Assembly (NCBI GenBank): GCA_030680355.1
Contig: JAUXVF010000031.1
Span: 248,001 to 312,000 of the forward strand
Direction of reading: 5' to 3'
DNA length: 64,000 bases
Source of the DNA: Caulobacter sp.
GTDB taxonomy: Bacteria > Pseudomonadota > Alphaproteobacteria > Caulobacterales > Caulobacteraceae
Shown here: one piece after another, positions 1 to 64,000 of the stretch
Numbering within the stretch: position 1 is the stretch's first letter
Layout: each line of letters begins with the position of its first letter
Made by a program: the position numbers and the translations under genes
Notes under the pieces: model-generated
Told to the model about the DNA's origin: nothing
Database searches by the model: none
The model's input: the letters and a program-made list of their open reading frames with translations, nothing else

Positions 1-59
1 ACCAGGGTCGAGAACAGATAGAAGGCGAGGCTGAAGATCAGCGACCGAACCAGGATCAA
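1..59 (-). CDS. plsC: 1-acyl-sn-glycerol-3-phosphate acyltransferase, N-terminal fragment
   Basis: Partial gene running off the left edge. The minus strand after the ydcF stop reads LILVRSLIFSLAFYLFSTL from a TTG codon that overlaps the ydcF TGA (TTGA). This hydrophobic N-terminus resembles the membrane anchor of PlsC-type lysophosphatidate acyltransferases, and plsC downstream of ftsE-ftsX-ydcF is a known arrangement in Caulobacterales. Only about 19 residues are visible and no catalytic motif is in the window, so the product is inferred mainly from context. Any other small membrane protein would also fit. Confidence 0.45.
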   Translation of the reverse strand, partial: MILVRSLIFSLAFYLFSTL

Positions 60-694
60 GGTTTTGTCCCTCCAGCGTCGGCTTCGGCCGGCGGTGGTTC
101 ATTGGAAGCGGGGGTCAGCGACCGGACGCTTTCGCGCGCCAGAACCGCCAGATACTTGCTGTATTCGAGCGTCAGCCGTTTGGCGTCGCCGTTTCTGCGC
201 CACCAGTGGCGGACATCGAGCGCGCCGGTGACCACCGGATAGGCGGTCAGGGTGGCTTCCGGCATCGCCGCCCGGATCAGCAGCATGGCGCGGGGCATAT
301 GGTAGTCGGACGTGACCACGATCAGGCTGTCGTAGTTCTTGCCGCGGGCCCATTCAGCGATCTCGCGGGCGTTGCCCAGGGTGTCGACGGCCGAGAAGCC
401 GAGATCGACGCAACAGTCGTAGATCGGCTTGGCGGCGCGGGTCACGGTCAGGATGTCGGCGCGGCTGGCCTCGCGGTTGACGCCGGAGATCAGCAGGCGG
501 CGGCCCTTGCCCCGTTCGAGCAGCCGAACGGCGGCCTCCAGCCGCAGATCGCTGGCCCCGGTCAGGGCGACAACCGCGTCGGCCACGGGCGGTTCCGTCG
601 CCGGGGTCAGGCGCTCAATTCTCTGGGCGAAGGCAAGCAGTCCCACGGCCCAGATCAGGCCCAGAACGACGAGAGTGGCCAGAACGCGCTTCAC
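56..694 (-). CDS. YdcF family protein (DUF218)
   Basis: 212 aa. An N-terminal membrane segment (about residues 4-24) is followed by a DUF218/YdcF domain that starts at VVALTGASDLRLEAA and contains the conserved block SLIVVTSDYHMPRA near residue 125. DUF218 proteins (YdcF, SanA, ElyC) are membrane-linked and connected to envelope and peptidoglycan precursor metabolism; the biochemical activity is unsettled. Its start overlaps the end of ftsX by 4 nt, so it is translated in the same operon. The location next to ftsEX supports an envelope role. Confidence 0.85.
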   Translation of the reverse strand: MKRVLATLVVLGLIWAVGLLAFAQRIERLTPATEPPVADAVVALTGASDLRLEAAVRLLERGKGRRLLISGVNREASRADILTVTRAAKPIYDCCVDLGFSAVDTLGNAREIAEWARGKNYDSLIVVTSDYHMPRAMLLIRAAMPEATLTAYPVVTGALDVRHWWRRNGDAKRLTLEYSKYLAVLARESVRSLTPASNEPPPAEADAGGTKP

Positions 695-1584
695 GCCAGT
701 TCTCCAATCAGCCCCTGGGCGGCCAGGCGGGCGGCGACAGCGGCGACCAGCGCCGCCAGAAACGGTGTCGGCGCGACCGCGACAAGATCAATCCAGGCCA
801 CAGGCGCCACCGGCGTCAATCCTTGTCCGCCGCCGGCGAGTCTGGCCAGCGCGCCGATGATGGCCGCGCCGGAGGCCCCGAACAAGCCCGCCAGCGCCGC
901 TGCCTTGGCAAATCGCGTCTGGAACAGCCGCACGACGAAGTCGGCCTTGGCGCCGGACAGGTGCAGCACCTCGATGGTTTCCCGGTGGGCGGCCATGGCC
1001 GCGCGGGTGGCGAAGCCGATCACGGCGGCGGCGGCGGACGCGATCAGCAGGAAGACGCCCAGCGCCGCCCAGCGGGCGATGCCGGCGGCCCGCTCGATAT
1101 CGGCGATCCACAGGCTGTGGTCGTCGACCGTCGCGTCGATGCCGGCGGCCTTCAGGGCCTGGGTCAGGGCGGCGGCGGTCGCTGGCTGTTTGGCGTCCAT
1201 CTCGACGGTGACCAGCCGTGGGATGGGCAGGTCGTCGAGCAGGGCGTCCCGGCCCAGCCAGGGTTCGAGCAGGGCCTCGGCCTTTTCCTTTTCGAGCGTG
1301 CGGGCTTCCGCCACGCCCGGCACCCCGGCCAGGGCCTCGGCGGCGCGGCCGGCGGCGATGTCCGGCGACTCCGCGCCCATGGCCCGCACGACCACCGTGG
1401 CCGAGCCGGTCAGCTGGCCGGTCCAGCCACGCGCGGCCCGGTCGGCCGCCAGGCCTCCGAGCGCTGTCAGGCAGGCCAGAAAGCAGAGCACGGCGATGAC
1501 GAACACCAGCGCTCCGTCCCGGGGGTCCCGGCGAGGCAGCAGTGGCGCCGGCCGCCAGCGTTTGGGGTCGAACAGCTCGCTCAT
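691..1584 (-). CDS. ftsX: Cell division protein FtsX (ABC transporter permease)
   Basis: 297 aa, the usual FtsX length. An N-terminal membrane segment (about 27-47) is followed by a periplasmic ECD-like region (about 50-160) and three more membrane segments near 165-190, 220-245 and 265-290. FtsX pairs with FtsE to couple cytosolic ATP hydrolysis to activation of periplasmic peptidoglycan hydrolases at the septum. The gene overlaps ftsE by 4 nt upstream and ydcF by 4 nt downstream. The sequence is divergent but the topology and partner make the call secure. Confidence 0.88.
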   Translation of the reverse strand: MSELFDPKRWRPAPLLPRRDPRDGALVFVIAVLCFLACLTALGGLAADRAARGWTGQLTGSATVVVRAMGAESPDIAAGRAAEALAGVPGVAEARTLEKEKAEALLEPWLGRDALLDDLPIPRLVTVEMDAKQPATAAALTQALKAAGIDATVDDHSLWIADIERAAGIARWAALGVFLLIASAAAAVIGFATRAAMAAHRETIEVLHLSGAKADFVVRLFQTRFAKAAALAGLFGASGAAIIGALARLAGGGQGLTPVAPVAWIDLVAVAPTPFLAALVAAVAARLAAQGLIGELA

Positions 1585-2315
1585 GCCTGGCCCCCGCGCA
1601 GGCTGCGGCCGAAGGCCCTCAGCCGGCCGCCCTCCAGATGCAGCACCGGCTGGCCCGAGCGGGCCACCAGGTCCTCGTCATGGCTGGCGATCAGCACCGT
1701 CGTGCCCAGACGGTTGAGTTCGACGAACAGTTTGAGGATGCGCAGGGCGTGGGCGTCGTCGACATTGCCGGTCGGCTCGTCGGCGAGAAGGATGTCGGGG
1801 CGGTTGACCACGGCCCGGGCGATGGCCAACCGCTGCTTCTCGCCGCCCGACAGGGTCGGGGGCAGGGCGTGCATGCGGTTCTTCAGTCCCACCCAGCTCA
1901 GCAGTTCGGCCACGTCGGTGCGGTAGGCCTCGGGCTTTCCGCCGGCGATCCTCAGGGGCAGGGCGACATTGTCGAAGGCGGTCAGATGGTCGAGCAGCCG
2001 GAACTCCTGAAACACCACCCCGATCCGGCGGCGCAGATAGGGCCTGTCCGACGGCGCTATCGCCTCGACGTCGCGCCCGAACAGTTCAATAGTCCCCCTT
2101 GAAGGCCGTTCGGCCAGATAGATAAGCTTGAGCAGACTGCTCTTGCCGGCGCCGGAAGGCCCGGTCAGGAAGTGGAAGGAGCCGGGGGCCAGGGCGAAGC
2201 TGACGTCTTTCAGGACTTCGGTTGACCGCCCATAGCGCATCCCGACGCCTTCGAAGCGAAGAATGGGGCCAGTGAGAATTTCACCGGAAAATGCGGCGTC
2301 TTGGTTTCTGGACAT
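1581..2315 (-). CDS. ftsE: Cell division ATP-binding protein FtsE
   Basis: 244 aa from the ATG at 2315. Walker A GPSGAGKSS lies near residue 52, the Q-loop near VVFQEFRLLD, the ABC signature LSGGEKQR near 154 and Walker B ILLADEPTGNVD near 174, followed by the H-loop LIASHDED. It is the cytosolic ATPase of the FtsEX complex. The ORF-track entry starts at 3239, but the extra N-terminus is the antisense of the neighbouring zinc-ribbon gene and is not real. Only 54 nt separate this start from the divergent gene, so both promoters sit in that gap or inside coding DNA. Confidence 0.93.
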   Translation of the reverse strand: MSRNQDAAFSGEILTGPILRFEGVGMRYGRSTEVLKDVSFALAPGSFHFLTGPSGAGKSSLLKLIYLAERPSRGTIELFGRDVEAIAPSDRPYLRRRIGVVFQEFRLLDHLTAFDNVALPLRIAGGKPEAYRTDVAELLSWVGLKNRMHALPPTLSGGEKQRLAIARAVVNRPDILLADEPTGNVDDAHALRILKLFVELNRLGTTVLIASHDEDLVARSGQPVLHLEGGRLRAFGRSLRGGQA

Positions 2316-2369
2316 GGGAACCGAAATCGGCGACCTCAGGGGAGGGGCGGGCGCGTCCGATTTGCCCAT

Positions 2370-3242
2370 ATGATACTGACCTGTCCCGACTGCGCCACCC
2401 GCTATTTCGTCCCCGACGACAAGGTCGGCCCTGATGGGCGGACGGTGAAGTGCTCGTCTTGCGGCAATCGCTGGACGGCCCACAATGAACCCGAACTCGA
2501 ACTGTTCGTCGGCTCCGAGGAGGGCGCGACCGTCCGCGAGCCGACCGAGGCTGTCGAGGACGCCAAACCCGTCAGCGCCCTGCCGGGCGAAGAACTGCCC
2601 AAGGTCTTTCGTCAGAAGGCCGACACCAGCCGTCGCGTGCGCGAGGCGGCGACCACCGGCATCGTCTGGGCCGGCATGGCCGTGGCCCTGGTCGGCATGG
2701 TCGCCACCGCGGTGATATTCCGGGTCAATGTGGTCAAGATCTGGCCGGCCAGCGCCGCGGCCTACGCCGGCGTCGGTCTGGCGGTGAACCCGCTGGGCCT
2801 GACCATCGAGGACGTGCGGGCCGAGGCGGCGCTGCAGGACGGTCATGCCGCCCTGGCGGTGTCCGGCGTGATCCGCAATGTCGAGGCCAAGGCCGCGACG
2901 GCGCCGCCCCTGCGGGTGTCGCTGATCAACAAGTCCGGCAAGGTGGTCGCCGTTCAGCTGGCCGCCCCGGCCGATCCCAAGATACCGCCGGGCGGCGTGC
3001 GCCATTTCGTGATCACCCTGCTCGATCCGCCGACCACGGCCGCCGATCTGGAAGTCACCTTCGATCTGACTCACCAGCCTCCGGCGGTGAAGGCCAAGGC
3101 GCCCAAGCCCAAGCCGACGGAAGCCAGCCGGCTGGCTCTGCACGGTGCGACCGCGCCCACGCCCGTCCCTCACGACGTCCCGGTCGACGCTCATGCGCTG
3201 CCGGAGAGTTCGCCCTACGCCCTGCCCAAGGAAGGCCACTGA
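2370..3242 (+). CDS. MJ0042-type zinc-ribbon membrane protein (DUF3426-like)
   Basis: 290 aa from the ATG at 2370, chosen because the protein then begins MILTCPDCATRYFVPDDKV, the canonical start of the MJ0042 zinc-ribbon family. The pairs CPDC (residue 5) and CSSCG (about 28) bind zinc. The middle is acidic and low complexity, a single membrane segment lies at about 105-125, and the C-terminal part (about 130-235) is DUF3426-like. The tail is rich in Pro and Lys. Function is unknown. Its stop shares one base with the start of the phosphoribosyltransferase gene (TGATG), so the two are co-translated. Confidence 0.82.
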   Translation: MILTCPDCATRYFVPDDKVGPDGRTVKCSSCGNRWTAHNEPELELFVGSEEGATVREPTEAVEDAKPVSALPGEELPKVFRQKADTSRRVREAATTGIVWAGMAVALVGMVATAVIFRVNVVKIWPASAAAYAGVGLAVNPLGLTIEDVRAEAALQDGHAALAVSGVIRNVEAKAATAPPLRVSLINKSGKVVAVQLAAPADPKIPPGGVRHFVITLLDPPTTAADLEVTFDLTHQPPAVKAKAPKPKPTEASRLALHGATAPTPVPHDVPVDAHALPESSPYALPKEGH

Positions 3243-3766
3243 TGAGCGACCAGCCCGCCGTCCTGATTCCGGAGGCGGAAGTCGCCGAACGGGTCGCCGC
3301 CCTGGCGCGGCAGATCGCCCCGCGCATCGACGACGAGACGGTGATGGTCTGCCTGCTCAGCGGCGGCATCTGGTTCGCCGCCGACCTCAGCCGCGCCCTG
3401 GCCCGACTGGGCAAGTTCGTGAAGTTCGACGCCCTCTGGCTGTCCTCCTACCGCGACGAGCGGCAGAGCTATGGCCGGTGCGAGGTTCGCGCCGACCTGC
3501 AGCGGCCGGTGATGGGCCGCAAGACCCTGATCGTCGACGACGTCTTCGACACCGGCCTGTCGCTGAGCGAGGCGGCCCGCATGGTCCGCGACGCCGGCTC
3601 CAGCGAGGTCCTGACCGCCGTCTTCGCCCGCAAGCCCTGGCCCACCGACCGCGCCATCGAGCCGGACTTCGTGGCCTGGGAGGCCCCGGGCCGCTTCCTG
3701 GTCGGCTACGGCATGGATGTGGGCGGCGCGCTGCGCGGCCTGCCCTATATCGGCGCGATGGACTAG
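3242..3766 (+). CDS. Hypoxanthine/guanine phosphoribosyltransferase family protein
   Basis: 174 aa, a typical HGPRT length. The PRPP-binding loop TLIVDDVFDTGLSLSE lies at about residues 95-110 and the flexible-loop SSYRDERQSYG near 67. The C-terminal FLVGYGMDVGGALRGLPYIG is the hood typical of hypoxanthine phosphoribosyltransferases. The expected reaction is salvage of hypoxanthine or guanine with PRPP in the cytosol. The start overlaps the preceding stop by one base. The exact purine specificity cannot be read from the sequence. Confidence 0.85.
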   Translation: MSDQPAVLIPEAEVAERVAALARQIAPRIDDETVMVCLLSGGIWFAADLSRALARLGKFVKFDALWLSSYRDERQSYGRCEVRADLQRPVMGRKTLIVDDVFDTGLSLSEAARMVRDAGSSEVLTAVFARKPWPTDRAIEPDFVAWEAPGRFLVGYGMDVGGALRGLPYIGAMD

Positions 3767-3770
3767 GGCC

Positions 3771-3986
3771 TCACCCCTCCCAGCCGAACACGTCCTCCAC
3801 CCCGACCCCGAACACTCGCGAAATCCGGAACGCCGCCTCGAGCGAGGGCGAGTATTTGCCCTGCTCGATGGCGACAATCGTCTGGCGGGTCATGCCGATG
3901 GCGTCGGCCAGGGCCTGCTGGGTCATCTCGCCATGATCAAACCGCAGCCGGCGGATGGTGTTCTTGATGGGCGGCGGAGCGGCCAT
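3771..3986 (-). CDS. XRE-family helix-turn-helix regulator
   Basis: 71 aa, nearly all one HTH: the core MTQQALADAIGMTRQTIVAIEQGKYSPSLEAAFRISRVFG matches the short YozG/HTH_3-type regulators. It starts 2 nt after the membrane-protein gene stop and is transcribed with it. Small XRE regulators paired with a small membrane protein are common in bacteria and usually autoregulate. The target is not known. It ends 4 nt from the convergent phosphoribosyltransferase stop. Confidence 0.88.
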   Translation of the reverse strand: MAAPPPIKNTIRRLRFDHGEMTQQALADAIGMTRQTIVAIEQGKYSPSLEAAFRISRVFGVGVEDVFGWEG

Positions 3987-3988
3987 GC

Positions 3989-4399
3989 CTAGACGCCCCG
4001 CCGGAAGCCGACGATCTGGGCCCCCGAGCGCAGGATCTCGGCGGCGACCAGGGCGGCCAGCACCCCGTTGGCGATCTCCGCCCGGCCGAAACCCAGATGG
4101 ATGGTGGCGGCGGCCAGAAAGGCGCCGCTGGCGAGAACGTAGTATCCGACCCGGTCAGCCTTGAGCGCGATCAGCCGTTCGCGCTCGTCGGTGGCCGCCT
4201 GGGCCGCCTTGGGCGACCAGACCGCGACCGCGATGTGCAGCGCGACCTGAAGGACGATCACCGCGATGATGGCCTTGATCAGCCCGCCGACTGCCGCCGC
4301 GCCCTGTGGCGGGTCAACGATCAGACCGTAGAAGTAGGGGCCCATGACCAGAACGACGGTGAACAGGGAAATCCAGGCGGTCTTTTCGCGAAAGGACAT
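3989..4399 (-). CDS. Small integral membrane protein, partner of the XRE regulator (DUF2178-like)
   Basis: 136 aa with four predicted membrane segments (about 8-26, 37-58, 84-102 and 108-126). A polar stretch TDERERLIALKADRVGYY between segments 2 and 3 matches the pattern of DUF2178-like membrane proteins that sit next to YozG-type XRE regulators. It is first in a two-gene unit. No enzymatic motif is visible. The family name is from general resemblance; the pairing is directly seen. Confidence 0.7.
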   Translation of the reverse strand: MSFREKTAWISLFTVVLVMGPYFYGLIVDPPQGAAAVGGLIKAIIAVIVLQVALHIAVAVWSPKAAQAATDERERLIALKADRVGYYVLASGAFLAAATIHLGFGRAEIANGVLAALVAAEILRSGAQIVGFRRGV

Positions 4400-4460
4400 G
4401 ATGGCTCCGATCCGTTGATGTCGTGTTTGATCGACGTCATGTAAAAAATACCAGACACGA
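4400..4460 (-). promoter_or_regulatory. Promoter region of the membrane protein/XRE pair
   Basis: The short AT-rich stretch upstream of the start contains two near-identical words, GATGTCGTGT and GACGTCATGT, close to TAAAAAATACC. Such paired words beside an autoregulating XRE gene are a plausible operator. This is inference; no defined -35/-10 pair is clear. Confidence 0.3.
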
Positions 4461-4557
4461 TGTCCAGAGAGTTTTTCATCAGGCGCGTGCGGGCGGCGGC
4501 TCGGGCGGAGGCTAGGGGTTGAGGCTAGGGGCTGAGGGCTGGCCCCTACGCCCTAAC

Positions 4558-5829
4558 CTACTGCCAGTCGGCCGGCGCTTCCGCCGCCAGCATCTCGTCA
4601 TAGGTGGGCCGGCGGCGGATGACCGAGAACCGGTCGCCGTCGACCAGCACCTCGGGGACCAGCGGGCGGGAATTGTATTCGCTGGCCATCACCGCGCCGT
4701 AGGCGCCGGCGGTCATGAAGGCGACCAGGTCGCCGGGGCCCAAGGGCGGCAGCAGCCGGTCGCGGGTGAAGGTGTCGCCGGTCTCGCAGACCGGCCCGAC
4801 CACGTCGCAGGCGACCGGCGTTTCGCTCGTCGTCGCCACCGGCCGGATGTCGTGGAAGGACTCGTACATGGCCGGCCGGATCAGGTCGTTCATGGCCGCG
4901 TCGACGACCAGGAACCGCCGCCCCTCGGGCCGCGTATTCAGATGGATGACGCTGGCCAGCAGCACTCCGGCGTTGGCGGCGATCACCCGGCCCGGCTCGA
5001 AGGCGAAGCGGATGTGGTCCAGCCCGGCCATCACCTTGCCGATCATCGCCGCGTACTCGGCCGGGGAGGGCGGATCGGGGGCGTCGAAATAGGGCACGCC
5101 CAGGCCGCCGCCCAGATCCAGCCGCTCGACGGTCATGCCCTCGGCCCGCAGGCTCTCGACCAGGCCGCGCATGCGCCGGAAGGCGGCCTCGAACGGGACC
5201 ATGTCGGTGATCTGGCTGCCGATATGGCAGGCCACGCCCAGCGGGTTGAGGTGGGGGTTGTTGGAGGCGTTGGCGTAGAGGCGGGTCGCCTCCTCGAAAG
5301 AGACGCCGAACTTGTTCTCGGCCTTGCCGGTGGCGATCTTGGCGTGGCCGCCGGCGCTGACGTCGGGATTGACCCGGAACACGATCGGCGCGCGCAGGCC
5401 CAGCTCTTCGGCGACCTGCGCGATCAGCTTCAGCTCGGGTTCGGACTCGACGTTGATTTCCGAGACCCCGGCCTCGAGGGCGAAGGCGATCTCGCGCCGG
5501 GTCTTGCCGACGCCGGAAAACACGATCCGCTCGCCGGGGATCCCGGCCGCCAGGGCCCGGCGGATCTCGCCCTCGGAGACGGTGTCGGCGCCGGCGCCCA
5601 GATCGCCCAGGGTGCGCAGCACCGCGACATTGCTGTTGGCCTTGACCGCGAAGGCGACCAGCGGCTCGCCCAGCCCGGCCATGATCAGGGCCTCGCGGAA
5701 GACGGTGTAGTGCCGCTCCAGGGTGGCGCGGGAATAGACATAGACGGGCGTGCCGACGGCGGCGGCGATCCGGGCCAGCGGCGTGTCTTCGCAATGGAGC
5801 GCGCCGCCCCGGTCTTCGAAATGGTTCAC
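4558..5829 (-). CDS. lysA: Diaminopimelate decarboxylase
   Basis: 423 aa, full length for LysA. It converts meso-diaminopimelate to L-lysine with PLP. The PLP-lysine region AFAVKANSNVAVL is near residue 60, followed by HIGSQ (about 205), the glycine-rich phosphate site LGGGLGVPY (about 245) and the C-terminal GPVCETGDTF and GAYGAVMASEYNSRP blocks that complete the active site of the partner subunit. It lies 12 nt downstream of lptM and is the last gene of argH-lptM-lysA. Confidence 0.96.
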   Translation of the reverse strand: MNHFEDRGGALHCEDTPLARIAAAVGTPVYVYSRATLERHYTVFREALIMAGLGEPLVAFAVKANSNVAVLRTLGDLGAGADTVSEGEIRRALAAGIPGERIVFSGVGKTRREIAFALEAGVSEINVESEPELKLIAQVAEELGLRAPIVFRVNPDVSAGGHAKIATGKAENKFGVSFEEATRLYANASNNPHLNPLGVACHIGSQITDMVPFEAAFRRMRGLVESLRAEGMTVERLDLGGGLGVPYFDAPDPPSPAEYAAMIGKVMAGLDHIRFAFEPGRVIAANAGVLLASVIHLNTRPEGRRFLVVDAAMNDLIRPAMYESFHDIRPVATTSETPVACDVVGPVCETGDTFTRDRLLPPLGPGDLVAFMTAGAYGAVMASEYNSRPLVPEVLVDGDRFSVIRRRPTYDEMLAAEAPADWQ

Positions 5830-5841
5830 GAAGCGTCCGTT

Positions 5842-6033
5842 CTAGTGGGGATTGGAGCCGGGAATAGGGGCTTCGCGCGGCGTGCGGGTGTCGAGCGCCG
5901 GGTCCATGACCGTGGCGTTGGTCGAGGATTTGGTCGTCGGCGCGCCGGGCCGTTCGAGGTCGCCGAGCCGGCCGCAGCCGGCCAGGGCCACGCCCGCCAG
6001 GGCGAGGGCGATCACGAGCATCCTTGACGTCAT
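5842..6033 (-). CDS. lptM: Small lipoprotein, LptM/YifL type
   Basis: 63 aa. A signal peptide ends in a lipobox, VALAGC at residues about 15-20, followed by a short Pro- and Thr-rich tail. Its position between argH and lysA is the standard place of this lipoprotein in alphaproteobacteria. E. coli LptM (YifL, next to dapF) assists disulfide maturation of the LPS translocon LptD. The start overlaps the argH stop by 4 nt. The LptM name rests on size, lipobox and context. Confidence 0.75.
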
Positions 6034-7454
6034 GACAGGGTCTCCTTCCAGCGCTTGATCTGGGCCCGAACCTGGCTCGGGGCCGTACCGCCATAGCTTA
6101 CCCGGCTCGCGGCCGAGGCGGCAGGGGTCAGGACCTTGAAAATGTCTTCGCCGATGCCCTGGTTGAGGGCCTGCAGTTCAGCCAGCGGCAGGCCGGCCAG
6201 ATCAACGCCCAGCTGCTCGGCCCGTTTGACCGCCGCGCCGGTGATATGGTGGGCGTCTCGGAACGGAAGGTCGAGGGTCCGCACCAGCCAGTCGGCCAGG
6301 TCGGTGGCGGTGGAGAATCCGGCGCCCGCCGCCGCCGCCATCTTCTCGATGTTCGGCTCAAGGTCGGCGACCATCCCGGCCATGGCCAGCAGGCTGAGCT
6401 CGAGGGCGTCGAAGGCCTCGAATACCGGAACCTTGTCCTCCTGCATGTCCTTGGAATAGGCCAGCGGCAGGCCCTTCATGACCACCGTCAGGCTGGTCAG
6501 CGAGCCCAGGATCCGGCCGACCTTGGCCCGCACCAGCTCGGCGGCGTCGGGATTCTTCTTCTGCGGCATGATCGAGCTGCCGGTGGTGAAGGCGTCGCCC
6601 AGCTTGATGAAGCCGAACTGCGGCGTCATCCAGATGACGATCTCCTCGGCCAGCCGCGACAGATGGGTGGCGCAGATGCTGGCCGCCGACAGGGCCTCCA
6701 GCGCGAAGTCGCGGGCCGAGACGCTGTCGAGGGAATTAGCCGTCGGCCGGTCAAAGCCGAGCGCCTTGGCGGTCATCTGCCGGTCGACAGGGAAGGGCGA
6801 CCCGGCCAGCGCCGCCGCGCCCAGCGGGCTCTCGTTCATCCGCGCCCGGGCGTCGCGGAAGCGCGAGGCGTCGCGGCCGAACATCTCGACATAGGCCATC
6901 AGGTGGTGGCCGAAGGTGACCGGCTGGGCCGGCTGCAGATGGGTGAAGCCCGGCATCAGAGTGTCGGCATGGGCTTCTGCCCGGGTGACCAGGACCGTCT
7001 GCAGCGCGACCAGCTGGGCGGCGGAGCGGTCGCAGGCCTCGCGCACCCAGAGGCGGAAATCGAGCGCCACCTGGTCGTTGCGCGAACGGGCGGTGTGCAG
7101 CCGGCCGGCCACCGGGCCGATCATCTCGCGCAGCCGGGCCTCCACATTCATGTGGATGTCCTCGAACTCGTCGCGGAACGGGAAGGTCCCGGCGGCCATT
7201 TCCGCGGCGATGGCGTCAAGGCCGCTCTGGATTTGCGCCTCCGCTTCGCTAGATATGACCCCGGTCTTCGCCAGCATGGCGGCGTGGGCCTTCGATCCGG
7301 CGATATCCTGGCCCGCCAGGCGCTTGTCGAAGCTGATCGAGACATTGATCGCCTGCATCAGGGCGTCGGGGCGCGCCGAGAACCGTCCGCCCCACATCGC
7401 CTGTCCGCCCGCGGCCGCCTGGTCGCCGGGCCTGTTCGAAGGTTTATCGGTCAT
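6030..7454 (-). CDS. argH: Argininosuccinate lyase
   Basis: 474 aa. It splits argininosuccinate into arginine and fumarate. The fumarase/aspartase signature [12 protein letters not shown] is near residue 290, with the N-terminal [11 protein letters not shown] and the [12 protein letters not shown] block near 120. The annotated ATG at 7454 directly abuts the tlpA ATG on the other strand. An internal ATG giving MWGGRF at residue 20 is an alternative start, since many ArgH proteins begin close to that motif. First gene of an arginine/lysine operon. Confidence 0.96.
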
Positions 7455-8072
7455 ATGAGTGAAGTCCCGCCGGAGAAGCCCAGTCCCGATCTCCTCAAAT
7501 GGGCGATCCGGGGCGCCGCCCTGATCGGCGTCGCGGCGGTTCTATACGTCATCGTCGCCGCTTCCATCAAACCCCGACAGGACGCCGATCTGCGCGATTT
7601 CCGCCGCGCCTCCCTGGCCAAGCTCGACGTGCCGGCCATGCCGCGCCCGGCGCCGACCGCCGCCTTCACCGACGCGGCGGGCAAGTCCATGACCCTGGCC
7701 GACTTCAAGGGGCAGGTGGTGGTGGTCAATCTCTGGGCCAGCTGGTGCGCGCCCTGCAAGATCGAGATGCCGACCCTGGCGGCGCTGCAGGCGGCCTACC
7801 TGACCCAGCCGGTCCAGATCGTGGCGATCAGCGTCGACCGCGACTCCGACCTGAACCTGGCCACGGCCGACATCGCCCGCAACGCCCCGCTCAAACTCTA
7901 CCGCGACCCGAGCTACAAGGTGGCCTTCTCCCTCGAGCCCCGCGCCAAGGGCTTCCCGACCACCATCGTCTACGACAAACACGGCCGCGAACGCGCCCGC
8001 CTGGAAGGCGAAGCCGACTGGTCGAGCAAGGAAGCGCGCGGCCTGGTCGAGGCGCTGCTGGCGGAGCGTTAG
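7455..8072 (+). CDS. tlpA: TlpA-family thiol:disulfide interchange protein
   Basis: 205 aa from the ATG at 7455. An N-terminal membrane anchor (about 18-38) precedes a thioredoxin fold with the active site [15 protein letters not shown] near residue 95 and the cis-Pro region [10 protein letters not shown] near 170. TlpA proteins are periplasm-facing reductants for cytochrome c or oxidase copper-site maturation. The longer ORF-track version is antisense to argH and is rejected. Translation starts immediately beside the argH start codon, so the mRNA leader must lie within argH coding DNA. Confidence 0.9.
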
Positions 8073-8140
8073 CCCCCTTTCTAGGGATGACGGCGCGGCC
8101 GCGTCGACGCCCTGATGCGTCGGCTCAGGGGAGATATTAC

Positions 8141-8551
8141 ATGCGTCGCTGTTACACCGTCGCCATGGCAGCCATGGCCGCCGCGATTATGGTCCAACCC
8201 GCCGCCGCCGCTGACGCCAGCGTCCTCGATGGGCCATGGCTGGGCGTCTACGTCTGCGCCCAGGGCGAGACCTACCTCATCCTGGACCTTGACGGGAAGG
8301 CGGACGGATCCGTTACCGGCACCTTCTATTTCGGCAACACGAATGTGCCGGAAGGCAAATACGAAGTGGCCGGCCGGCTGGACGGCCAGAACCGCGTGAC
8401 CCTGCGCGGCGTGCGCTGGATCAAGCAGCCCTCGGGCTACGTTATGGTCGACCTGGAGGGAGAGATGTCCCGCGAGGCGGGCCTGAAAGTGATCGCCGGA
8501 TCGGTGGTCGGCGCGCCCGGTTGCACCACATTTCGGGTGGGGCAGAAGTAG
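8141..8551 (+). CDS. Secreted protein of unknown function
   Basis: 136 aa from the ATG at 8141 with ribosome-binding site CAGGGGAG 10 nt upstream. The signal peptide MRRCYTVAMAAMAAAIMVQPAAAA is clear; the mature part is a small beta-rich domain (LGVYVCAQGETYLILDL, GTFYFGN, KYEVAGRLDGQNRVTLRGV) with two cysteines that could form a disulfide. I do not recognise the family. The pattern resembles beta-sandwich or lipocalin-like periplasmic proteins, which is only an impression. It follows tlpA by 68 nt. Confidence 0.72.
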   Translation: MRRCYTVAMAAMAAAIMVQPAAAADASVLDGPWLGVYVCAQGETYLILDLDGKADGSVTGTFYFGNTNVPEGKYEVAGRLDGQNRVTLRGVRWIKQPSGYVMVDLEGEMSREAGLKVIAGSVVGAPGCTTFRVGQK

Positions 8552-8599
8552 GCGGGGCGACGGGCGGGCGCATCCTCTTTCATCCTGGTGTCACCGCCG

Positions 8600-9322
8600 T
8601 CAGCTCGCCCAGCAGTACCGTGCATCCGCGCCGTTGGCCTTGCGGGACGCGCGAACGCTCGCGACGGTGGCTGGATCGGTGAGCTGGGCCCGCTCCGTGG
8701 CGACGGCCTTGCGAATGCCTTCGACGGAAACCCGCAGGTTCTCGTTCACGTCGCCGTCCTTCAGGCGAGAGGCCAGAAGCGGGGAGAAGATCGTCTGGTA
8801 GGGATGGGCGTCGACCCAGTCGATGGCTCTGGCGTTGGACTCCATCTGCTTGTCGACGTCGCAGAAGGCGTAGCCGTTGATATACGGGCCGGCCAGGGTG
8901 ATGAATCCGCCGATCGCATCGACGATGCCGTCGCTGAAAGGTCCCGACAGGAAGGTCGCAGTGTCCATCAGCGTCACAGCCCGGTACTTGGCCACGTAGA
9001 ACCAGAACACCGAGTCATCGCGCAGCCCGACGTCGTACAGTCGGATCGACAGAACCATCAGGGTCATCGGCGTGATGTAGTCGGGATCGGCGACGATCAG
9101 GTCGCGGGCGGCGAGGACGTCCTTGGGTCGGTTGGATTGCAACAGAGCGTCGAACGCCTCGCCCACCTTGACCGTGGGTTGTCCCCTTCGACTGTCGGCG
9201 GCCGCGTAGTAGGATCCGACATAGACCGGTATCCACGTCTCCCGCGCGGCGGCCAGAGACGGCGACGGCCCGGCCAGAATACCGATTGCAAGCAGGCTGC
9301 GGAACAGGACGGACAAGCGCAT
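8600..9322 (-). CDS. Secreted protein of unknown function
   Basis: 240 aa. An N-terminal signal peptide (cut near SPSLAAA) is followed by an alpha-helical domain with the recognisable words DPDYITPMTLMVLSIRLYDVGLRDDSVFWFYVAKYRA and a C-terminal cysteine pair in GYAFCDVDKQ and ARYCWAS. I cannot assign a family. Helix-rich, TPR-like spacing in residues 50-120 is possible. It is a single gene with its own promoter between it and the crotonase gene. Confidence 0.7.
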   Translation of the reverse strand: MRLSVLFRSLLAIGILAGPSPSLAAARETWIPVYVGSYYAAADSRRGQPTVKVGEAFDALLQSNRPKDVLAARDLIVADPDYITPMTLMVLSIRLYDVGLRDDSVFWFYVAKYRAVTLMDTATFLSGPFSDGIVDAIGGFITLAGPYINGYAFCDVDKQMESNARAIDWVDAHPYQTIFSPLLASRLKDGDVNENLRVSVEGIRKAVATERAQLTDPATVASVRASRKANGADARYCWAS

Positions 9323-9389
9323 CGGTGATCTGAGCCCCGGGGAGCCGTGACAGTCGCAGCGGGGCTATTACGGGTCAATTCCCAATAGC

Positions 9390-10187
9390 CTACCGCCCGG
9401 CCCACACCGGCGGCCGCTTCCCGATAAACGCGTCGATCCCCTCGGCCGCGTCGGCGGCCATCATGTTCCCCGCCATCACCCCGGCCGCGTAGCCGTAGGC
9501 CTCGTCCAGGGGCAGGGCGCGCTGGCGGGCGAACATCGCCTTGCCGGTGCGGATGGCGACCGGGCTTTTGGCGGCAATCTCGCCGGTCAGGGCGTCCACG
9601 GCCGCGTCGAGGTCGGCGTCGGGGGCGACCCGGCTGACCAGGCCGTGAGTCAGGGCCTCGGCGGCGCTGATGAACCGGCCGGTGAACAGCATGTCCAGCG
9701 CCAGTTTCGAGCCCACCGCCCGCGACAGCGGCACCGCCGGGGTCGAACAGAACAGGCCGACATTGATGCCCGAGACGGCGAACCGGGCGCGCTCGCCGGC
9801 CACGGCCAGGTCGCAGGCGGCGACCAGCTGACAGCCGGCGGCGGTGGCGACCCCGTGCACCCGGGCAATCACCGGAACCGGGAACCGGGCGATGGCCAGC
9901 ATGACCGCGCCGCATTGGGCGAACAGGGCCTGGTAGTAGGCCTCGTCGGGCGTCCCGCGCATCTGGTGCAGATCGTGGCCGGCGCAGAAGGCCTTGCCGG
10001 CTCCGGCTATGACCAGGCAGCGCAGATCCGCGTCGCTGGCCAGATCCTCCAGCGCGACCAGCAGGGCGGCCAGCATCTCTTCGGACAGGGCGTTGAACTG
10101 GGCCGGACGGTTCAGGGTCAGGGTGACCACGTCGTCCACGCGGCTCCGCAGCAGGATCGGGGCGGCTGCGTCGGCCGGCGCGGTCAT
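9390..10187 (-). CDS. Enoyl-CoA hydratase/isomerase family protein
   Basis: 265 aa crotonase fold. The oxyanion-hole block VIAGAGKAFCAGHDLHQM is at about residues 64-81, and the second conserved Gly region ARVHGVATAAGCQLVAACDLAVAG near 110-133. In place of the catalytic Glu pair of classic hydratases the region reads INVGLFCSTPAVPLSR, as in many EchA-like proteins of uncertain reaction. The start overlaps the upstream VOC gene by 4 nt, so the two form an operon. Confidence 0.88.
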   Translation of the reverse strand: MTAPADAAAPILLRSRVDDVVTLTLNRPAQFNALSEEMLAALLVALEDLASDADLRCLVIAGAGKAFCAGHDLHQMRGTPDEAYYQALFAQCGAVMLAIARFPVPVIARVHGVATAAGCQLVAACDLAVAGERARFAVSGINVGLFCSTPAVPLSRAVGSKLALDMLFTGRFISAAEALTHGLVSRVAPDADLDAAVDALTGEIAAKSPVAIRTGKAMFARQRALPLDEAYGYAAGVMAGNMMAADAAEGIDAFIGKRPPVWAGR

Positions 10188-10717
10188 GACCGCACCGGCC
10201 GGATCGGCTTACCGCCGTCCCAGTCCACCGACGCCTTGCGGACATGTTCGAAAAAAGCCGCCTTGGCGCCGCTGACGTCGGACAGTTCGACCACCGTGCC
10301 GCCATGGACCTGGTCGGTGTCGAAATAGGCGAACCGGCCCTGCGGCCCGCCGATCTGGCCCTCATGGCCGAGGGTCAGGCCGCGGGCGAGGGCGGCGTCA
10401 TAGTCGGCCTGATAGCTCATCGACCACCAGCTCATATGCTGCAGCCCCTCGCCGTGACGGTCGAGGAACTCAAGATACATCGAGGGGGCGGCGTTGCGCT
10501 GCTGGATCAGCTCGATCTGCAGGTCGCCGCTGTTGGCCAGGGCGATGCTGACCTGCGGCGTCTGGTCAACGCCGCGATGGCGGAACCAGTCCATCTTCAC
10601 CTGTTCGATATAGTACCAGGGCCCGACGCCCAGCACCTCGATCCAGTGGGCCATCGCCGCCTCGATATCGCGGACGACATAGCCGTTCTGGCGGACCGGG
10701 CCGGTAAAGCGGCTCAT
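10184..10717 (-). CDS. VOC-superfamily protein (glyoxalase/methylmalonyl-CoA epimerase-like)
   Basis: 177 aa with one vicinal-oxygen-chelate domain: paired beta-alpha-beta units beginning QNGYVVRDIEAAMAHWIEVLGVGPW and HMSWWSMSYQADYDAAL, with probable metal ligands His/Glu in each half (GEGLQHMSWW; VVELSDV). This glyoxalase_4 type often acts on CoA esters or aromatic substrates. Coupled translationally to a downstream crotonase, which suggests a shared acyl-CoA substrate. The exact reaction is unknown. Confidence 0.8.
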   Translation of the reverse strand: MSRFTGPVRQNGYVVRDIEAAMAHWIEVLGVGPWYYIEQVKMDWFRHRGVDQTPQVSIALANSGDLQIELIQQRNAAPSMYLEFLDRHGEGLQHMSWWSMSYQADYDAALARGLTLGHEGQIGGPQGRFAYFDTDQVHGGTVVELSDVSGAKAAFFEHVRKASVDWDGGKPIRPVRS

Positions 10718-10861
10718 GGGCAGACTCCCTCGCTCTGGACGTTGTCGGGTCTATCGGCGCCGGCTCGACGCGGTCAAACCGGGGTCGCCCCACGTTTTTA
10801 AGTTGACCGCTCAAACGACGAATGCACACCCTTGTTATGCAATCCGACTTTTGGGCCCGCG

Positions 10862-10960
10862 GACGTTTCCTACGCCACTAACCCGGACGACTGAGATTGT
10901 TATCGGACCGCCCGGCTCGGGCGGCCCAGGTCTGGAATGGCAGTCAGGGAGATAACGGAC
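10862..10960 (+). promoter_or_regulatory. Long 5' leader of cspA with a stable hairpin
   Basis: The segment before cspA contains the perfect stem CCGCCCG-GCT-CGGGCGG at 10908-10924 followed by a ribosome-binding site (GGGAGAT). Cold-shock genes often have structured leaders that refold with temperature. The hairpin is directly seen; a thermosensing role is inference. Confidence 0.4.
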
Positions 10961-11161
10961 ATGGCCAGCGGCACAGTCAAATGGTTCAACAGCACCAAGG
11001 GGTTTGGATTTATCCAGCCTGACGATGGCGGCAAGGACGTCTTCGTCCACATCACCGCCCTCGAGAAGGCCGGTCTTCGCGGCCTCGATGAAGGTCAGAA
11101 GGTCAGCTACGACCTCGCCGAGGAGCGCGGCAAGACCGCCGCCATCAACCTCAAGGCCTGA
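10961..11161 (+). CDS. cspA: Cold-shock protein, CspA family
   Basis: 66 aa single cold-shock domain starting MASGTVKWFNSTKGFGFIQP. RNP1 (KGFGFIQP, residues 13-20) and RNP2 (DVFVHITAL, about 27-35) are intact. It binds single-stranded RNA/DNA as an RNA chaperone. The ATG at 10961 is chosen over the ORF-track ATG 24 nt upstream because all family members start at MA.GTVKWF. Monocistronic, with a stem-loop soon after the stop. Confidence 0.96.
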   Translation: MASGTVKWFNSTKGFGFIQPDDGGKDVFVHITALEKAGLRGLDEGQKVSYDLAEERGKTAAINLKA

Positions 11162-11186
11162 CGGGCCTAGACGGCATCGATACGGG

Positions 11187-11227
11187 CGGGCGCCGGTTCC
11201 CACGGGATCGGCGCCCGTTCGCGTTTC
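11187..11227 (+). terminator. Hairpin after cspA
   Basis: Perfect 9-bp stem CGGGCGCCG / CGGCGCCCG with a 13-nt loop, followed by TTCGCGTTT. The tract is not a clean poly-U, so it may be a weak intrinsic terminator or a 3' stabiliser between cspA and the GNAT gene. Confidence 0.5.
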
Positions 11228-11239
11228 CAGGGGGCGGAC

Positions 11240-11968
11240 TTGCACGACATCATCACGCTGGAGGACGTGTCGGCCCGGGCCTGGCCGGCCCTGCACACGG
11301 CGCGGCTGGGCGGCTGGCGGCTCAACGCCTCGACCGGCCACACGGGCCGGGCCAACACCTGCTGGGCCATCGAGCCGCCGGACCGGCCGGTCGAGGCGGC
11401 CCTGGCGGCGGTCGAGGCCTGGTACGCCGGCCATGACCTGCCGCCGAAGTTCAAGACCGTCGATGGAGCGACCGCACCGGACGATCTCGCCGATCGCCTG
11501 ATCGCCCGCGGCTACCGGCCCAACACCGAGACCCTGGTCATGACCGGGCCGGTCGGTGGAACCAATGATGGCGTGGTTCTGGGCGCCGAGCCTGACGCGG
11601 CCTTTCTGTCGGTGATGTTGGAGACCCTCTATCGCGACCGGGCCGACGCCGACGAGCGGATCGCCACCCTGCGGCGGATCGCGCCGCCGGTGTTGTTCGC
11701 GCGCCTCGATGTCGACGGGCGGCCGGCGGCCATCGGCGCCTGCGCCATCGACGGCGACTGGGCCGGCGTCTCGGTCATGCGCACAAGTGCCGATTACCGC
11801 CGCGCGGGCCTGGCCAGCCGCATTGTCGCGGCCCTGCTCGGTGAAGCCAGCGCGGCCGGCGCGACGCACAGCTATCTGCAGGTCGAGGCGGCCAACACCT
11901 CGGCCATCGCCCTCTATCGCGGGCTGGGGTTTACCGAGATCTACCGCTACCGCTACTGGAGCCGCTGA
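11240..11968 (+). CDS. GNAT-family N-acetyltransferase
   Basis: 242 aa from a TTG start preceded by CCAGGGGG. The C-terminal half is a GNAT domain: VSVMRTSADYRRAGLASRIVAALLGEA (acetyl-CoA pyrophosphate loop, about 182-208) and SYLQVEAANTSAIALYRGLGFTEIYRYRYW. The N-terminal half is a divergent GNAT-like fold. No ATG is available near the start in this frame. The substrate is unknown. It overlaps the convergent EamA gene by 16 nt. Confidence 0.82.
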   Translation: MHDIITLEDVSARAWPALHTARLGGWRLNASTGHTGRANTCWAIEPPDRPVEAALAAVEAWYAGHDLPPKFKTVDGATAPDDLADRLIARGYRPNTETLVMTGPVGGTNDGVVLGAEPDAAFLSVMLETLYRDRADADERIATLRRIAPPVLFARLDVDGRPAAIGACAIDGDWAGVSVMRTSADYRRAGLASRIVAALLGEASAAGATHSYLQVEAANTSAIALYRGLGFTEIYRYRYWSR

Positions 11969-12816
11969 ACCGGCGCCCGTTGGGCCACCACCACCCCGAC
12001 CAGGGTCAGCAGCCCGCCCAGCATCTGCAGCGGGGTCAGGCTTTCGCTGAACAGGAAGAAGGCGACGATGGCCGCCACCACCGGCTGGGCCAGCACCACC
12101 ACCGAGGCGGTCGACACCGGCAGCCGGCCCAGGGCCCAGGCGATCGAGCCCTGGCCGGCGACATGAGCCAGAGCCAGACCCATACAGGCCAGCCAGCCGG
12201 CCGTTGAGGCCGGCGTCAGCGGCTCGCCCAGCATCAGCGCCACGACCAGCATGATCGGCGCGGTGACCATGCTCGACCAGAACATCGCCCGCGCCGCGCC
12301 CTCGCCCTGGCGGGCCTGGCGCATGGCGATGAAATAGAGGCCGTACCAGATCGCCGTGGCGGCCGAGAGCAGATCGCCGAACACCGCGCCGGGCCGTCCG
12401 CCCTCGGCGGTCGCGGCCATGGTCCAGGCCCCGCTCAGGGCCAGCACAAGTCCCGTCAGGAAGATCCGGCCCGGCCGCTCGCGAAAGGCGAACCAGGCGA
12501 TGGCCGTGACCACCACCGGCGAGAGATTGGCCAGAACCGTGGCGTTGGCCACCGATGTGTAGCGGATGCCGTAGTGCCAGAAGGCCAGGTCGCCGGCGAA
12601 GAACAACCCGGCCCACAGGGCGGCCTTCGACGGCCTGACGGTCGGGCTTCGACCGTCGCGCAGCATCATCGCCCCCAGCAGGGGCAGGGCGAACAACACC
12701 CGCCAGAAGCCGGCCGCCGCCGGACCGGTGTCGGCCAGCCGCACGAGGTTGGGCACGAACCCGATGGCGCAGGCGCCCAGGATCAGGGCCGCGAACGGCA
12801 GGGTCCGGCTGTTCAC
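11953..12816 (-). CDS. EamA/DMT-family transporter
   Basis: 287 aa with ten predicted membrane helices arranged as two EamA repeats; the second repeat contains GQGSIAWALGRLPVSTASVVVLAQPVVAAIVAFFLFSE, typical of drug/metabolite transporters. The substrate cannot be predicted. The start overlaps the gluQ stop by 4 nt, so the pair is co-transcribed. Its 3' end overlaps the convergent GNAT gene. Confidence 0.88.
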   Translation of the reverse strand: MNSRTLPFAALILGACAIGFVPNLVRLADTGPAAAGFWRVLFALPLLGAMMLRDGRSPTVRPSKAALWAGLFFAGDLAFWHYGIRYTSVANATVLANLSPVVVTAIAWFAFRERPGRIFLTGLVLALSGAWTMAATAEGGRPGAVFGDLLSAATAIWYGLYFIAMRQARQGEGAARAMFWSSMVTAPIMLVVALMLGEPLTPASTAGWLACMGLALAHVAGQGSIAWALGRLPVSTASVVVLAQPVVAAIVAFFLFSESLTPLQMLGGLLTLVGVVVAQRAPVQRLQ

Positions 12817-13658
12817 CAGCCAAATCCCAGGTCGGCGCGCAGCTGGGCGCCGGTCATGCCGGAGGTCCGCAGGTCGGTCAGGGTCTCGCCGCCCTTGCGC
12901 TTGGCCAGTCGCTCGCCGGCCGCGTCGAGGATCAGGCGATGGTGGCGATAGGTCGGCGTCGGCAGGTCCAGCAGGGCTTGCAGCAGCCGCTGCACGTGGC
13001 AGGCCTCGAACAGGTCCTGCCCCCGGATGACATGGGTGATCCCCTGGAGGGCGTCGTCGACGACCACGGCCAGATGATAGGCGACCCCGACATCCTTGCG
13101 GGCCAGCACGACGTCCCCGGTCAGCTCCGGCCGGGCGACAAACCGGCCGCGCTCGCCGGCGGGGCCTTGGCCCTGCTCCTGGAAGGTCAGCCGATGGAAG
13201 CCGCCCAGCGCCTCGTGGGCGGCGGCCAGCGACAGCCGCCAGGCGAAGGCCTTGCCCTCGGCCAGCCAGCGGTCTTCCTCATGCGGGTGGATGGGGCCGC
13301 CGACAAAGGGTTCAGCGGGGCCGTGCGGCGCGCTCTGGGCGGCCTGGGCCAGATCCTTGCGGGTGCGGAAGCAGCGATAGACCAGGCCGCGACTGATCAG
13401 CTGATCCAGCGCCGCCTCATAGTCGACCATGTGTTCAGACTGCCGCCGGACCGGCTGTTCCCACTCCAGGCCCAGCCAGGCGAGGTCGGCGAGCAGGTCG
13501 GCCTCATGCGCGGGCCGGCAGCGGGTCTGGTCGATATCTTCGATGCGCAGCAGGAAGCGCCCGCCGGCGGTCCGCGCCGCCGTAAACGCGGTCAGGGCCG
13601 AAAAAGCGTGCCCCCTGTGCAGGCGGCCGGTCGGGGAGGGGGCGAAGCGGGTGATCAC
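12813..13658 (-). CDS. gluQ: Glutamyl-Q tRNA(Asp) synthetase
   Basis: 281 aa. It is a truncated class I glutamyl-tRNA synthetase lacking the anticodon-binding domain; the family attaches glutamate to queuosine-34 of tRNA-Asp. The HIGH-type motif APSPTGRLHRGHAFSAL is at residues 6-22, the KMSKS-type loop GERLAKRKGGETL near 250. The zinc-binding cysteines found in E. coli GluQRS are not obvious here (only VYRCFRT), a variation seen in part of the family. Confidence 0.9.
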   Translation of the reverse strand: MITRFAPSPTGRLHRGHAFSALTAFTAARTAGGRFLLRIEDIDQTRCRPAHEADLLADLAWLGLEWEQPVRRQSEHMVDYEAALDQLISRGLVYRCFRTRKDLAQAAQSAPHGPAEPFVGGPIHPHEEDRWLAEGKAFAWRLSLAAAHEALGGFHRLTFQEQGQGPAGERGRFVARPELTGDVVLARKDVGVAYHLAVVVDDALQGITHVIRGQDLFEACHVQRLLQALLDLPTPTYRHHRLILDAAGERLAKRKGGETLTDLRTSGMTGAQLRADLGFGW

Positions 13659-13667
13659 CCGGCCTGA

Positions 13668-14315
13668 TTAGCCCTGTCCGTCGATCTTTGCACGGGCCGC
13701 GGCGGGGAACATGCCCAGATGGCTGAGCACGCTGCGCAGGAAGGCCTCTTCGCCGCCCAGCGCGGCCTTCGCCGGGTCGAACTGTCTGAAGCCGCTCATC
13801 TCGGCCAGACCATGGGCGGCGCACCAGGCGGCGATGGTCGCCAGTTCGACGTCCTCGTCCGAAATTTCAGGGCCGACCATTTTGCGGAAACTCTCCCGCA
13901 CCAGGCAGTAGGCGCTGTCTTCCTTGTCCTCCATGCCCTCGGGCAGGGATTCCTGGTCGCGGGAGCAGTCGTACATCACCCGGTAGAGGGCGGGGTGCTG
14001 CTGGGCGAACAGTACATAGGCCACGCCGATCTCGGTCATCAGGGCGCTGACGTCGGCGGCCCTGGCCTTGGCCGCGGTCATGGCTTCGCCCAGGGCGTCC
14101 CAGCCCAGATGGGCGACGGCGTCGAGAAGCTCGCCCTTGTCCTTGAAGTGGTGATAGGGCGCTGCCGGGCTCACCCCGGCCTCGCGCGCCACCGCTCGCA
14201 GTGACAAAGCGCTGGGGCCCTCGTTCTCCAGAATCCGGCGCGCGGCGTCGACAAGCGCGCGGCGCAGATCGCCGTGGTGATAGGGCCGGGACTCGGCGGT
14301 TGCAGCTTCTCTCAT
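13668..14315 (-). CDS. TetR/AcrR-family transcriptional regulator
   Basis: 215 aa from the ATG at 14315 (MREAATAESRPYHHGDLR). The HTH is ALSLRAVAREAGVSPAAPYHHFKDKGELL at about residues 34-62, and the C-terminal domain resembles TetR_C_33/WHG-type ligand domains. The ORF-track start at 14357 would add 14 residues read through the upstream operator-like DNA, so I prefer the inner start. A candidate operator lies just upstream. Confidence 0.86.
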   Translation of the reverse strand: MREAATAESRPYHHGDLRRALVDAARRILENEGPSALSLRAVAREAGVSPAAPYHHFKDKGELLDAVAHLGWDALGEAMTAAKARAADVSALMTEIGVAYVLFAQQHPALYRVMYDCSRDQESLPEGMEDKEDSAYCLVRESFRKMVGPEISDEDVELATIAAWCAAHGLAEMSGFRQFDPAKAALGGEEAFLRSVLSHLGMFPAAARAKIDGQG

Positions 14316-14370
14316 AGCGCTCACGATAAATCTGTATCCAAACGGTGTAAAGATCATCTTGACGGCGTTT

Positions 14371-14385
14371 AGATAGGGTCTATCT
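14371..14385. promoter_or_regulatory. Candidate TetR operator (inverted repeat)
   Basis: AGATA-GGGTC-TATCT is a perfect interrupted palindrome between the TetR gene and the divergent small-protein gene, adjacent to TTGACG. Its size and place fit an autoregulatory TetR operator controlling both directions. Binding is inferred. Confidence 0.45.
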
Positions 14386-14474
14386 TAGCGCTGTCCAGAT
14401 CGGACGCCTCCCGCTCCCCCGGGGGGAATGAATGGGGGGCTCCAGGGACGGGCCCGAACTAAAGGATGTGTGTC

Positions 14475-14588
14475 ATGCCGGTTTCCAAACTCGTTGCCTT
14501 CGAACGCTTTTTCGACCGTTCGACCGTCGTCTTCCTGCTGGTCCTTGGCGCGTCCATGGCCGGCGCCACCGCCTTCATCGGGGCGTAA
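14475..14588 (+). CDS. 37-residue single-span membrane protein
   Basis: Too short for the ORF track. From the ATG at 14475 the frame reads MPVSKLVAFERFFDRSTVV followed by a hydrophobic segment FLLVLGASMAGATAFIGA and TAA. A ribosome-binding site AAAGGA lies about 10 nt upstream and a strong intrinsic terminator sits 76 nt after the stop, which supports a discrete short transcript. It is divergent from the TetR gene. I know no function. Confidence comes from the RBS, the amphipathic-then-hydrophobic layout and the terminator. Confidence 0.6.
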   Translation: MPVSKLVAFERFFDRSTVVFLLVLGASMAGATAFIGA

Positions 14589-14663
14589 CGTCCGGGAGGA
14601 CCCTACGATCCCGTCGCGTCCGTTTCGATCCCCCGGAGCGGACGATGGCGAGGATTTCAGAGA

Positions 14664-14690
14664 AGGGGCGCCGCGTGCGCCCCTTTTTCT
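14664..14690 (+). terminator. Intrinsic terminator
   Basis: Perfect 8-bp stem AGGGGCGC / GCGCCCCT with loop CGCGT, followed directly by TTTTTCTTT. It ends the transcript of the 37-residue membrane protein. Confidence 0.85.
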
Positions 14691-14853
14691 TTGCCGCGAT
14701 GAGCGGCTCGCCGTCTTGGTTTTGTCGCTGATCGGTGTCTATTCTCCGAGTCACGTTCGGGGAAGTTGGCGCTCCCTGAGGAAACGTGGAAAGCGAGGCG
14801 GGTCTTCAGTTCGTTCGCGTATCTGATTGCTGCACGTCGCCGGGAGGCGTCTC

Positions 14854-15414
14854 ATGCAGTTGCTTAGGGCGCAGCCGTCGGGCTGGCCGGCCCTGGTGCT
14901 GAACGCCGACTTCCGGCCGCTCAGCTACTATCCCCTGTCGATCTGGCCCTGGCAGGAGGTCATCAAGGCGGTCTTCCTCGACCGGGTCGACGTCGTCTCC
15001 ACCTATGACAAGCTGGTTCACAGCCCCTCGTTCGAGATGCGGTTGCCCAGCGTGGTGTCGCTCAAATCCTATGTCGCCCAGGACCGGCCGCCGGCCTTCA
15101 CCCGCTTCAACCTGTTTCTGCGCGACGCCTTCACCTGCCAGTACTGCGCCGCCACCGGCGACCTGACGTTTGACCATGTCGTGCCCCGCTCGCGCGGCGG
15201 CCGCACGACCTGGGAAAACATCGTCACGGCCTGTTCGCGCTGCAATCTGGCCAAGGGCGGCCGCACGCCGCGCGAGGCCAACATGCACCCCCATCGCCAC
15301 CCCCGCCGACCGTCGATGCACGAGTTGCAGGACCACGGTCGCCGCTTTCCGCCCGGCTATCTGCACGAGAGCTGGCTGGACTATCTGTATTGGGACATCG
15401 AACTCGAGGCGTAA
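14854..15414 (+). CDS. HNH endonuclease
   Basis: 186 aa from the ATG at 14854 with RBS GGGAGG. A zinc-supported HNH nuclease domain is seen: CQYCAATGDLTFDHVVPRSRGGRTTWENIVTACSRCNLAKGGRT, with two CxxC pairs and the catalytic DHVVPRS histidine at about residue 116. The N-terminal LVLNADFRPLSYYPLSIWPWQEVIKAVF is typical of the alphaproteobacterial HNH family found outside mobile elements. A TTG at 14827 is a less likely start. The role is unknown, possibly DNA repair or processing. Confidence 0.9.
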   Translation: MQLLRAQPSGWPALVLNADFRPLSYYPLSIWPWQEVIKAVFLDRVDVVSTYDKLVHSPSFEMRLPSVVSLKSYVAQDRPPAFTRFNLFLRDAFTCQYCAATGDLTFDHVVPRSRGGRTTWENIVTACSRCNLAKGGRTPREANMHPHRHPRRPSMHELQDHGRRFPPGYLHESWLDYLYWDIELEA

Positions 15415-15463
15415 CGACGATTTCCGAAACGGATCGTCAACCTCGCGGCCTCATGGTCGCGGC

Positions 15464-15811
15464 ATGAACACCTCGGTCGCCCGCACCCCGATTGAACGCC
15501 GCAGCGGAACACGGCAGCGCGCCCTGCTGTCCGGCAAGCTGGCCAATGACGACGCGACCACCACCATCGACTGCGTCATTCGCAACATCAGCCCCGACGG
15601 GGTGATGATCGAAACCTCCACACCCCATCTGATTCCGGGCCAGCTGCATCTGGTCCAACTCAAGGAAGGCATCGCCTGGGACGCTGAGGTGATCTGGCGG
15701 CGCGGTAATCGTCTGGGCCTGACGCTTGGAACGCGTCACGACCTGCGGGAAACCACCGAGAAACAGCTCCGCGCCCTCCGCGGCATCTGGTCCCAAATGG
15801 TCCTGCGCTAA
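15464..15811 (+). CDS. PilZ-domain protein
   Basis: 115 aa from the ATG at 15464. An N-terminal ERRSGTRQRALLSGKL matches the RxxxR start of PilZ domains and CVIRNISPDGVMIET matches the D/NxSxxG motif, so cyclic-di-GMP binding is likely. The rest is the beta-barrel (WDAEVIWRRGNRLGLTLG). A stand-alone PilZ protein, as found in several copies in Caulobacterales. The partner is unknown. Confidence 0.85.
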   Translation: MNTSVARTPIERRSGTRQRALLSGKLANDDATTTIDCVIRNISPDGVMIETSTPHLIPGQLHLVQLKEGIAWDAEVIWRRGNRLGLTLGTRHDLRETTEKQLRALRGIWSQMVLR

Positions 15812-15820
15812 CCGGCCTGG

Positions 15821-15955
15821 TCAGGCCCGGATCGGGGGTTCCGGCGGATCGCCGGCGGGCTCGGGCTCGGGATCGAACGGCATGTCCGGTTCGACCGGCA
15901 GCGGCTCGACGGGCTTGAACGGGTCCGGATCGCCGGCGGTGTTAGGATGGGTCAT
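15821..15955 (-). CDS. 44-residue proline-rich acidic small protein
   Basis: Below the ORF-track limit. From the ATG at 15955 the frame reads MTHPNTAGDPDPFKPVEPLPVEPDMP and ends PPEPPIRA-TGA. A perfect GGAGG lies 7 nt upstream. The product is about one-third proline with many Asp/Glu, without a membrane segment, so probably disordered. It fills the gap between the PilZ gene and coq7 on the minus strand. The function is unknown. Confidence 0.55.
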   Translation of the reverse strand: MTHPNTAGDPDPFKPVEPLPVEPDMPFDPEPEPAGDPPEPPIRA

Positions 15956-16000
15956 GGTCAACCTCCGCCATGGAAACGCGCGGGACCCACGGGCGGTTTC

Positions 16001-16564
16001 CTAGAGCTTCTCGCTGATCTTGATCGCGGTCTTGCAGCCGGCCCGGATCACGGCGGCCAGCAGCGGATAGCCCGGCGCCTCGCGGGCGCCTTCATCGACA
16101 GCGAGGTCGCGGTGAGCCAGTTCCTCGTCGCGGAACCGGGTCAGTTCGGCGGCGAGGTCAGGCTCCCGATCCGTCAGTTCGGCGATCTGGCCGGCATAAT
16201 GATCCTCGATCACCGTCTCGACCGCCTCGGTGCAGGCGTGCGCCGCCTTGTCGCCGATCAGGGCGGTGCCGGCGCCGAGGGCGAAACCGGCGACCCGCCA
16301 GAGCGGCGCCAGCAGGGTCGGCCGCACCTTGCGCTCGTTGAGCAGGGCGTCGAACCGGGCCAGATGCACGGCCTCATGGCCTTCCATCTCGGCCAGCTGC
16401 GCGGTGATGCGTTTGTGGCCGCGGGCCTGACCGAGCACGGCCTGCTGGCCGCGATAGATATGGACGGCGGCAAGCTCGCCGGCGTGATCAACGCGCAGGA
16501 TCTCGGCCAGTCGGGCCCGGCTGGCGCCGCGGCCGGGGCGAGGCGGGACAGGGCGCTCAGTCAC
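16001..16564 (-). CDS. coq7: Demethoxyubiquinone hydroxylase
   Basis: 187 aa. It hydroxylates demethoxyubiquinol in ubiquinone biosynthesis. The diiron ligands are visible: VDHAGELAAVHIY (first Glu), EGHEAVHLARF (ExxH), then DHYAGQIAEL and FRDEELAHRDLAVDEGA (second ExxH). Length and motifs match the membrane-associated Coq7/CAT5 family. The start overlaps the dsbB stop by 8 nt, so it is translated from the same message as dsbB. Confidence 0.92.
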   Translation of the reverse strand: MTERPVPPRPGRGASRARLAEILRVDHAGELAAVHIYRGQQAVLGQARGHKRITAQLAEMEGHEAVHLARFDALLNERKVRPTLLAPLWRVAGFALGAGTALIGDKAAHACTEAVETVIEDHYAGQIAELTDREPDLAAELTRFRDEELAHRDLAVDEGAREAPGYPLLAAVIRAGCKTAIKISEKL

Positions 16565-17066
16565 GGCGCAGCCTCGCGGCCATCAGGCTCAGCCCGACCA
16601 GGCCGGCCGAGGCCAGTCCGTTCCAGCCGGCCATCGACAGACCCAGGAACACCCAGGCGGCTTCGTCGCAGGCCGGGGGCTTGATTTTGGCGCCGTCGAG
16701 CAGGGCCTGCAGACTGCCGAGATTGGCCATGCCGCCGCCCGAGGCGCAGGTCGCCGGGCCGGGCCAGAACTTCCACTCGGCTCCGGCGTGATAGACGGCC
16801 ACCCCGACGCCGACGAGGAAGACGACGGCCAGCAGCAGGCTGCCGAGGCGGCGGATTCGGTCATCCCTGAGCAGCTGCCGCGCGCCGAACAGGATCAGCC
16901 CGAGCGTCAGCGCCACCCAATAGACCTCACGCGCCTTCAGACACAGGGTGCAGGGGGCCAGATGGCCGATGGTCTCGAAGCCATGGGCGATGGCCAGCAT
17001 CAGGGCGGAGATCAGGGCCGCCGCCAGGGGCCAGTTCGCCAGAGCGCGATTGAGCAGAGGTTTCAT
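16557..17066 (-). CDS. dsbB: Disulfide bond formation protein B
   Basis: 169 aa with four predicted membrane helices. The first periplasmic pair is APCTLCLKAREVYW (CxxC near residue 39); the second pair is given by ATCASGG and PPACDEAAW (about 108 and 135). DsbB passes electrons from DsbA to quinone, which fits its position beside coq7. It overlaps coq7 and starts 1 nt after the yqaA-like gene stop. Confidence 0.9.
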   Translation of the reverse strand: MKPLLNRALANWPLAAALISALMLAIAHGFETIGHLAPCTLCLKAREVYWVALTLGLILFGARQLLRDDRIRRLGSLLLAVVFLVGVGVAVYHAGAEWKFWPGPATCASGGGMANLGSLQALLDGAKIKPPACDEAAWVFLGLSMAGWNGLASAGLVGLSLMAARLRRD

Positions 17067-17067
17067 G

Positions 17068-17667
17068 TCAGCAGGCGCCGCCAGATCCGGATCCCAGATA
17101 ATGGCTCGCCACCAGCCCGATCACAACCAGACCGACGGCGAGGCCGGCGACCAGGGCCAGGCGGCGCTCGATGATCGGCAGCATGGTCGGGCCGAACTTC
17201 TTGACCACGCCAGCGACCAGGAAGAACCGCGCGCCGCGGGTCACCACCGAGGCGGCGACGAACACCGGGAAGGCGAACTGGGCCAGGCCCGAGGCGATGG
17301 TCACCAGCTTGTAGGGAATGGGAGTGGCGCCCTTGATCAGGATCACCCAGACGCCCCATTTGTCGTACCAGCAGCGGAAGTCGGCCAGGCCGCTGGCGTG
17401 GCCGCTCAGCGACATCAGCCACAGCGCCGCGTCCTGCAGGAAATAGCCGATGGCGTAGCCGAGCATGCCGCCCAGCACCGAGGCCAGGGTGCAGATCCCC
17501 GCATAGCGCCAGGCCTTCTCGGGCCGGGCCAGCACCATGGGCGCCAGCATGACGTCCGGCGGCACGGGAAAGAAGGAGCTCTCCGCGAACGAGATCGCGA
17601 ACAGGGCGGAGGGGGCGTGTCGAGAGGCCGCGAGCCCCATCACCCAGTCGTAAAGTCGGCGCAGCAT
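17068..17667 (-). CDS. YqaA-family (SNARE-associated/VTT domain) membrane protein
   Basis: 199 aa. Membrane segments flank the conserved ESSFFPVPPDVMLAPMVL and the GATPIPYKLVTIASGLAQFAFPVFVAAS block, hallmarks of the YqaA branch of the DedA/VTT family. DedA proteins move lipid carriers such as undecaprenyl phosphate; for YqaA no substrate is established. First gene of the yqaA-dsbB-coq7 run. Confidence 0.88.
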   Translation of the reverse strand: MLRRLYDWVMGLAASRHAPSALFAISFAESSFFPVPPDVMLAPMVLARPEKAWRYAGICTLASVLGGMLGYAIGYFLQDAALWLMSLSGHASGLADFRCWYDKWGVWVILIKGATPIPYKLVTIASGLAQFAFPVFVAASVVTRGARFFLVAGVVKKFGPTMLPIIERRLALVAGLAVGLVVIGLVASHYLGSGSGGAC

Positions 17668-17770
17668 CCCGCTGTGCTATCAGGGCGGATCGGTATTGTC
17701 TCGCGTCCCCGCGCTTCACCCAGTTCGTTTCATATGATACTAACTCGCTCGCACCGAGAAGGAGACTGTG

Positions 17771-18856
17771 ATGAACGCCCAACCCAAGGCCGACCTGTTC
17801 GAAAACCCGCTCGGCACCGCCGGTTTCGAGTTCGTCGAATTCACCTCGCCGGAGCCGGAAAAGCTCAAGGCGCAGTTCGAGCTGATGGGCTTCACGGCGG
17901 TGTCGAAACACCGCTCCAAGAACGTGCTGCGGTTCCGTCAGGGCGACGTCAACTTCATCCTCAACATGGAGCCGGAGGGCCAGCCGGCCGCGTTCCGGGA
18001 AGTCCACGGCCCGTCGGCCAACGCCATGGCCTTCCGCGTGCGCGACGCCGCCAAGGCCCTGACCATGGCCGTCGAGCGCGGCGCCACGCCGGTTTCCGGC
18101 AAGGTCGGTCCGATGGAGCTCAACATTCCGGCCATCGAGGGCATCGGCGGCGCCAACCTCTATCTGGTCGACCGCTTCGGCGCGGCCGAGATCTATGACG
18201 TCGATTTCGTCGCTATTCCGGGCGCGGCCGAGCGGGAAGCGGCCAACAGCGTCGGCCTGACCTATCTCGATCACCTTACCCACAACGTCTTTCGCGGCGG
18301 CATGGCCAAATGGGCGGAGTTCTACGAGCGGATTTTCAATTTCCGCGAGATCCGCTACTTCGACATCGAGGGCAAGGTCACCGGCCTGTTCTCCAAGGCC
18401 ATGACCAGCCCTGACGGCAACATCCGCATTCCGCTCAACGAGAGCCAGGACGAGCAGAGCCAGATCGAGGAATTCCTCCGCGACTACAAGGGCGAGGGCA
18501 TCCAGCACCTGGCCTTCGGCACGGACGACATCTTCAAGACCGTCGAGGCCCTGCGCGCCCGCGGCGTCAAGTTCCAGACCACACCCGACAGCTATTATGA
18601 ACTGCTCGACGCCCGGGTCCCCGGCCATGGCGAGGACACCGCCCGCCTGCACAGCCAGAACATCCTGCTCGACGGCGCCCCGACCGAGGGCCAGGGCCTG
18701 CTGCTGCAGATCTTCACTGAAAACCAGGTCGGCCCGATCTTCTTCGAGATCATCCAGCGCAAGGGCAACGAGGGCTTCGGCGAGGGCAATTTCAAGGCCC
18801 TGTTCGAGTCCATCGAACTCGACCAGATCAGGCGCGGGGTGGTGAAGGAAGGCTAG
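17771..18856 (+). CDS. hppD: 4-hydroxyphenylpyruvate dioxygenase
   Basis: 361 aa from the ATG at 17771 (RBS GAAGGAG). It converts 4-hydroxyphenylpyruvate to homogentisate. Two VOC domains are present; the iron ligands are the His in TYLDHLTHNV (about 166), the His in GIQHLAFGTDD (about 244) and the Glu in GPIFFEIIQRKG (about 325). First gene of the tyrosine catabolic cluster. Its stop overlaps the stop of a convergent coiled-coil ORF. Confidence 0.96.
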   Translation: MNAQPKADLFENPLGTAGFEFVEFTSPEPEKLKAQFELMGFTAVSKHRSKNVLRFRQGDVNFILNMEPEGQPAAFREVHGPSANAMAFRVRDAAKALTMAVERGATPVSGKVGPMELNIPAIEGIGGANLYLVDRFGAAEIYDVDFVAIPGAAEREAANSVGLTYLDHLTHNVFRGGMAKWAEFYERIFNFREIRYFDIEGKVTGLFSKAMTSPDGNIRIPLNESQDEQSQIEEFLRDYKGEGIQHLAFGTDDIFKTVEALRARGVKFQTTPDSYYELLDARVPGHGEDTARLHSQNILLDGAPTEGQGLLLQIFTENQVGPIFFEIIQRKGNEGFGEGNFKALFESIELDQIRRGVVKEG

Positions 18857-19074
18857 ACTTCGATCAGGTCAAGGCGGCGCTCGATGCGTTCGAGGCGTCC
18901 GTCGAAGCGGTCCATATGTCGGTTCATCGAGGTCAGGTTTTCCTCAACGGACGACAGGCGCACCTTCACGTGGCGCATGTCCTCCTTCAGGGTCGAGATA
19001 TCGACCTCCATGCGAGACTGGCTCGCCTGGATGCGCTGGAGCATCGGAACGACGATGTCGGTCACTTCGGACAT
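18853..19074 (-). CDS. Small coiled-coil protein
   Basis: 73 aa from the ATG at 19074 (MSEVTDIVVPMLQRI); the ORF-track start at 19125 would overlap the divergent peptidase start. The rest is a continuous heptad pattern, RMEVDISTLKEDMRHVKVRLSSVEENLTSMNRHMDRFDGRLERIERRLDLIEV, so a helical rod. Similar small coiled-coil ORFs are frequent in alphaproteobacteria without known role. It is the only minus-strand gene inside the tyrosine cluster and overlaps hppD by 4 nt at the stops. Confidence 0.62.
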   Translation of the reverse strand: MSEVTDIVVPMLQRIQASQSRMEVDISTLKEDMRHVKVRLSSVEENLTSMNRHMDRFDGRLERIERRLDLIEV

Positions 19075-19100
19075 AGCGTGAACATAGGGCATTCGGGTCG

Positions 19101-20147
19101 ATGAGGCAATATCAAAAACTCGCAATGGTTGTGGTGGGAATTTTTGCCCTCACCGCCACCCCCGCCCTCGCCAAGCCCCAATGGGCGATCGTCATCCACG
19201 GCGGGGCGGGCGTCATCGAACGCAAGGACCTGACGCCGGAGACCGAGGCCGCCTATCGCGCCGCCATGGCCCGGGCGGTGGCGACCGGCACGGCCGTCCT
19301 CGACAAGGGCGGCACGGCCATGGACGCGGTCGAGGCCGTCATTGTCGAATTCGAGGACGACCCCCTGTTCAACGCCGGCCGTGGCGCGGTGTTCACCGCC
19401 GAGGGCGGCAATTCCCTGGATGCGGCGGTCATGGACGGCGCGACGCTGAACGCCGGCGCCGTGGCCGGCGTGGCCCGCACCCGTCATCCGGTCCGCTTGG
19501 CCCGGGCGGTGATGGAGAAGTCGCGCCATGTGATGATGGCCGGGTCCGGCACCGACGCCTTCGCCGCCTCGGTCGGGCTGGAACAGGTCGAACCGTCGTT
19601 CTTCTTCACCGAGCGGCGCTGGAGCCAGCTGGTCAAGGCCCTGACCGACATGGGCCTGCCGATCCCGCCGCGTCCGGCCGGCGCGCCGGCGCCCCAGGCC
19701 TTCACCCCCATCCCCGACGACCGCAAGTTCGGCACCGTCGGCGTCGTCGCGCTCGACACGGCCGGCAATGTCGCGGCCGGAACCTCGACCGGCGGCGCCA
19801 CGGCCAAGCGCTGGGGCCGGGTCGGCGACAGCCCGATCATCGGCGCCGGCACCTATGCGTCGAACCAGTCCTGCGCCGTCTCGGCCACCGGCACGGGCGA
19901 GTATTTCATCCGCCTGACCGTGGCCCGCGAGATCTGCGCCCTGGTGCAGTACAGGGGTCTGACCCTGCAACAGGCCGCCGACACCGTGATCCAGGACCGG
20001 CTGACGGCCCTCGGCGGCGACGGCGGCGTCATCGCCATCGCCCCGGACGGCCAGATCGCCTGGAGCTACAACACCTCCGGCATGTACCGCGCCCGCGCCG
20101 CGCAGGGGCAGGCGCCGGTCATCGCCATCTACAAGGACGAACCCTGA
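19101..20147 (+). CDS. Isoaspartyl peptidase/L-asparaginase (Ntn hydrolase)
   Basis: 348 aa with signal peptide (MRQYQKLAMVVVGIFALTATPALA), so probably periplasmic. It has the plant-type asparaginase fold: HGGAGVIERKDLTPE at the N-terminus, the self-cleavage site KFGTVGVVALD (nucleophile Thr at about 213) and TSTGGATAKRWGRVGDSPIIGAGTYA. It removes isoaspartyl residues from peptides or hydrolyses asparagine. It ends 2 nt before hmgA, so the two are probably co-transcribed, which is unexpected for a tyrosine pathway. Confidence 0.9.
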   Translation: MRQYQKLAMVVVGIFALTATPALAKPQWAIVIHGGAGVIERKDLTPETEAAYRAAMARAVATGTAVLDKGGTAMDAVEAVIVEFEDDPLFNAGRGAVFTAEGGNSLDAAVMDGATLNAGAVAGVARTRHPVRLARAVMEKSRHVMMAGSGTDAFAASVGLEQVEPSFFFTERRWSQLVKALTDMGLPIPPRPAGAPAPQAFTPIPDDRKFGTVGVVALDTAGNVAAGTSTGGATAKRWGRVGDSPIIGAGTYASNQSCAVSATGTGEYFIRLTVAREICALVQYRGLTLQQAADTVIQDRLTALGGDGGVIAIAPDGQIAWSYNTSGMYRARAAQGQAPVIAIYKDEP

Positions 20148-20149
20148 TC

Positions 20150-21283
20150 ATGGCCAAAGGAAACTGGATCCCCGTTCGCGGCGCGCAAGGGCGGCACAGC
20201 CGCCAGGCCCACGCCGACCTGCCGGAAGGAACCTATGAGCGGGAGATGTCGAAGGAGGGCTTCTTTGGCCCGGCGGCCTTCCTCTATCACCGCAACCCGC
20301 CGACCGGCTGGACCAGCTTCGAAGGGCCGCTGCGCCCGCGCGCCTTCGACCTCAACGGCCTGAACGACGCGGCGTCCTCGCCCTGGGACGCCCCGGTCAT
20401 CCTGCACAACGCCGCCTGCGAGATGCGCTTCTGGAAGCTCACCGCCGCCATGCCGGATCTGGCCCGCAACGCCGACGGCGATCAGCTGCTGTTCGTCCAC
20501 GCCGGGGCAGGGGACCTCTACTGCGACTTCGGTCGCATCGCCTATGAGGCCGGCGACTACCTCTACCTGCCGCGCGGCACGATGTGGCGGCTCAGCCCCA
20601 CGGCGCCGACGGCGGTCCTGATGATCCAGGCCACCAACGGCCACTTCACCCTGCCGGACAAGGGCCTGCTCGGCCCCCACGCCCTGTTCGACCCGGCCCT
20701 GCTCGATACGCCGGTCATGGACGAGGCCTTCCGCGCCCATCAGGCGGAGACGGGCGACTTCCCGGTGCGGATCAAGAAGCGCGGCCAGGTCTCGACAGCG
20801 ACCTATCCCTGGAACCCGCTCGACGCCGTCGGCTGGCATGGCGAGCTTGCCCCGGTGCGGATCAATGTCCGCGACTTCCGGCCCCTGACCAGCCACCGCT
20901 ACCATCTGCCGCCGAGTGTCCACACCACCTTCCTGGCCGAGCGGTTCGTGGTCTGCACCTTCGCCCCGCGTCCGTTCGAGACCGATCCGGGCGCCATCAA
21001 GATCCCGTTTTTCCACAACAATGATGACTATGACGAGGTGCTGTTCTACCACGCCGGCGACTTCTTCAGCCGCGACGGCATCGACGCCGGGATGATGACC
21101 TTTCACCCCTCGGGCTTGACCCATGGTCCGCACCCCAAGGCGCTGAAGAACATGCTCAGCCAGCCCAAGGCCGCGACCGACGAATACGCGGTGATGATCG
21201 ACACCCGCGACCCGCTGGAGGTCGGGGAGGGGGCCGCGACCGTGGAGAACGCGGCCTATGTCGACAGCTGGAAGACATCATGA
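20150..21283 (+). CDS. hmgA: Homogentisate 1,2-dioxygenase, short form
   Basis: 377 aa from the ATG at 20150. It opens the ring of homogentisate to maleylacetoacetate. Conserved features are the metal-site region FFHNNDDYDEVLFYHAGDFFSR (about 285-306) and the HPSGLTHGPHPKAL block near 325. At 377 aa it is shorter than the about 430-aa classical enzyme; this short type is usual for Caulobacterales and sphingomonads. Its stop overlaps the next ATG (ATGA). Confidence 0.93.
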   Translation: MAKGNWIPVRGAQGRHSRQAHADLPEGTYEREMSKEGFFGPAAFLYHRNPPTGWTSFEGPLRPRAFDLNGLNDAASSPWDAPVILHNAACEMRFWKLTAAMPDLARNADGDQLLFVHAGAGDLYCDFGRIAYEAGDYLYLPRGTMWRLSPTAPTAVLMIQATNGHFTLPDKGLLGPHALFDPALLDTPVMDEAFRAHQAETGDFPVRIKKRGQVSTATYPWNPLDAVGWHGELAPVRINVRDFRPLTSHRYHLPPSVHTTFLAERFVVCTFAPRPFETDPGAIKIPFFHNNDDYDEVLFYHAGDFFSRDGIDAGMMTFHPSGLTHGPHPKALKNMLSQPKAATDEYAVMIDTRDPLEVGEGAATVENAAYVDSWKTS

Positions 21284-21558
21284 GCGACGCCTTCATCGAC
21301 CCCGACTTCCTGGCCATGGCCGAGGACGAACTCAAGCGCGCGATCACCATCCGCTGGCGCGAACTGGTCAAGGTCACCCCATGGGGCGATACCTTCGAGG
21401 GAATTTCGCCTGCTGGTAGAAATGTAGAGGTCGAACGAAACTATCTCTGGGCGAGCGAGCCTGGCGGGGACATTCTGGTCGAGATCACGGTGTTTGGCGG
21501 GCCCTCGCGTTACGACGCGGGCGCCAAGGTCAGCCGGGTGATCCAAAAGGGCCCCTAA
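21280..21558 (+). CDS. Small protein of unknown function, coupled to hmgA
   Basis: 92 aa, overlapping the hmgA stop by 4 nt. It starts MSDAFIDPDFLAMAEDELKRAITIRWRELVKVTPWGDTFEGISPAGRNVEVERNYLW and continues as a short beta-rich domain. No motif I can name. Local GC is lower around 21410-21440 than in neighbours. Translational coupling to hmgA suggests a role in, or riding with, homogentisate catabolism. Confidence 0.7.
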   Translation: MSDAFIDPDFLAMAEDELKRAITIRWRELVKVTPWGDTFEGISPAGRNVEVERNYLWASEPGGDILVEITVFGGPSRYDAGAKVSRVIQKGP

Positions 21559-21586
21559 GGCGGCCCGTGTCTTCGAAGGGGCGAGG

Positions 21587-22324
21587 ATGGACCACAGTGA
21601 ATTTCCCTATGGCGTGGAGGAGATGCCGGGCCTGCTGACGCCGCTCGGCGTCCTGGGCTGGTTGCTGGCCCTGGCGCTGCTCGTGGCGCTGCTGGCGCAA
21701 AACAGGGGCCCCCGCAAGCGTCCGGGGACCCTGGACGCCATCCACGCCACGGTGCTGGCCGCGGCCCGCTTTGCGCTGAAACAGGACGAGTTCGGCGTTC
21801 TGCGCGGCGTCGATATCCTGCGCCGCGTGATCCGCACCCATCTGGGCGGCGTGCTGCTGGCCGGCGCGTCCCTGAACAAACAGATGAAGGCGCTGGGCGC
21901 GGCGGTCGGCGAGTCCGACGACAAGAAGGACAAGAAGAAGGACGGCCACGGCGGGGACGCTCACGGCGGTGATCACGGTCACGGGACGGCCGCGGCGCAC
22001 CATGGCCACACGACCTCCGCCACGGACACGCCGGGCGCGGTGGCCAACACCGTCCAGGGCCACAGCATCACCGTCAATGTCGCCGGCGAAGCCGGGGCGC
22101 ATGGCGAGGCCGGTCACGGGCCCGACGAAAAGCCTCCGACTCTGGAGGAGCAACTGGCCCTGGCGCGCAAGGCGGTGCGAGAGTTCGAGGCCTGGTGGAG
22201 TGACAAACCCGCGCGCATGGCCGAACTTCGGGCGGCGCATGACGACCTGACCACCGCCTGGAAACCCGACCCGGCCCTGATGGCCATGATTGACGACAAG
22301 CCCGGCCTCCCTCGATCGCACTGA
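21587..22324 (+). CDS. Membrane-anchored histidine-rich protein of unknown function
   Basis: 245 aa. One membrane segment (LGVLGWLLALALLVALLA, about 21-38), a helical region, a lysine/aspartate stretch (DDKKDKKKDG), then a His/Gly-rich tract HGGDAHGGDHGHGTAAAHHGHT (about 124-146) and a second His-containing stretch near 170, ending in a helical domain EEQLALARKAVREFEAWWSDKPARMAEL. His-rich tracts often bind Zn, Ni or Co. It lies between hmgA and fahA; the function is unknown. Confidence 0.72.
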   Translation: MDHSEFPYGVEEMPGLLTPLGVLGWLLALALLVALLAQNRGPRKRPGTLDAIHATVLAAARFALKQDEFGVLRGVDILRRVIRTHLGGVLLAGASLNKQMKALGAAVGESDDKKDKKKDGHGGDAHGGDHGHGTAAAHHGHTTSATDTPGAVANTVQGHSITVNVAGEAGAHGEAGHGPDEKPPTLEEQLALARKAVREFEAWWSDKPARMAELRAAHDDLTTAWKPDPALMAMIDDKPGLPRSH

Positions 22325-22333
22325 AGGAAAACA

Positions 22334-23347
22334 ATGAAACTCGCGTCCCTGAAGTCCGGCCGTGACGGTCGCCTCGTCGTCGTCTCCAGTGATCTGGCCT
22401 GGTACGCGACCGCCGAAGCCATAGCCCCGACCCTGCAGGCGGCGCTGGATGACTGGGAGCGATGTGAACCGTTGCTGCGCGGCCTGGCCGAAAGCCTCGA
22501 AAACGGATCGGTGCCGCGCGAGCGCTTTCACGAGCATGACGCGGCCTCGCCGCTGCCCCGCGCCTATCAGTGGGCCGACGGCAGCGCCTATGTGAACCAT
22601 GTCGCCCTGGTGCGGCAGGCCCGCGCCGCCGAGATGCCGGCCAGTTTCTGGACTGATCCCCTGATGTACCAGGGCGGCTCCGACGGCTTCCTCGGCCCGC
22701 GCGATCCCATTCCGCTCAACGACGAGGCCTGGGGTTGCGACCTGGAGGGCGAGATCGCCGTGATCACCGGCGACGTGCCGCTGGGCGCCGGCCGTGACGA
22801 GGCCCTGGCGGCCATCCGCCTGGTCATGCTGGTCAACGACGTTTCCCTGCGCAACCTGATCCCGGGCGAACTGTCCAAGGGCTTCGGCTTCTTCCAGGCC
22901 AAGCCGGCCAGCGCCTTTTCGCCGGTGGCGGTGACGCCAAGCGCCCTTGGCGAGCGCTGGAAGGATGGCAAGCTGCACGGCGCTCTCGAGGTCGAGCTCA
23001 ACGGCAAGTCGTTCGGCCAGGCCGACGCCGGCGTCGACATGACCTTCGATTTCGGAACCCTGATCGCCCACGCGGCGAAGACCCGCGCCCTGGGCGCCGG
23101 GACCATTATCGGCTCGGGCACGGTGTCCAACCGCGACTCTGACGGCGGTCCAGGCAAACCGATCAGCCAGGGCGGCCTGGGCTACAGTTGCATCGCCGAG
23201 GTGCGAACCGTCGAGACCCTGCTCGCCGGAGAGGCGAAAACGCCCTTCCTGACCCACGGCGACACCGTCCGGATTGAGATGCGCGACGAAAAACGCCATT
23301 CGATCTTCGGCGCCATCGAACAGCAGGTGGCGGTCCCGGGCCAATAG
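22334..23347 (+). CDS. fahA: Fumarylacetoacetate hydrolase
   Basis: 337 aa. It performs the last step of tyrosine breakdown, fumarylacetoacetate to fumarate and acetoacetate. The FAH fold is clear: metal-site LEGEIAVITGDVPLG, VMLVNDVSLRNLIPGELSKGFGFFQAKPASAFSPVAVTP and the C-terminal GTIIGSGTVSN and FLTHGDTVRIEM. This is the bacterial short type. RBS AAGGAAA. A maleylacetoacetate isomerase (maiA) gene is not seen beside it. Confidence 0.93.
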   Translation: MKLASLKSGRDGRLVVVSSDLAWYATAEAIAPTLQAALDDWERCEPLLRGLAESLENGSVPRERFHEHDAASPLPRAYQWADGSAYVNHVALVRQARAAEMPASFWTDPLMYQGGSDGFLGPRDPIPLNDEAWGCDLEGEIAVITGDVPLGAGRDEALAAIRLVMLVNDVSLRNLIPGELSKGFGFFQAKPASAFSPVAVTPSALGERWKDGKLHGALEVELNGKSFGQADAGVDMTFDFGTLIAHAAKTRALGAGTIIGSGTVSNRDSDGGPGKPISQGGLGYSCIAEVRTVETLLAGEAKTPFLTHGDTVRIEMRDEKRHSIFGAIEQQVAVPGQ

Positions 23348-23360
23348 GGAGAAGCCGGAG

Positions 23361-23855
23361 ATGAGCGCGGACGTCACCCACCTGCCTCGCAAACGCGGGT
23401 CCGACACCCTGGTGCTCGACGACTATCTGCCCTACCGCCTGTCGATCGCCTCCAACGGCGTCTCCGGCCTGATCGCCCGCGCCTACCAGGACCGGTTCGG
23501 CCTGACCATTCCGCAGTGGCGGTTGATGGCGGTGCTGGCCGAAGACCCCCTGACGCCCCAGGCCCTCGTCGCCCGCACGGCCATGGACAAGGTGACGGTC
23601 AGCCGGGCCGCCCAGGGCCTGGTGACCCGCAACCTCGTCGCCCGCACGGCCAGCCCGTCCGACGGCCGCTCCCACAGCCTGTCGCTGACCGAAACCGGCC
23701 GCCGCCTGCATGGCGAAATCGCGCCCCTGGCCCTGGCCTATGAGGCGGCGCTGCTGACCGGACTGGCGCCGGCCGACGTGGTTTTGCTCAAACGGCTGCT
23801 GGCCCGGCTGGAGGCGGCGGCGGCCCGATTGTCCGGCGAGGCGCCAACGCGTTGA
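23361..23855 (+). CDS. MarR-family transcriptional regulator
   Basis: 164 aa from the ATG at 23361, 14 nt after fahA, with RBS GGGAGAAGCCGGAG. The winged helix spans [51 protein letters not shown] (about 60-110). MarR regulators of this size that end homogentisate operons usually repress them until an aromatic intermediate binds. The local role is inferred from position. Confidence 0.9.
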
Positions 23856-23903
23856 CCTGACGCCGCCTGTCGCTAGATTGCGCGACCGCCTTCCCGTGCT
23901 GCG

Positions 23904-23989
23904 GGCCCCTGTGGTGGAATTGGTAGACGCGCCGCACTCAAAATGCGGTTCCGCGAGGAGTGTCGGTTCGAGTCCGACCGGGGGCACCA
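23904..23989 (+). tRNA. tRNA-Leu (anticodon CAA)
   Basis: 86 nt with encoded CCA. Acceptor GCCCCTG pairs with CGGGGGC (one GU), D-arm TGGTGGAATTGGTAGACGC, anticodon arm CCGCA-CTCAAAA-TGCGG giving anticodon CAA, a long variable arm TTCCGCGAGGAGT, and T-arm GTCGG-TTCGAGT-CCGAC. The long variable arm confirms a leucine class II tRNA. Confidence 0.96.
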
Positions 23990-24021
23990 TCATCCGCCGT
24001 TTGTCGCGGCAAGGAGACATC

Positions 24022-24306
24022 ATGGCCCATTCGAAAATCGGCGCCGCCGCCGCTCTGGCCAGGCTCACCGGCTGGTCCGCGGCCGACGGCCGTGACGCCA
24101 TCGTCAAGACCTTCACCTTCGACGACTTCAACGCCGCCTTCGGGTTCATGACCCGCGTGGCGCTCAAGGCCGACAAGCTCGACCACCATCCCGAATGGTC
24201 CAATGTCTACAACCGGGTGGAGGTGCTGCTGGCCACCCATGACGCCGACGGCGTCACCGACCTGGACGTGACCCTGGCCGGGTTCATGGACAAGATCGCC
24301 GCCTAG
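24022..24306 (+). CDS. phhB: Pterin-4a-carbinolamine dehydratase
   Basis: 94 aa from the ATG at 24022 (RBS AAGGAG). It regenerates tetrahydropterin for phenylalanine hydroxylase. The signature [31 protein letters not shown] at about 52-82 holds the catalytic His-His pair. Its place after the homogentisate genes suggests phenylalanine-to-tyrosine input, but phhA is not in the window. Confidence 0.93.
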
Positions 24307-24442
24307 GGCGGCCTGATCGACGAGAAAATCGCGCGCCGGCGCGATGATCTCTGGACCCGTCCGCCCCGATACAGGCTAGGCTCTACCTAACCATTGATCA
24401 CCCCGGCATGAACGGGGCGACGTACGGGCAGGAGCGGACCGG

Positions 24443-25873
24443 GTGACGACGACGGAACAGGGCGGCCCGGTTGCGACCGGCCCGATGAGCAACTGGCGGC
24501 TGGCGGCGTTCGCCGCGCCCTGTATCCCGGTAGCGGCCATGCTGATGCCGGTGACCGTCTATCTGCCCAACTACTACGCCACCGAACTGGGCGTCAGCCT
24601 GGCGGTGCTGGCCTCGGTGTTCGCCGTCATCCGCCTGTTCGACCTGTGGCTGGATCCGATCCTGGGCCTGCTCATCGACCGCACCAACAGCCGCTGGGGC
24701 CGCTATCGGCCCTGGCTGGTCGGTGGGCTGCCGATCGCGCTGGTGGCGGCCTGGATGCTGTTCATGGCCAAACCCGGCATCGACGGGACCTATATCCTGG
24801 CCTGGCTGGTGATGGGCTTCCTCGGCCAGTCGATGGCCTCGATGGCCCATGTCGCCTGGGCCGCCCGCATCGCCCCGCAGTATGACCAGCGCTCGCGGGT
24901 CTATGGCTGGTGGCAGGGATTCACCGTCGCCGGCATGATCACCGTGCTGGCCATGCCGCCGCTGATGAAGATCGGCTTTGGCCTCGACCATACGGCCGGG
25001 GTCAAGGCCATGGGCTGGTTCGTCATCGCCACCCTGCCGCCGACCATCTTGCTGGCGGTGATGGCGGTGCGTGAGCCGGCCGTCCGGCCCAATGCCCACC
25101 CGCCCCACTGGAGGCAGTATCTGGCGCTGCTGCGCCGGGGCACGGTGCTGCGGCTGCTGGCGACCGACATCGCCCTGGGCACCGGACCGGCCATCGCCGG
25201 GTCGCTGTTCTTCTTCTATTTCGAGGCCATTCGCGGCGTCGACCGGTCGTTGGGCGGCCTGCTGCTGCTGCTCTATTTCGTCGGGGCCCTGGCCGGGGCG
25301 CCCCTGTGGACGCGGCTGGCCCGGCGTATCGGCAAACACAAGGCGCTCATGATCGCCGCCCTCGGCTACGCCGCCGCCCAGGCCTCGATCATGATCGCGC
25401 CCCTGGGCCTGGCCTGGGGCATCGTGACCATGGTGCTGGCCGGACTGCCCTTCTCGGCCGGCCCCATCCTGTTGCGGGCGATGATGGCCGATGTCGGCGA
25501 CGAGGAGCGGCTGGCCAGCGGCGTCGACCGCAACGGCCTGCTGTTTGGCCTGCTCAGCGGCACGGTCAAGATCGGCTCGGCCCTGGCGGTGTTCGTCGGC
25601 TTCCAGGCCCTGTCGGTGGCCGGGTTCGAGGCGAAACTGGGCGCCGCCAACAGCGATCAGGCCCTGCTGGCCCTGTCGCTGGCCTTCTCGGTGCTGCCGG
25701 CCCTGCTCGGCCTGGTCTCCGCGGCCCTGATCGCCGGCCACAGGCTCGACGCCACCGCCCATGCGGTGATCCGCCGCGATCTCGACGCCCGCGACGGGTT
25801 CGTCGTCGCCGCCGCCGCCAGCGATGAGGCGGGCGACGGATCGCCCGCCGCGCCGCCTAGTCGTAGCCGATGA
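24443..25873 (+). CDS. MFS transporter, GPH (sugar:cation symporter-like) family
   Basis: 476 aa from a GTG (RBS GGAGCGG). About twelve membrane helices; the signature RLFDLWLDPILGLLIDRTNSRWGRYRPWLVGG (about 55-88) is the GPH/MelB-type loop. The family moves glycosides or other small metabolites with cations; the substrate cannot be predicted. Its end overlaps the convergent YbjN gene by 17 nt. Confidence 0.88.
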   Translation: MTTTEQGGPVATGPMSNWRLAAFAAPCIPVAAMLMPVTVYLPNYYATELGVSLAVLASVFAVIRLFDLWLDPILGLLIDRTNSRWGRYRPWLVGGLPIALVAAWMLFMAKPGIDGTYILAWLVMGFLGQSMASMAHVAWAARIAPQYDQRSRVYGWWQGFTVAGMITVLAMPPLMKIGFGLDHTAGVKAMGWFVIATLPPTILLAVMAVREPAVRPNAHPPHWRQYLALLRRGTVLRLLATDIALGTGPAIAGSLFFFYFEAIRGVDRSLGGLLLLLYFVGALAGAPLWTRLARRIGKHKALMIAALGYAAAQASIMIAPLGLAWGIVTMVLAGLPFSAGPILLRAMMADVGDEERLASGVDRNGLLFGLLSGTVKIGSALAVFVGFQALSVAGFEAKLGAANSDQALLALSLAFSVLPALLGLVSAALIAGHRLDATAHAVIRRDLDARDGFVVAAAASDEAGDGSPAAPPSRSR

Positions 25874-26324
25874 ACGTGGAGAAGGTCGGCACGATCAGCA
25901 GCCAGGTGGCCAGGGCGTAGTCCAGCGACTCGGAGGTGTAGCCCTTGGCGACATCGACGTCGTAGCGGACATAGGGGTCCATCTCGTCGTCCAGCGCGGC
26001 CCGGCCAAACCGCTTGGTGAAGTTCCACTCATTGGCCTTGGCGTAGGTCAGGCCGTCGTCGAGGTCGAAGCCGGCCGAAAACTGGATGCTGGTGCAGCGG
26101 CCGGCCGTGCAGTCATAGAAATAGATCCGCCAGTTCAGGTCGCTCGACGAGGACTTGATCAGCGGGTCGCCCTGTTCGTCGGTGGTGATCTCGACCTCGA
26201 GCTTGCGGGCCCGCAGGACGGTGGCGGCTTCTTCCGCCGTCAGGCCCGCGGCCGAATAGACAGCGGCGGAGGCGGGCAGGGCGGTCGCGCCCAGCAGGGC
26301 CGCCGCGAGAATGACTGACTTCAT
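25857..26324 (-). CDS. YbjN-domain secreted protein
   Basis: 155 aa from the ATG at 26324. The signal peptide MKSVILAAALLGATALPASA precedes a YbjN/type III chaperone-like fold: VYSAAGLTAEEAATVLRARKLEVEITTDEQGDPLIKSS, IYFYDCTAGRCTSIQFSAGFDLDDG, and NEWNFTKRFGRAALDDEMDPYVRYDVDV. Two cysteines in DCTAGRC may pair. Exported YbjN proteins are common in alphaproteobacteria with no settled role. The ORF-track start at 26363 would add a non-signal leader. Confidence 0.83.
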   Translation of the reverse strand: MKSVILAAALLGATALPASAAVYSAAGLTAEEAATVLRARKLEVEITTDEQGDPLIKSSSSDLNWRIYFYDCTAGRCTSIQFSAGFDLDDGLTYAKANEWNFTKRFGRAALDDEMDPYVRYDVDVAKGYTSESLDYALATWLLIVPTFSTFIGYD

Positions 26325-26488
26325 GATGGATGTCCCCCAAGTTGAACGATCAAACTTGATCATATGACGCCGCCCCGCGCCAGCGGCATGCCCTAAACGG
26401 GGGGTGCGTTCGCCGGCCCGCCCGCGCCGGACACCGTCGGGTTATCGTGCTAGAATGAACCTTCGCCGCACCGCGCAAGGAGGCGCTC

Positions 26489-27049
26489 ATGGCCCCCAAA
26501 ATTGTATTCGCGTCCGTTGTTCTGGGTCTGTGTCTGATGATGGCCGCCCCGGCCTCGGCGGCGGTGACGGTGGTCGGGGGGCATCTGGCCGGGGCCTGTT
26601 CGCGCGACGCGGTTGACGGCCGCGACGGTCTTGCCTCGCTGCGCCTCTGCTCCCTGGCGCTCGAGAGCGAGCCGTTGAGCAAGCGCGACCGGGCCGGCAC
26701 CCTGGTCAATCGCGGCGTCATCCAGCTGCGTCGCCGCGACTATGCCGCCGCCCGCCAGGACTTTGACGAGGCCATCCGCCTGCAGCCGGCCATGGGCGAG
26801 GCCTATATCAACCGCGGCGCGGCCCTGATCGGCCAGAAGCGCTGGACCGAGGGGATGGCGGACCTCGACCGGGGCCTGGCCCTCGACCCGGAAGAGCCGG
26901 AGAAGGCCTATTTCAACCGCGCCCTGGCCTGGGAGGCGCTCGACGACATGCCGGCGGCCTGGCGCGACTATACCCGGGCCCAGGAACTGAAACCCGACTG
27001 GGACGCGCCGGGCAGGGAACTGACCCGCTTCACCGTCACCCGCCCCTGA
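26489..27049 (+). CDS. Secreted tetratricopeptide-repeat protein
   Basis: 186 aa from the ATG at 26489 with RBS AAGGAGG. The signal peptide MAPKIVFASVVLGLCLMMAAPASAA is followed by about three TPR units: GTLVNRGVIQLRRRDYAAARQDFDEAIRLQPAMGEAYINRGAALIGQKRWTEGMADLDRGLALDPEEPEKAYFNRALAWEAL. Such proteins act as periplasmic protein-interaction scaffolds. A cysteine pair lies before the first repeat. Confidence 0.85.
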   Translation: MAPKIVFASVVLGLCLMMAAPASAAVTVVGGHLAGACSRDAVDGRDGLASLRLCSLALESEPLSKRDRAGTLVNRGVIQLRRRDYAAARQDFDEAIRLQPAMGEAYINRGAALIGQKRWTEGMADLDRGLALDPEEPEKAYFNRALAWEALDDMPAAWRDYTRAQELKPDWDAPGRELTRFTVTRP

Positions 27050-27120
27050 TCGGCGCCTGCGGGCTGGACGGATGCCTCCGGCGCCGTCAGCCTCGCGACT
27101 GAGCAGTTCAGGAGACGGCG

Positions 27121-27978
27121 ATGCGTTGGCGCGGCGGCAGACAATCGGGAAACATCGAGGACCGGCGGGGCATGGGCCCGGTCGGCGCCGTGGGCGGACT
27201 GGGCCTGGGCGGCGTGGTCGTGGTCCTGATCGGCGTCTTCGTGTTCGGCGTCGATCCGGCCGAGATGATGAATGTCGTCGAGCAGGGCGCCCCGGCCTCG
27301 CAGTCGCAGCAGGCCGGCCAGCGCGGCGAGACCGCCGATGACGAAGGCCGTTTCGTCGGCGCGGTCGAGACCTCGACCACCGATGTCTGGAGCCAGATCT
27401 TCCAGCAGTCCGGCAAACGCTACGAGCCGGCCGCTGGCGTTGTCCTCTATGACGGCGCCACGCCGACGGCCTGCGGTCAGGGCCAGGCGGCCATGGGGCC
27501 CTTCTATTGCCCGGGCGATCGCAAGGTCTATCTCGACCTGGCCTTCTGGCACGAGCTGGAGACCCGCTTCGGGGCCCGCGGCGACTTCGCCCGCGCCTAT
27601 GTCATCGCCCATGAGATCGGCCACCATGTCCAGAACCTGACCGGCGAGCTGAACGGCCCGCGCGGCATGAGCGCCAAGGGGGCCAGCGGCGCCCAGGTCC
27701 GCGTCGAGCTGCAGGCCGACTGCTACGCCGGCGTCTGGGCCGCCCGCACCCGCACCGCCTCGGGCGGCGAGGTGGCGCTGGAGGACGGCGACATCGAGGA
27801 GGGCCTGGGCGCGGCCAGCGCCGTCGGCGACGACACCATCCAGCGCCGCACCCAGGGCCGCGTCGTCCCCGACGCCTTCACCCACGGCACGGCCGAGCAG
27901 CGCATGCGCTGGTTCAAGCGCGGCTACGAAACCGGCGACCCCGGCCGCTGCGACACCGCCGGCGCGCGCAGCCTGTAA
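27121..27978 (+). CDS. YpfJ-family neutral zinc metallopeptidase
   Basis: 285 aa. The N-terminal MRWRGGRQSGNIEDRRG and one membrane segment (about 27-46) are family hallmarks. The metalloprotease motif VIAHEIGHHVQNLTG (HExxH, about residue 163) is followed by LQADCYAGVWAARTR, which supplies the third ligand. The domain faces the periplasm. Substrates are unknown. RBS AGGAGA. Confidence 0.9.
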   Translation: MRWRGGRQSGNIEDRRGMGPVGAVGGLGLGGVVVVLIGVFVFGVDPAEMMNVVEQGAPASQSQQAGQRGETADDEGRFVGAVETSTTDVWSQIFQQSGKRYEPAAGVVLYDGATPTACGQGQAAMGPFYCPGDRKVYLDLAFWHELETRFGARGDFARAYVIAHEIGHHVQNLTGELNGPRGMSAKGASGAQVRVELQADCYAGVWAARTRTASGGEVALEDGDIEEGLGAASAVGDDTIQRRTQGRVVPDAFTHGTAEQRMRWFKRGYETGDPGRCDTAGARSL

Positions 27979-28097
27979 GGGGCAGGGGGCCGCATACCCA
28001 GGTCATGGTCAGCCGCGCCGAAGGCGCGTGTCGAAGCACGCAACCCTGCGTCAGCCCGCCTTGCCCCGGCCCACGCCCGCGCCTAGTCTGCCCGCGT

Positions 28098-30193
<2,096 letters not shown>

Positions 30194-30198
30194 GGATA

Positions 30199-30249
30199 CC
30201 CTTCTCCCCTTGCGGGAGAAGGTGGCCCGAAGGGCCGGATGAGGGGTTG
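30199..30249. repeat. Half copy of composite palindromic repeat (type A)
   Basis: CCCTTCTCCCCTTGCGGGAGAAGG hairpin followed by TGGCCCGAAGGGCCGGATGAGGGGTTG, immediately after thiC. The same sequence forms the left half of the elements at 33513 and 34248. May serve as thiC 3' hairpin. Confidence 0.8.
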
Positions 30250-30281
30250 TCCCCGACCTCCGGCTTCCTCTCCATTCCGCT

Positions 30282-30317
30282 CATCCCCGCGCAGGCGGGG
30301 ACCCAGGCTTTTTTGAC
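30282..30317 (+). terminator. REP-type hairpin with T tract after thiC
   Basis: CCCCGCGCAGGCGGGG stem followed by ACCCAGGCTTTTTTG. The stem belongs to the same dispersed repeat as in the thiC leader; the six T residues make it a possible terminator, though 10 nt separate stem and tract. Confidence 0.35.
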
Positions 30318-30376
30318 GAACGCCGCAACCTGGGCGAAAGCTGGCGGACGCATCGCGCGATTCCCAGGGTGACCCC

Positions 30377-30889
30377 ATGAGCCTCCTCGTCCTTGTTCTG
30401 GCCGCCGCGGGGGCCGTCGCCGGCCCGGCCGCCGATCCGCTCGCCCCGGCGCGGGCCGGCTGGCTGCAATGCCATACCCCCGACCGGTCGCGGAAGACCT
30501 GCCTGGCCCTGGCCGGCTACCGGTTCGCGGCCGACGGCGCCATTCTCAACGAGGCCCAGGTGCTGCTGTCGCCCGATCCGCTGGTGACCCTGACCACGGT
30601 CTCGCCAGTGGTCGTGCGGGACGGCGCCGTCTGCGGCCCGTTCGAGGGGCTGGACACGGCCAGCGTCGCCGTACGCGGCCAGCCGGCCGACGCCGGCACG
30701 ACGGCGGCGGTGCGCCAGCAGATGATCGCCGCCATGGCCGCCTATATCGGCAAGGAAGGCTGCACCACCTACGCCCCGGCCGGCGACGGCCTGATCGGCC
30801 ACGTCACCCTGGGCGCCACCCGCCGCCCCGACCTCGACCAGCCGGTGCTGTGGGTGGATCCTGCGGAGGGCTGGGTGGTTGGGCCGTAG
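30377..30889 (+). CDS. Secreted protein of unknown function
   Basis: 170 aa with a signal peptide (MSLLVLVLAAAGAVAGPAA). The mature part has cysteines in LQCHTPDRSRKTCLALAGY, AVCGPFEG and KEGCTTY, which could form two disulfides, and ends in an RRPDLDQPVLWVDPAEGW motif. I do not recognise the family. It lies between the two copies of the 25-nt thiC-derived direct repeat. Confidence 0.7.
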   Translation: MSLLVLVLAAAGAVAGPAADPLAPARAGWLQCHTPDRSRKTCLALAGYRFAADGAILNEAQVLLSPDPLVTLTTVSPVVVRDGAVCGPFEGLDTASVAVRGQPADAGTTAAVRQQMIAAMAAYIGKEGCTTYAPAGDGLIGHVTLGATRRPDLDQPVLWVDPAEGWVVGP

Positions 30890-30921
30890 GGGAGCGGGCA
30901 GGGTGCGGTGGGCGTTTCGCA

Positions 30922-30962
30922 CAGTGTCACCGTAATCCCAGTGTCACCGTAATCCGTAATCC
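30922..30962. repeat. Tandem 17-mer at the island border
   Basis: CAGTGTCACCGTAATCC occurs twice in tandem (30922-30938, 30939-30955) followed by a partial third unit GTAATCC. It abuts the thiC-derived repeat. Confidence 0.85.
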
Positions 30963-30987
30963 CCGAGATGAGCGCGAAGTTCCGGGC
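30963..30987. repeat. 25-nt copy of the thiC 3' end
   Basis: CCGAGATGAGCGCGAAGTTC and the following CGGGC match thiC 30135-30159 exactly. An 11-G run follows, then the low-GC ATPase gene begins within a few bases. It marks the left edge of the foreign insert. Confidence 0.9.
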
Positions 30988-31003
30988 CGGGGGGGGGGGT
31001 GGT

Positions 31004-33123
31004 CTATGCGCCGTCCACGTCCAAATCGGCTGCCGAGGGATCGCTAAAATAGGCCGTCTTCGCTGTATCAGTCAGTTCGTATCGATAAACGTTTCCAGCG
31101 TTGACCCTCATCACCAACTCCCGTTCCGCGAGATGTTTCGCGCGTCGGCCAACTAGCTGGCCGGAGCAGTCGAGCTCCCCCGCAATCTCGGCAGCCACCA
31201 TGGTGCGGTCTTCGCTATGAAGCGTTTGTAGTATGCCGATCTCTGCGTCTGGTAGCAGCAACTCGGGTCGAACGGCGTCTAGGGCATCTCCATATTTCTT
31301 CGACAGATTGACGACCGAGCACTGCCCTTCCGGGCAGTCGGGGCACTGCATTCGAAACCGCTGGAGGGCAGGCAACATGCTGAGGTCGAATTCGGACCCG
31401 CAGTTGTTGCACTTAATCTCTTGATTTTGGTGCAGGTAGGAGCTGACTACGCCGTTGTAATCAAACCGACGATCAACGAAGTAGAGTCGGTCTTCTCGAC
31501 GCTCGCTGGGTCGACCAAAGGCAATCTGATATTTCGTGCATAGCCCGTAGTTCAAAGCAAAGACGGATACTCGCTTTCCGCCACGATCAGACTGTTCAAA
31601 ATACTTGGTCAAAAAGAACGATAACTCTAGAGATTGAAATATGTCTTCGAGGTCACTCGAAACATAGAAATGACTCGAATATGGCCGCGATCGGCTACCG
31701 CTAGAGTGATCTCTGGAGCCTTCCTGCCTAATTGATCGCGCCTTAGATACAACAGACTCTAGTAGTTCTTTTAGGGAGTATACGGAAGACCGCTCTTCGA
31801 ATGCAACTCGGTATCGACCATTGGCAAAAAATGGAGATACCTTTTCTTCGTAATATCTTTGTGCGGCATCTTGAATCGATGCAACCCCGACAACCTGATT
31901 GTAAATCAGGTTGCTCTCGTGAGCGTAAAGTAGGATGTGGCCAAGAGTCCGCGGATTGGCCATCGAGGCGTAAAAGAGATTTCGCCAGAAATCTCCACCT
32001 TTGGACCCGAAATATATATCCGGCGTGGTCTTTGCAAAATGCGCCAGCCGTTTCTCGACAACTCGCTTCGTGAAGTCGATGGCTTTCTCTTCCATCTTGG
32101 TCACACCAGCCGAACCGTAAAGCCCATAAATGTCGAGGGTTACCTCTTCGACCTTCGTATTATCCAGATCTCCGAGGTACACCCGACCAGGGTATGCGGC
32201 AATTTTGAACTTAATGAAATCAGACCATCTTGAGAGGGGGGCGATCAAAGCATCCACAAGCAGCCGCATGGCGTCTCTCGGAAGCTCGGAGAAATCGTCC
32301 AGGAATATATAGAGGTTGCGTATTCCTATGGCGGCAAGCAGCTTCTGAAGCTCGCGAATGACATCGTTAACTCCGATTACCCTCATAAGCAGCTGCGTAT
32401 AGACGTCCTCTCCACCTGTTTCCGTGGAGTTGCCGTTAGATGACTCATAGCCCGCCTCAGCGCCAACCGATTCTGGACTCGCGCCCGCCTTAACGAATAA
32501 ATTATTGCTTTTTGAGTTCTTGATTGCCTCCGTTGCCTTGCAAGAAACGGTTACAAAACCTTCAATATTCTCGTAGTCTGGCTCATCTAGCCGCTTAATA
32601 ACCTCGTCGAGCCCAGAAAATACTTCGGCCGACGAGCCGATCATTTGATCACGAAGACGCGTAAGAAAACTTTGCTCGACTTGAGTCTTAAGTTCATCTC
32701 GAATATCAACGATTAGGCATTTCAGAAACCGCTTGTATAGCAGAAACTTCTGTACCTGATCCGAACTAAGAGCTGTAGCGAGCTCGTCGAGCCACCCGAA
32801 GTGACAGGATCGATTTGCGACGCCTCATAGACATTGCGAATATCCATGTAGGCCGAGATTGCGTTTGATTTCCCTTTGCGAATTTCATGCTGTACTCGTT
32901 GAAATACGGTAGATTTACCCGTGCCTTTTCGGCCCACGATAACGGTGGTGTTACTGGCTAAGAGGGTTTTAAAAACCTGCTCGTTGGGAAGTGGGTCCAC
33001 GTACAGCTTCTCGATCAGAGATCGATTTTTCTCGTCATTCAACTCTGAACGACTAAAAAGCTTCAGGGAGACGGCGGCTTTGTGAAAGCTGTCCAGCTGC
33101 TTGGGTGTGAATTGCAAAGCCAT
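31004..33123 (-). pseudogene. Low-GC P-loop ATPase with zinc ribbon and winged helix, frameshifted
   Basis: About 706 codons broken by one frameshift near 32785-32800. The 5' part (ORF 33123-32722) has MALQFTPKQLDSFHKAAVSL and Walker A VIVGRKGTGKST near residue 67. The 3' part (ORF up to 31004), read one frame back, continues as GWLDELATALSSDQVQKFLLYKRFL and runs into the M at 32644. It holds Walker B NLYIFLDDFSELP, a long helical region, a zinc ribbon (CNNCGSEFDL...MQCPDCPEGQC) and a C-terminal winged helix. The layout resembles STAND/AAA-type regulators or defence ATPases; I cannot name the family. Base composition is far more AT-rich than its neighbours. No slippery heptamer is evident, so a deletion or sequencing error is likelier than programmed shifting. 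Confidence 0.75.
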
Positions 33124-33512
33124 GTGTGCCCGGTTCTCGATTTGGCAATGAGATTAGCATGACGCATTGCGACGGCCACCCTTCAGGCAGTTGAAGCAGT
33201 AGATATCCAATTGCGCGGCTGACATCCATTCATGCCCACTCTCGTCCTCCTCGCCGAGCAGGAAATGGGGGCACACATTCTTTTCCGCCCCCATCACCCC
33301 CTTCATCTCATGCCCAGATCATCGCCGACCGGCCCGGCCTCGTCGCGGCGGCGGCCGGTGGCCGCCGCATACGGCGCGGAGATCGCGCCGTCGCGCCTCA
33401 GCTCAAGGTCGGCGCTTGGCGCCGCCGCGCGGCGGTCGCCCCGCCGGGGCGAGGTCGGTGGACGGACCGGTTCCGTCCGGCGCGCCGGCCGGCAGGAGAT
33501 CGAGGGCGCGGT
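33124..33512. other. Right flank of the low-GC insert, no gene seen
   Basis: The first 110 nt are still AT-rich and would hold the ATPase promoter; GC then rises to host level by about 33300. ORFs on both strands here (33232-33570 plus, 33403-33630 minus) run through repeat DNA and have no recognisable protein features. Confidence 0.6.
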
Positions 33513-33673
33513 CCCTTCTCCCCTTGCGGGAGAAGGGGACCCTGCGGAGCAGGGTCGGATGAGGGGTTGAAGACTGGGGCCGCTTCGACAGGCTGTCGAC
33601 CATCCCTCTACCGCCGGCGCGACCCCTCATCCGTCAGGCTTCGCCTGACACCTTCTCCCGCAAGGGGAGAAGG
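33513..33673. repeat. Composite palindromic element, copy 1
   Basis: About 160 nt: left hairpin CCCTTCTCCCCTTGCGGGAGAAGG, CCTGCGGAGCAGGGTCGGATGAGGGGTTGAAGAC, a variable linker, then inverted right half GACCCCTCATCCGTCAGGCTTCGCCTGACACCTTCTCCCGCAAGGGGAGAAGG. The same order and much of the linker recur at 34248-34409. Confidence 0.9.
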
Positions 33674-33684
33674 AAATTCCCCGC

Positions 33685-34167
33685 CTACTTCACCGGGCCG
33701 TTGTTCCAGCTGTCCCACTGCATCTTCCAGACGCCGTCCTCCTGGGTCCAGAGGATCACCGCCTTGCCGCCGCCGAGCACCGCGCCGTCGGGGCCGAACA
33801 GGGTGACGTGGGTGCGTTCGGCGATATAGCCGGCGCCGACGGGCACGGCCTCGATGGTCTCGAGCTTGACCGTGGCGATGGCGCCGAACGCGCCGGTCCA
33901 GTAGGCGGCGATCGCCTCGGGGCCCACCATGTCGGGCGCGTCGGGCGGCACGAGGCGGCCGCCCCGGGTGTAGAGCTGGGCCGCCAGCCCGGCCGCGTCA
34001 TCGGCGGCGAACAGCGCCTCGAACCTATCGTTGCGCGCCTCGACGATGGCCCGCGCCTGGGCCTCGGTCATCGCCGCCGGACCGGCCGCCGCCGGCGCCG
34101 CGGCAAAGGCCGTGACACAGCCCGCCAGCACGGCCGCCGCCGCCAGAGATTTCAGAGCCTTGCGCAT
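33685..34167 (-). CDS. Secreted SnoaL/DUF4440-like (NTF2 fold) protein
   Basis: 160 aa with signal peptide MRKALKSLAAAAVLAGCVTAFAAAPAAA (a Cys at 17 could also be a lipobox-like site). The NTF2-like domain shows MTEAQARAIVEARNDRFEALFAADDAAGLAAQLYTRGGRLVPPDAPDMVGPEAIAAYWTGAF and KAVILWTQEDGVWKMQWDSWN, as in SnoaL/DUF4440 proteins. Small-molecule binding or isomerisation is possible. It is flanked on both sides by copies of the same 160-nt repeat. Confidence 0.85.
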   Translation of the reverse strand: MRKALKSLAAAAVLAGCVTAFAAAPAAAGPAAMTEAQARAIVEARNDRFEALFAADDAAGLAAQLYTRGGRLVPPDAPDMVGPEAIAAYWTGAFGAIATVKLETIEAVPVGAGYIAERTHVTLFGPDGAVLGGGKAVILWTQEDGVWKMQWDSWNNGPVK

Positions 34168-34247
34168 GGTCGTCCCCCTTCTGTTTTGAGGGACGGACTA
34201 TTGGAGGGCGCTTCCGCCCTGTCAAACCAAGGGGGCAGGCAGGCAAT

Positions 34248-34409
34248 CCCTTCTCCCCTTGCGGGAGAAGGTGGCCCTGCGGAGCAGGGTCGGATGAGGG
34301 GTTGAAGACAGGGGCCGCTTCGGACGGTCTGTCCGCTGCGCCTGTATCGCCGGCTCGACCCCTCATCCGTCAGGCTTCGCCTGACACCTTCTCCCGCAAG
34401 GGGAGAAGG
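34248..34409. repeat. Composite palindromic element, copy 2
   Basis: Same architecture and orientation as copy 1 at 33513: CCCTTCTCCCCTTGCGGGAGAAGG, GTGGCCCTGCGGAGCAGGGTCGGATGAGGGGTTGAAGACAGGGGCCGCTTCG, linker, then the inverted half ending CTTCTCCCGCAAGGGGAGAAGG. Fills the gap between the SnoaL and FrnE genes. Confidence 0.9.
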
Positions 34410-34410
34410 A

Positions 34411-35073
34411 TCAGGTTTCCGCCGCGATCTTCCGCAACGCCTCTTCGAACGCCGCCGTCGGCTGGCCGCCGGAGATCAGGTATTTCCCCTCGATGACCAC
34501 GGCGGGCACGGCGCTGATGCCGCGCGAGCGCCACAGCGCTTCGGCCGCCCGCGTGTCGTCCGCATAGCGCCCGGTGGCCAGCACATCGGCCGCCTCGGCC
34601 CGGTCCAGGCCGGCGGCTTCGGCGGCGTCGGCCAGCACCTCGGCGTCGGGCAGGGGCTTGCCGTCGGTGAAATGGGCGGTGAACAGCGCCGCCTTCAGCG
34701 CCCGCTGCTTGCCGGGGTCGACTTCGCCGGCCCAGTGCAGCAGCCGGTGGGCGTCGAAGGTGTTCCAGATCCGGCTGTCGGGACCGGTGCGCATTTCGAA
34801 CCCCGGCCAGGCCTCGGCCGCGCGCTGGGTGATCACCGCCCGGTTGGCCGCCGACTGCTCCGGCGTCGCGCCGTATTTGCGGGCCACATGCTCGCCGACG
34901 TTCTCGCCCTCGGGGGCCATCTGCGGGTTCAGTTCGAACGGCTGGAAGGTGATGTCCGCCTCGATCCCCTCGGCCTTCAGCCGCGCCAGCGCCCCCTCCA
35001 GCCCGCCCAGCCCGACCACGCACCAGGGGCAGACGACGTCGGAGACAAAATCGATCTTCAGGGTGCGGGTCAT
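34411..35073 (-). CDS. DsbA-family oxidoreductase, FrnE-like
   Basis: 220 aa from the ATG at 35073 (MTRTLKIDFVSDVVCPWCVVG). The thioredoxin fold has the CPWC active site at residues about 15-18 and a helical insertion; GISAVPAVVIEGKYLISGGQPTAAFEEAL is the cis-Pro region. FrnE proteins are cytosolic disulfide oxidoreductases or isomerases linked to polyketide or stress functions. The ORF-track N-terminal extension is read through repeat DNA and rejected. The last codons touch the composite repeat. Confidence 0.9.
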   Translation of the reverse strand: MTRTLKIDFVSDVVCPWCVVGLGGLEGALARLKAEGIEADITFQPFELNPQMAPEGENVGEHVARKYGATPEQSAANRAVITQRAAEAWPGFEMRTGPDSRIWNTFDAHRLLHWAGEVDPGKQRALKAALFTAHFTDGKPLPDAEVLADAAEAAGLDRAEAADVLATGRYADDTRAAEALWRSRGISAVPAVVIEGKYLISGGQPTAAFEEALRKIAAET

Positions 35074-35146
35074 GACGGTCTCCGGCGGCTGGGGGCTCGG
35101 CTTATATGGGAACAGGAAACGGGGAACGCATCCAGCAAGAACCCTT

Positions 35147-35292
35147 CCTCTCCCGGAGGGAGAGGTGGCCCGGCAGCGCCGGGTCGGAGAGGGTAGAACC
35201 GTCGCCAGCAGGTCCGGCGCCCGGTTGCGCCGCCACCGGCGTCTCCCTCTCCACCAGGCTCCGCCTGGTCCCCCTCCCCCTCCGGGGGAGGA
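35147..35292. repeat. Composite palindromic element, divergent copy (type B)
   Basis: CCTCTCCCGGAGGGAGAGG, TGGCCCGGCAGCGCCGGGTCGG, AGAGGG, linker, then CCCTCTCCACCAGGCTCCGCCTGGTCCCCCTCCCCCTCCGGGGGAGG. The layout of paired hairpins is the same as type A but the sequence differs, so it is a related subfamily. Confidence 0.8.
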
Positions 35293-35854
35293 TTGTCCAC
35301 GGGTCATCCCGCCGTTCCCCGCGCCTAACCCGCTGATTTCCCACGCTTCCGCCCGAACAGCCCCGTGCATTCGCGCGCACGTATCCTCACCCTCAAAACC
35401 CGCCGCATACTCACACCCGTCCCCGTCGCATGGGGAGGGCGTATGGCCATACGACCTTGCGGCGCCGGGGATGGGGTTCGAGCGGGGACAGGTGCGAGGG
35501 GGTTACTCGCACGGTCCGGGACGGTGCTTCGTATCACCGCCCGCCCGTCGAGGGTCGATACCGGCTAAGCCTTCAAACGGCTGCCTACCGGAGCTCTCGG
35601 ATAACGGACTTCGCGGCGCGTGACGGTCTCATCGTTCTCACAAGCCTGCCAATACCACCATCCGGGTGAGACCGGAGCGCGCCGCGCCACCTCCCCACCT
35701 CGCCGTGAAGCCGGTCGGGGCGAACAGCCGCGCCCGTCGTCCTGAAAAGCCCGCCCAAACAGTCTGTGGTCGCATGGCTGGACAAGGTCGACCGTCGGGC
35801 GCACCGTGGCCGTTCCTGGGGCCGCCAATGACGGTCGCCTCCGAGGTGTTCCCG
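35293..35854. other. Intergenic stretch without recognisable gene
   Basis: About 560 nt. No ORF here has a ribosome-binding site and protein-like composition. A short palindrome GTATGGCCATAC at 35442 is present. Nothing else stands out. Confidence 0.5.
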
Positions 35855-36130
35855 ATGAAAAAGACATTCGCGCTGGCCCTGGCCATGGCTCTGCTCATGG
35901 CCGGAAACGCCGACGCCGTGCAAAAATACTACGTCAGCATCGGCTGCTATCCGAACTACAAGATGTACCGCATCCCCTGTGACGTCGGCACGACCTGGCA
36001 AGTGTGCGGGGCGGCCTTCTGCAAGGGCCTGGCCATGCGGGAACCCTCGGGCGACGCCCGGTCCCGCGCGCTCAGCCCCGAACAGAAGCTTCCGCGGCTG
36101 CTGGCGCCGCTGCCGGCCGACGTCCAGTAG
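35855..36130 (+). CDS. Small secreted cysteine-containing protein
   Basis: 91 aa from the ATG at 35855. The signal peptide MKKTFALALAMALLMAGNADA is textbook. The mature part YYVSIGCYPNYKMYRIPCDVGTTWQVCGAAFCKGLAM has four cysteines within 30 residues, suggesting two disulfides, followed by a polar tail. The family is unknown. The longer ORF-track version starts in non-coding DNA. Confidence 0.68.
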   Translation: MKKTFALALAMALLMAGNADAVQKYYVSIGCYPNYKMYRIPCDVGTTWQVCGAAFCKGLAMREPSGDARSRALSPEQKLPRLLAPLPADVQ

Positions 36131-36142
36131 CGGCGGCCCGCC

Positions 36143-37465
36143 CTATCCCCGTCGCCGGATCTTCCCCGGCGCCGACTCCGGCAGGGCCAGCATGGCCAGC
36201 AGGCCGGCGGCGCTGAAGGTCAGCATGTACCAGGCCGGGGTCAGCGGGTCGTGCAGCAGGTCGCCCAGCCAGGCGACGACGAACTGCGTGCTGCCGCCGA
36301 ACACCGAGATGGCCACCGCATAGATCATCGCCAGCGACCCGGCCCGCACCCGCGCCGGCAGCGACTCGGTGATGGCCACCAGCACCGGCACCGCCGAGAT
36401 GCTGGCCAGCATGACCAGCAGGAAGGTCACGCCATAGAGGGCCTCGGCGGTGCGGAAATGCTCGATCGCCCAGTAGCAGGGCAGGACCAGCATCATCATC
36501 GCGATATGCGGCCACATCATCACCGGCTTGCGGCCGAACCGGTCGGCCAGCATGCCGCCGACGTAGCAGAACACCGCCCCGGTCAGGCCGTTGACCACCG
36601 TCGCGCCGAAAGCGACGTCGTCGGCCATGCCCAGGGTCGAGCTGGCGTAGGTGGTGAAATAGGTCAGCAGGTAGGAGATCACCGTGCCCGAGGCGAGCAG
36701 CATCAGACCCAGGATCGCCAGCCGGGCGTAGCCGGCGCGGGGGGCGGGCGCCGCGCCGTCGGCCCCGGCGAAGGCGGCTTCCTCCGCCTCATGGTCGGGC
36801 AGGGTCTCGACCAGGGTCCGGCGCAGCATGAAGCCGAACGGCACGATGATCGCCCCGATCAGGAACGGCACGCGCCAGCCCCACAGGTCGAGGTCGGCCG
36901 GGGTCAGATAATGGGCCAGGGCCACGCCGATGCCGCCGGCGGCCAGCACCGCGACGCTCTGGCTGACATACTGCAGCGAGACATAGCGCGCCCGTTTTGA
37001 CACCGGGGCGGCCTCGATCAGGAAGGCGGTGTTGGGCCCGACCTCGCCGCCGAGGGCGAAGCCCTGGATCAGCCGGAAGGTCACCGCCAGCACCGGGGCG
37101 ATCACGCCGATGGCGGCGAACCCGGGGGTCAGGCCGATGCCCAGCATGGCCACGCCCATCAGGGTGAAGGTCAGCAGCATGGCCGGCTTGCGTCCGACCC
37201 GGTCGGCCATCCGGCCGATGACGAAGGCCCCCAGCGGCCGGGTCAGGAAGCCGGCCCCGAAGGTCGCCAGCGAGGCCAGCAGGCTGAGGATCGGCTGGTC
37301 GGAGGGAAAGAAGGTCCGCCCGATCTGGGCGGCGAAGAAGGCGAAGGCCAGGAAGTCGAAGAACTCCAGGGCGTTGCCGATGACCACGGCCAGCACCTGG
37401 CTGGCGGGCGGCGGCGCCCGTTCCGCGCCCGGCGTCGCCGCCGCGGTTGTGTTGTCGCCTGTCAT
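36143..37465 (-). CDS. MFS transporter, metabolite:H+ symporter (MHS) family
   Basis: 440 aa with about twelve membrane helices. Family words: VIGNALEFFDFLAFAFFAAQIGRTFFPS at the N-terminus, RPLGAFVIGRMADRVGRKPAMLLTFTLMG in loop 2-3 and RLIQGFALGGEVGPNTAFLIEAAP. MHS transporters move citrate, proline/betaine or dicarboxylates; the substrate is not predictable here. Single gene. Confidence 0.9.
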   Translation of the reverse strand: MTGDNTTAAATPGAERAPPPASQVLAVVIGNALEFFDFLAFAFFAAQIGRTFFPSDQPILSLLASLATFGAGFLTRPLGAFVIGRMADRVGRKPAMLLTFTLMGVAMLGIGLTPGFAAIGVIAPVLAVTFRLIQGFALGGEVGPNTAFLIEAAPVSKRARYVSLQYVSQSVAVLAAGGIGVALAHYLTPADLDLWGWRVPFLIGAIIVPFGFMLRRTLVETLPDHEAEEAAFAGADGAAPAPRAGYARLAILGLMLLASGTVISYLLTYFTTYASSTLGMADDVAFGATVVNGLTGAVFCYVGGMLADRFGRKPVMMWPHIAMMMLVLPCYWAIEHFRTAEALYGVTFLLVMLASISAVPVLVAITESLPARVRAGSLAMIYAVAISVFGGSTQFVVAWLGDLLHDPLTPAWYMLTFSAAGLLAMLALPESAPGKIRRRG

Positions 37466-37590
37466 GTCGTCTCGCCCCCGCGTCCGTTCCGTGTGGCCAT
37501 GCGGCGCCCTATCGACGGTCGGGTCAAGGGCGGGGGCGGCTTAAACCGGGCCGGGGGGACAAAATCCGGGAACGGCGTTATTCTGTCGCC

Positions 37591-38205
37591 ATGATCCATA
37601 TCCGCCCCCTGACCGCCGTCGCCCTGATGCTCGCCCTGGCCGCCTGCGGTCCGACCGCGCCGGCCGACGCGCCAATCGACGCCGTGGCGGTGGAGACCCC
37701 GACGGAGCCGGTCGAGGCCCCTGTCGTCGAGACCCCGGCCGCCGCTTCGGTCGTGGTGGCCCTGGACAGCGATGGCCTGCGGCTGGTCTCGACCGACAGC
37801 GGCAAGACCAATCTGATCGCCTTCGGCCAGCCGAAAGCCGCGACGGTGGAAATCCTGACCCGGGCCCAGGGCGGACCGCCCAGCCTCTCGACCAACGACG
37901 AATGCGGCGCCGGGCCGATCGCCTTCGCCCAATGGCCGACCGGCCTCAACATGCTGTTCCAGGACGGCGCCTTCGTCGGCTGGAGCGTCAATCGCGACCC
38001 GGCCGGCAAGCTGACCACCCTGAACGGGATCGGGCTGGGCGCGAGCCGCGCGGCGCTCAAGGCCGGCTACTCAGATTTCCAGCCCCAGGAGAGCACCCTT
38101 GGCGAGGAATTCACCGCCGGCGGCCTGTCCGGACTCCTTGATGGCAAGGGCGCCAAGGCCAGGGTCGAGGCGCTCTGGGCCGGGACCAGCTGTGTCTTCC
38201 GCTAG
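37591..38205 (+). CDS. Lipoprotein of unknown function
   Basis: 204 aa from the ATG at 37591. The lipobox LALAAC is at residues about 12-17. An alanine/proline/glutamate linker (about 20-55) leads to a domain SVVVALDSDGLRLVSTDSGKTNLIAFGQPKAATVEILTRAQGGPPSLSTNDECGAGPIAFAQWPTGLNMLFQDGAFVGWSV that recurs in alphaproteobacterial lipoproteins. The Cys in DECGAG and the final TSCVFR may pair. No function assigned. Confidence 0.8.
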   Translation: MIHIRPLTAVALMLALAACGPTAPADAPIDAVAVETPTEPVEAPVVETPAAASVVVALDSDGLRLVSTDSGKTNLIAFGQPKAATVEILTRAQGGPPSLSTNDECGAGPIAFAQWPTGLNMLFQDGAFVGWSVNRDPAGKLTTLNGIGLGASRAALKAGYSDFQPQESTLGEEFTAGGLSGLLDGKGAKARVEALWAGTSCVFR

Positions 38206-38294
38206 GGCGCGGCTCTAACACCCCGTTAACGGGCAATCCTCATAGTGAGCCATGGCCAGGGCCGCCTTCGCGGTCCCGTCGATGGGAGGGCTAG

Positions 38295-38699
38295 ATGTCC
38301 GTGACCCGCACCAACAGTTTCCGACGACAAAACGATCATTTCGAGCCTGAGGATCAGAGCGATCCGCAGGCCCAGCGCCGCATCCGCGGTTTGCTCGAAC
38401 AGATCGACTACACGGCCTTCGCGGCCAACAAGTCGGTGATCAGCCAGGCCCTCGGGGCCGGCGATCCGCGCAAGTTCCAGCGGCTGGCCGTGGCCGCCGC
38501 CGCCGCCCGCGCCACCTGGGTCGCCCAGGCCCTGGCCGTCTCGGCCGGAGGCGGCCAGATGACGCCGCAGGACCTCAGCCAGCTGACCCATCTGCGGGCC
38601 ACCTTCGAGGAGCTGGCCGAGGCCTATGAGGCCATGCGTCGGATGGTTGAGCGCGGTTATGTCAGCTACGCCCCGCCGACGGAGACCGCCGGGGTTTAA
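38295..38699 (+). CDS. Conserved hypothetical helical protein
   Basis: 134 aa, almost entirely alpha-helical: RRIRGLLEQIDYTAFAANKSVISQALGAGDPRKFQRLAVAAAAARATWVAQALAVSAG and QLTHLRATFEELAEAYEAMRRMVERGYVSY. No signal peptide or metal motif. Upstream GGGAGGG is a good RBS. I cannot name the family; it looks like a small Caulobacterales-type orphan. Confidence 0.7.
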   Translation: MSVTRTNSFRRQNDHFEPEDQSDPQAQRRIRGLLEQIDYTAFAANKSVISQALGAGDPRKFQRLAVAAAAARATWVAQALAVSAGGGQMTPQDLSQLTHLRATFEELAEAYEAMRRMVERGYVSYAPPTETAGV

Positions 38700-38700
38700 C

Positions 38701-38739
38701 CCGGGTAATATTGACAGTTGGTTTTATCCGGGTAAAAGG
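38701..38739 (+). promoter_or_regulatory. Promoter/operator upstream of DUF2239 gene
   Basis: Two exact CCGGGTAA words (38701-38708, 38728-38735) flank TTGACA (38711-38716). The second word overlaps the expected -10 position, so a repressor binding the pair would block the promoter. Direct sequence; function inferred. Confidence 0.45.
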
Positions 38740-38768
38740 CGCGCTCCTGATTAACCGAGCGCATCGCC

Positions 38769-39335
38769 ATGACCCCTGATCCCGCCACGCCCTGCACCGC
38801 CTTCGATGGCATGCGCAAACTCGCCGCCGGCTCGCTGGCCCAGGTGGCGCCGGCTGTTCGCGCGCGGCTCGACGCCGCGCCCAACGCCGCCGTTTTGATC
38901 CTCGCCGACGACGACGCCCGCCGGGTCGAGGTCGACCTGCGCGGGACCGTCGCCGACGTCGCCGCCCGCTACGCTGTCGCCGCCGAAGCCCGCGGCCCGG
39001 GCCGGCCGAAGCTGGGCGTTGTGCCGCGCGAGGTCACCCTGCTGCCACGTCACTGGGCCTGGCTGTCGGCCCAGCCAGGCGGGGCCTCGGTGGCCCTGCG
39101 CAAACTGGTCGAGGCGGCGCGCCGGGATCCGCGCGAACAGGCCCGCTCGGCCCGCGACCGCGCCTATCGGTTCATGACCGCCCTGGCCGGCGACGCCGCC
39201 GGCTTCGAGGCGGCGACCCGGGCCCTCTATGCCGACGACGAGGCCGGTTTCACCGAACACACCACCGGCTGGCCGACTGACGTCCGCGATCACGCCCTGG
39301 TCCTGGCCAGTCCGGTCTGGGGGCAGGGGGCATGA
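38769..39335 (+). CDS. DUF2239 family protein
   Basis: 188 aa. Family landmarks are TAFDGMRKLAAGSLAQVAPAVRARLD, VLILADDDARRVEVDLRGT, GPGRPKLGVVPREVTLLPRHWAWLSAQPGGASVALRKLVEAARR and YRFMTALAGDAAGFEAATRALYADD. The GRPKLGV...LLPRHW.WL segment looks like a DNA-contacting motif. No function is known for DUF2239. The stop overlaps the GIY-YIG start (ATGA), so the two are co-translated. Confidence 0.87.
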   Translation: MTPDPATPCTAFDGMRKLAAGSLAQVAPAVRARLDAAPNAAVLILADDDARRVEVDLRGTVADVAARYAVAAEARGPGRPKLGVVPREVTLLPRHWAWLSAQPGGASVALRKLVEAARRDPREQARSARDRAYRFMTALAGDAAGFEAATRALYADDEAGFTEHTTGWPTDVRDHALVLASPVWGQGA

Positions 39336-39676
39336 GCCGCGAACGCCGCAAGGCCCTGCTGGCCGCCTATCGCGAGATCAAGCCCAGGCCGGGCGTGTTC
39401 GCCGTGCGCTGCACCGCGACCGGCCAGGTCTGGGCCCAGTCGACGCCCAACCTCGACACTCGCCAGAACGGAATCTGGTTCACCCTGCGCCAGGGCGGCC
39501 ATCCCAACCGCGCCCTGCAGGCGGAATGGACCGCCCACGGCGAGGCGGCCTTCGTCTTCGAGGCGCTGGAGGCGGTCGATGCGGCCGATCTGTCGGCCTG
39601 GGAGCTGACCAGCCGGCTGCAGGCCCGCGAACGCCACTGGCGCGAGGTCCTGGGCGCGACGGCGGTGACCGGCTAG
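39332..39676 (+). CDS. GIY-YIG nuclease family protein
   Basis: 114 aa. The GIY-YIG fold is degenerate but recognisable: GVFAVRCTATGQVWAQSTPNLDTRQNGIWFTLRQGGHPNRALQAEWTAHGEAAFVFEALE. The tyrosines of the classic motif are replaced by phenylalanine-type positions (GVFAVRC), and the catalytic Glu may be in AAFVFEALE. It may be a nuclease-like binding protein. Coupled to DUF2239, a pairing seen in other genomes. Overlaps the convergent VOC gene by 4 nt. Confidence 0.75.
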   Translation: MSRERRKALLAAYREIKPRPGVFAVRCTATGQVWAQSTPNLDTRQNGIWFTLRQGGHPNRALQAEWTAHGEAAFVFEALEAVDAADLSAWELTSRLQARERHWREVLGATAVTG

Positions 39677-40062
39677 GTCCGTTCGATCAGGTCCCAGCGG
39701 TTGCCGCTGATGTCCTCGAACACCGCCACGCTGCCATAGGGCTCGCGGCGCGGCGCCTCGAGGAAGCGCACGCCGGCGGCGGTCATCCGGGCGTGGTCGC
39801 GGTCGAAGTCGTCGGTCTGCAGGAACAGCCAGACACGGCCGCCGCCCTGACGCCCGATCAGCGCCTGCTGGTCGGCGTCGGCGGCCCGGGCCAGCAACAG
39901 CCGCGCTTCCGTCGATCCGGGTGGGGCCACCACGACCCAGCGCTTGCCGGGCCCGCGGGGCGTATCCTCGATCAGCTCAAAGCCCATGGCCCCGGTGAAG
40001 AAGGCGATCGCCGCGTCATAGTCAGCGACCAGCAGGGCGGTCAGGGCGAGGTGCTGCGGCAT
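39673..40062 (-). CDS. VOC-family protein (glyoxalase/bleomycin resistance-like)
   Basis: 129 aa from the ATG at 40062 (MPQHLALTALLVADYDAAIAFFTGAMGFELIEDTP). One VOC module pair: HLALTALLVADYDAAIAFF and VWLFLQTDDFDRDHARMTAAGVRFLEAPRREPYGSVAVFEDISGNRWDLIE, the last giving a metal-ligand Glu. It may bind or modify a small hydrophobic compound. The longer ORF-track start at 40089 is possible. Confidence 0.83.
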   Translation of the reverse strand: MPQHLALTALLVADYDAAIAFFTGAMGFELIEDTPRGPGKRWVVVAPPGSTEARLLLARAADADQQALIGRQGGGRVWLFLQTDDFDRDHARMTAAGVRFLEAPRREPYGSVAVFEDISGNRWDLIERT

Positions 40063-40127
40063 GAATCGAACTCCGGGGCGGGCCGGCATCCTGACGCCTG
40101 CGCCGGATCTGGCAACCTGGGGCGGGG

Positions 40128-40334
40128 TCAGCGATCAAGGACGGGCGGCTGGGTCATGCTCGCCGCGGCCACGGTCTTGCCGGGCTCGGCATGGTCCCGG
40201 CTGACGAACAGCAGGGCGCCGCCGATGATCAGGGCCACGACAATCAGCGAGGCGGCGTACCGCCATTCGCCTGCCGCGCGGCGCCGTGCGGGCGCCAGTT
40301 CCGGAGAACGCGTGATGTCACGATCAAAAATCAT
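40128..40334 (-). CDS. Small single-span membrane protein
   Basis: 68 aa from the ATG at 40334 with RBS GGAGG 6 nt upstream; the ORF-track start at 40412 has no such site. N-terminal MIFDRDITRSPELAPARRRAAGEWRY is followed by one membrane helix (YAASLIVVALIIGGALLFVS, about 26-45) and a short outer tail. The function is unknown. Confidence 0.66.
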   Translation of the reverse strand: MIFDRDITRSPELAPARRRAAGEWRYAASLIVVALIIGGALLFVSRDHAEPGKTVAAASMTQPPVLDR

Positions 40335-40703
40335 TGGCGGCCTCCATTCTAATGTCGGTAATGTCTGAACATATCTTGTGCGCTTCGGGTTCCATTCAAG
40401 ATCATCCGCCATGTATGGGGTCTGAACGAAAGCAAATGGCTGGCTGTCACTATTCCCGAAAAGCGAAACAAATCAGACGTGGTTGAATAGGCGGCAACGT
40501 CTTCGTCATTCATGAGATCACGGTCACTTGAATACACGACATGTTTTGGCCGTCATTTGAACAAGCCTTGGGCGGGGCAGGGCCTGTCCGCCAGTGCGGC
40601 CTTTGGGTAACGTTCATCGCCGCGCAACGCCTCGGCTCTAGCCTTGGCTTGACCGGGAATCGCCCGATGGGCGAAAGGTCGAAGGAGATCGGAGGGTGTG
40701 TTC
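40335..40703. other. Divergent intergenic region, no gene seen
   Basis: About 370 nt between the small membrane protein and the acyl-CoA synthetase. GC is reduced in 40335-40560, as expected for promoters in both directions. No ORF with RBS is evident. Confidence 0.5.
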
Positions 40704-42500
40704 ATGAAGCTGAGAGCGCGGATCGTGCGCGAGCTGAGGTACCTGAAAGGCCTGAGCCGCACGTTGAGGTGGGTCAAACCCATCGCGCCCGACAGCAAGG
40801 ACCTGATCTGCGACGACCTCGAAGCTTCCGTCGATCGTCACAAGGACAGCCCGGCCATCACCTTCGAGGGCAAGACCCTCACCTATGGCGAGATGGACGC
40901 CCTGGCCAACCGCTACGCCCACTGGGCCAAGGAGCAGGGCATTACCCGCGGCGAGACCGTCGCCCTGTTCATGCCCAACCGGGCCGACTACCTGCCGATC
41001 TGGTACGGCCTGACCAAGGTCGGGGTGGCCACGGCCCTGATCAACAACAACCTGACCGGCGCCGCCCTGGCCCATTGCCTGAACCTGTCGGGCGCGCTGC
41101 ACTGCCTGGTTGACGCCGAGACCTCCCCGGCCTTCGAGGATGTCCGCGACCAGCTGACCCGGCATGTGGCGCAATGGACCCTGGGACCGGTGATCGGCGA
41201 TCGCCGCGACCTGACCACGGCGCTCAAGAGCTGCAGCACCCTGCGCCCCGACCGTCTGACCGCCCGCGGCGAGCTGCGCGGCCGCGACACGGCCCTGTGG
41301 ATCTACACCAGCGGCACCACCGGTCTGCCCAAGGCGGCGCGGATCAACCACATGCGGGCCCAGCTCTACATGCGTGGGTTCGCCGGCTCGACCGGCGCCG
41401 AGGCGACTGACCGCATCTATCAGGTGCTGCCCCTCTACCACGCCACCGGCGGCCTCTGCGCCATGGGCGCGGGCCTGCTGACGGGCGGCTCGATCGTGCT
41501 GCGCAAGAAGTTCTCGACCACCCATTTCTGGCGCGACGTGCATGAAGAGAAGTGCACGATGTTCGTCTATATCGGCGAACTCTGCCGCTATCTGATCAAT
41601 GCGCCGCCGGACCCGCTCGAGCGGGACCACAACCTTCGCCTGGCCTTTGGCAACGGTCTGCGGGCCGAGGTCTGGCAGGAGATGGTCGACCGTTTCAACA
41701 TCCCCCAGGTGCTGGAGTTCTACGGCGCGACCGAAGGCAATGTGTCGATGTTCAACTTCGACGGTCATGTCGGGGCCATCGGCCGGGTGCCCAAATACCT
41801 GAAAAGCCGCATCAACGCCCGGCTGGTCCAGTTCGACATCGACAAGGAAGCGCCGATCCGCGACGCCAACGGCTTCTGCATCGAATGCGGGCCGGGACAG
41901 ATCGGCGAATGCATCGGCAAGATCGACGCCGGCGACGCCCGCACCAACTTCACCGGCTACGCTGACAAGGCCGCCACCGAGAAGAAGGTGCTGCACGACG
42001 TCTTCACCAAGGGCGACGCCTGGTTCCGCACCGGCGACCTGATGCGCCAGGACGCGGAGGGCTATTTCTATTTCATCGACCGCATCGGCGACACCTTCCG
42101 CTGGAAGGGCGAGAACGTCTCCACCGGCGAGGTGTCCGACCAAGTCTCCGAGGCGGCCGGCGTGCTCGAGGCCAATGTCTATGGCGTGCAGGTGCCGGGC
42201 CAGGACGGCCGCGCCGGGATGGTCTCGCTGACGGTCGACGACCATTTCAAACTGGCCGATTTCTACCGCCATGTGGAAAAGGAACTGCCGGCCTACGCCC
42301 AGCCCCTGTTCCTGCGGCTGCAGCGGCAGATCGAAACCACCGGCACCTTCAAATACCGCAAGGTGGATCTGGTCGCCGACGGCTTCGACCCCGGCAAGGT
42401 TCGCGACCCGCTGTATTTCCGCAATCCGGTCAAGAAGGCCTGGACGAAGATCACCAAACCGGCCTTCGCCAAGATCTGCGAGGGGGCGTTCCGCCTCTAG
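40704..42500 (+). CDS. Long-chain acyl-CoA synthetase (FATP/FadD-like)
   Basis: 598 aa from the ATG at 40704 (RBS GGAGGG). An ANL-superfamily ligase: P-loop LWIYTSGTTGLPKAARINH near residue 200, VLEFYGATEGNVSMFNFDG near 340, GDLMRQDAEGYFYFIDRIGDTFRWKGENVSTGEV near 448 and the C-terminal lysine region TGTFKYRKVDLV. The pattern of AMP-binding and TEGN is that of SLC27/very-long-chain acyl-CoA synthetases. It activates fatty acids (or bile-acid-like substrates) to CoA esters. Monocistronic. Confidence 0.92.
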   Translation: MKLRARIVRELRYLKGLSRTLRWVKPIAPDSKDLICDDLEASVDRHKDSPAITFEGKTLTYGEMDALANRYAHWAKEQGITRGETVALFMPNRADYLPIWYGLTKVGVATALINNNLTGAALAHCLNLSGALHCLVDAETSPAFEDVRDQLTRHVAQWTLGPVIGDRRDLTTALKSCSTLRPDRLTARGELRGRDTALWIYTSGTTGLPKAARINHMRAQLYMRGFAGSTGAEATDRIYQVLPLYHATGGLCAMGAGLLTGGSIVLRKKFSTTHFWRDVHEEKCTMFVYIGELCRYLINAPPDPLERDHNLRLAFGNGLRAEVWQEMVDRFNIPQVLEFYGATEGNVSMFNFDGHVGAIGRVPKYLKSRINARLVQFDIDKEAPIRDANGFCIECGPGQIGECIGKIDAGDARTNFTGYADKAATEKKVLHDVFTKGDAWFRTGDLMRQDAEGYFYFIDRIGDTFRWKGENVSTGEVSDQVSEAAGVLEANVYGVQVPGQDGRAGMVSLTVDDHFKLADFYRHVEKELPAYAQPLFLRLQRQIETTGTFKYRKVDLVADGFDPGKVRDPLYFRNPVKKAWTKITKPAFAKICEGAFRL

Positions 42501-42533
42501 GCGACGTCTCGCCCTGTCGAAAGCGTGTCGGGA

Positions 42534-43454
42534 CTAGCCGGGCGCAACGATGTAGCCGGCCCGCGGGAAGTGGACGTGGACCGTGCCGGTTTCCGGGGTC
42601 TGCCGCGACAGCACCACCCGCTCGCGGTTGGCCGCGATCAAAACGCCGGATACGGGATCGCGGCCATAGTCGTCGGCCATCACCACGACCGCGGCGCCGG
42701 GCTTCAGGCCCAGAGGATCGCCCGGATCATGCGCCGGCGCCGGGGCGGGCTGCGATGCTTTGGCCAGGGCCAGGGCCGCCTTGCTGTCCATCTCTTCCCG
42801 GACGCCGTGCCCGATGGCGGCGACGCGCCGGGCCCAGTCGCCGAAATGGGTGAAGCCCGCCGTCAGCGTCTCCACGGCGCCAGGCAGGGCCCCGCCCAGA
42901 AACCAGACATTCATATAGGCGGCGATGTCGGCCAGCCCCGGTGCGGCGCCGCCCAGCCAGTCCCCGCCTGAGCCGGCCAGCTGATCCTCGATCCAGCCGG
43001 CCTGACTGCGCCACTGACCCTTCATCGGGGCGATGGCCGCCTTCATCGCCTTCACGTCAAAGGGGCGGCCCGACAGGATTTCGCGGTCCTTGAGGAAGGC
43101 TTCGGGCACGGAGTCGCCCAGCGTCCCGAAGATGATCGGCACCGTGGCGGAAAAGAAGGGCCGGTCGGCCCACAGGTTGACGGCCCAGTCGAGCCCGCCG
43201 CGCACCGCCGGCGGGGCGGGCCAGCGCGCCTCAATCTCGGCCAGGATGACCTGGGTGTCGCAATAGACATCGGCGCCGATCTGCAGGGCGGGTGTGCGGC
43301 GGTAGCCCCCGGTCAGCGGCGTATAGTCCGGCTTGGGCATCATGTTGGGGATCTCGACCGACGACCAGGTCAGGGCCTTGAGGCCGAACATCAGCCGCAC
43401 CTTCTCCGAGAAGGGCGAGGTGGCGAAGTGGTGCAGGATGGGCTGGTCGGTCAT
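42534..43454 (-). CDS. Glutathione S-transferase family protein
   Basis: 306 aa. N-terminal thioredoxin-like domain ILHHFATSPFSEKVRLMFGLKALTWSSVEIPNMMPKPDYTPLTGGYRRTPALQIGADVYCDTQVI, with Ser in SPFSEKVR as the likely glutathione-activating residue, then a helical domain. A C-terminal extension of about 80 aa (after 225) is not part of the core GST fold and resembles the DUF3429-unrelated beta barrel tails of alphaproteobacterial GSTs; I leave it unnamed. Substrate unknown. Confidence 0.87.
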   Translation of the reverse strand: MTDQPILHHFATSPFSEKVRLMFGLKALTWSSVEIPNMMPKPDYTPLTGGYRRTPALQIGADVYCDTQVILAEIEARWPAPPAVRGGLDWAVNLWADRPFFSATVPIIFGTLGDSVPEAFLKDREILSGRPFDVKAMKAAIAPMKGQWRSQAGWIEDQLAGSGGDWLGGAAPGLADIAAYMNVWFLGGALPGAVETLTAGFTHFGDWARRVAAIGHGVREEMDSKAALALAKASQPAPAPAHDPGDPLGLKPGAAVVVMADDYGRDPVSGVLIAANRERVVLSRQTPETGTVHVHFPRAGYIVAPG

Positions 43455-43579
43455 GAGGGCTCCTCGGTTGCCGTCATCGGGAACGCTTGCCCGTCGGTCA
43501 GTCCAGAAAGAAGCACTTTACAGAACAAAGCGTGACGCCTAGTCAATGGCCATCACTCCAAGGGCCGGGAGGGCCTACG

Positions 43580-44206
43580 ATGACCGACGAAAAGCTGAAA
43601 ACGCTCAAGGACGACATCGCTTTCATGCGGGCCCTGGCCCAGGAGGGCGGCGCCGCGCCGTTGCTGGGCGGGGCGATTCTGCTGGCCGCCGGCCTGATCT
43701 TCGCCGCAGCCAGCCTGACGCACTGGGCGGTGCTTGTCGGACTGCTCCGGCTTCCCCCTCTGGCCTTTCCCGCCATCTGGCTGGGGGCGGTCGTGATCTT
43801 CCTGATCGCGCTGTGGATTATCAAGACGCGCGAACAGGGTCGGCCGGGGGCGTCGTCGCCCGGCAACCGCGCCTCCAGCGTGGCCTGGGCCTCGGTGGGC
43901 TGGGGCGTCTTCGCCATCGGCATGTCGCTGGCGATCATCGCGATACGCTCGGGCAGCGCGCTCCCGATGCTGGTCTTTCCGTCCCTGATCCTGGGGCTCT
44001 ACGGCATGGGCTGGTCGGTGGCCGCGGCCATGTCCCACAAGCGCTGGATCTGGATGACGGCCATCGGGTCCTACGCCAGCGCCCTGCTGGTCGCCTGGTT
44101 CGCCGCCGAACCGGTCCTGTATCTCCTCTATGCTGCGGCGTTGATTCTACTGGGGGCGCTGCCGGGGTTCGTCCTGATGCGCCAGGAACCGTCGGATACG
44201 ATTTGA
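43580..44206 (+). CDS. Integral membrane protein of unknown function
   Basis: 208 aa from the ATG at 43580 (RBS GGGAGGG). Begins MTDEKLKTLKDDIAFMRALAQEGGAAPLLGGAILLAAGLIFA, followed by about six membrane helices. The cytosolic N-terminus with LKDDIAFMRALAQEG is a recurring start of such proteins in alphaproteobacteria. It ends 13 nt before the winged-helix gene and is likely its operon partner, perhaps its target. Confidence 0.78.
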   Translation: MTDEKLKTLKDDIAFMRALAQEGGAAPLLGGAILLAAGLIFAAASLTHWAVLVGLLRLPPLAFPAIWLGAVVIFLIALWIIKTREQGRPGASSPGNRASSVAWASVGWGVFAIGMSLAIIAIRSGSALPMLVFPSLILGLYGMGWSVAAAMSHKRWIWMTAIGSYASALLVAWFAAEPVLYLLYAAALILLGALPGFVLMRQEPSDTI

Positions 44207-44219
44207 GAAGGCCCGCCCG

Positions 44220-44525
44220 ATGACCGACGGCTTTGACATCGACCACATCGACGAGGTGATCCACGGTCGTGTCCGGCTGGGGATCATGGCCTTCCTGTCC
44301 GGCGCGGGCTCGGCGGATTTCAACACTCTCAAGGCCCGGTTGCAGGCCACCGATGGTAATCTGTCGGCCCATCTGCGCAAGCTCGAAGACGCCGGCTACG
44401 TAGCCGTCGACAAGCGCTTCGTCGACCGCAAGCCGCTGACCACCCTGACCCTGACGGACGCCGGCCGCGCCGCCTTCACCGGCTATCTCGACGCCATCGG
44501 AAAGCTGGTCGACGGGCAGCGCTAG
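44220..44525 (+). CDS. Winged-helix transcriptional regulator (HTH_34-like)
   Basis: 101 aa: HGRVRLGIMAFLSGAGSADFNTLKARLQATDGNLSAHLRKLEDAGYVAVDKRFVDRKPLTTLTLTDAGRAAFTGYLDAI. This is the compact ArsR/MarR-like winged helix often paired with a membrane protein (PF13601 type). No sensor domain is present. Co-transcribed with the upstream membrane protein. Confidence 0.87.
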   Translation: MTDGFDIDHIDEVIHGRVRLGIMAFLSGAGSADFNTLKARLQATDGNLSAHLRKLEDAGYVAVDKRFVDRKPLTTLTLTDAGRAAFTGYLDAIGKLVDGQR

Positions 44526-44538
44526 GGGCGGCCTGAAG

Positions 44539-45003
44539 TCAGTCCTTCATGGCCGAGCCGTATTTGAGCAGCAACGACAGGGTCCAGGGCTCGGCGCCGG
44601 CTGACTCCATGTCGTCCAGCCGCCAGCCGGCCTCGCCTTTTTCGAAGTAAAACCGGATCGTCTGGGCCTCGCCGAGGTTCATGAAACGGGTGGTGACGAT
44701 CATCCGGTCCTCACGGCCGTCGATGATCTCGCTGGCGATCGACAGGTCTGACAAATCCCCGTCCTGGGAATTGGTCCAGGTGTTGAAATCCACCCGGCCG
44801 ACCTCGTCGCCCGCGTCCCGCCTCATGTCCTGCCAGAGGGCCAGCAGACGGGGCGTATAGAGGGCGTCGGGCGGCTGAAAGTCGCCGTGATTGACCAGCC
44901 GGTCATAGGCGCTGGCGACGTAGACGGTCGGCGCGTCATCGAGCGACTGGGCCCGCGCGGTGACGGAACTGCACAGGAATAGGGCGAGGACCAGCAGGGC
45001 GCG
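44539..45003 (-). CDS. Secreted DUF3828-like protein
   Basis: 154 aa from the ATG at 45003, which gives a clear signal peptide MRALLVLALFLCSSVTARAQ and an RBS GGAGAATTCC; the ORF-track start at 45039 would place a polar leader before it. Mature part: YDRLVNHGDFQPPDALYTPRLLALWQDMRRDAGDEVGRVDFNTWTNSQDGDLSDL and IRFYFEKGEAGWRLDDMES, resembling DUF3828 (NTF2-like) periplasmic proteins. Function unknown. Confidence 0.75.
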   Translation of the reverse strand, partial: RALLVLALFLCSSVTARAQSLDDAPTVYVASAYDRLVNHGDFQPPDALYTPRLLALWQDMRRDAGDEVGRVDFNTWTNSQDGDLSDLSIASEIIDGREDRMIVTTRFMNLGEAQTIRFYFEKGEAGWRLDDMESAGAEPWTLSLLLKYGSAMKD

Positions 45004-45235
45004 CATGGAATTCTCCGGCGAAACGTCGGTCTCGACCATGACCTAAGTCTCTGCCCCTGTTCAAGGATTTCGGCCCTGGCCCGTCGCTGGGGGCAATGAT
45101 GGGCAGCCGGCGCGTGCGATCGATGTTGCACTGCAATTGATACAGCCCGGTCGAGCCGCTATATCCCAAGCCTCCCAACGGCGACCCCGATTGTGCGGCG
45201 CCGCGATTTCTTCTCCGAGTAGAGGGGACGACGCC

Positions 45236-45592
45236 ATGCTGCTGACCATGATGAAGGCCAAGCTGCACCGCGCCACGGTGACCCAGGCCGACATGGATTA
45301 TGAGGGCTCGATCGCTATCGACCGCGATCTCCTCGACGCGTCGGGCATCCTGCCGCACGAGCAGGTCGATGTGCTCAACATCACCAACGGCGCGCGATTC
45401 ACGACCTACGCCATCGAGGCCCCGCGCGGGTCAAAGGTGATCGGCGTCAACGGCGCCGCCGCCCGTCTGGTCCAGAAGGGCGACAAGGTCATTGTTGTCA
45501 CCTACTGCCAGATGCCGGCCGAAGAGGCCCGCAACTACAATCCCGAGGTCGTGCTGCTCGGCGACGGCAACGCCATCAAACGCGCGGCTTGA
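45236..45592 (+). CDS. panD: Aspartate 1-decarboxylase
   Basis: 118 aa from the ATG at 45236 (RBS AGAGGGGA). It makes beta-alanine for pantothenate and CoA. The pyruvoyl-forming self-cleavage site is [16 protein letters not shown] (Gly-Ser at about 24-25), with [16 protein letters not shown] before and [38 protein letters not shown] after. Length and motifs are standard. Confidence 0.96.
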
Positions 45593-45650
45593 TTCATCTC
45601 ATTGAAGGTCGGCGGCGCATGGCGCAGGGTTACTCCAACAGGAGGACCCC

Positions 45651-46121
45651 ATGCGCCCATCCCATCTCGCCCTCGCGGCCCTGTCGCTGATCCTGACGGC
45701 CTGTGGGCCGTCGGCGCCCAAGGGCGTTGACGCCGAACGGTTGCGCTCGGAAGTCAGCAAGGCCATCGGCGATCCCTATACCTGCGTACTGTTGGTCGAG
45801 AAGGGCAGTGGCGACGTCATTTGGCGCTTTGGCGACTATTCCACCTGCGCCCGCTCACTGCCGTCCTGCCAGGGCGCGGCGAGGCTGAACGCGGACGGTC
45901 TGGGCAAACTCGCCGCCGCCGGCGAGGAACGCACCCTCAGCTGCGCCAGCACGGCCGACGGCGGCAGCCGGGTCGGCTGGGCCTCGGGAACGGCGCCGAT
46001 GTCAGAGGGCGCCAAACATCGCGACCTGGCCTACGCCGCCGTCATGGAAGGCCCCACTGTCCTGCCTGGACGCGAAATCAAGGCCCGACTCGAGGCGGCC
46101 TTCCGGCGCGCCGGCCTGTAG
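45651..46121 (+). CDS. Lipoprotein of unknown function
   Basis: 156 aa. Lipobox LILTAC at residues about 13-18, then ERLRSEVSKAIGDPYTCVLLVEKGSGDVIWRFGDYSTCARSLPSCQGAARLNADGLGKLAAAGEERTLSCASTADGGSRVGWASG with several cysteines that could form disulfides. RBS AGGAGGA. A helical C-terminal AAVMEG..REIKARLEAAFRRAGL. I do not recognise the family. Confidence 0.78.
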   Translation: MRPSHLALAALSLILTACGPSAPKGVDAERLRSEVSKAIGDPYTCVLLVEKGSGDVIWRFGDYSTCARSLPSCQGAARLNADGLGKLAAAGEERTLSCASTADGGSRVGWASGTAPMSEGAKHRDLAYAAVMEGPTVLPGREIKARLEAAFRRAGL

Positions 46122-46160
46122 GCGGGCGGGGCGCAGGGAGCCGTCCCTGGCCCCGGGTCC

Positions 46161-46898
46161 CTACTTCACCAATTCATAGGTGGCGCTGATGTCGATGCGG
46201 ACGGTCAGCTCGCCGGCTTCGGTCGGGGTCGATTCGGCCTTGTCCATCCGGGCCATGCTCACCATCGGCATGGGCGAGGGCGGGTTGTAGCCGCCGCCTT
46301 CGCTGAGGGTGACCAGGCGGGCGATGCGATAGCCGGTCGCCCTGGCGTAGAGATCGGCCTTGGCCTGCAGCGCCTTGACCGCGTCGAGCCGCGCGGCGTC
46401 CTCGGCCGCGTCGCTGTTCTGCAGTCCGAAGGCGACGCCGCCGACATTATTGGCCCCGGCGTTGACCGAGGCGTCCACGGCCTGGCCGAGCTTGGTCAGG
46501 TCCCGCACCCGGATGGTGACCTGGTTGGAGGCCTGGTAGCCGGTCAGCCGCGGCGGCAGGTTCTCCTGATAGACGTACTGCGGATTGAGGTTCAGGCCGC
46601 TGGTCTGGATGTCACGGTCGGCGACGCCGCCGCGCTTGAGGGCGGCGATCACCTGGTTCATCCGCACGGCGTTCTGGCGCATGGCTTCGGACGCCGTCGG
46701 CGCCTCGACCTGAACGCCCAGGGTGATGGTGGCCATGTCCGGCCGCTGGCGGGTTTCGCCCGAGGCCGAGAGATTGAGCGTGGTGGCCCGGAACAGGGCC
46801 TCGGCGGCCGTGGCGGGCGCGGTCTGGGCCATGGCGGCGCCGGACGCGCCGGCGACGATCAGGGCGCCGAGGGCGGCGGCGCGGAACAGGGTCTTCAT
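46161..46898 (-). CDS. SIMPL-domain (DUF541) periplasmic protein
   Basis: 245 aa from the ATG at 46898 with signal peptide MKTLFRAAALGALIVAGASGAAMAQ. The DUF541 core: LNLSASGETRQRPDMATITLGVQVEAPTASEAMRQNAVRMNQVIAALKRGGVADRDIQTSGLNLNPQYVYQENLPPRLTGYQASNQVTIRVRDLTKLGQAVDASVNAGANNVGGVAFGLQN. SIMPL proteins form oligomers in the envelope; BP26 of Brucella is a relative. Role unclear, linked to stress. Confidence 0.9.
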   Translation of the reverse strand: MKTLFRAAALGALIVAGASGAAMAQTAPATAAEALFRATTLNLSASGETRQRPDMATITLGVQVEAPTASEAMRQNAVRMNQVIAALKRGGVADRDIQTSGLNLNPQYVYQENLPPRLTGYQASNQVTIRVRDLTKLGQAVDASVNAGANNVGGVAFGLQNSDAAEDAARLDAVKALQAKADLYARATGYRIARLVTLSEGGGYNPPSPMPMVSMARMDKAESTPTEAGELTVRIDISATYELVK

Positions 46899-47083
46899 GA
46901 GGCGTCTCCATGCGGGGCGGGTTACGAGAACCCCGTTTTGCGGCAGCTTAACCGCAATCGACATGAACCGCAGATTTATGGCGGCTCGAAGTCAGGCCGA
47001 CCCGGCCGCCCATTCCGCCGCCGGCGACGTGAGCCGACGCTTTTAGGCGCGCTCGCCTCGTGCTAACCGGCGTGACCCTGCGG

Positions 47084-47159
47084 GGGCCCGTAGCTCAATG
47101 GTTAGAGCCGACCGCTCATAACGGTCTGGTTGCAGGTTCGAGTCCTGCCGGGCCTACCA
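47084..47159 (+). tRNA. tRNA with anticodon CAT, probably tRNA-Ile2 (or elongator tRNA-Met)
   Basis: 76 nt with encoded CCA. Acceptor GGGCCCG pairs with CGGGCCT (first pair G-U), D-arm TAGCTCAATGGTTAGAGCC, anticodon arm GACCG-CTCATAA-CGGTC, T-arm GCAGG-TTCGAGT-CCTGC. The D-loop and loop CTCATAA resemble E. coli ileX, whose C34 becomes lysidine; Met cannot be excluded. An integrase gene follows at 111 nt, so the 3' end is a likely attachment site. Confidence 0.92.
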
Positions 47160-47172
47160 AGGGGGTTTTTCA

Positions 47173-47243
47173 TTAGTCCCAGGAAGTGCCATAACTCTGC
47201 TTTCGTAAGGGTTTCCAGATTTCGTTAGTCCCAGGAAGTGCCA
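47173..47243. repeat. Paired direct repeat TTAGTCCCAGGAAGTGCCA near the integrase start
   Basis: Two exact 19-nt copies at 47173-47191 and 47225-47243. A near-inverted copy lies beyond the integrase at 49171-49190 (17 of 19 positions). They may be integrase arm-type sites or element ends. Confidence 0.8.
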
Positions 47244-47269
47244 GGAGGACCCAAGCGCTGGCGGTACAG

Positions 47270-48499
47270 ATGGCGGTATCGTATAAGGTCGTACCGCCAG
47301 AAGGACCGCGAATCGTGTCGCTCAGCGAAACTGCCTGCAGGAATGCTCGCGCCCGCGAAAAGCCCTACAAGATTCGCGACGGCGATGGGATGTACCTCCT
47401 CGTTCCGACGAGTGGTTCTCGGCTCTGGCGTCTCGACTATCGGTTTGATGGGAAGCGGAAGACCCTCGCGCTAGGCGTCTACCCGATGATCGGACTGGCC
47501 GAGGCCCGGGAGCGCCGGCTCACAGCGAGAACATGGCTGGCGAAGGGCGTTGACCCTGCCAAGGCCGGCGAAGTCGACGTCGACAACAGCTTTGAGGACG
47601 TGGCTCGGGCGTGGTTCGAAGGGCAACGCGCCAAATGGGTAGACGGCTACGCTGATCGGGTCTGGTCTCGCCTCGTTGGCGACGTCTTCCCCGCCCTGGG
47701 CGAGCGCTCTGTCGACGCAATCGAGGCCCCTGAGGTCCTCAAGGCGTTGCGGGCGATCGAGGGTAGAGGAGCCTTCGAAACAGCCAAGCGAGTCGGCCAG
47801 TATGTGGGTCAGGTGTTTCGCTATGCCATCGCGACCGGAATGGTGCGTCGCGACCCCACCGCGGATCTGCGCGGGGCCCTTCACGCCTCCCCCAGGAAGA
47901 AGCGTCGGGCGAGCGTGAAGACCCGAGACATCCCCGACTTCATCACGCGACTGCGGCGCTACCAAGGGGAGGAGCAGACCCGTCTTGCCGTCGAGTTCAT
48001 CATGCACACCTTCGTTCGGACCAGCGAGCTCCGCCTGGCGCGTCGCCAGGAGTTCGAGGACTTGGGCGGCGCGGCGCCGCTGTGGCGCATCCCCGCCGAG
48101 CGCATGAAGATGACACGAGAGCACCTTGTGCCGCTTACGCCCCAATCTGTCGTCTTGTTGCACCGGCTGCTCGACTTGGCCCGAGGGAGTGATTTGCTTC
48201 TGCCCAGCGACACGGGAAAGGGCGTCGTGAGCGAAAACACGATGCTGTATGCCCTCTACCGCATCGGCTATCACGGCAGGGCGACGATCCACGGTCTGCG
48301 CGGGACGGCCTCGACCGTGCTGAATGAACAGGGGTTTAACCAAGACTGGATCGAGCGCCAACTGGCCCACGTTCCCGGCGACAGTGTGCGGGCGGCCTAC
48401 AACAGCGCCGAATGGTTGGCCGAACGCCGCACGATGATGCTCTGGTATTCGGATTTTCTGACGCGCCAGGGTGAGATCGGCATGCTGTTGAGCCAATAG
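47270..48499 (+). CDS. Tyrosine recombinase (P4-type integrase)
   Basis: 409 aa. The N-terminal DUF4102-type arm-binding domain reads LSETACRNARAREKPYKIRDGDGMYLLVPTSGSRLWRLDYRFDGKRKTLALGVYPMIGLAEARER. The catalytic set is present: Arg in FVRTSELRLARRQEF, HGLRGTASTVLNEQGF (HxxR), LAHVPGDSVRAAYNSAEWL (His, then the nucleophile Tyr). It catalyses site-specific integration and excision, here at the adjoining tRNA gene. No excisionase is visible. The GTG/TTG choices near the start are uncertain; the ATG at 47270 has no strong RBS. Confidence 0.93.
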   Translation: MAVSYKVVPPEGPRIVSLSETACRNARAREKPYKIRDGDGMYLLVPTSGSRLWRLDYRFDGKRKTLALGVYPMIGLAEARERRLTARTWLAKGVDPAKAGEVDVDNSFEDVARAWFEGQRAKWVDGYADRVWSRLVGDVFPALGERSVDAIEAPEVLKALRAIEGRGAFETAKRVGQYVGQVFRYAIATGMVRRDPTADLRGALHASPRKKRRASVKTRDIPDFITRLRRYQGEEQTRLAVEFIMHTFVRTSELRLARRQEFEDLGGAAPLWRIPAERMKMTREHLVPLTPQSVVLLHRLLDLARGSDLLLPSDTGKGVVSENTMLYALYRIGYHGRATIHGLRGTASTVLNEQGFNQDWIERQLAHVPGDSVRAAYNSAEWLAERRTMMLWYSDFLTRQGEIGMLLSQ

Positions 48500-48618
48500 G
48501 GCTCACGCAAAGCCCAAGAACCGGGGGCGAATGCCTGTTATCTATTGGTCGTATTCCAACTGAATCGAACGACATATTGCTCAGCCCGCCAGAACGACAG
48601 CCTTAGGCGCAGCCACTC

Positions 48619-48762
48619 ATGAAGAACGGAGACCCCATAGTCGGAGGACTTCGATTGGCCGGGATTATTCTCGCATTCGTTATGCTCCTAGGCGGAGACG
48701 TCGTATCCGCAGCGCTTGTAGGAATCATTGTCTTCCTGTTCACGCCATATTTGCGCGGCTGA
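48619..48762 (+). CDS. 47-residue hydrophobic membrane ORF
   Basis: Not in the ORF track. ATG at 48619 gives MKNGDPIVGGLRLAGIILAFVMLLGGDVVSAALVGIIVFLFTPYLRG-TGA, two hydrophobic stretches with a short Asp-containing turn. It lies 119 nt after the integrase stop. No clear RBS is seen, which lowers confidence. If real, it resembles small holin- or toxin-like membrane peptides of mobile elements; the function is not established. Confidence 0.45.
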   Translation: MKNGDPIVGGLRLAGIILAFVMLLGGDVVSAALVGIIVFLFTPYLRG

Positions 48763-48964
48763 CGTTCAAATCTTGCCTCATGTTTCCGTTGAACTCGTTT
48801 CCGGGGCAGCGAGTTTCCCGTCTCACGGCTGAACGGGGCGGCCGCTGCTGTCGACCTGGGCAGGCGTGACGCACGGCCGCACCGCATCCCGCCGCACCGC
48901 GTGGAAAAGCGATTATCTCGCATCATTCGTCAGCGTCTCACCTCGCCCCGAGTCCGCGCGGTGC

Positions 48965-48985
48965 AAACGTCGATAATTATCGAAC
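48965..48985 (+). repeat. Iteron-like palindrome, copy 1
   Basis: AAACGTCGATAATTATCGAA plus C; the core TCGATAATTATCGA is a perfect 14-nt palindrome. It overlaps a second palindrome CGATTTAAATCG at 48985-48996. Confidence 0.9.
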
Positions 48986-49170
48986 GATTTAAATCGATCT
49001 TTTGCGATGCGTGACGCGACGCACCCACACGCACGCGATTTCATCAACAATTTCAATAGGTTATGTGGCTTTGGGTCCCTCTTGGCGGTATCGCGGGGGA
49101 CGGGGGGCGCTGAGCCGCGTTCTCTGAGGGTTTTCAAAAACTACTAATGCCCTTGGGCTTTGGCACCTCC

Positions 49171-49190
49171 TGGCACCTCCTGGCACTAAT
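49171..49190 (-). repeat. Inverted counterpart of the integrase-proximal repeat
   Basis: TGGCACCTCCTGGCACTAAT matches the reverse complement of the 47173/47225 repeat at 17 of 19 positions. It closes a segment of about 2 kb holding the integrase and the small membrane ORF. Confidence 0.65.
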
Positions 49191-49535
49191 GAGGATGCGA
49201 TCGACCCGAGGCCAGAACAGGCGGAACAGGCTCTAATGCCCCTCAAAATAACCTGTTCCGGCTGCAACCCCCTTATTTCATTGGCTTTGGAACTACTGGA
49301 ACAGGTGGAACAGCTTTTTATATAGACTCTCATTTTAGGGGGTGCTTTTGAAGCAAGCAAAACACTGGCCGAGAGAAAATGAATTAGGGCTGTGGAGAGA
49401 GTTTATAGGAAACAGGGTGACTCCTGTTCCACCCTGTTCCACCCATTGAATTAATTGAGGAAACCCCGGAACAGGAATCTGCAGCCTCCCGAGCCTGTTC
49501 CACCAAATCTGGTAACGCGGCAGCGAGGTGTGCAG

Positions 49536-49632
49536 AAACGTCGATAATTATCGAACTTTTGGGTGATTTCTGGAAACGTCGATAATTATCGAACTTCTGC
49601 CCGAGGCATGGAAACGTCGATAATTATCGAAC
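49536..49632 (+). repeat. Iteron-like palindromes, copies 2-4, 38-nt period
   Basis: AAACGTCGATAATTATCGAA plus C at 49536-49556, 49574-49594 and 49612-49632. All are in the same orientation and exactly 38 nt apart. Copies 3 and 4 also share the flank TTCTGC. Confidence 0.92.
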
Positions 49633-49710
49633 TTCTGCAAAGTAGCCCGCCATGGGGATTCCCATGGACCTGCCGAGGTCACTCTTTCGAGGACAACTCG
49701 GGGACAACAC

Positions 49711-52095
49711 CTATCCGACGATAGACACGCTGCTTGCCGTATTTCGGCATCCGTATGGACCCAGCGCCAGGGCCCCCGGGGGCAACGATATCGAGGAGGG
49801 TTCGCCGTAGAGCGTTGTCCGTTGTCGGGTGCGCCGCCCCGCCGAAGCAGCCACGGCTTCCAGCGCGCCCACCGTCAGTTCCTGCCCATGGCTGGCGCCG
49901 GCGGCGCGGCTGATGGACTCGTTCATCAGCACCCCGCCCAGGTCATTGACCCCGGCATTGAGGCAGGCGGCCGCGCCGTCCAGGCCCAGTTTCACCCAGG
50001 AGGCCTGGATGGAGGCGATGGCGCCGTGAAGGGCGATGCGGCTGACGGCGTGCATCAGCACTGTTTCGCGCCAGGTGGGCCCCTTGCGGGCCAGACCCTT
50101 CACGAACACCGGCGAGCGCATATGGACGAAGGGCAGGGGCACGAATTCTGTAAAGCCGCCCGTCTCCAGTTGCAGGCGGCGGATATCCAGCAGGTGGCGA
50201 GCCCAGTGCACGGGCTCTTCCACTGATCCGAACATGATGGTCGCCGTGGTCGGGAGGCCCACCTGGTGCGCCGACCTGACCACATCCAGCCAACCCCGCC
50301 GCGACAGTTTGTCGGGGCAGAGGATGGCGCGCATGTCATCGTCGAGAATTTCGGCTGCCGTGCCCGGCAGCGAACCCAGCCCTTCGTCGCGCAGTCTTTC
50401 CAGGTAGCCGGTCAGCGGCAGGCCGAGGGTTGCTGCTCCCTGGCTGATCTCCAGCGGCGAGAAGGCGTGGACATGCATGGCCGGCTGGGCGGCCTTGGCG
50501 GCGCGCAGGATGCCCAGATAGGTGTCGCCGGTGTAGCGCGGATGGATGCCGCCCTGCAGGCAGACCTCGGTGGCGCCCCTGGCCCAGGCTTCGTTGACGC
50601 GTTCCGCGATCGCCTCGAGGGGCAGGTCATAGGGTTTGTCGCGCTCGCCGCCCTTGGCCGAGGTCTTGGAGAAGGCGCAGAAGCTGCAGCTGTAGGTGCA
50701 AATGTTGGTGTAGTTGATGTTGCGGTTGATGACGTAGGTCACCGTCTCTCCGCGGGTCGCCCGACGCAGGTCGTCGGCCGCCGCCACGACCGCCTGCGCC
50801 GCACCGCCGCGGGCGGAGAAGAGGGCGGTGATCTGGCCTTCACTGAGCTCATGGCCGGCCATGGCCCGGCCGAGGATGCCGTCGAGGCCGGGGGACAGGC
50901 GAGGGCGCGCGTCGGTCCCGAGCGGCAGGGCCGCGGACCCGGACGCGGGCGCGGCGACGCCGGGGCTCCAGTCGGTGTCGCGGGCCAGGCCCTCGGAATC
51001 GGAGACCGCGCGGACGGCCCTGGCCACCCCGGGATCCAGCCAGCGGTCGGCGTCACGAACGAAGCGGGGGTAGGCGGTCAGGCGCTCGGCGAGGACATGG
51101 CCGGACGCGGCGCACTCCGCGGCCAGGACCTCGACCTCGGGCCACGGCGCTTCGGGATTCACATGGTCGATGGTCACGGGGGAGACACCGCCCCAGTCAT
51201 TGAGGCCGGCGGCGATGAGCGCCTGGGTGCGGCCCGGGTTGAGATTGGGCGGGGCCTGCAGGCTGACATCCGGCGGCAGGATCCGGCGGGCGGCCGCCAG
51301 CGTCCAGATCAGCTCGTCCTCCGACGGTTCCTGCGCGGCCGCCATCTTGGTGCCGGCCTTGGCGCGGAAGTTCTGGATGATGATTTCCTGCAGATGACCG
51401 TGGTCCGCATGCAGATCGGCCAGCGCCTGGAGGGCGTCCAGCCGTTCGGCGCGGGTCTCGCCGATGCCGATAAGCAGGCCGCTGGTGAAGGGTATGGCGG
51501 CTTCTCCGGCCGCCGCCATGCTGGCCAGGCGCAGGGCCGGGGCCTTGTCGGGAGAGCCGAAATGGGGGCCGCCGCGCTCGCCGAGCCGCTCGGCGGTGGT
51601 TTCCAGCATCAGGCCCATCGAAGCCGCGACGGGGCGCAGCAGCGCATAGTCCTCCGCCGTCAGCAGGCCGGCGTTGATGTGGGGCAGCAGGCCGGTCTCG
51701 CGCAGCACCCGGCCGGCGACATGGGCGAGGTAGGGGATCGTGGATTCAAAGCCCAGTTCGGCCAGACCCTCGCGAGCGGCGGCGTAGCGGAGCTCGGGCT
51801 TGTCGCCCAGGGTGAAGAGGGCCTCCTTGCAGCCGGCCGCGGCCCCGGACCTGGCCACGGCCAGGACCGCGTCGGGGCTCATGTAGGCGCCGGCCAGATT
51901 TCGCGGCGCCTTGGCGAAGGTGCAGTAGTGGCAGACGTCCCGGCACAGCTGGGTGAGCGGGATGAAGACCTTGCGCGAATAGGTGATGACCTCCGGCCAG
52001 GCGGCGTCACGGATCGCGGCCGCCTCGGCGGTCAGCTCGGCGAGAGGCGCGCTCAGCAGGTGCCTGTGAAGGGGCCGGTCTGGCCGTGCGGTCAT
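49711..52095 (-). CDS. fbiC: FO synthase, fused CofG-CofH type
   Basis: 794 aa. It makes 7,8-didemethyl-8-hydroxy-5-deazariboflavin (FO), the chromophore of coenzyme F420, from tyrosine and 5-amino-6-ribitylaminouracil. Two radical SAM domains are present: CRDVCHYCTF (CofG half, about residue 52) and CTYSCSFCAF (CofH half, about 465), each CxxxCxxC. Other landmarks are NFRAKAGTKM, PPNLNPG and HIN/LGGVLMNESISRAAGASHGQ. The fused form is typical of actinobacteria and some proteobacteria. Overlaps cofC by 4 nt; last gene of the F420 operon. Confidence 0.96.
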   Translation of the reverse strand: MTARPDRPLHRHLLSAPLAELTAEAAAIRDAAWPEVITYSRKVFIPLTQLCRDVCHYCTFAKAPRNLAGAYMSPDAVLAVARSGAAAGCKEALFTLGDKPELRYAAAREGLAELGFESTIPYLAHVAGRVLRETGLLPHINAGLLTAEDYALLRPVAASMGLMLETTAERLGERGGPHFGSPDKAPALRLASMAAAGEAAIPFTSGLLIGIGETRAERLDALQALADLHADHGHLQEIIIQNFRAKAGTKMAAAQEPSEDELIWTLAAARRILPPDVSLQAPPNLNPGRTQALIAAGLNDWGGVSPVTIDHVNPEAPWPEVEVLAAECAASGHVLAERLTAYPRFVRDADRWLDPGVARAVRAVSDSEGLARDTDWSPGVAAPASGSAALPLGTDARPRLSPGLDGILGRAMAGHELSEGQITALFSARGGAAQAVVAAADDLRRATRGETVTYVINRNINYTNICTYSCSFCAFSKTSAKGGERDKPYDLPLEAIAERVNEAWARGATEVCLQGGIHPRYTGDTYLGILRAAKAAQPAMHVHAFSPLEISQGAATLGLPLTGYLERLRDEGLGSLPGTAAEILDDDMRAILCPDKLSRRGWLDVVRSAHQVGLPTTATIMFGSVEEPVHWARHLLDIRRLQLETGGFTEFVPLPFVHMRSPVFVKGLARKGPTWRETVLMHAVSRIALHGAIASIQASWVKLGLDGAAACLNAGVNDLGGVLMNESISRAAGASHGQELTVGALEAVAASAGRRTRQRTTLYGEPSSISLPPGALALGPYGCRNTASSVSIVG

Positions 52096-52742
52096 GCGGC
52101 GGCCTCGCCGGTTCCGGCGCGAGCCAGGAGGGCGCGGGTGCGTGCGCCGCCGGTACGGGACAGAAGGGTCTCGATGTCGGCGGGCCGGTCGAGATCGAAG
52201 GCCAGGCTTGGCGCCACGACCACGCGTGGCGTGAACCCGGCGGCGGCGGCGGCCGCGGCGTGACGAACAAGACTGTCCTGGCCACAGGCGAAGGGAAATT
52301 GGGCGCTGGCGGTAAGCACGATGGCCCCGGTGCCGCCATCGCCCTCGGCCGGCGCCAGGATCACCTCGCCTTCGCGATGACCCGCGATGAGGGCGGCCAG
52401 TTCAGCGGGGTCGAGCAGGGGCAGGTCGCCCGGCAACAGGGCGACGACGCTGCCGGGGCGAACCCTGGCGATGGCGGCCCTGGCGTGCTCGAAGGCGGCG
52501 GAAAGACCAAGGGCGCGGGGTTCGAGGATGATGGCCGCGCCGGCCCGGGCGGCCTGTGCGGCCAGTTCGGACGTGGGGGTCATGACCCAGACGCGCCCGA
52601 CACCGGGCGCTGCCAGGGCGGCCTCCAGCATGTCGGCCAGCATGGCGCCGGTCAGGGCGGCGCGCTGGGCGGGGTCGAGCCGCCCGCCGCAGCGGCTTTT
52701 CGCATCGGGTCCGCCGCGCACGGCGATCACCACCTCGGCCAT
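52092..52742 (-). CDS. cofC: 2-phospho-L-lactate (or related) guanylyltransferase
   Basis: 216 aa. CofC/FbiD activates a three-carbon phosphate with GTP for F420 side-chain assembly. Nucleotidyltransferase features: ALTGAMLADMLEAALAAPGVGRVWVMTPTSELAAQAARAGAAIILEP and VVALLPGDLPLLDPAELAALI, where GDLPLL is the metal-binding motif. The N-terminus lacks a complete ...KRLSPALSP loop; it reads DAKSRCGGRLDPAQRAALT, somewhat degenerate. Which substrate it prefers (2-phospholactate, PEP, 3-phosphoglycerate) cannot be read here. Overlaps both neighbours. Confidence 0.88.
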   Translation of the reverse strand: MAEVVIAVRGGPDAKSRCGGRLDPAQRAALTGAMLADMLEAALAAPGVGRVWVMTPTSELAAQAARAGAAIILEPRALGLSAAFEHARAAIARVRPGSVVALLPGDLPLLDPAELAALIAGHREGEVILAPAEGDGGTGAIVLTASAQFPFACGQDSLVRHAAAAAAAGFTPRVVVAPSLAFDLDRPADIETLLSRTGGARTRALLARAGTGEAAA

Positions 52743-53716
52743 CAGTTGTACTCCGGAAGGGGTTGGGACAGGCCGTGGGCCAGTGTGAGGGTCTCCCGCG
52801 CCAGCCGGGCGCGGTCGTCGTCGGATCGCATGATCGCGTCGGTGACCAGGGGGTGGACGCCGAGCGCCTGAAGCGCCGTGACGTCCTCGGCGTTGGCGTG
52901 GTCGATGACCAGGCCGTCCAGCAGTCCGTCGTAGTGACGCACCAGATCGACGACGCCGGGCCGGGCGCCCAGCTCGGTCATCAGCTTGGCGGCGGGGCCT
53001 TTGAGGGCGGTGTCGCCGATGATCGGCGAGACGGCGACAATAGGGGCTGCCAGGGCCTTCAGGGCCTCCCGCACGCCGGGGATGGCAAGAATGGGGTCGA
53101 TGCTGAGGTAGGGGTTCGAGGGGCAGAGGGCGACGGCAGCGATGTCCTTGCGCGCCAACAGGCCGGCGAAGATCGGGGCCGGGCGGGCTACGTCGGCGCC
53201 GACGTAACGCACCGCGCTCACCGCCGGCTGGCAGCGTTCGCGCACGAAGTAGGTCTGGAAGGCCAGATCGCCATGGGCGGTCTCAAGCACCGTGCGCACG
53301 GGCTGATCGGACATCGGGACCACGGGGTGGCCAATGCCGAGGGCGGCGGTGAGATCGGCGGTGATGCGGCTCAGGGTTTCGCCGGCGGCCAGACGCCGCG
53401 TGCGCTCCACATGCATGGCCAGGTCACGGTCGCCGAGATTGAACCAGTCCTCGCCGCCGAGGGCGGTGAGGGCGGCCATGAAGTTCCAGCTCTCGTCCTT
53501 GCGGCCCCAGCCCCGTTCGCGGTCGGCGAGGTCGCTGAGGGTGTAGGTCACCGTGTCGATGTCGGGGGAGATAGACAGGCCCAGGTGCTCGAAATCGTCG
53601 CCGGTGTTGACGACGATGGTCAGGTCCTGCGGCGACAGGATGCGGGTCAGACCAAACGCCAGCTTGGCGCCGCCGACCCCGCCGCACAGGGCGATGACAT
53701 GCCGCCGGTCGGTCAT
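52742..53716 (-). CDS. cofD: LPPG:FO 2-phospho-L-lactate transferase
   Basis: 324 aa. It joins the activated three-carbon phosphate to FO, giving F420-0 or its dehydro form. Landmarks: VIALCGGVGGAKLAFGLTRIL at the N-terminus, VVNTGDDFEHLGLSISPDIDTVTYTLSDLADRERGWG near 35-72, and ALCPSNPYLSIDPILAIPGVREAL near 197. Full length for the CofD/FbiA family. It shares one base with the cofC start and overlaps the upstream fusion gene by 4 nt. Confidence 0.95.
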   Translation of the reverse strand: MTDRRHVIALCGGVGGAKLAFGLTRILSPQDLTIVVNTGDDFEHLGLSISPDIDTVTYTLSDLADRERGWGRKDESWNFMAALTALGGEDWFNLGDRDLAMHVERTRRLAAGETLSRITADLTAALGIGHPVVPMSDQPVRTVLETAHGDLAFQTYFVRERCQPAVSAVRYVGADVARPAPIFAGLLARKDIAAVALCPSNPYLSIDPILAIPGVREALKALAAPIVAVSPIIGDTALKGPAAKLMTELGARPGVVDLVRHYDGLLDGLVIDHANAEDVTALQALGVHPLVTDAIMRSDDDRARLARETLTLAHGLSQPLPEYN

Positions 53717-55143
53717 GGGAACAGGTCCTCATGCCGGGCGCGCAGGATGTCGCCGATGCCGACGGTCTCGTCACGGTCATAGACGGCCCCGCTGACCACC
53801 GCGACGGGCAGCCCCTCGGCGGCCTCGCCGATGATCAGGGAGGCGGCGGCGGCGATCTCGTCGGCCACGCCGATGATGGTGGCCTGCAAAACCCTGCCGA
53901 AGAGGTCGGATTCGCCCCGGCGATCGCGCAGGGGTTTGAGGCCCGAGCTGGCGATCGCCGCGCCCGTCGTGCCCATCCGCCAGGCGCGGCCGAGGCTGTC
54001 GCTGATGACGACGGCCAGGCTGACGCCGAACCGGGTCTCGAGGGCGAGACGCAAGGCGCGGGCGCTGGCGTCCGGATCGAGCGGCCAGAGCAGCGCCGCC
54101 TCGCCGCCTTCGGATGACAGGTTGGAGGTGTCGATGCCGGCGTTGGCGGCCACATGGCCGGTGCGGTGGCGGGTGATCACCACGCCGTCCCTGGCGCGCA
54201 TGACTTCGCCGGACTCTGCGAGGATCAGCTGGGCGACCTCGGCGGTCTTGCCGGTTGTCTCCGCCAGGGTCCTGGCCTCGGGACCTGGCGCCACGCCCGA
54301 CAGCAGAACGGCCCGGCCTTCGACCTTGGAAACCACTTTCTGGGCCACGACGATGACGTCGCCGTCGCGGGGTGGTTCGTCGGCGGCCAGGGCGTCGGCG
54401 ATGGCGGCGGCCAGGTCGTCCCCGGGGCCAAACAGCGGCAGTGCGGGGACGGCGCGAACCGTCAGACGGGGGCCGGGCCTGGGCGAGCCCCTGGGCCGGC
54501 CGGTGATCCTCACGCCAGCCTGCTCCATCTTGTAGCGGCGGTTGATCTGGATGAGCAGCGAGGTCATCGCCTCGGCCGCGGCGGCGTTGGCCAGGGGGCC
54601 GACATGCCAGCTGCGCAGGCCAAGCGCGGCCAGCATGGCGCGAACGGCTTCGACGGCCTCGGCGTCGTCGCCGGCGACCAGGACGTCCGCGTCGATCGGC
54701 CCGCCTGAAGCCAGCTTCTCGGCGCCGATGGTCTGCAGGGCGGAGACAACGCGAACATTGTCGCCAAGGATGGCGGCGGTTTCGAGGGCGGCGCAGCCGG
54801 CGGCGGGTAGCTGCACGGTGCCCACCTTCGGCGGTTTCAGGGGCACGGTGGCGTCGATCACGACCTTGCCCTGCAGGGCGTCGCGGATCTGGGCCAGGGT
54901 GTCGGCGTGGGCAACATAGGGGACGGTGAGCACGCAGATTTCGCCGGCCGCGGCCGCGTCGACCAGGCCCAGCCCCGAGACATTGGCCGGGGCGGCGAGA
55001 CCAGCCTTCATGTCGGCGGCGAATGCGGCCGCCTTGTCGGCGTCACGCGAGCCGATGATCACCGTGTGACCGGCGTCGGCAAGGCGTCGCGCCAGGGCCG
55101 CGCCTAGCGCGCCGGTCCCGCCAATGATTGAATAGCTCGTCAA
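53713..55143 (-). CDS. Fused NADPH:F420 oxidoreductase and F420-0:gamma-glutamyl ligase
   Basis: 476 aa with two complete domains. Residues 1 to about 205 form an Fno/NpdG reductase: Rossmann start SIIGGTGALGAALARRLADAGHTVIIGSRDADKA, VLTVPYVAHADTL and VVIDATVPLKPPKVG. Residues about 220-470 form CofE: LPLFGPGDDLAAAIADAL, DGDVIVVAQKVVSKVEGR, RTGHVAANAGIDTSNL and VVISDSLGRAWRMGTTGAAI. CofE adds glutamates to F420-0; Fno reduces F420 with NADPH. Joining the ligase that completes the cofactor to the enzyme that charges it is unusual. First gene of the operon. Confidence 0.93.
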   Translation of the reverse strand: MTSYSIIGGTGALGAALARRLADAGHTVIIGSRDADKAAAFAADMKAGLAAPANVSGLGLVDAAAAGEICVLTVPYVAHADTLAQIRDALQGKVVIDATVPLKPPKVGTVQLPAAGCAALETAAILGDNVRVVSALQTIGAEKLASGGPIDADVLVAGDDAEAVEAVRAMLAALGLRSWHVGPLANAAAAEAMTSLLIQINRRYKMEQAGVRITGRPRGSPRPGPRLTVRAVPALPLFGPGDDLAAAIADALAADEPPRDGDVIVVAQKVVSKVEGRAVLLSGVAPGPEARTLAETTGKTAEVAQLILAESGEVMRARDGVVITRHRTGHVAANAGIDTSNLSSEGGEAALLWPLDPDASARALRLALETRFGVSLAVVISDSLGRAWRMGTTGAAIASSGLKPLRDRRGESDLFGRVLQATIIGVADEIAAAASLIIGEAAEGLPVAVVSGAVYDRDETVGIGDILRARHEDLFP

Positions 55144-55247
55144 CCCGATCTCCCATTCGGCGCCGTCTGCGTTCGTGGCCCGGTGCGGGAAGTTCAGCTT
55201 CCTTCAGTCGACTCTGAACGCATTAAACCATAACGCATTATATTTTT
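55144..55247. promoter_or_regulatory. Divergent promoter region between F420 operon and catabolic cluster
   Basis: 104 nt, AT-rich in its right half. AACGCATTA occurs twice as a direct repeat (55217-55225 and 55232-55240), followed by TATATTTTTGTGG. The pair lies where one factor could control both directions. Operator role is inferred. Confidence 0.5.
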
Positions 55248-56687
55248 GTGGTAGTCAAAGAGGGCATTGATTTCATGCTGGCGAAGCGGCCGACCCGGAG
55301 GGCGCTGTTGGTTGAATTGCAGGAACGTCCGGGCGAAGCCGCCATCGGCGCGGATGCCGATGCCCAATCCGCCTCGCTCTACGCCCAACGCCTTCTTTCA
55401 GAGCTGGGATTTGGCTTCCGGCCGCTCGGGGCGGCGGATCATCCCGCCATCTCCTGGGTTCGGTCGGGGATGGCGGCGGTTACGGGGCGCCAGCGCGGAA
55501 GGCCGCTTATGGCGCCGGTTGGCCTGTCCGCCATCGCCGACGGCGCGCTGCTGGCGCTGGCGTCCCTCGCTCCGAAGAGTTCGATCAAGGACCTGCGAGG
55601 CGCAGGGCTGCTTGGCGAACGAAGCCGCCTGGCCGGACTGTCCCGACAGGGCGCGATCTCGGCTGGCGGCGGATGCCGTCTTTTGCCCACCGCGGACGGT
55701 GTCCTGGCGGTCAGCCTGGTTCGCTCCACCGATTGGGACTTCGCCCCGGCGTGGCTCGAGGCCGACATCGGCGGCTGGGACGATGTGGGACGAGTGCTGG
55801 CGGACCGAACTCTCGCCCAAGTCCTCGAGCAGGGTCGCTGCCTCGGACTCGCGGTCGCGGACGCCGATCCCACTCCCGGCGGCCCTGCGGTATGGCGGCG
55901 GACCGTCGCGCGTAGCCCGGCGCGGTCATCAGGCGGCCGGGGGGCGCCCCTGGTCGTGGATCTTTCCGCGCTCTGGGCTGGCCCGCTGTGCACAGACCTG
56001 CTGGGTCGGCTGGGCGCGCGGGTGATCAAGGTCGAGAGCCGGTCACGGCTCGATGGCGCCCGGGCAGGGCCAGCGGACTTCCATGCGCGCCTGAATGGCG
56101 GCAAATCGAGCGTCATGCTCGACTTCAACGATGCACAGGACCGGGCCGCCCTTCAGTCCCTGATCGAAGCGGCGGACATTGTTGTGGAAAGCTCCCGGCC
56201 GCGCGGTCTGAGGCAGCTGGGCATCCATGCCGAGGACATCATCGCCCGCCGGCCGGGCCTCACCTGGATCGCCATCTCGGGGCACGGGCGAAGCGATCCC
56301 GAAGCCGACTGGATCGGCTATGGCGACGATGCGGCCGTCGCCGCCGGCCTGTCGCGGTGCATGAAGGACGTCTACGGCGACTGGCTGTTCTGTGGCGACG
56401 CCGTCGCCGATCCGTTGACCGGCCTTCACGCGGCGCTGCTGGCCTGGACTTCCTGGCAGAAGGGCGGCGGCGTCCTGGAAGAAATCTCACTCAGCGGAGT
56501 GGTCGCGTTCGCCATGGCCGCCGACGGCGACCTGACGGCGGTGGAACGCCGGGCGCGAACCTGGCGATGGCGAGACCTGGCGCGGGGCGCCGAAGGCCAG
56601 CGCTACGACCTGCCCGCCCCCAGAGGTTTGGTCCAGGAGCCCGGTGCGAGCAATCAGGCCGTTCTCGGCGGACAGTCGTCATGCTGA
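55248..56687 (+). CDS. Family III CoA-transferase (CaiB/BaiF) with rearranged domains
   Basis: 479 aa. The C-terminal half starts with the family motif PLVVDLSALWAGPLCTDLLGRLGARVIKVES (about 228-258) and LNGGKSSVMLDF. The N-terminal 215 aa contain AISWVRSGMAAVTGRQRGRPLMAPVGLSAIADGALLALASLAP and CRLLPTADGVLAVSLVRSTDWDFAPAWLEADIGGWDDV, which look like the portion that normally follows the motif. So the order seems permuted, a form I associate with mycobacterial homologues. It would move CoA between acids. The start is GTG/ATG-like and uncertain; an ATG at 55275 is possible. Confidence 0.78.
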   Translation: MVVKEGIDFMLAKRPTRRALLVELQERPGEAAIGADADAQSASLYAQRLLSELGFGFRPLGAADHPAISWVRSGMAAVTGRQRGRPLMAPVGLSAIADGALLALASLAPKSSIKDLRGAGLLGERSRLAGLSRQGAISAGGGCRLLPTADGVLAVSLVRSTDWDFAPAWLEADIGGWDDVGRVLADRTLAQVLEQGRCLGLAVADADPTPGGPAVWRRTVARSPARSSGGRGAPLVVDLSALWAGPLCTDLLGRLGARVIKVESRSRLDGARAGPADFHARLNGGKSSVMLDFNDAQDRAALQSLIEAADIVVESSRPRGLRQLGIHAEDIIARRPGLTWIAISGHGRSDPEADWIGYGDDAAVAAGLSRCMKDVYGDWLFCGDAVADPLTGLHAALLAWTSWQKGGGVLEEISLSGVVAFAMAADGDLTAVERRARTWRWRDLARGAEGQRYDLPAPRGLVQEPGASNQAVLGGQSSC

Positions 56688-58105
56688 TCCGGAACATCGA
56701 GATCGATCAGCGCCCGACCAGCCTTCGGATTCGCGGCGGGAGGATCGAAGCGATCGCGCCGACTCTGTCGGCGGAGCCCGGCGAGCGCGTCGTCGACGGC
56801 GGCGGCGGGGCGGCTATTCCCGGCCTCCACGATCACCATATTCACCTGTTCGCCCTGGCCGCCAGCCTTCAGTCGGTGGCCTGTGGGCCGCCGCTGGACG
56901 CCGAAGGCCTGGCCGCGCGCATCCGCGCCGCGGCCGGGGAGGCAGCCGGCGGCTGGATCCGCGGCGTGGCCTATCATGAGGCGGTTGCTGGCGACATTGA
57001 CCGGGCCTTCCTCGACGCCTGCGCCGGCGATGTTCCTGTCCGGGTGCAGCACCGGAGCGGCAGGCTGTGGATATTGAATTCCGCCGCCCTGGACCGGCTG
57101 TTAGGCGGTGGGAGCGGCGCGGACCCTCTGGAGCGTCAGGGCGGAATTCTGACCGGTCGGCTTTACGATGGGGACGACTGGCTGGCCGGACGACTGGGCC
57201 AGGCGTGGCCCAGTTTGACCCGGGTCGGCGCCCTGCTGGCGCAGCGCGGCGTCACGGGCCTGACCGACACCGGGCATGCCAATGACCCGACCACCTTCGC
57301 GGCGTTGCGTCAGGCCCGGCGGCGGGGCGAGATCATTCAAGACCTGCTCGTCTTTGGCCGTCAGTCGCTTGACGCGGTCGACGGCGAAGCCGGAATTCGT
57401 CCCGGCGCGGTGAAGTTTCATCTGCACGACAACGCCCTTCCGGACATTGATGCGTTCAGCAGAGACATGGCGCGCGCCCATGCCGCAGGGCGCGCCGTGG
57501 CCGTCCACTGTGTCACGGTCGCCGACCTTGTCCTGACGCTGAGTTGCCTTGCGGACGTCGGGGCCCGCGCCGGCGACCGCATCGAGCATGCCTCGCTTGT
57601 GCCGCCGGACCTGATCGACTGGATGGCCGATCTGGGCGTCACGGTGGTCACCCAGCCACATTTCATCGCCGAACGCGGCGACAGCTACCGGAACAACCTT
57701 GAGGCGGATGAAATTCCCTGGCTCTATCGAGTCCGGAGCCTGATCGACGCGGGCGTTCCGCTGGCCGCCGGCAGCGATGCGCCCTATGGCCGGCCTGATC
57801 CCTGGGCGTCGATGCAGGCCGCCGTTGATCGGCGGACCGCCGCCGGCATCTGTCTCGGTGAGGGCGAGCGCCTGTCCGCTGAGGCCGCACTGGCCCTCTA
57901 TACCAGCCCGCCCGACAACCCCGGCGGCGCGCCCCGGCGACTGGCGGTCGGCGCCGTCGCGGACATCTGTCTGCTTGATCGGTCTTGGGCGCGGGCCTGT
58001 CAGGCCCTGGCGGAGGTCGAGGTCCGGATGACCCTGAAGGCGGGCGTGCCTGTGTGGACCGATCCCTCCGTTGACCGACCCCAATCCGTTCTGACCGCGC
58101 TCTGA
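56681..58105 (+). CDS. Amidohydrolase family protein (YtcJ-like)
   Basis: 474 aa from the ATG at 56681, overlapping the CoA-transferase stop by 7 nt. Metal-site motifs: PGLHDHHIHLFALA (HxH, about 48-52), AVAVHCVT (about 268), RIEHASLVPPDLIDWMADLGVTVVTQPHF (about 301) and AGSDAPYGRPDPWASM (about 364). It hydrolyses an unknown amide, lactam or ester; in this context perhaps a ring-opening or side-chain step before CoA activation. Confidence 0.88.
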   Translation: MLIRNIEIDQRPTSLRIRGGRIEAIAPTLSAEPGERVVDGGGGAAIPGLHDHHIHLFALAASLQSVACGPPLDAEGLAARIRAAAGEAAGGWIRGVAYHEAVAGDIDRAFLDACAGDVPVRVQHRSGRLWILNSAALDRLLGGGSGADPLERQGGILTGRLYDGDDWLAGRLGQAWPSLTRVGALLAQRGVTGLTDTGHANDPTTFAALRQARRRGEIIQDLLVFGRQSLDAVDGEAGIRPGAVKFHLHDNALPDIDAFSRDMARAHAAGRAVAVHCVTVADLVLTLSCLADVGARAGDRIEHASLVPPDLIDWMADLGVTVVTQPHFIAERGDSYRNNLEADEIPWLYRVRSLIDAGVPLAAGSDAPYGRPDPWASMQAAVDRRTAAGICLGEGERLSAEAALALYTSPPDNPGGAPRRLAVGAVADICLLDRSWARACQALAEVEVRMTLKAGVPVWTDPSVDRPQSVLTAL

Positions 58106-58125
58106 AGGCTCGATGCAGGTCCGGG

Positions 58126-59124
58126 TCAGTCGGCGATGTCGTCCACGAGGCCCCAGGCCAGGGCCGTGGCGGCGTTGATGCGGCGGCCGGTCAGGCCCAG
58201 AAGCGCGGTTCTGTGCCGCCCGATGCGACGGCTCAGGCTCACGCAGCCCCCACTCCCAGGCAGCAGGCCCATCTTCAGTTCGGGAAGCTGGAAAAAGCTG
58301 TTGGCGGCGGCTGTGACCCGATGGGCGAAGGCCGGCAGCTCCACCCCCGCGCCGATGCAGGCGCCATGGACCCGCGCATGCAGTTTGGGGCCGCAGCGCA
58401 ACGCCGACCTGGCCGGCGAGCGCAGGCTGCGCACCCAGTGGGCGCTTGCCGGATCCGACAGGAGGCCGAACTCCGTCAGGTCTCCACCGACGGAGAAGCA
58501 TTTCCCGGCGCCCCGTAGGGTCACCTCGGTGATCGAGTGGTCCAGGCTGCCCAGGTCCAGGGCCTCGACCAGGGCGTTGCGCATGTCCATCGACAGGGCG
58601 TTGCGGTTGCTGGACCGATTGAGCGTGAGCTGAAGGCGGTCGCCCTTCCTCTCCAGGATGACCGCCGGGCCTGGCTCGGCGGCAGGCGCGGCGGGCGCGG
58701 CGGACCTGTCACGCCAGGCCCGGAATTCCGGGCCGCTCTGCAGCACGCCGTAGGCCAGGGATTCGGCCGTCAGCGCTTCGTCCGACGGCAGGTGTTCGAT
58801 GATCCGCAGCACCTGGACGAAGGTCATGGCGGCCAGCGGCGCGGCCGCCACCGAGGCCGCGATGGCGGTCAGCAATTCCGGCTGGTCGACGACGGCGTCG
58901 CAGCCCGCCGGTCGGTCGCCGTCATTGCCGGACAGCACGACGACGGGGCAGGGCAGGGTCGCCAGCCAGGGAGCGTGCTGCGGTAGATCCTGGTCCCGTC
59001 CCTCCCGGGCATCGATCGCCACCCAGGGACGCCCGGTTCCAGGTCCAAAGTCGTCCATCGACAGCCGCGCGGCCGCGATGTCGGCGACGTCGAGCCAGGG
59101 GAGGTTTTCGGCAGAGGCGCTCAT
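58126..59124 (-). CDS. Double-domain enoyl-CoA hydratase/isomerase family protein
   Basis: 332 aa from the ATG at 59124. The C-terminal half (about 160-332) is a crotonase: LTLNRSSNRNALSMDMRNALVEAL, TLRGAGKCFSVGGDLTEFG, KLHARVHGACIGAGVELPAFAHRVTAAANSFFQLPELKMGLLPGSGGCVSLSRRIG. The first half (MTFVQVLRIIEHLPSDEALTAESLAYGVLQSGPEFRAWR) looks like the tail of a second, degenerate crotonase domain. This arrangement is familiar from mycobacterial proteins. The reaction is unknown. It is on the minus strand, facing the amidohydrolase gene. Confidence 0.83.
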   Translation of the reverse strand: MSASAENLPWLDVADIAAARLSMDDFGPGTGRPWVAIDAREGRDQDLPQHAPWLATLPCPVVVLSGNDGDRPAGCDAVVDQPELLTAIAASVAAAPLAAMTFVQVLRIIEHLPSDEALTAESLAYGVLQSGPEFRAWRDRSAAPAAPAAEPGPAVILERKGDRLQLTLNRSSNRNALSMDMRNALVEALDLGSLDHSITEVTLRGAGKCFSVGGDLTEFGLLSDPASAHWVRSLRSPARSALRCGPKLHARVHGACIGAGVELPAFAHRVTAAANSFFQLPELKMGLLPGSGGCVSLSRRIGRHRTALLGLTGRRINAATALAWGLVDDIAD

Positions 59125-59326
59125 CGCCGGACCCTGGCCGTTCTGGCGATCATGTCGCAAATGGCTGAGGCTCGGCGGTTCATGGGCGCACATTGGCACG
59201 GCAGGCGCCGGGCGGTCACGGTCGTCAGTGACGGAAGCGGGCCCGTCCGCTGCCTCGATGGCCCAGGCGCCTCAATCGAGACATCGCGTTTGCATCTGGG
59301 TCCGACGCGACCTAAAACGGAAACGC

Positions 59327-59336
59327 ATATCGATAT
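59327..59336. promoter_or_regulatory. AT-rich palindrome upstream of the acyl-CoA dehydrogenase
   Basis: ATATCGATAT, perfect 10-nt palindrome flanked by ACGC and TGAG, in the divergent gap between the crotonase and the dehydrogenase. A related palindrome is at 60762. Candidate operator for the local TetR. Confidence 0.3.
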
Positions 59337-59430
59337 TGAGATCGCGCTTATGGTCTCCGCATCAGTGTTTTGGGCCAAATCGCCGGCAAGGCGAACCCAC
59401 GAACGAGAGCCCAGACCCCGGGAGGTTACC

Positions 59431-60573
59431 GTGCTCCAGACCGCCAGCCGCGTCGGTTTCGACGAAAATCACCACGTCTTTAGAGACCAGGTCCGCAAGT
59501 TCTTCGACCAGGCCCTGACGCCCAATCTGGATCGCTGGGAGCGAGAGGGCATTGTCGACCGCGAGTTCTGGTTGGCCTGCGGCGAGGCGGGCCTGTTGTG
59601 TCCGACCCTGCCCGAGGCCTATGGCGGCCTCGGCCTCGACTTCGGCTACAACGCCGTCATCGACGAGGAGCTCGCCTATACGGGCTCAGCCGCCGGCATC
59701 ACCCTGCAGTCGGACATCGTCGCCGACTACATCCTGCACTACGGCTCCGAGGAGCAGAAGCGCCACTGGCTGCCGAAGATGATCAGCGGCGAGGCGATCA
59801 CGGCCATCGCCATGACCGAGCCCGGTGCGGGCTCCGATCTCCAGGGCATCAAGACGACGGCCCGGCGCGACGGCAACCACTATGTGATCAACGGATCGAA
59901 GACCTACATCACCAACGGCCAGAACGCTGACCTGATCATCGTGGCGGTGAAGACCAATCCGGAACTGGGCGCCAAGGGGATATCGCTGGTCCTGGTCGAG
60001 GCCACGCGCGAAGGCTTCGCCCGGGGGCGGAACCTGGACAAGATCGGCCAGCATTCGGCCGACACCTCGGAGCTCTTCTTCGACAACGTCCGCGTGCCGA
60101 TCACCAACTGCCTGGGCGATGAGGGCGGCGGCTTTGTCTGCATGATGCGGCAACTGCCCCAGGAGCGGCTGGCGATCGCCATCTCGGCCCAGGCCGCGGC
60201 CCAGCGCGCCTTCGATGAGGCCGTCGCCTTCGTCAAGGACCGCAAGGCGTTCGGCCAGACCATCTTTGACTTCCAGAACACCCGCTTCGTGCTGGCCGAC
60301 CTGGCCGCCCGGCTGCAGGCCGGTTGGGCCCATATCGACTGGGCCCTGTTGCGCCACCGTGACGGCAAGCTGACGGCCGTGGAGGCTTCTGCCGCCAAAC
60401 TCTTCCATACGGAACTGCAGTGGGAGGTCTGCGACAAGGCCCTGCAGCTCCACGGCGGAGCCGGCTACATGAACGAATATCCGATCGCGCGGATGTGGCG
60501 GGACGCCCGCATCACCCGGATTTTCGGCGGCACGTCCGAGATCATGATGGAAGTAATCGGCCGGTCCCTCTAG
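59431..60573 (+). CDS. Acyl-CoA dehydrogenase
   Basis: 380 aa from a GTG at 59431 with RBS GGGAGG; the ORF-track extension has no protein homology. FAD-dependent alpha,beta-dehydrogenation of an acyl-CoA. Motifs: ITAIAMTEPGAGSDLQGIKTTA (about 122-143), HYVINGSKTYITNGQNADLIIVAVKT, RKAFGQTIFDFQNTRF, and the C-terminal KALQLHGGAGYMNEYPIARMWRDARITRIFGGTSEIM, with Glu in the last motif (TSEIM) at the short-chain catalytic position near the FAD loop. Monocistronic or first in a run. Confidence 0.95.
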   Translation: MLQTASRVGFDENHHVFRDQVRKFFDQALTPNLDRWEREGIVDREFWLACGEAGLLCPTLPEAYGGLGLDFGYNAVIDEELAYTGSAAGITLQSDIVADYILHYGSEEQKRHWLPKMISGEAITAIAMTEPGAGSDLQGIKTTARRDGNHYVINGSKTYITNGQNADLIIVAVKTNPELGAKGISLVLVEATREGFARGRNLDKIGQHSADTSELFFDNVRVPITNCLGDEGGGFVCMMRQLPQERLAIAISAQAAAQRAFDEAVAFVKDRKAFGQTIFDFQNTRFVLADLAARLQAGWAHIDWALLRHRDGKLTAVEASAAKLFHTELQWEVCDKALQLHGGAGYMNEYPIARMWRDARITRIFGGTSEIMMEVIGRSL

Positions 60574-60872
60574 CGGCGCGAATTGTGCGCCGTGGCGGTG
60601 ATGGCCGGCGATTCAGGGCCGGGATATCACCCATAGATCATCACGCGGTATGGAATTGTACCATAAAAGTGACCCATTAACGCACGGGCGGAGGGGCAAA
60701 TATCTTGGGGAATCACCGGAAATATCCCGGATAAATCGCCGGAAGAGGGCGTCGAAAAAATATATCATGATATGGTATTGCTCTGACCGTCGGAGCGTAC
60801 ACAATGACTTGCCGAGACGGGCGCGCCGCCAGAAACGCCTGCGACCGGACCGTCTTAAGGGGGAGGCCGTTC
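60574..60872. promoter_or_regulatory. AT-rich control region with palindrome before the DUF35/thiolase genes
   Basis: About 300 nt without a gene and notably AT-rich. It holds the perfect palindrome ATATCATGATAT (60762-60773) and words AATATCTTGGGG, AAATATCCCGG and AAAATATATC. Likely promoter and operator for the following three genes. No ORF is supported. Confidence 0.45.
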
Positions 60873-61271
60873 GTGACCAACAACGAACCATCGCGGATAG
60901 ATCACGATACTCAAGCCTACTGGGAAGGTCTGCGGGCGCGCAAACTGACCCTGGCCCGTTGCGGCGACTGCCAGCACTGGATCCATCCACCCAAGGCCTG
61001 CTGCCCAGTCTGCTGGTCCGACAACATCGGCCATGAACAGCCATCGGGTGACGCCACCCTCTTCAGCTACCTTGTCCAGCCCATCGCGCCAGGGGCCCCG
61101 CCCTCGGTCGTGGGCTGGGCCGAACTGGTCGAGCAGCCGCGCCTGATCGTCGTGGCGGAGATCGTGGGCGCTACGGCCGAGACCGTGTGCATCGGGGCCA
61201 GGCTTCATCTGGAATGGGTCGGGGACGGTCCACATTTTCAACCCGTGTTCCGCCAGGAGGCGACGTCGTGA
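60873..61271 (+). CDS. Zn-ribbon/OB-fold DUF35 protein, partner of thiolase-like protein
   Basis: 132 aa from a GTG with RBS GGGGGAGG; the ATG at 60804 has none. The zinc ribbon CGDCQHWIHPPKACCPVCWSDNIG (C-x2-C...C-x2-C, about residues 31-54) is followed by an OB-fold (ATLFSYLVQPIAPGAPPSVVGWAELVEQPRLIVVAEIVG). DUF35 proteins bind acyl-CoA and form complexes with thiolase-like partners, for example ChsH2-DUF35 with the aldolase Ltp2 in steroid side-chain degradation. It overlaps the next gene by 4 nt (GTGA). Confidence 0.88.
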   Translation: MTNNEPSRIDHDTQAYWEGLRARKLTLARCGDCQHWIHPPKACCPVCWSDNIGHEQPSGDATLFSYLVQPIAPGAPPSVVGWAELVEQPRLIVVAEIVGATAETVCIGARLHLEWVGDGPHFQPVFRQEATS

Positions 61272-62452
61272 GGACCGATCCCATCCGCGACAAGGTCGCC
61301 ATCGTCGGTATCGGCGCATCGAAACTGTCGCGTGACGGCGGCCGCTCCATCGGGGCGCTGGCCTGCGACGCCGTGCGCGCGGCCATTCGCGACTCTGGCG
61401 TACCGCGGGAGGCCATCGACGGCCTGTCGGGCATCTACAGCACCGACCAGCCAACCGTGTGGCCGGGCTATGTGTCGGAGAGCCTGGGTCTTTCCAACAT
61501 CGTCTGGTCGAACTGCGCCACGCCGCCATCCGCCAACACGGTGTCAGAGGGCATCCTGGCGGTGGCGGCCGGCGCCTGCGACTACGCCGTCTGCTACCAT
61601 TCCAAATTCCGTTGGGACACGGTGTCGGCCGCCGCGCGCAAGGACCCCCTGCGCAAGGCGCCCCGTGGTGCCTTCGATCCCGCCCTGTCGATGCCGTTGG
61701 TGGAATCCCTCGGCGTGCCCAACGGCATGTTCGCGGCCTTCCAGCGCCACATGCATCTCTACGGCACCCGGCGTGACCACCTCGGCATGATCGTCGTCAA
61801 TAACCGCAACTGGGCGCTCGAGAACGAACAGGCCGTCTGCCACAACGCACCGCTGACCATGGACGAGTACATGGCGGCCCCGCTTGTCGCGCCGCCGCTG
61901 TCGGCGCTGGACATGGACATGCCGATCGACGGTGCGATGGCGGTCGTGATCACCACCGCCGAACGGGCGGCTGACCTGCCCGGAAAACGCGTCCTCGTCG
62001 AGGCGACCGCCAACGCGATCGCGGGCAAGAGCGACTTCTTCTTCCAGGCCTTTGACACCTACGACTCCTATCGGCTGCTGATCCAGCGGCTGTGGGACAA
62101 GACCGGCTACGGCATCGACGACATGGACCTGGTGAACATCTACGACGGCTTCTCGTCGCTGGCCCTCGAGTGGATCGAAGCGGCCTTTGATGTCCGGGGC
62201 GAGGCCGGCAGGCTGCTCGAGGACTCCTGGGACGCCAAAACAGGACGATTGCTGTTCAACGGCCGCATTCCGATGTCGACCCACGGCGGCAACCTGGGCG
62301 AGGGGCGGGTCCAAGGGTTCGGCCACGTTATGGAGGCCGTGCGTCAGCTGCGTGGCGACGCCGGCTCGCGTCAGATTGCGGGCGCCCAGAGGGTGCTGGT
62401 GACCAACGGCAACAATCCGGTCAATGCGGGTATGATCCTGCGTGCCGGTTGA
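61268..62452 (+). CDS. Thiolase-like protein (SCP-x/Ltp2 type)
   Basis: 394 aa from the GTG at 61268. Thiolase fold: KVAIVGIGASKLSRDGGRSIGALACDAVRAAIRDSGV at the N-terminus, NCATPPSANTVSEGILAVAAGACDYAVCYHS with a Cys at the acylation position, and the C-terminal MSTHGGNLGEGRVQGFGHVMEAVRQLRGDAGSRQ. The HGGNLGEG form in place of HGGHPxG is typical of the lipid-transfer (Ltp2) aldolase and related proteins. With its DUF35 partner it may cleave by retro-aldol chemistry, not thiolysis. That last point is inference. Confidence 0.87.
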   Translation: MRTDPIRDKVAIVGIGASKLSRDGGRSIGALACDAVRAAIRDSGVPREAIDGLSGIYSTDQPTVWPGYVSESLGLSNIVWSNCATPPSANTVSEGILAVAAGACDYAVCYHSKFRWDTVSAAARKDPLRKAPRGAFDPALSMPLVESLGVPNGMFAAFQRHMHLYGTRRDHLGMIVVNNRNWALENEQAVCHNAPLTMDEYMAAPLVAPPLSALDMDMPIDGAMAVVITTAERAADLPGKRVLVEATANAIAGKSDFFFQAFDTYDSYRLLIQRLWDKTGYGIDDMDLVNIYDGFSSLALEWIEAAFDVRGEAGRLLEDSWDAKTGRLLFNGRIPMSTHGGNLGEGRVQGFGHVMEAVRQLRGDAGSRQIAGAQRVLVTNGNNPVNAGMILRAG

Positions 62453-62546
62453 CGAGTCCCGCCGAATTGGTGACACCGGCGGCGTTATGCGAACGACTCG
62501 TCAGCGGGCGGCCCCGCCGATGGGGGAAGCGGCTAAAGGTAGAGGA

Positions 62547-63284
62547 ATGCATCTGGCCGATTCGATCCTCAACGAGAACCTGATCTATTCGAGCCCCAAG
62601 ATCTTTGAGCGGCGGCGCCGCATCTTGAGCACGACGCGGGAGCTCATCGCCCAGCACGGCTACGACGGCTTCAGCATTCGGGAGCTCTGCAACCAGGCCA
62701 AGGTTGCCCCCCAGACGATCTACAAGGCCTTCGAGAGCAAGGAGCGGCTGGTCTCGCTGTCCATCCGCCACCACTTCAGCAGCTTCGTTGAGTCCCAGCA
62801 TTTCTATTACGACAAGAAGACTCTTCAGGGCGCCATCGAACATCTGATCGTCAGCGATGATCACATGCACGACTCACGCAAATTCGTGATAGCGGTCGTG
62901 GCGATCTACTTCTCGCAGACTGCGGACCAGGATCTGCTGGTCGCCGCGCGCACCAACATCCTGGGCACCCTGTTGCCCTGGGCGATCGAGTTGCGCGAAC
63001 GGGGACATCTGCGCGTTGGAATGAGCGTCGAGACGTTCGTTCATTCCGTAGTGGGGCTTCTGTTCACGGTCTCGCTCGATTGGTGTCGCGGCGACATTTC
63101 CAACGACGAGTTCATCTTCAAGAAGCTGGAGGCCCTGCTGTCGTATGCCAGCGGCGCCACCCGGGGCGCGGGCCGCCGGGAGATCGACCTCTATCTCACC
63201 GACCTGCTGGGCAAGCGCCGCCTGTTCGAAGAAATCAAGGCGGTGGCCGGCCAGCCGCAGCTGGACCAGCCGCAACCGGCCTAG
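62547..63284 (+). CDS. TetR-family transcriptional regulator
   Basis: 245 aa if started at the ATG at 62547 (preceded by AGAGGA); the ORF runs in frame from a GTG at 62442, and ATGs at 62487 and 62520 are other options. HTH: ILSTTRELIAQHGYDGFSIRELCNQAKVAPQTIYKAFESKERLVSLSI (about 27-74). The ligand domain is larger than usual with KFVIAVVAIYFSQTAD. Likely local regulator of the CoA catabolic genes. The start is uncertain. Confidence 0.85.
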   Translation: MHLADSILNENLIYSSPKIFERRRRILSTTRELIAQHGYDGFSIRELCNQAKVAPQTIYKAFESKERLVSLSIRHHFSSFVESQHFYYDKKTLQGAIEHLIVSDDHMHDSRKFVIAVVAIYFSQTADQDLLVAARTNILGTLLPWAIELRERGHLRVGMSVETFVHSVVGLLFTVSLDWCRGDISNDEFIFKKLEALLSYASGATRGAGRREIDLYLTDLLGKRRLFEEIKAVAGQPQLDQPQPA

Positions 63285-63327
63285 GTCCTTGCCCTGACGG
63301 GCGAGCACCGGCCAATCCGCCCTTCAG

Positions 63328-64000
63328 CTACGGCTTTTTGGCCGCCACCAGTCCGCCGGCCCCGCGCGGGTCGATCGGCATTCCGTGCACCTGCATGTTG
63401 TGGCTGTGGCCGAGCTGGTGCAGCGCGAACGCGGTCTGCATGGCTGAAATCCGGCCCTGCGCGTCCTCGGCGGCGTTGACCGCCTCCTTGGCCAGTTTCA
63501 GCGCGAACAGCGGCTTTTCGGCGATGCGGCTGGCGAGATCCAGCGTGAACGACTCCAGGGTCTCGGCGCTCACGACATGATTGACCATGTGAAGGCGATG
63601 GGCCTCCTGGGCGGACAAAAAGTCGGACGTAAACAGCATTTCCTTGGCCTTCCGCGGCCCCAGTTCCCAAGGGTGGCCGAAATATTCGACGCCGGTCATG
63701 CCCATGGACACCGTATTGTCCGCGAAGGTCGCGTCCTCGCTGGCGACAATGAGATCGCAGGGCCAGATCAGCATCAGACCACCGGCGATGCACTTGCCTT
63801 GCACCTGGGCGATCGTGGGCTTGGGCAGGTTCCTCCAGCGCTCCGTGAGCCCTTGGTAGAGCTCCTTCTCCCGCGCCATCCAGCCCTCGGCGCCGGCGCA
63901 GGTGAAGCCGCACCAGGTGCCCACGGTCTCGTGCTCGGCCAGGCTGCCGATGGGGTCGGCCTCGCGGAGGTCATGTCCGGATGAGAAGTGGGGGCCGTTG
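63328..64000 (-). CDS. Enoyl-CoA hydratase family protein, C-terminal part (runs off the window)
   Basis: Partial: the minus strand is open to the edge. The visible part begins NGPHFSSGHDLREADPIGSLAEHETVGTWCGFTCAGAEGWM, which contains the crotonase oxyanion motif (FSSGHDL) upstream of the ORF-track GTG start, so that start is an artefact of the edge. It continues TIAQVQGKCIAGGLMLIWPCDLIVASEDATFADNTVSMGMTGVEYFGHPWELG and ends DPRGAGGLVAAKKP. Reaction and N-terminus are not visible. It converges with the TetR gene. Confidence 0.88.
   Translation of the reverse strand, partial: NGPHFSSGHDLREADPIGSLAEHETVGTWCGFTCAGAEGWMAREKELYQGLTERWRNLPKPTIAQVQGKCIAGGLMLIWPCDLIVASEDATFADNTVSMGMTGVEYFGHPWELGPRKAKEMLFTSDFLSAQEAHRLHMVNHVVSAETLESFTLDLASRIAEKPLFALKLAKEAVNAAEDAQGRISAMQTAFALHQLGHSHNMQVHGMPIDPRGAGGLVAAKKP

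Follow-up and report, generated by a model that had tools for sequence, protein, structure and literature searches.

What does a lone ATPase gene on a small, low-GC insert do in a Caulobacter genome, and why does it lie downstream of thiC? The question arises from a 64,000-nt stretch of Caulobacter sp. DNA (hereafter, the window), in which positions 31004–33123 have a GC content of 49.95%, compared with 68% for the whole window and 64–73% in the flanking kilobases (Table 1). We consider it likely that the insert carries a single horizontally acquired candidate anti-phage gene, encoding an ORC-like, putatively DNA-binding ATPase that would act without partner genes.

Table 1. Features of the thiC region and the low-GC insert in window coordinates
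Feature	Position	Strand
TPP riboswitch upstream of thiC	28092-28200	
thiC, intact, 639 aa (core gene anchoring the variable site)	28274..30193	+
Host gene, 170 aa	30377..30889	+
Two tandem CAGTGTCACCGTAATCC copies, REP-like	30922..30955	+
Copy of the thiC 3' end (32/34 nt identical to 30135-30168)	30963..30996	+
Low-GC insert with one ORC/Cdc6/STAND-like ATPase gene (predicted fold), ~700 aa, split by one frame change	31004..33123	-
C-terminal part of the ATPase gene, from helical insertion to winged helix	31004..32797	-
Stretch in which the reading frame shifts relative to intact relatives	32790..32824	-
N-terminal part of the ATPase gene, conserved leader block and Walker A (GRKGTGKST)	32794..33123	-
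Right border, copy of the dispersed long inverted repeat CCCTTCATCTCATGCC...GAGATCGAGGG (right end set by eye)	33299..33506	+

A divided ATPase gene

The original prediction described the insert as compositionally foreign and as holding a single gene for a protein with Walker A and B motifs, a zinc ribbon and a C-terminal winged helix, in a frame continuous except for one shift; all of these features were recovered. On the minus strand, an open reading frame of 133 aa (33123–32722), which includes the Walker A motif, is followed by one of 546 aa (32644–31004), the frame of which is already open from position 32824. The two open frames thus overlap by ~100 bases (32722–32824), and a single frame change therefore suffices to join them. 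Indeed, intact full-length relatives align colinearly through the overlap region, indicating that the gene is divided by one frame change. The larger piece contains the helical insertion, the Walker B motif (LYIFLDDFSEL), a sensor-like motif (KIAAYPGRVY), an NPR motif, the zinc ribbon with its four cysteines (CNNC...CPDC) and a MarR-like C-terminal winged helix. Because Walker A resides in the N-terminal piece and Walker B, the zinc ribbon and the winged helix in the other, neither piece should work alone. Given that the gene is split in the assembly, the window copy is probably inactive, having been either recently lost or wrongly assembled.

Alternatively, the gene could be intact in life, with the frame change being an assembly error or with the full product made by ribosomal frameshifting, a reading that we regard as possible but rather unlikely. 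The window gene retains 66 of the 67 columns that are invariant in 21 relatives, far above chance, and contains no further stop. However, the frame overlap includes neither a canonical -1 slippery heptamer nor a homopolymer of four or more bases, so that programmed frameshifting and a typical homopolymer error are both unsupported, and host genes nearby, such as thiC, are unbroken in the same assembly.

To characterize the fold, we turned to the related protein from Rhizobium (L012), for which an AlphaFold2 model was obtained with a mean pLDDT of 76 and a pTM of 0.72. Its best matches in the PDB were human ORC, the archaeal STAND ATPase SSO1545 and Cdc6/Orc1 on origin DNA (E values from 1e-5 to 2e-4), all of them partial (TM-score <0.5), and the model also resembles TnsC. 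The Pfam model PF24389 (ORC-CDC6-like) scored 26.8 bits, with a cut-off of 27. The protein is accordingly predicted to adopt an ORC/Cdc6/STAND-like fold, comprising a P-loop ATPase with Walker A and B, lid helices and a winged helix. The C-terminal winged helix is similar to those of Lrs14, MarR and Csa3 regulators (Pfam, NCBIfam and PDB), and two features are specific to the family: a helical insertion with a disordered loop ahead of Walker B, and the zinc ribbon, which separates the lid part from the final winged helix. We recognized no nuclease, NADase or membrane effector domain in the protein, and a search of the viral fold library produced no match at E <0.001. The fold and motifs suggest a DNA-binding role.

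Relatives and the candidate role in defence

Members of the family occur in Sphingomonas (68% and 64% identity), Rhizobium (65%), Mycobacterium (43%) and Maricaulis (35%), with further ones in Clostridium, Halobacillus, Planctomycetaceae, Desulfuromonadaceae, Gallionella, Rhodanobacter, Flavobacterium and others, as well as in four IMG/VR contigs and on a 6-kb mobilizable Enterobacter plasmid (L010); tblastn against phage records yielded none. Counting the window's own genome each time, the family is present in 1 of 75 genomes of the genus, 2 of 299 of the order and 1 of 399 of the phylum. Hence, the family is broad across phyla yet rare, and intact copies exist outside the window. This rare, patchy distribution and the deviating base composition show, at the level of sequence, that the gene arrived horizontally.

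Among described models, the nearest were NF053860 (DS41_1 anti-phage) and its relative NF047389 (Sll1717 family P-loop ATPase), both far below their cut-offs. NF053860 matches each half of the window gene weakly and in colinear order, and also 15 of the 21 relatives (8e-9 for L012); it scores 34.9 bits for the closest intact relative and 20–22 bits for the two pieces in the window, where the cut-off is 370. Its name suggests system DS-41 of DefensePredictor (PMC13092281). NF047389 aligns with the ATPase part of every one of the 21 relatives (best, 2.9e-14), with 48.2 bits for L012 and 31.4 bits for the N-terminal window piece, short of the cut-off of 75; a literature search on Sll1717 returned nothing relevant. 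The P-loop ATPase is common to the window family and DS41_1, and the N-terminal block corresponds, but the DS41_1 and Sll1717 models span 448 and 454 positions, respectively, whereas proteins of the window family reach ~700 aa, the ATPase being followed by the zinc ribbon and winged helix. The refuting outcome named in the original prediction did not occur, as no hit to a housekeeping family scored above cut-off, although the predicted fold is that of ORC/Cdc6. With ORC/Cdc6 initiators and SSO1545 the family has in common the predicted P-loop ATPase, lid and winged helix; unlike them, it possesses the long helical insertion with its disordered loop, the zinc ribbon and an extra C-terminal winged helix, and its distribution is mobile and patchy. 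The genomic setting, as read from sequence, argues against a role as an ORC/Cdc6 replication initiator.

The neighbourhoods of 22 loci were surveyed for genes within 5 kb, using PADLOC in three groups and on chosen genes singly. At least 5 of the 22 loci had PADLOC hits at E <1e-10, a raw count rather than an enrichment over a matched background: pAgo-like and RT-PolA (DRT-type) genes (L019), PDC-M63B (L024), a DpdF-like helicase (L025) and type III restriction-modification (L028 and L030). Additional hits to bSEFIR, PDC-S04, DrmD and PDC-M63A were obtained at the group level, the locus not being assigned. One copy (L032) sits at a prophage-like contig edge beside a CI-type repressor, as read by eye. 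Around the closest relatives (L011–L017, among them those of Sphingomonas, Rhizobium and Mycobacterium), a single weak PADLOC hit was found, and the ATPase gene stands alone among metabolic genes, as it does in the window. All-against-all BLASTP of the neighbours in 24 loci revealed no conserved partner gene. In two distant relatives (L018, 5607–9964, and L026, 2919–7577), genes of ~300 aa and ~1200 aa precede the ATPase gene by 19–24 nt; the ~1200-aa products are mutually unlike by BLASTP and have no PADLOC match.

The proposal of a phage-defence gene, originally guessed from composition and domains, thereby gains support from three independent lines of sequence-based evidence: relatives occur in defence islands, at a prophage edge and on a mobilizable plasmid; DS41_1 and its relative Sll1717 are the closest of the described models; and the insertion place is a hotspot of the genus filled with other defence-type genes (see below). 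It is weakened by the near absence of PADLOC neighbours around the closest relatives, by the fact that replication initiators have the ORC/Cdc6 fold as well, and by the position of the Enterobacter plasmid copy directly behind the rep gene. We infer a defence function with DNA as the ligand, in which the P-loop domain would bind ATP, and the winged helices and zinc ribbon would bind either DNA of foreign origin or an intermediate in phage replication. ATP-driven assembly on the bound DNA could then either block replication or expression directly or start an arrest; direct blocking is favoured because no nuclease, NADase or membrane effector domain is seen.

Two other functions have to be weighed. 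The protein could be a maintenance factor of plasmids or other mobile elements, that is, an ORC/Cdc6-like replication helper or partner, with the chromosomal copies representing leftovers of integrated elements. The similarity of the fold to ORC/Cdc6 and TnsC, the overlap of the plasmid copy with the end of rep, and the proximity of a Sphingomonas copy to an integrase and an IS91-type transposase would all fit such a role, which we nonetheless deem improbable: most copies are chromosomal and have no adjoining rep, par or transposase genes, several sit among defence genes, and the insertion place in the window is common to unrelated defence-type cargo. More doubtful still is an ATP-dependent STAND-type transcription regulator controlling some non-phage target through its winged helix; the C-terminal domain does match Lrs14, MarR and Csa3-type regulators, and STAND regulators such as MalT unite ATPase and DNA-binding domains, but no conserved adjoining partner or target gene exists in the 24 loci, and the patchy spread and defence neighbours are ill-suited to a housekeeping regulator.

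The thiC hotspot and its border repeat

We surveyed 47 thiC flanks of the genus together with that of the window and found that 11 of 48 genomes have a 500-bp bin with less than 57% GC in the first 3.5 kb behind thiC, as opposed to 1 of 43 at 3.5–7 kb. The cargo differs in each genome. Individual relatives carry a reverse transcriptase of the group II intron/retron type, an OLD/AriA/PtuA/GajA-like ATPase, a metacaspase-like (caspase-like) protein with a weakly TIR-like neighbour, or a DUF262/SspE-like protein; a Panacea-type pair, a P-loop protein, a GTPase pair and a restriction-type nuclease were recognized by eye only. The region downstream of thiC is a hotspot in the genus, with defence-type cargo that is exchanged between related species. 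No published hotspot at thiC was found in the literature.

In three genomes, including the window, the cargo gene is antiparallel to thiC and its stop codon is separated by 5–7 nt from a duplicate of the thiC 3' end (7 nt for the ATPase gene and the copy at 30963–30996). The duplicated ends measure 96 nt and 101 nt in the other two genomes and 31–34 nt in the window; the architecture is the same, but the window copy is short and located behind the 170-aa gene, which directly follows thiC in several relatives. In loci L075 and L070 (genomes G340 and G334), the duplicated thiC 3' ends both start 101 nt before the thiC stop and are preceded by a shared diverged thiC-like stretch, as if from a common element.

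The right border of the insert is a copy of a dispersed inverted repeat, the left arm of which, CCCTTCATCTCATGCC (beginning at 33299), occurs at the right cargo end in seven thiC loci. Eight related genomes contain 3–9 matches each. Over 1.5 kb on either side of 46 copies, GC content averages 61.5% where the cargo lies and 69.1% on the opposite flank; the cargo side is the lower in 37 of 44 cases and falls below 60% in 16, versus 1 for the opposite side (Wilcoxon test, P-value = 1.7e-6, which is optimistic because the orthologous copies included are not independent). Besides thiC, there are two clear anchors, typA and pnp, and low-GC cargo is found at repeat copies elsewhere, too. The gap from typA to the repeat is 185 nt in one genome (G191), where the slot is empty, and 1.8–3.7 kb in five others; that from pnp is 0.4–1.0 kb, with varying content. 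Thus, at thiC, typA and pnp, the same core-gene flank holds differing cargo in related genomes, the pattern by which core-gene hotspots are recognized.

The typA slot of the window's own genome (L125, C30:37000-49000) harbours, between typA and the border repeat, a retron-type reverse transcriptase (6052–7218; E = 1.6e-30 to the Ec86 RT) and, beside it, a gene for a 428-aa protein; no msr RNA was matched by Rfam in this locus. Proteins resembling SIR2 and HD-type enzymes were seen by eye in other slots, and the SIR2-like one (L127) had no PDB match by sequence. Elsewhere in the same genome (L124, C26:252000-266000), genes for proteins of 767 aa and 280 aa with 48–51% GC lie to the left of another copy of the repeat.

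Core-gene defence hotspots are known in Pseudomonas aeruginosa (PMC10250203) and E. coli (PMC10121019), and the thiC slot resembles them in that a core gene is flanked by strain-variable defence cargo. In contrast to those hotspots, the slots described here are small, with one or two genes, no integrase is present in the cargo examined, and one inverted-repeat border is common to slots at different core genes. The sequences do not support an integron border: no IntI-type integrase (TIGR02249) exceeded the cut-off in any of the eight genomes, only XerC/D-level matches being present, and tandem repeats occur at one place only (L128) among the 46 copies, with no cassette arrays. Literature on this palindrome in Caulobacter yielded nothing relevant. 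Cargo could enter by recombination at the repeats, through an integrase supplied in trans, or simply because insertions at these ends are tolerated. As a tentative proposal, itself unlikely, the inverted repeat would be a recognition or exchange site of an unrecognised route that collects single defence genes as integrase-free cargo in one bacterial clade, placing them so that a core-gene 3' end (of thiC, typA or pnp) lies on one side and the repeat on the other.

Other repeats and elements were observed in passing. In the window's own genome, a 249-nt repeat with the ends GATTACGGTGACACTGTACGAAA (L064, C1:5697-9540) is present in three copies, along with single copies of its motif, and lies between an RHS-type C-terminal gene, a HigB/HigA-like pair and a low-GC stretch; this motif, which flanks cargo there, recurs twice in the window at 30922–30955. 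Repeats of the form CCTTCTCCC(GC)AAGGGGAGAAGG lie at 33512–33674 and 34247–34410, and at several intergenic places in the window and the genus. Farther downstream, a tRNA-Met (47084–47159) precedes a 409-aa tyrosine integrase-like ORF (47270–48499), behind which a low-GC stretch (54–56%) extends over 48.5–50 kb of the window; the region 47084–49700 is a remnant of another integrated element.

Significance for the family and the clade

With this insert, a family of broad range but rare occurrence joins the single-gene defence candidates. In it, an ORC/Cdc6-like ATPase is combined with putative zinc-ribbon and winged-helix DNA binding, a domain build that suggests a sensor that would act directly on DNA. 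Neither the hotspot downstream of thiC nor the dispersed border repeat had been foreseen in the original prediction, and a repeat common to several defence-type slots is a more surprising result than the defence reading of the ATPase; we rank it above the new family in importance. The repeat provides a sequence handle that marks low-GC defence-type genes in many slots of the clade, so that unknown defence genes could be sought through the repeat instead of through known neighbours, and it turns the gain and loss of single genes in small slots without an integrase into a testable question.
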